A stretch of DNA of 11,459 nucleotides, taken from positions 1-11,459 of the forward strand of contig CALBGD010000209.1 of assembly GCA_937893735.1 (NCBI GenBank). The letters are read 5' to 3'. The position numbers and the translations under genes are program-made. The first letter of the stretch is position 1. Every line of letters starts with the position of its first letter. The notes beneath the pieces were generated by a model. The model made no database searches. It saw only the letters and a list, made by a program, of their open reading frames with translations, and was not told where the DNA came from. Source of the DNA: an uncultured Clostridia bacterium. Lineage in GTDB: Bacteria > Bacillota > Clostridia > Oscillospirales > Ruminococcaceae. Positions 1 through 11,459 of this stretch are shown here, one piece after another.

Positions 1-1335
1 GCCATCATCGGTGCCGCCGTAGTAGTTGTCGGGGCGATAGTCCTTATTGTTTCCACAGCCGTAAACAAGGAACCCAGTGCTGATATAGTAAACAGCGGAA
101 ACTCCGTGACATTCAACAGCGATCCCGACACCTCCGCCGACAATACGCCTGCAACATCGACTCCTGAAAGCGATGTTAATCCCGTTATCCCGATTACATC
201 TGAATCAAGCCAGCCGGAACAGGCTGCCGTAACGGAAGAAACTTCCGCACCGGCTCAGACTGCTGATGTATCAGCTCCGGAGGACAATTCGCAGCCCGGC
301 AGGAACGAATCCGACACAAGCGCTCCGGACGCGTCAAAGCCGGATACCTCTAAGCCCGCAACAAGCAGGCCCGCAGCCACCACCAAGCCCGGAACCACGA
401 CAAAGCCCAACGCCGTCACCACAAAGCCGGCAGCGACCACAAAGCCGTCCTCTCCGGCTCAGACAACGGCGAAGCCTGCAACAACAGCTCCCGTTGCTGT
501 TTCCAAGCCTACTGCGACTGTATCCTCCGAGGATAAGCAGCGCGCAAAAATGCTGGACGCTTTTGAGGCTATCTCAGCAGAAGTAGGTAAGCTGCACGTT
601 TACTCTCAGGCTACCCTGAACGCACTTGAAGAGGGCAAGACCCGTACCTACTACACCAGCGGAATGACCAAGAACCTTTCCAGCGGAAAGAGCAGCGCAG
701 CAAGCCTCTACAAGAACGCAGAGCCGTCCTCCGCACAGTTCGATACGGCTTACCAGAGCCTCGGAAAGCTGTATGATCTCTACACGGATTACTACACCTA
801 TGTGACCACTTCCACGGACGCATATGACACGTACTCCTCTAAGGAATCCACAAAGCTCGGCAGCTTCAACAGCGCAGTAAAGAGCGGATTCAGCTACTCC
901 AAGCTCCAGACGGAGAACCAGACATCTGCCGACAAATCCCGCACATACGCCGAGATAATGACGGACGCTTCCTCTGCGGCAAGCAACGCAGTATCCAAGT
1001 TCTCCTCCGTTAAGACTGCGGCTGAAAAGCTCAAGAGCAGTGCTTTCACCGATAACGTAATGAGCACCATCTACAACGACAACACCTCCGGCATACTCAG
1101 CGCCGCCGGATATTATCAGACAACCATCGGCTACTACAATATACTCAGCAGCGGGGCTCCCTCCGAGTATTCCTCAGCCAAGTCCGCGCTTTCGTCCACT
1201 GCGAACGACCTTGAGAACCTTCTAGGCGTATTCACCATGGCAGGTGAAAACAGCCTCTCCGGCTTCAAGTCCGATTCTGCGGCTGAGATCAAGTCCGCAA
1301 ACAGCGACATCAGCGCTATCAACAAGGCGCTCTAA
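1..1335 (+). CDS. Membrane-anchored protein with Thr/Pro/Lys-rich linker (5' end missing)
   Basis: The reading frame is open from base 1, so the gene starts upstream of the window and 444 codons are visible. Frame residues 1-21 are a hydrophobic run rich in Ala, Val and Ile that looks like a transmembrane segment. About 90 residues of acidic Ser/Thr/Pro-rich sequence follow, then a low-complexity stretch near residues 115-170 with repeated TTKP and ATTKP units. The last ~265 residues are rich in Ser, Ala, Tyr and Lys, look mainly alpha-helical, and have no cysteine. The plan suggests one membrane anchor, a flexible extracytoplasmic spacer and an exported helical domain. A GTG at 106 could be read as a start, but it lacks a ribosome binding site and would discard the membrane segment. 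I do not recognise the C-terminal domain. A role at the cell surface is inferred only from the architecture. Confidence 0.75.
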   Translation, partial: AIIGAAVVVVGAIVLIVSTAVNKEPSADIVNSGNSVTFNSDPDTSADNTPATSTPESDVNPVIPITSESSQPEQAAVTEETSAPAQTADVSAPEDNSQPGRNESDTSAPDASKPDTSKPATSRPAATTKPGTTTKPNAVTTKPAATTKPSSPAQTTAKPATTAPVAVSKPTATVSSEDKQRAKMLDAFEAISAEVGKLHVYSQATLNALEEGKTRTYYTSGMTKNLSSGKSSAASLYKNAEPSSAQFDTAYQSLGKLYDLYTDYYTYVTTSTDAYDTYSSKESTKLGSFNSAVKSGFSYSKLQTENQTSADKSRTYAEIMTDASSAASNAVSKFSSVKTAAEKLKSSAFTDNVMSTIYNDNTSGILSAAGYYQTTIGYYNILSSGAPSEYSSAKSALSSTANDLENLLGVFTMAGENSLSGFKSDSAAEIKSANSDISAINKAL

Positions 1336-1350
1336 TAACAAAAAACAAAT

Positions 1351-1380
1351 GGGTCTGCCGAACTGGCAGACCCTCTTTAT
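1351..1380. terminator. Bidirectional intrinsic terminator
   Basis: A perfect 9-bp stem (1351-1359 with 1365-1373, GGGTCTGCC/GGCAGACCC) has a 5-nt loop. It is followed by TCTTTATTT on the plus strand and by ATTTGTTTTTTG on the minus strand. It lies 15 bp after the stop of the plus gene and just past the end of the converging minus gene, so it can stop both. Confidence 0.88.
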
Positions 1381-1384
1381 TTAT

Positions 1385-2521
1385 TCAGTCGTTATATCCG
1401 TCAAGGAAGCTGTGTATCTCCCCGTCCGGCGTTTTATAGGATATTATCTTGTTGAGCTTTATGTTCTCAACGCTGCGGAATATATTCATCACTACCTGAG
1501 GATTCCCCTCGTTGAGCTTTGCAATGAGCTGCTTTATCTCCTGCCGCTTGGAGCGCGCCGCTCCATCAGGATTGCAGGTAGTGCAGGTATCTGTAAACCG
1601 GCACGCGCACTGGATAAAGCTCAGGTCGTTGTACCTTGCCCAGTGCTTTATCTCGTCCTCGCGGATAAGGTACATCGGACGTATAAGCTGCATTCCCGGG
1701 AAATGCGCGCTGTGCAGCTTGGGCATCATGGTCTCCACCTGTCCTCCGTATACCATGCTCATCAGTATAGTTTCTATCACGTCATCGAAATGATGTCCGA
1801 GCGCTATCTTGTTGCAGCCGAGCTCCTTCGCCTTGTTGTAGAGGTGCCCGCGGCGCATTCTCGCGCACAGATAACAGGGATTGTTCTGGACATTGTAGAC
1901 GGAGTTGAAGATATCCGTCTCGAATACCGTTATCGGAATACCCATCAGCCGCGCGTTAGCCTCGATTATCGCGCGGTTTTCGCTGCTGTAACCCGGGTCC
2001 ATCACAAGAAACACCAGCTCAAACGGAAACTTCCTGTGCCGCTGGAGCTCCTGAAACAGCTTCGCCATCAGCATGGAATCCTTGCCGCCGGAAATGCACA
2101 CGGCTACCTTGTCACCGGGCTTCAGCAGCTCATACTCGTTTATCGCCTTTGCAAACTTGCTGAATATACTGCGGTGGAATTTCTTCGTTATGCTGCGTTC
2201 TATCTCTGCGGCACGGTCCGCGCTGCTCTGGAGCGCTATCTTCTGACCCAGCCACCTTACATAGCCGCCGGCGAGATTAGCCGCCTGATATCCCTCGTCA
2301 CGGAGCTGCGCGGCTATCTCATCGCTGATTATTCCGCTTCGGCAGCAGACGACTATCGGCTTGTCATTTGGAAGCTGAGCCTCACAGAGCTGTTCGGGAG
2401 CCACATTCACCGCGCCGTCAATATGTCCCAGCGCGAATGCCGCGCTGTCCCGCACATCTATAAGGAGATATTCTCCCTGCGGCATTTCCCGCAGTTCCTC
2501 GACGGTTATTTCCTCGTTCAT
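1385..2521 (-). CDS. Rhodanese domain fused to TtcA-like PP-loop tRNA sulfurtransferase
   Basis: This 378-residue protein joins two sulfur-transfer modules. Residues 1-95 form a rhodanese-like domain (LLIDVRD near 19, GHIDGAVNV, then the loop C60-R-S-G). From about residue 135 comes a TtcA-family N-type ATP pyrophosphatase domain. Its PP-loop is SGGKDS (144-149), followed by the CYLC pair (C216, C219) and GHHFDD (242-247). A Cys cluster follows at C305, C307, C313 and C316. TtcA enzymes activate C32 of tRNA with ATP and replace its oxygen with sulfur, using a [4Fe-4S] cluster held by the CxxC pair and a third Cys. The rhodanese part could deliver persulfide sulfur; that is inference. The rhodanese loop reads CRSGII and lacks the basic residue often found at its end. 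The start is fixed by GGAGGA (2528-2533), 6 nt upstream. The exact modified nucleotide is not certain. Confidence 0.88.
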   Translation of the reverse strand: MNEEITVEELREMPQGEYLLIDVRDSAAFALGHIDGAVNVAPEQLCEAQLPNDKPIVVCCRSGIISDEIAAQLRDEGYQAANLAGGYVRWLGQKIALQSSADRAAEIERSITKKFHRSIFSKFAKAINEYELLKPGDKVAVCISGGKDSMLMAKLFQELQRHRKFPFELVFLVMDPGYSSENRAIIEANARLMGIPITVFETDIFNSVYNVQNNPCYLCARMRRGHLYNKAKELGCNKIALGHHFDDVIETILMSMVYGGQVETMMPKLHSAHFPGMQLIRPMYLIREDEIKHWARYNDLSFIQCACRFTDTCTTCNPDGAARSKRQEIKQLIAKLNEGNPQVVMNIFRSVENIKLNKIISYKTPDGEIHSFLDGYND

Positions 2522-2566
2522 CTTTATTCCTCCGCTTGACTTCTTTGTTACGTTATATGTCGATTT

Positions 2567-2595
2567 ATTATATCACCTTTCCGCAAAGATGTCAA
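2567..2595 (-). promoter_or_regulatory. Consensus sigma-A promoter for the rhodanese/TtcA-like gene
   Basis: On the minus strand, TTGACA (2590-2595), a 17-bp spacer and TATAAT (2567-2572) match the housekeeping consensus exactly. Transcription would start near 2560, about 40 nt before the start codon. Confidence 0.9.
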
Positions 2596-2623
2596 GGAAA
2601 AGCGCCCCGCAGTGCGGGGCGCT
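2596..2623 (-). terminator. Intrinsic terminator of the flavin reductase gene
   Basis: A perfect 10-bp stem, AGCGCCCCGC/GCGGGGCGCT (2601-2610 with 2614-2623), has a 3-nt loop and is followed on the minus strand by TTTTCC. It lies 25 nt after the stop of the flavin-reductase-like gene. The -35 box of the next minus-strand promoter begins directly behind it, so the two minus genes are separate units. Confidence 0.87.
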
Positions 2624-2647
2624 CAGTACTTATTTGCGATAAAGGAA

Positions 2648-3205
2648 TCACATCAGCTTCTTGCCGTCGCTGAATGCGTTTCCAACCTTCTCGCTGATAA
2701 CGCAGTATGCGTTGTTTACCGGGTCGAAAGTTATCGGGCGGAGCTTTGCCGGGTCGATATTTCCGTTGGTGAGAACGCTCTCGTCTGCGCTGACGTTTAC
2801 TATCTCGCCGATGAGTATTCCGGTGTTCTCATCGTAGCTGACAAGTCTGCACTCCAGCGCCATCGGGAGCTCCTCAATTACCGGGGCGTCTACATTTGCC
2901 GCCTTTGTGGTGTGGAATCCCGCCTTTGCGAGCTTGTCCGAAACCTTGTTCGCGGAAACTATTCCTACATAGTCGCACTCGGCAACGTGCGCAGCGTCCG
3001 CCATGCTTACAGTGAACGCCTTTTTCTTAAGGATATTCTTTACGGTCTTGTGGCTCGCGCTCAGGCACATGGAAAGCTGTGTGGAATCGCTGATCCCGCC
3101 CCATGCAGCGTTCATTGCATCAGGTGTTCCGTCCTCGGCATAGCTTGCGATTATAAATACCGGCTGGGGATATGTCCAGGGCTTTGCTCCGAAATTCTTT
3201 CTCAT
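2648..3205 (-). CDS. Flavin reductase-like (FMN-binding split-barrel) protein
   Basis: The 185-residue protein matches the flavin-reductase-like split-barrel family. It opens with FGAKPW and PQPVFIIASY, followed by a DAMNAAW segment, the SHKTVKNI region, AECDYVGIVSANK and the conserved ELPMALEC stretch. Members bind FMN as small dimeric barrels and act as NAD(P)H:flavin oxidoreductases or redox proteins of unknown substrate. The physiological electron partner cannot be told from the sequence. The start at 3205 is preferred because AGGAGG (3215-3220) lies 9 nt upstream. An in-frame upstream start at 3286 would add 27 residues unlike the family and would lie at the promoter itself. The gene is monocistronic, with its own terminator and a MerR-type promoter, which suggests induction by a small-molecule or redox stress. 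Confidence 0.85.
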   Translation of the reverse strand: MRKNFGAKPWTYPQPVFIIASYAEDGTPDAMNAAWGGISDSTQLSMCLSASHKTVKNILKKKAFTVSMADAAHVAECDYVGIVSANKVSDKLAKAGFHTTKAANVDAPVIEELPMALECRLVSYDENTGILIGEIVNVSADESVLTNGNIDPAKLRPITFDPVNNAYCVISEKVGNAFSDGKKLM

Positions 3206-3274
3206 AGATTTATACCTCCTGTAATTTATTGCGTTAGATATTCGGCAGGTAATACAATTCCTGCTGATAATTAT

Positions 3275-3305
3275 ATTATAAACCATGGAGCGCGCTCCAA
3301 GTCAA
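3275..3305 (-). promoter_or_regulatory. MerR-type promoter with 19-bp spacer and palindromic operator
   Basis: On the minus strand, TTGACT (3300-3305) and TATAAT (3275-3280) are separated by 19 bp, too far apart for efficient unaided initiation. The spacer contains a perfect 14-bp palindrome, TGGAGCGCGCTCCA (3286-3299), next to the -35 box. An overlong spacer filled by a dyad is the hallmark of promoters activated by DNA-distorting MerR-family regulators. No MerR-family gene is in the window, so the regulator is unknown. Confidence 0.75.
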
Positions 3306-3380
3306 GTGCTTTCGGAAAATTTCACCAGAATTTCATTGTTATGATTCGGATTTTCGGCAGAAAAAATATGCTCCGCCCCC

Positions 3381-3409
3381 TTGACAAAGACTCTGCAACG
3401 TGATATAAT
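3381..3409 (+). promoter_or_regulatory. Consensus promoter of the ylxM-ffh cluster
   Basis: TTGACA (3381-3386), a 17-bp spacer and TATAAT (3404-3409) match the consensus exactly. The predicted start is near 3416, giving a leader of about 48 nt. That leader carries a short inverted repeat, GTAAA/TTTAC (3422-3436). The promoter diverges from the MerR-type promoter about 75 bp away. Confidence 0.9.
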
Positions 3410-3463
3410 AACAATGTTGCTGTAAAGCTATTTTACTTGACACCCCCAGAAACGGAGAATCGC

Positions 3464-3811
3464 ATGGAACGCAGTTTTGATTTCGTGATACTTCTTGATA
3501 TCTACGGAGAACTGCTGGCGAAAGCCCAGCGCGAGGCTATGGATATGCGGTACAACGCCGACCTTTCCCTCGCCGAGATAGCTGAGGAAATGGGCGGGAT
3601 AACCCGTCAGAGCGTCGCCTATTCTATAAGGAAAGGCGAACAGAAGCTTGAGGAGCTTGAAGAAAAGCTCGGCTTCGCCAAGCGCCTGCGGGAGCTTTCC
3701 GGAGAACTGGACACCGCGCGGGAGCTGGTCGAGGAAATGAAGCAGGAACACAGCGACGAGCGCCTTGACAGGCTCGGCGTGATACTCTCAGAGGTCCGCC
3801 GGGGGCTCTAG
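3464..3811 (+). CDS. ylxM: YlxM/UPF0122 family SRP-associated helix-turn-helix protein
   Basis: The 115-residue product starts MERSFDFVILLDIYGELLA. Residues ~32-60 contain a sigma-70 region 4-like helix-turn-helix (LSLAEIAEEMGGITRQSVAY), followed by a highly charged helical tail rich in Glu, Lys and Arg. This is the UPF0122/YlxM family, whose gene regularly precedes ffh in Firmicutes. In streptococci the protein has been linked to SRP GTPase activity, so a role with Ffh and SRP RNA is likely. The ATG at 3464 has GGAG (3454-3457) at 6-nt spacing. A TTG in frame at 3437 lacks a ribosome binding site and adds nine non-family residues. It is first in the cluster and lies 42 bp from ffh. Confidence 0.88.
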   Translation: MERSFDFVILLDIYGELLAKAQREAMDMRYNADLSLAEIAEEMGGITRQSVAYSIRKGEQKLEELEEKLGFAKRLRELSGELDTARELVEEMKQEHSDERLDRLGVILSEVRRGL

Positions 3812-3853
3812 GCATTCCCACAGATACGTTTATCCACAAAGGACGGTGAGTAC

Positions 3854-5221
3854 ATGGCTTTCGAGGGACTTTCGGGCAAGCTGAACAACGTTTTCGGCAA
3901 GCTGCGCGGACGCGGCAAGCTGAACGAAAAGGACATCAAGGACGCTATGCGCGAGGTTCGCATGGCTCTTCTGGACGCAGACGTTAACTACAAGGTCGCA
4001 AAGGATTTTGTGGCTAGGGTCAGCGAAAAGGCAGTCGGCGAGAAGGTCATGGACAGCCTGACCCCTGCCCAGCAGGTAATTGATATAGTACACCATGAGC
4101 TTATCGACCTCATGGGAAACACCACAGCAAAACTGGATTTCCCGTCCAAGCCTCCGTGCGTTATCATGATGTGCGGACTTCAGGGCGCCGGTAAGACCAC
4201 CCACTGCGCAAAGCTCGCAAAATATCTCATATCGCAGAACCGCAGGCCTCTGCTGGTTGCCTGCGATATTTACAGGCCTGCCGCTATCGACCAGTTAAAG
4301 ATAGTCGGAGAAAAGGCAGGCGCCCACGTCTTTGAGATGGGTCAGCAGGATCCGGTAAAGATCGCAAAGCAGGGCATAAAGTACGCAAAGGACAACGGAT
4401 TCGACGTTGTTCTGCTCGATACCGCAGGCCGTCTGCACATTGACGAGACCCTCATGGACGAGCTGAAGAACATCAAGCGCGAGACCGAGCCGAACGAGAT
4501 ACTTCTCGTTGTTGACTCCATGACCGGTCAGGACGCAGTAAACGTTGCCCAGAGCTTCAACGAGGCTCTCGACATCAGCGGCGTTATCCTGACGAAGCTG
4601 GACGGCGACACCCGCGGCGGTGCGGCGCTGACAGTCCTCGCGATAACAGGAAAGCCGATAAAGTTCGCCGGAATCGGTGAGAAGATCGACGATCTCGAGC
4701 CGTTCCACCCGGACAGAATGGCAAGCCGTATCCTCGGCATGGGCGATGTGCTCACACTCATCGACAAGGCGAAGTCCTCCATTGATGAGAAAGCCGCCGT
4801 CAAGACCATGCAGAAGATGCAGGAGAATAAATTCGACCTGAACGACCTGTACGCACAGTTCGAGCAGATAGAGAAGATGGGCAGCATACAGTCGCTCCTC
4901 AAGATGATCCCCGGCGTTGCTGGAAAGGTCAAGGAAGAGGATATCGACGAAAAGAAGATGCCCCGCACCAAGGCGATAATCTCCTCCATGACACCAAAGG
5001 AGCGCGAGAAACCCTCCATCATCGACGCCAAGCGCAAGCGCCGCATAGCGGCAGGAAGCGGCACCCGCGTTGAGGACGTGAACCAGCTCCTGCGCCAGTT
5101 TGACCAGATGCAGAAGATGATGAAGCAGATGGGTCTTGCAGGCAAGGGTAAGGGCAAGAAAATGCGCATTCCCATGAACATGATGAAGCAGATGGGCAAC
5201 ATGGGAAACATGAAATTCTAA
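3854..5221 (+). CDS. ffh: Signal recognition particle protein Ffh (SRP54 GTPase)
   Basis: The 455-residue length is normal for bacterial Ffh. Residues 1-95 are the helical N domain. The G domain follows, with the P-loop GLQGAGKTT (108-116), DTAGR (189-193), TKLDGD with the RGGAAL segment (247-258), and GIGEKIDDLEPF near 273. The M domain (from ~320) binds SRP RNA through RKRRIAAGSGT (394-404). Its methionine-rich helices, which hold signal peptides, include QFDQMQKMMKQMG and a C-terminal Met-rich tail. Ffh with SRP RNA captures ribosomes making membrane and secreted proteins and docks with FtsY at the membrane. The ribosome binding site is modest: AAGGA (3839-3843) or GGTGAG (3845-3850). Its place after ylxM is standard for Firmicutes. 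Confidence 0.98.
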   Translation: MAFEGLSGKLNNVFGKLRGRGKLNEKDIKDAMREVRMALLDADVNYKVAKDFVARVSEKAVGEKVMDSLTPAQQVIDIVHHELIDLMGNTTAKLDFPSKPPCVIMMCGLQGAGKTTHCAKLAKYLISQNRRPLLVACDIYRPAAIDQLKIVGEKAGAHVFEMGQQDPVKIAKQGIKYAKDNGFDVVLLDTAGRLHIDETLMDELKNIKRETEPNEILLVVDSMTGQDAVNVAQSFNEALDISGVILTKLDGDTRGGAALTVLAITGKPIKFAGIGEKIDDLEPFHPDRMASRILGMGDVLTLIDKAKSSIDEKAAVKTMQKMQENKFDLNDLYAQFEQIEKMGSIQSLLKMIPGVAGKVKEEDIDEKKMPRTKAIISSMTPKEREKPSIIDAKRKRRIAAGSGTRVEDVNQLLRQFDQMQKMMKQMGLAGKGKGKKMRIPMNMMKQMGNMGNMKF

Positions 5222-5230
5222 TCGAACGAT

Positions 5231-5419
5231 ATGGGTGCATTCGACATTATCCTCTCCGTACTGATGATATTTATAGGAGCGGTCGGCGGAGTTTCAGCTT
5301 TCGTCCGGAAAGCACGCAGAGGACAGTCCAAATTCGTATTGTTCGTGATCTCGGTGCTGTTTCTGGCAGGCGGTATCGTGTGCCTCGCATTCGGAGTACC
5401 GGTCACGGAATTCATTTAA
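5231..5419 (+). CDS. Small membrane protein with two predicted transmembrane helices
   Basis: A 62-residue frame starts 9 bp after the ffh stop. Residues ~5-25 and ~35-58 are hydrophobic and long enough to cross the membrane. They are joined by the basic loop KARRGQSK, which by the positive-inside rule would face the cytoplasm. No Shine-Dalgarno is visible before the ATG, so translation would have to be coupled to ffh. I do not recognise the family. The protein-like pattern of two helices around a basic loop and the tight spacing argue that it is real. An antisense frame covers nearly the same span, so conservation would be the deciding evidence. Confidence 0.55.
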   Translation: MGAFDIILSVLMIFIGAVGGVSAFVRKARRGQSKFVLFVISVLFLAGGIVCLAFGVPVTEFI

Positions 5420-5430
5420 CAAGGATTCAT

Positions 5431-5523
5431 TGCGGTCGCCGCATTGAAATATAAAACAAATGCCCCAAAGGGGCGGAGCTGATATGATTTCACTGTGTGA
5501 ATACACATGAATATATCAAAGCT
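5431..5523 (+). promoter_or_regulatory. Structured leader of rpsP (three hairpins)
   Basis: The gap between the small membrane gene and rpsP folds into successive hairpins. They are TGCGG/CCGCA with loop TCG (5431-5443), GCCCC/GGGGC with loop AAA (5462-5474), and a longer arm from 5477 to 5523. The last has outer stems AGCT/AGCT and GATAT/ATATC with a two-A bulge, and an inner stem TTCAC/GTGAA (5489-5501). It ends one base before the rpsP ribosome binding site. A ribosomal-protein autoregulatory leader is possible, but I recognise no known motif. The GC hairpin is not followed by a U-run, so it is not a terminator. Confidence 0.45.
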
Positions 5524-5540
5524 GAAAGGAGAATAATAAA

Positions 5541-5771
5541 ATGGCAGTTAAGATCAGACTCAGAAGAATGGGCGCAAAGAAGGCTCCCTTCTACCGTGTA
5601 GTTGTTGCTGATTCCCGTTACCCCAGAGATGGCCGTTTCATCGAGGAGATCGGCACATATGATCCCACTAAGGAGCCGGCTCTCATCAATATCGATACAG
5701 CTAAGGCTGACGAGTGGATCAAGAAGGGCGCACAGCCCACTGACACCGTTAAGAGACTTCTCAAGAAGTAA
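5541..5771 (+). CDS. rpsP: 30S ribosomal protein S16
   Basis: The 76-residue protein opens [19 protein letters not shown] and continues with [19 protein letters not shown] and TYDP, the conserved core of bS16. S16 binds 16S rRNA in the 5' and central domains and is needed for 30S assembly. The length is at the short end for the family, without the lysine-rich C-terminal extension that many species add. AAAGGAG (5525-5531) lies 9 nt before the ATG. The position after ffh and before khpA is the usual Firmicute order. Confidence 0.97.
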
Positions 5772-5790
5772 TTCTGCGGCACAGTAAACG

Positions 5791-5834
5791 CGGGCACTCC
5801 CTGCCCGTTAAGACAATGACCGGGGGAGACCCCG
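5791..5834 (+). other. Two intercistronic hairpins between rpsP and khpA
   Basis: The first hairpin is CGGGCA/TGCCCG (5791-5796 with 5802-5807, loop CTCCC). The second is CGGGG/CCCCG (5821-5825 with 5830-5834) closing a GAGA loop, which is a GNRA tetraloop. Neither is followed by a U-run, so they do not look like terminators. They may stabilise or process the transcript upstream of the khpA ribosome binding site (AGGAGG, 5845-5850). Confidence 0.5.
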
Positions 5835-5858
5835 TTGATCCCACAGGAGGGACTATAT

Positions 5859-6092
5859 ATGAAAGAGCTTCTGATAACAATCGCCTCTGCCCTCGTTGAG
5901 GACAAGGACGCGGTTCAGGTCACTGTTGACGAGCCGGACGCCGAGGGCGTGATCGTGTATCACCTCCACGTTGCCCAGGAAGATATGGGCAGAGTAATCG
6001 GCAAGCAGGGCAGGATCGCAAAGGCTATCCGTACCGTTATGCGCGCCGGCGCTGTCAGAGCGGACGAGAAGATCTCCGTTGAGATCGACTGA
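5859..6092 (+). CDS. khpA: KhpA, KH-domain RNA-binding protein
   Basis: The 77-residue protein is a single KH domain. VTVDEPDAEGVIVYHLHVA leads into EDMGRVIGKQGRIAKAIR, which contains the GxxG RNA-binding loop as GKQG (48-51). This is the KhpA/YlqC family. KhpA pairs with KhpB (Jag/EloR) and binds many RNAs, influencing cell elongation and division in streptococci and lactobacilli. I chose the ATG at 5859 because AGGAGG sits 8 nt upstream and the family starts MKEL. An in-frame start at 5835 lies inside a hairpin and adds eight foreign residues. The gene follows rpsP as usual, but the normal next genes rimM and trmD are absent here. Confidence 0.93.
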   Translation: MKELLITIASALVEDKDAVQVTVDEPDAEGVIVYHLHVAQEDMGRVIGKQGRIAKAIRTVMRAGAVRADEKISVEID

Positions 6093-6103
6093 CAATAACT
6101 TTG

Positions 6104-6132
6104 AGCGGGGCGCTATGCTCCGCTTTTGTTTT
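6104..6132 (+). terminator. Intrinsic terminator after khpA, directly before the next ribosome binding site
   Basis: AGCGGGGC (6104-6111) pairs with GCTCCGCT (6117-6124), eight pairs including one G-U, around loop GCTAT. It is followed by TTTTGTTTT. The U-run ends where AGGAGG (6133-6138) of the next gene begins, so termination and translation signals abut. Confidence 0.78.
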
Positions 6133-6145
6133 AGGAGGCATGACC

Positions 6146-6343
6146 ATGAAAGTCACAGAAAACGAAAACAAGGAAATCGTCGAAAGAGTCCGCGAGGGGC
6201 TCAAAAGAACCGGCGGCTACTGCCCCTGCAGGCTCCAGCGCACCCCCGAAAACAAGTGTATGTGCGAGGAATTCAGAAAGCAGATAGCAGACCCGGATTT
6301 CGAGGGATTCTGCCGCTGTATGCTTTACTACAAGAGCAAATAA
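6146..6343 (+). CDS. Ferredoxin-thioredoxin reductase catalytic chain-like small protein
   Basis: The 65-residue protein has six cysteines in three CxC pairs: CPC (26-28), CMC (38-40) and CRC (56-58), with the surrounding YCPCR, CEEFR and GFCRC. This pattern matches the catalytic beta chain of ferredoxin-thioredoxin reductase. There one Cys of the first pair and one of the last form the active disulfide and the other four hold a [4Fe-4S] cluster. By that model C28 and C58 would be redox-active and C26, C38, C40 and C56 would bind the cluster. In plant and cyanobacterial enzymes the last pair is CHC and its His aids catalysis; here it is Arg57. The start at 6146 has AGGAGG at 7-nt spacing; the ATG at 6140 is too close. 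No promoter is visible, so it probably depends on readthrough from khpA. Partner and substrate are unknown. Confidence 0.82.
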   Translation: MKVTENENKEIVERVREGLKRTGGYCPCRLQRTPENKCMCEEFRKQIADPDFEGFCRCMLYYKSK

Positions 6344-6349
6344 GAAAAA

Positions 6350-6397
6350 CGGGTGGAGCAAAAGCCGGAATTCCGGCGTGCTCCGCCCGCTTTTTTG
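6350..6397 (+). terminator. Strong intrinsic terminator with nested palindrome
   Basis: An 11-bp outer stem (6350-6360 with 6379-6389, one G-U) encloses the 14-bp palindrome GCCGGAATTCCGGC (6364-6377) and is followed by CTTTTTTG. It ends the transcript of the ferredoxin-thioredoxin reductase-like gene. Confidence 0.88.
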
Positions 6398-6426
6398 ATG
6401 TTCAGCAGAAAAATTATCAAAAGTCC

Positions 6427-6455
6427 TTGACAAAATGGGAAAAAGGGTGTATAAT
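6427..6455 (+). promoter_or_regulatory. Consensus promoter of the aldolase gene
   Basis: TTGACA (6427-6432), a 17-bp spacer and TATAAT (6450-6455) match the consensus exactly. The start is predicted near 6462, giving an A-rich leader of almost 90 nt. Confidence 0.9.
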
Positions 6456-6478
6456 ATCATCATTGACGCTTTAGAGAT

Positions 6479-6510
6479 AAAAAGCATAAAAGCTAAAAAG
6501 CACAAAAGCG
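6479..6510 (+). repeat. Two tandem copies of a 16-nt A-rich unit in the aldolase leader
   Basis: AAAAAGCATAAAAGCT (6479-6494) is followed directly by AAAAAGCACAAAAGCG (6495-6510), differing at two positions. Each unit is itself two AAAAGC-like halves. GCTTTAG (6468-6474) before and CTAAAGC (6511-6517) after can pair over 7 bp, placing the repeats in one large loop. Confidence 0.7.
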
Positions 6511-6548
6511 CTAAAGCAATCACACTTATCTGAAAGGACACTAAGGGA

Positions 6549-7523
6549 ATGAAGGAAATATCAAAGCTTATGGATTACAGACCTGATATCAAGATAGTAG
6601 ACGCGACACTGCGCGACGGAGGACTTGTCAACGGCTTCCGCTTCACTGACGAGTTCGTTAAGGATCTGTACCAGACTAATATAAAGGCCGGCGTTGACGT
6701 TATGGAGTTCGGCTACAAGGCTGACAAGGAAATGTTCGACGTCAAGGATTTCGGCAAGTGGAAGTTCTGCGATGACGAGGATATCCGCGCGGTTGTCGGC
6801 GACAACAACACCGACCTCAAAATCGCCGTTATGGCGGACGTAGGCCGCTGCAACTACAAGCAGGACATCAAGCCCCGCAACGAAAGCCCCGTTGACGTTA
6901 TCCGTGTTGCTACATACCTCAACCAGATCCCCGCAGCCGTTGACGTCATCGAGGACGCAGCAGCCAAGGGCTACGAGGTGACCTGCAATATCATGGCTAT
7001 ATCCAATGTTCAGGACACTGATATCAAGGTCGCTCTCGACATTCTCGGCAAATCCCCGGTAAACGTATTCTACATCGTTGACAGCTTCGGCGCACTGTTC
7101 CCAGAGCAGATAGAGCGCATAGCTTCGCTCTACGGAGAGTTTGCGGCAAAATACGGCAAGAAGCTCGGTATCCACGCGCACAACAACCAGCAGCTCGCAT
7201 TCGCGAACACTGTCGAGGCAGTCGGCGACGGAGTTGACTGGCTGGACGGCACCTACGCAGAGATGGGCAGAGGAGCCGGCAACTGCGCAATGGAACTCCT
7301 GCTCGGATTCCTCAAGAACCCGAAGTACAATATCTACCCCGCTATCCAGTTCATTGAGAAGCACATGAAGAAGCTCAGAGCGGACGGCGTTGTATGGGGC
7401 TATGATATGCAGTACCTGCTGACCGGTATGCTCAACCAGCACCCGCGCACAGCTATCCAGTTCACCAAGGACAAGAGAACCGATCTCTCTGAGTTCTACA
7501 AGGAAGTTACATCTCAGGAATAA
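6549..7523 (+). CDS. DRE-TIM metallolyase (HMGL-like aldolase) of unknown substrate
   Basis: The 324-residue protein has the TIM-barrel signature of the HMG-CoA lyase-like family. DATLRDGG (18-25) supplies the Arg-Asp pair used for catalysis and metal binding. DSFGAL starts at 178, HAHNN (209-213) gives the two metal-binding histidines, and MGRGAGN (239-245) is the glycine-rich loop. Relatives include 4-hydroxy-2-oxovalerate aldolase, homocitrate and isopropylmalate synthases and HMG-CoA lyase. They cleave or form C-C bonds next to a carbonyl using a divalent metal. The length lacks the C-terminal regulatory domain of isopropylmalate synthase, so a simple aldolase or lyase is more likely. The neighbours give no pathway. 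AAGGA (6534-6538) is 10 nt upstream of the ATG. It is transcribed alone. Confidence 0.82.
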   Translation: MKEISKLMDYRPDIKIVDATLRDGGLVNGFRFTDEFVKDLYQTNIKAGVDVMEFGYKADKEMFDVKDFGKWKFCDDEDIRAVVGDNNTDLKIAVMADVGRCNYKQDIKPRNESPVDVIRVATYLNQIPAAVDVIEDAAAKGYEVTCNIMAISNVQDTDIKVALDILGKSPVNVFYIVDSFGALFPEQIERIASLYGEFAAKYGKKLGIHAHNNQQLAFANTVEAVGDGVDWLDGTYAEMGRGAGNCAMELLLGFLKNPKYNIYPAIQFIEKHMKKLRADGVVWGYDMQYLLTGMLNQHPRTAIQFTKDKRTDLSEFYKEVTSQE

Positions 7524-7532
7524 TATACAGCA

Positions 7533-7584
7533 CAGCGCCGCCCGGTCTTACCGCAAAGGCACCGCCTTTGACCGTGCAGCGCTG
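7533..7584 (+). other. Nested hairpin after the aldolase gene
   Basis: Three stems stack inside each other: CAGCGC/GCGCTG (7533-7538 with 7579-7584), CGGT/ACCG (7543-7546 with 7571-7574), and CAAAGGC/GCCTTTG (7554-7560 with 7564-7570, loop ACC). No U-run follows, so it is not itself a terminator. It may protect the 3' end of the mRNA. Confidence 0.5.
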
Positions 7585-7594
7585 ACTGAATCTG

Positions 7595-7642
7595 CCGCTG
7601 GCGCCCCATTACCTCCGGGCGCCGGAAGCGGGAGATATTTTT
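7595..7642 (+). terminator. Probable intrinsic terminator of the aldolase transcript
   Basis: CCGCT plus GGCGCCC (7595-7606) pairs with GGGCGCC plus AGCGG (7617-7631), with a GGA bulge and a 10-nt loop. GAGATATTTTTC follows. The U-run starts a few bases late, so the terminator is good but not ideal. Confidence 0.68.
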
Positions 7643-7673
7643 CGAGAAATTTAAAGAAATTTTGAAAAACCAC

Positions 7674-7702
7674 TTGACAAAACGGAATTAACATGATATA
7701 AT
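7674..7702 (+). promoter_or_regulatory. Consensus promoter of the tRNA-Leu gene
   Basis: TTGACA (7674-7679), a 17-bp spacer and TATAAT (7697-7702) match the consensus exactly. About 30 nt of 5' leader precede the mature tRNA and would be removed by RNase P. Confidence 0.9.
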
Positions 7703-7739
7703 AATATAGTCGTTGAGAGATGATTCAGCGATTGAATAT

Positions 7740-7824
7740 GCGGGCATGCTGGAATTGGCAGACAGGCACGTTTGAGGTGCGTGTGTTGTATGACATATGG
7801 GTTCAAGTCCCATTGCCCGCACCA
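7740..7824 (+). tRNA. tRNA-Leu (anticodon GAG), CCA encoded
   Basis: An 85-nt class II tRNA folds completely. The acceptor stem is GCGGGCA/TGCCCGC, the D arm is CTG/CAG, the anticodon stem is CACGT/GCGTG with loop TTGAGGT, and the T arm is ATGGG/CCCAT with loop TTCAAGT. A 13-nt variable region can form a 3-bp stem. The anticodon GAG (7774-7776) reads CUC and CUU leucine codons. The discriminator is A, as expected for leucine. CCA (7822-7824) is encoded. It stands alone, between its own promoter and terminator. Confidence 0.96.
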
Positions 7825-7827
7825 AAC

Positions 7828-7860
7828 AAAAGAACCGTCCATTGGGCGGTTCTTTTGTTT
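7828..7860 (+). terminator. Intrinsic terminator of the tRNA-Leu gene
   Basis: AAAAGAACCGTCC pairs with GGGCGGTTCTTTT around loop ATT, followed by GTTT. It starts 4 nt after the tRNA CCA end. Confidence 0.88.
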
Positions 7861-7867
7861 ATATGTT

Positions 7868-7892
7868 ATCCGCTGATATGGCGGATTTTTTC
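7868..7892 (+). terminator. Second intrinsic terminator between the tRNA and thrS
   Basis: ATCCGC/GCGGAT (7868-7873 with 7881-7886), with a 7-nt loop, runs straight into TTTTTT. It backs up the tRNA terminator and isolates thrS from upstream transcription. Because it lies upstream of the thrS promoter it is not an attenuator of thrS. Confidence 0.75.
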
Positions 7893-7919
7893 ATATAATG
7901 GCATTTTGGTTCAAATGCC

Positions 7920-7948
7920 TTGACTTTTCAGGGGATTAGTAGTACAAT
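7920..7948 (+). promoter_or_regulatory. Promoter of thrS
   Basis: TTGACT (7920-7925), a 17-bp spacer and TACAAT (7943-7948) differ from consensus by one base in each box. The predicted start is near 7954-7956, so the first leader hairpin begins almost at the 5' end of the mRNA. Confidence 0.82.
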
Positions 7949-7956
7949 AAAAGGTA

Positions 7957-8021
7957 CACAGCGCATCGCTGTGAATTTACATTGAACGGCAGGGCTTTTG
8001 TTTAGCTCTGCAAGGAAAGGA
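7957..8021 (+). promoter_or_regulatory. Candidate thrS translational operator with tRNA-Thr anticodon-arm mimic
   Basis: Two hairpins occupy the leader. The first is CACAGCG/CGCTGTG with loop CAT (7957-7973). The second is GCAGGGCT/AGCTCTGC (7989-7996 with 8004-8011, one G-U). It has a 7-nt loop TTTGTTT in which the bases at anticodon positions 34-36 read UGU, a threonine anticodon. AAGGAAAGGA (8012-8021) follows at once and holds the ribosome binding site. The order hairpin, linker, anticodon-like arm, ribosome binding site matches the E. coli thrS operator, where ThrRS binds and blocks translation. Function here is inferred. Confidence 0.5.
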
Positions 8022-8029
8022 AGTTCAGT

Positions 8030-9970
8030 ATGATAAAAGTAACACTGGAAAATGGCGAAGTAAAGGAATTCGATTCTCAGCTCTCCGCATTCGACGCGGC
8101 AAGAGAACTCGGCGTGGCTAAGACAGCCTGTGCCGCTGAGATAGACGGCAAGGTATGCGACCTGCGTACCACCCTGACCGACGGCTGCACCGTAAAGTTC
8201 CTCACATTCGAGGACGAGCAGGGTCAGAGAGCCTTCAACCACACCGCCTCCCACGTTCTGGCTCAGGCAGTAAAGCGCCTTTTCCCGGCGACAAAGCTCG
8301 CGATCGGTCCGGCTATTGAGAACGGCTTCTACTATGATTTCGACACCGATGAGCCTTTCACAACAGATACCCTGACCAAGATCGAAGCAGAAATGAAGAA
8401 GATCGTCAAGGAGTCTATCCGCCTTGAGCACTTCACAATGGCTCCCGACGAAGCTATAAAGTATCTCGAAGAGCAGAACGAGCCCTACAAGGTAGAGCTG
8501 TGCAGGGAGCACTCCGACAAGGGCGAGGCTATCTCCTTCTACAAGCAGGGCGATTTCACCGACCTGTGCGCAGGCCCGCACCTGATGTCCACATCTCCTG
8601 TAAAGGCGTTCAAGCTCACATCCGTTACCGGCGCTTACTGGCGCGGCAGTGAGAAGAACAAAATGCTCACCCGTATCTACGGCACGGCATTCCCGTCCAA
8701 GGACGCACTCAACGCACACCTTGAGGCACTCGAGGACGCTAAGCGCCGCGACCACAACAAGATAGGCAGAGAGCTCGAATACTTCACCACCGTTGACTAC
8801 ATCGGTCAGGGTCTGCCGATACTGCTCCCCAAGGGCGCAAAGGTCGTACAGATCATGCAGCGCTGGGTAGAGGACGTTGAGGCTAAGCGCGGCTGCCAGC
8901 TCACCAAGACTCCGTATATGGCAAAGCGCGAGCTCTACAAAATCTCCGGTCACTGGGATCACTACCTTGACGGAATGTTCGTGCTCGGCGACCCGCACGA
9001 TGAAACAAAGGAGTGCTTCGCGCTCCGTCCGATGACCTGCCCGTTCCAGTATCAGGTATTCCTGAACAGACAGCGCAGCTACCGTGACCTGCCGATGAGA
9101 CTCACCGAGACCTCCACACTGTTCCGCAACGAGGACAGCGGCGAAATGCACGGTCTTATCAGAGTTCGTCAGTTCACTATCTCCGAGGGTCACTATATCC
9201 TCCGTCCTGAGCAGCTCGAGGACGAGTTCAGAAACTGCCTTGAGCTCGCCAAGTACTGCCTCGGCACAGTAGGACTTCTTGAGGACTGCACATTCCGCTT
9301 CTCCCAGTGGGATCCCGCAAACCCCAAGAACAAGTACGAGGGCACAGCAGAGCAGTGGGAAGTCGCTCAGGCTACAATGAAGACCATTCTGGACGACCTC
9401 GGCGTTGAGTACACAATCGGTATCGACGAGGCTGCATTCTATGGTCCTAAGCTCGATATCCAGTACAAGAACGTATTCGGCAAGGAAGATACTCTGGTAA
9501 CTATCCAGATAGATATGCTCCTCGCACAGCGCTTCGGCATGGAATACGTTGACGTTGACGGCACAAAAAAGAACCCGTATATCATTCACCGCACAAGCCT
9601 TGGCTGCTACGAGAGAACCCTCGCATACCTCCTCGAGAAGTACGCAGGCGCGCTCCCGCTGTGGCTGTCACCTGAGCAGGTTCGTATCCTCCCGATCACG
9701 GACCGCGCAAAGGACTACGCAGAGAGCATCGCAAAGCGCTTCGACGACATGAATATGCGCGTCACCGTCGATAACCGCAACGAGAAGATCGGCTACAAGA
9801 TACGTCAGGCTCAGCTTGAAAAGATCCCGTACTTCTTCATTCTCGGCGATAAGGAAGTTGAGGATAACACTGTATCCCTGCGTTCACGCAAGGACGGCGA
9901 CCTTGGCGCTTCTCCGCTGGAGGACGTTATCGCGAAGATCGTCAAGGAAAACGTAGAAAAGGCAAGATAA
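8030..9970 (+). CDS. thrS: Threonine--tRNA ligase (ThrRS)
   Basis: The 646-residue enzyme charges tRNA-Thr with threonine and has the full ThrRS layout. It starts with a TGS domain (1-62). The editing domain follows, with HTASH (H71, H75) and DLCAGPH (C180, H184), which removes misattached serine. The class II catalytic core has motif 2 LFRNED (R366) and motif 3 GCYERTLAYLLE near 525. The C-terminal anticodon-binding domain runs from about 548. The zinc ligands of the family can be placed at C337, H388 and H520. The core is somewhat unusual: MTCPFQ replaces the common MNCPGH, and ISEGH replaces QDDAH. AAAGGA (8016-8021) lies 8 nt before the ATG. Although Firmicute thrS genes often have a T-box leader, none is present; see the leader entry. 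An SseB-like gene follows 45 bp downstream. Confidence 0.97.
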   Translation: MIKVTLENGEVKEFDSQLSAFDAARELGVAKTACAAEIDGKVCDLRTTLTDGCTVKFLTFEDEQGQRAFNHTASHVLAQAVKRLFPATKLAIGPAIENGFYYDFDTDEPFTTDTLTKIEAEMKKIVKESIRLEHFTMAPDEAIKYLEEQNEPYKVELCREHSDKGEAISFYKQGDFTDLCAGPHLMSTSPVKAFKLTSVTGAYWRGSEKNKMLTRIYGTAFPSKDALNAHLEALEDAKRRDHNKIGRELEYFTTVDYIGQGLPILLPKGAKVVQIMQRWVEDVEAKRGCQLTKTPYMAKRELYKISGHWDHYLDGMFVLGDPHDETKECFALRPMTCPFQYQVFLNRQRSYRDLPMRLTETSTLFRNEDSGEMHGLIRVRQFTISEGHYILRPEQLEDEFRNCLELAKYCLGTVGLLEDCTFRFSQWDPANPKNKYEGTAEQWEVAQATMKTILDDLGVEYTIGIDEAAFYGPKLDIQYKNVFGKEDTLVTIQIDMLLAQRFGMEYVDVDGTKKNPYIIHRTSLGCYERTLAYLLEKYAGALPLWLSPEQVRILPITDRAKDYAESIAKRFDDMNMRVTVDNRNEKIGYKIRQAQLEKIPYFFILGDKEVEDNTVSLRSRKDGDLGASPLEDVIAKIVKENVEKAR

Positions 9971-10015
9971 TTACGCCGCTAACGGCAGAAAAACCGACAG
10001 AAAGGTAACGATAAT

Positions 10016-10510
10016 ATGTCTAATCAGCCGCTTACCCCGGAGCAGATGAAAACCATCAACAAGGCGCTGGAGGAAAGGATCACCGACGCTAACAAGGACG
10101 CCACCAAGACCAAGTGGAAGACCGTTCTCCCTGACCTCATGGCTGCCGATGTGTTCGCAGTTGCAGCGCTCAGCGACAACACTGACGCAAACGGCAACCG
10201 CCTGCTCAACATCATGATGATGACCAACAAGGACGGTCAGAGCATTATCCCGTTCTTCACTTCTCCTGCGAGAATGTCCGTTCTCGCAAAGGGCGAGCAG
10301 AAGTCCTTCAACTGCATGAAGATGAACACAACACGCCTGTTCAACGCCATCAAGGGCAAGACAGCCGTGCTGAATCCCGGCTCACCGTGCAGCAGGGTGT
10401 TCACTCCGTTTGAGATGAACCTGCTTGTTATGGAGAACAAGGACAAGCTGAAGGCTCCCGAGAACCCCACAAATCCCATTGCGCCCACAGATACACTCAC
10501 TGAAGAGTAA
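10016..10510 (+). CDS. SseB-domain protein of unknown function
   Basis: The 164-residue protein resembles the SseB N-terminal-like domain family. These small cytoplasmic proteins are named after an E. coli sulfurtransferase-associated gene and are widespread in Clostridia without a known role. Supporting segments are VFAVAAL near 48, NIMMMTNKDGQSIIPFFTS near 66-84 and VLNPGSPCSRVFTPFEM near 118-134, the usual alternation of strand and helix ending in a proline-containing turn. The last ~20 residues are Pro/Thr-rich and probably disordered. GAAAGG (10000-10005) lies 10 nt before the ATG. It follows thrS by 45 bp without a promoter, so it is probably co-transcribed. No functional link to threonyl-tRNA synthesis is evident. 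Confidence 0.72.
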   Translation: MSNQPLTPEQMKTINKALEERITDANKDATKTKWKTVLPDLMAADVFAVAALSDNTDANGNRLLNIMMMTNKDGQSIIPFFTSPARMSVLAKGEQKSFNCMKMNTTRLFNAIKGKTAVLNPGSPCSRVFTPFEMNLLVMENKDKLKAPENPTNPIAPTDTLTEE

Positions 10511-10517
10511 TATTATT

Positions 10518-10551
10518 TATCCCCCGGACATAGTTCGGGGGATATTTTTTG
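10518..10551 (+). terminator. Intrinsic terminator of the thrS-SseB transcript
   Basis: TATCCCCCG/CGGGGGATA (10518-10526 with 10536-10544), nine perfect pairs, is followed by TTTTTTG. Confidence 0.9.
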
Positions 10552-10553
10552 TA

Positions 10554-10585
10554 CAAAAAATCCCCCTCCGTAACCGGAGGGGGAT
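10554..10585 (-). terminator. Intrinsic terminator of the ferredoxin gene
   Basis: An 11-bp perfect stem, ATCCCCCTCCG/CGGAGGGGGAT (10560-10570 with 10575-10585), has a 4-nt loop and is followed on the minus strand by TTTTTTG. It sits back to back with the thrS-side terminator, so the converging transcripts end without overlap. Confidence 0.9.
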
Positions 10586-10607
10586 CCATGTTCAGAGTGC
10601 TTTCAAA

Positions 10608-10778
10608 TTAAGCCTCAGAAGGAGCGCCAACAGGGCAGGTACCTGCACAAGCGCCGCAGCTGATGCAAGTGTCAGCGTCGATAACGTACTTGCCGTCACC
10701 CTCGGAAATTGCGTTTACGGGACATCCCTCAGCGCAAGCGCCGCAAGCGATGCAATCGTCAGAAATTACGTATGCCAT
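10608..10778 (-). CDS. 2[4Fe-4S] ferredoxin, 56 residues
   Basis: Reading the minus strand from 10778 gives MAYVISDDCIACGACAEGCP and onward to SEA, 56 residues. Eight cysteines form two CxxCxxCxxxCP motifs: C9, C12, C15, C19 and C38, C41, C44, C48. That is the clostridial-type ferredoxin that carries two low-potential [4Fe-4S] clusters and supplies electrons to hydrogenases, pyruvate:ferredoxin oxidoreductase and related enzymes. The length matches the family (about 55). GGAGGT (10788-10793 on this strand) is 9 nt before the ATG. It has its own promoter and terminator. It could also serve the ferredoxin-thioredoxin reductase-like protein at 6146, but the sequence does not show this. Confidence 0.96.
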   Translation of the reverse strand: MAYVISDDCIACGACAEGCPVNAISEGDGKYVIDADTCISCGACAGTCPVGAPSEA

Positions 10779-10807
10779 AATTAGTATACCTCCAATATGT
10801 ATTATCC

Positions 10808-10847
10808 GGGTAGTTACCCACTGAACGACTAACGGACGACCTCCGTT
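10808..10847 (-). other. Two hairpins in the ferredoxin leader
   Basis: On the minus strand the mRNA leader contains AACGGA/TCCGTT with a 5-nt loop (10831-10847) and then GGGT/ACCC with a 4-nt loop (10808-10819), about 14 nt upstream of the ribosome binding site. No terminator-like U-run follows. They probably influence mRNA stability. Confidence 0.5.
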
Positions 10848-10860
10848 TTGTCTTTATTCT

Positions 10861-10888
10861 ATTGTAACATATTTTCAGAAAAAGTCAA
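10861..10888 (-). promoter_or_regulatory. Promoter of the ferredoxin gene
   Basis: On the minus strand, TTGACT (10883-10888), a 16-bp spacer and TACAAT (10861-10866). It predicts a leader of about 75 nt. Confidence 0.8.
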
Positions 10889-10937
10889 GAGTTTTATGTG
10901 ATATTTTTTTGAAAGATATGCGACAAATCCAGTGGTA

Positions 10938-11007
10938 GTGCGGTCTAACGTTAACTCCGGGAAACTCTTATAGTTAGTTTAAACTAATACAATATTCCCA
11001 AACCGCA
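10938..11007. other. Palindrome-rich 70-bp segment in the gene-free region
   Basis: TGCGGT (10938-10943) and ACCGCA (11002-11007) close a segment that can pair further: GGGAA (10960-10964) with TTCCC (10995-10999), and the perfect 14-bp palindrome TTAGTTTAAACTAA (10974-10987). CTAAC/GTTAG offers an alternative stem. I recognise no known element. It lies between the candidate small RNA terminator and the ferredoxin promoter. Confidence 0.4.
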
Positions 11008-11017
11008 TGAAAATTAA

Positions 11018-11052
11018 GCAAAAAAAATTCCGCAGACAGGGGATGTCTGCGG
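11018..11052 (-). terminator. Intrinsic terminator of the candidate small RNA
   Basis: CCGCAGACA/TGTCTGCGG (11030-11038 with 11044-11052) forms nine perfect pairs with loop TCCCC on the minus strand, followed by AA and eight T. On the plus strand no T-run follows, so it acts on the minus strand only. Confidence 0.87.
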
Positions 11053-11178
11053 TAAACAAAATGAATTAGCCGAACGCTTGGGGAAAAGCGCTTTTCATCG
11101 GCTGAAATAATTGGGGAAAATATATTAAGAAGTATGTTAGCTATAGGAGCTTACAATACTGTCTTGCATATTTATTGC
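11020..11178 (-). ncRNA. Candidate small regulatory RNA with C-rich hairpin loops
   Basis: A minus-strand unit of about 159 nt runs from a predicted start near 11178 to a terminator. Four hairpins follow each other in RNA order. The first (11160-11131) has an AGCT/AGCT core with loop CCTAT. The second (11126-11106) is an A/U-only stem with loop UUCCCC. The third (11103-11068) has stems AGCCG/CGGCT and AGCGCTT/AAGCGTT with loop UUCCCC. The terminator hairpin (11052-11030) has a 9-bp stem with loop UCCCC and U8 after it. No open frame with a ribosome binding site is evident. C-rich loops of this kind occur in Firmicute small RNAs that pair with Shine-Dalgarno regions. Its family is unknown to me. 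Confidence 0.55.
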
Positions 11179-11184
11179 ACTCTT

Positions 11185-11213
11185 ATTATATCATTTTCGC
11201 TCGCCTTTTGCAA
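11185..11213 (-). promoter_or_regulatory. Promoter of the candidate small RNA
   Basis: On the minus strand, TTGCAA (11208-11213), a 17-bp spacer and TATAAT (11185-11190): a perfect -10 and a four-of-six -35. It points toward the hairpin series and terminator at 11020. Confidence 0.68.
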
Positions 11214-11303
11214 TTTGCATATAGCACAAATTTTGGTCTTAAATTATGGATATATTGTACAATAATTTGTTGTATAATATAAACAATAAAAAATACATTT
11301 TTT

Positions 11304-11331
11304 GTGGTTTTAGCAGAAAGTGTGAAACCAC
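11304..11331. promoter_or_regulatory. Inverted repeat next to the -35 box, possible operator
   Basis: GTGGTTT (11304-11310) and AAACCAC (11325-11331) form a perfect 7-bp inverted repeat with 14 bp between. Its right end lies 2 bp before the -35 box of the rightward promoter. The position suits a repressor or activator site; no regulator is identified. Confidence 0.4.
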
Positions 11332-11333
11332 CT

Positions 11334-11362
11334 TTGCAATTCATTCCCTGTTTATGTATAAT
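11334..11362 (+). promoter_or_regulatory. Rightward promoter leading out of the window
   Basis: TTGCAA (11334-11339), a 17-bp spacer and TATAAT (11357-11362). A start near 11369 would give a leader of about 50 nt to the ribosome binding site at 11409-11415. Confidence 0.62.
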
Positions 11363-11420
11363 ACAATTGAAAACACAAGGTGCAGAAACGCTGTGCTGAG
11401 CGACTGGTAAGGAGGTATTT

Positions 11421-11459
11421 ATAGAACGTTTTAACGGGAAATTCTATCTGTGTATTCCG
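11421..11459 (+). CDS. Possible gene start at the window edge (ATA codon after a strong ribosome binding site)
   Basis: AAGGAGG (11409-11415) is a near-perfect Shine-Dalgarno, but no ATG, GTG or TTG lies at a usable distance. The frame beginning with ATA at 11421, 5 nt after it, stays open to the window end and reads (I/M)ERFNGKFYLCIP. The promoter at 11334 lies upstream. This may be a gene with an unusual start codon, a mutated or misread start, or a non-coding leader. Only 13 codons are visible, so no product can be named. Confidence 0.3.
   Translation, partial: MERFNGKFYLCIP

Follow-up and report, generated by a model that had tools for sequence, protein, structure and literature searches.

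The minus strand of positions 11018-11213 in the window (the whole 11,459-nt stretch of DNA analyzed, from an uncultured Clostridia bacterium) raises the question of whether a regulatory RNA is encoded there and, if so, which mRNAs it would act on. The original prediction had placed a promoter, four hairpins (three of them with C-rich loops), and a terminator on this strand, with no coding frame. The promoter was consensus-like, with TTGCAA, a 17-nt spacer, and TGATATAAT (11213-11185, minus strand), and a 52-aa open reading frame (ORF) terminates at its -10 box. The only minus-strand ORF of at least 20 aa in the predicted transcript was a 26-aa TTG ORF that overruns the 3' end. The 163-nt stretch 11180-11018 folded at -43.5 kcal/mol compared with -24.1 kcal/mol for dinucleotide shuffles (z = -5.7; none of 200 as good). 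The features of the locus are listed in Table 1.

Table 1. Features of the small RNA (sRNA) locus and its downstream neighbor
Feature	Position	Strand	Basis or remark
-35 box TTGCAA	11208..11213	minus	promoter scan and relatives
-10 box TATAAT, with extended TG before it	11185..11190	minus	promoter scan and relatives
sRNA, predicted 158-nt transcript	11021..11178	minus	start inferred from -10 box, end from U-tract
Hairpin 1	11127..11165	minus	near-constant lower stem AAGAcAGTAT/ATACTTCTT; tip highly variable, covarying
Single-stranded linker AATATATTTTCCCCAATTATTT, first CCCC at 11116-11113	11105..11126	minus	conservation; no fold of its own
Hairpin 3, two-part stem with 5' bulge, loop UUCCCC, CCCC at 11083-11080	11068..11103	minus	fold and covariation
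Intrinsic terminator with U-tract, third CCCC at 11042-11039 in UCCCC loop	11021..11052	minus	terminator call, covarying stem
56-aa gene, downstream neighbor of the sRNA	10608..10778	minus	not a constant partner

The minimum free energy (MFE) fold of the window RNA contained three hairpins, with the terminator hairpin spanning 11052-11030. The promoter, hairpin 1, hairpin 3, and the terminator of the original prediction were recovered, but the second hairpin was not: folded alone, AATATATTTTCCCCAATTATTT gave 0.0 kcal/mol, its CCCC was single-stranded in the MFE fold, and covariation could not support a stem because the linker hardly varies. C-rich loops were likewise found in hairpin 3 (UUCCCC) and the terminator (UCCCC), while the first CCCC sits in the linker rather than in a loop. 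The CCUAU loop singled out in hairpin 1 was not conserved, with 38 distinct tips among the homologues. Ensemble prediction for the window RNA left 11 of the 12 C residues in the CCCC motifs unpaired at 0.98-1.0 and the other at 0.69. The layout in these models is three hairpins plus a single-stranded linker carrying CCCC, and we consider the locus to be probably a stand-alone gene for a trans-acting regulatory RNA of ~158 nt with its own promoter.

Three relatives were found by a scan with the neighboring SseB-like protein (SseB by Pfam), and the sRNA was present in the genomes of all three. A DNA search then covered the 43 genomes in the genus of one relative and found the sRNA in 42 (all but G023); these 42 genomes and the window made up an aligned set of 43 sequences. 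In the closest relatives, the match extended from the -35 box to the U-tract (e.g., query 3-195 in G003). For more distant relatives, the BLAST match began further in, with the promoters still there in the alignment. The -35 box was TTGCAA in 27 sequences, TTGAAA in 11, and TTGCAT in 1 of the 43. A -10 box was found in 40 of 43 (the exceptions being G015 and G017, both cut by a contig edge, and G034, with a diverged flank), and the spacing was 17 nt in all 39 sequences with both boxes (regular expression allowing 16-19 nt). All three CCCC motifs persist, in the linker (ATATATTTTCCCCAATTATTT), the hairpin-3 loop (TTCCCCAA), and the terminator loop (mostly ACCCCCTTGT), and UUUUCCCCAA occurs twice in the alignment, the third CCCC being that of the terminator loop. 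With one A optional, the linker was exact in 42 of 43 sequences, and the hairpin-3 motif was present in all 43. The usual terminator loop was found in 37 sequences and other forms in 3 (the window, G002, and G019), 40 of 43 in all; the pattern was not found in two truncated sequences and one variant. Each genus genome had one clear full copy. Second partial matches in G001, G002, G011, and G017 lie at contig ends, G011 possibly having a second copy, and the second match in G030 is a 26-nt fragment.

RNAalifold analysis of 38 sequences supported the base of hairpin 1 and the terminator, with both-sided changes in 5 of 18 pairs, but missed the tip of hairpin 1 as well as hairpin 3, since an alignment made from sequence alone slips in these parts. 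For this reason, each homologue was folded singly, its pairs were tabulated, and half-chimeras were tested. Several pair types per position were seen across the stems, in a table that leans towards structure since the pairs come from each sequence's own fold. The native means of hairpin 1, hairpin 3, and the terminator were -8.74, -12.22, and -15.55 versus -5.19 (1368 chimeras), -9.14 (1574 chimeras), and -12.56 (604 chimeras), and 9.6%, 9.2%, and 24% of the chimeras, respectively, reached the native mean, in rows that are non-independent owing to relatedness. The stems of these three hairpins covary as judged from the folds, native halves fitting best on average. Conservation of the stems and C-rich motifs in relatives, as originally expected, was thus seen as covarying stems and three CCCC motifs across the genus, and the comparison indicates that the sRNA gene is real: RNA-like and under structural and motif conservation.

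As for function, the sRNA would most likely switch off mRNAs by covering their ribosome-binding sites. There is a good chance that it is a trans-acting, C-rich, Shine-Dalgarno-blocking RNA that works like LhrC, RoxS, and sX13 and forms a separate family. It would be transcribed from its own promoter and act in trans; the exposed C-rich motifs (UUUUCCCCAA twice, CCCC in the terminator loop) would start pairing with GGGG-containing ribosome-binding sites, and pairing there would block translation initiation, giving three entry points on one sRNA. Hfq, found in 39 of the 43 genus genomes, perhaps assists. A multi-target translational regulator had been proposed; the conserved sRNA with exposed motifs suiting Shine-Dalgarno pairing agrees with the regulator, but the multi-target breadth did not emerge.

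Duplex scans covered 1382 predicted gene starts, taken from G012, G010, and G003 together with small portions of G022, G001, G002, and the window, and their complementarity to the three motifs showed no clear excess over shuffled motifs. Likewise, for the linker complement at gene starts, the observed count was reached by 35% (≤5 mismatches) and 34% (≤6 mismatches) of 300 full flank shuffles. When only the 3' flank was shuffled (200 shuffles), 8.5% and 2% reached it, which is a hint; when only the 5' flank was shuffled (200 shuffles), 72.5% and 93.5% did. Across the 43 genomes, a 19-nt linker complement with ≤3 mismatches gave 157 matches, 44 at the sRNA's own loci and 113 elsewhere, compared with 45 for the reversed control. 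No non-self match among those listed was exact; 13 listed ones had 1-2 mismatches, of which 5 lay at gene starts (4 different genes) and the rest elsewhere. Twenty places were read, namely, these 13 and 7 with 3 mismatches chosen for their gene-start look, and divIC became a candidate through this search and reading together with a ranking in G012.

Several other candidates were rejected. Perfect TTGGGGAAAA...ATG targets gave 113 matches, 33 of them in the sRNA itself, leaving 80 versus 71 for the reversed control, and a few of these strings recur between genomes. A motility regulon, suggested by GGGG at the CheW and FlgK starts in G012, was rejected because GGGG is not conserved there across the genus (7 of 16 CheW starts, with 14 of 30 fetched loci yielding no start by regular expression; 4 of 25 FlgK starts, with 5 of 30 yielding none) and because the sRNA is present in genomes with neither gene at E ≤ 1e-20 (G031, G035, G041, and G042). 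The same four genomes carry a diverged form of the sRNA, and the lack of CheW and FlgK relatives at this threshold suggests a non-motile lineage. A FlgN-like family was dropped for unreliable start calls, and genes that we take to be ftsE (G003) and a DUF368-like gene were dropped because the compared orthologue had no TTGGGGA. For yabP, GGGG was found in 14 of 17 called starts, but in several loci it belongs, by eye, to the 3' side of a hairpin resembling a terminator, and yabP was set aside. At L308, L322, and other divIC loci, this C-run...G-run hairpin (~45 nt before yabP) takes in the ribosome-binding site of yabP; as read by eye in several genus genomes, it is possibly an attenuator.

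The divIC gene (DivIC, PF04977) follows yabQ (PF09578 and TIGR02893) and was found in 35 of 43 genus genomes, with a second query finding none in the other 8. TGGGG lies ≤40 nt before the divIC start in 31 of the 35, as counted with a start caller that did not reward GGGG. In all 31 carriers, the divIC-linker duplex ranked in the best 3.4% when set against 1213 background gene starts. In a comparison of 19 gene families, the mean duplex energy was -18.2 for divIC versus -11.8 for the next family, and TGGGGA occurred in 20 of 25 divIC starts versus at most 2 of 30 in other families; the caller used there rewarded GGGG in all families alike, and the 18 comparison families include some likely false ORFs. 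The 3' end of yabQ overlaps and contains the divIC site, and the G run shifts relative to the divIC start while the YabQ tail around it changes. The Gly codon GGG accounts for 45 of 71 in the YabQ tail versus 77 of 438 in the YabQ body, its share being 3-19% in predicted genes of sampled genomes. The G run asks for another reason because GGA-GAA would encode the same residues and provide a more usual Shine-Dalgarno sequence; pairing with the sRNA is one reading of that reason, and ribosome binding in that context is another.

The TGGGG site was absent in G001, G025, and G027 and partial in G003 (AGGGGAA), and all four carry the sRNA. In a DivIC tree, these four group with three carriers in a single seven-member clade, which needs two trait changes; the 31 carriers are non-independent because the tree needs only these two. 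This clade holds the window's close relatives, and the site is not clean in the window's clade. The divIC start site is the most likely direct target found, though we put it forward tentatively, and the region might instead act as a normal ribosome-binding site that happens to overlap yabQ codons. If the start site (UUGGGGAA...AUG) is bound, the sRNA would be linked to septum formation across most of the genus, as a brake on septation beside spore genes. The fuller reading, which we hold to be somewhat doubtful, is that a new family of sRNAs, core to a single Clostridia genus, regulates cell division by masking the start of divIC (FtsB-like) in the sporulation-linked yabP-yabQ-divIC cluster, and that the GGG codons in the yabQ tail are retained as a place for CCCC to bind. 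If true, the coding sequence of yabQ would be moulded by an sRNA whose target is the gene after it. DicF is an sRNA acting on division genes outside this genus, and a limited literature search retrieved no report of a small RNA with divIC and Shine-Dalgarno.

Other readings of the element were also weighed. CsrB-type RNAs titrate CsrA through repeated GGA loops, and the three CCCC motifs might similarly titrate a C-rich-RNA-binding protein. The near-identical repeat at exposed positions and mRNA complementarity without genome-wide excess would suit such a sponge, but there are only three copies, the motif complements Shine-Dalgarno sequences well, and its complement is found at divIC in most genomes that have the gene; we regard the sponge as improbable. 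One dominant pairing partner other than an mRNA start, such as another RNA or a coding region, would explain linker constancy over >25 nt, far beyond what a 4-nt seed needs. Among the 113 non-self linker-complement matches, as far as listed, no single recurrent partner appeared, however, and this reading seems quite unlikely. That the element is only conserved DNA or a cis element, e.g., a terminator array for a neighboring gene with no free RNA, is very unlikely: it follows a same-strand Mem_trans/auxin-efflux-type gene in at least 30 of 42 genomes, but its own promoter is conserved with fixed spacing, and it stays constant in other contexts, next to ferredoxin in the window and htpG (named by eye) in G002, G003, and G022.

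Blocking of ribosome-binding sites in trans thus remains the preferred reading, and the surroundings of the gene vary. The 56-aa downstream gene, which by eye we take to encode a 2[4Fe-4S] ferredoxin, had been taken to mark the general context of the sRNA, but at L002 and L003 the sRNA is absent from the otherwise conserved region that precedes the ferredoxin-like gene. The window's left flank (to about 11269) resembles that of G002 and G003 and more weakly that of G043, so in the window the htpG side appears to have been joined with the ferredoxin locus. The block at 10940-11010, which precedes the ferredoxin-like gene, holds a TTAGTTTAAACTAA palindrome and a nearby TTGGGAATATTG and is conserved in L002 and L003; it is probably the promoter/operator of that gene. 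A plus-strand promoter-like TTGCAA-17-TATAAT at 11334-11362, divergent from the sRNA promoter, may drive a gene lying past the end of the window; htpG, which is found beside the G002 and G003 copies, is a possibility. Between the SseB-like and ferredoxin-like genes, 10518-10583 contains two G/C-rich inverted repeats, one scored as a plus-strand terminator. Elsewhere, 6549-7523 encodes a putative 4-hydroxy-2-oxovalerate-type aldolase that scores far short of the NCBIfam cut-offs.

No convincing match was found outside the genus among the sampled family genomes; these samples are parts of the family, and the search filters may miss diverged homologues. A covariance model detected 4 genus members and one doubtful match (G118, E = 0.0084) among 247 family genomes. 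BLAST among 396 family genomes gave 7 clear genus members, and the next best hit (G136, E = 5.9e-5) differs in architecture. A double-motif pattern recovered the same 7 and 6 chance-like other family genomes, versus 9 control matches. Weak matches considered as out-of-genus relatives (L061 and L068-L090) had no such architecture when read by eye. With Rfam 15 covariance models, the window gave 6 matches at E ≤ 5, none overlapping 11018-11213, and the loci of 6 of the 42 relatives gave one (E = 4.8), outside the sRNA; by this search, the sRNA matches no catalogued Rfam family. The suggested kinship with RsaE/RoxS accordingly reduces to a likeness in mode of working, as no Rfam family was matched even at E ≤ 5. 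The same result sets the sRNA apart from LhrC and 6C, which, like RsaE/RoxS, are presumably among the Rfam 15 families. The actinobacterial 6C RNA/B11 has hairpins with C-rich loops and longer C runs, whereas the sRNA has shorter C runs and is not from Actinobacteria. To our knowledge, trans-acting sRNAs are little studied in uncultured Clostridia, and literature on such RNAs in Ruminococcus/Ruminococcaceae gave no evident match among the matches listed.

Among the RoxS/RsaE RNAs of Bacillus and Staphylococcus, which have several C-rich regions and pair with Shine-Dalgarno sequences, RoxS has a 10-nt duplication, CCCCUUUGUU (PMC4409812). This RoxS duplication is comparable to the repeated UUUUCCCCAA here; CCCCUUUGUU itself was sought in the window RNA and was absent, the alignment showing UUUUCCCCAA, and motif sequence, structure, and taxon all differ. 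The sX13 RNA of Xanthomonas likewise has loops with CCCC, CCCC, and CCCCC and represses mRNAs with G-rich motifs near the translation start, 21 nucleotides being the figure given for two targets; the organism and sequence are unrelated, and all three sX13 motifs are in hairpin loops (PMC3771888). The closest design in layout is that of LhrC1-5 of Listeria monocytogenes, with C-rich motifs in the same three kinds of place and pairing predicted and shown at the lapB ribosome-binding region (PMC4132741). LhrC occurs in five copies compared with one clear copy per genome here (PMC4132741). The sRNA also differs from LhrC in its extra covarying first hairpin, the order linker-loop-terminator loop, a genus-specific linker, and another candidate target. 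In the genomes sampled, the sRNA occurs across almost the entire genus and has a simple repeated seed, and an LhrC-type three-site design in another lineage would be consistent with redundant CCCC seeds having evolved more than once among Gram-positive bacteria.
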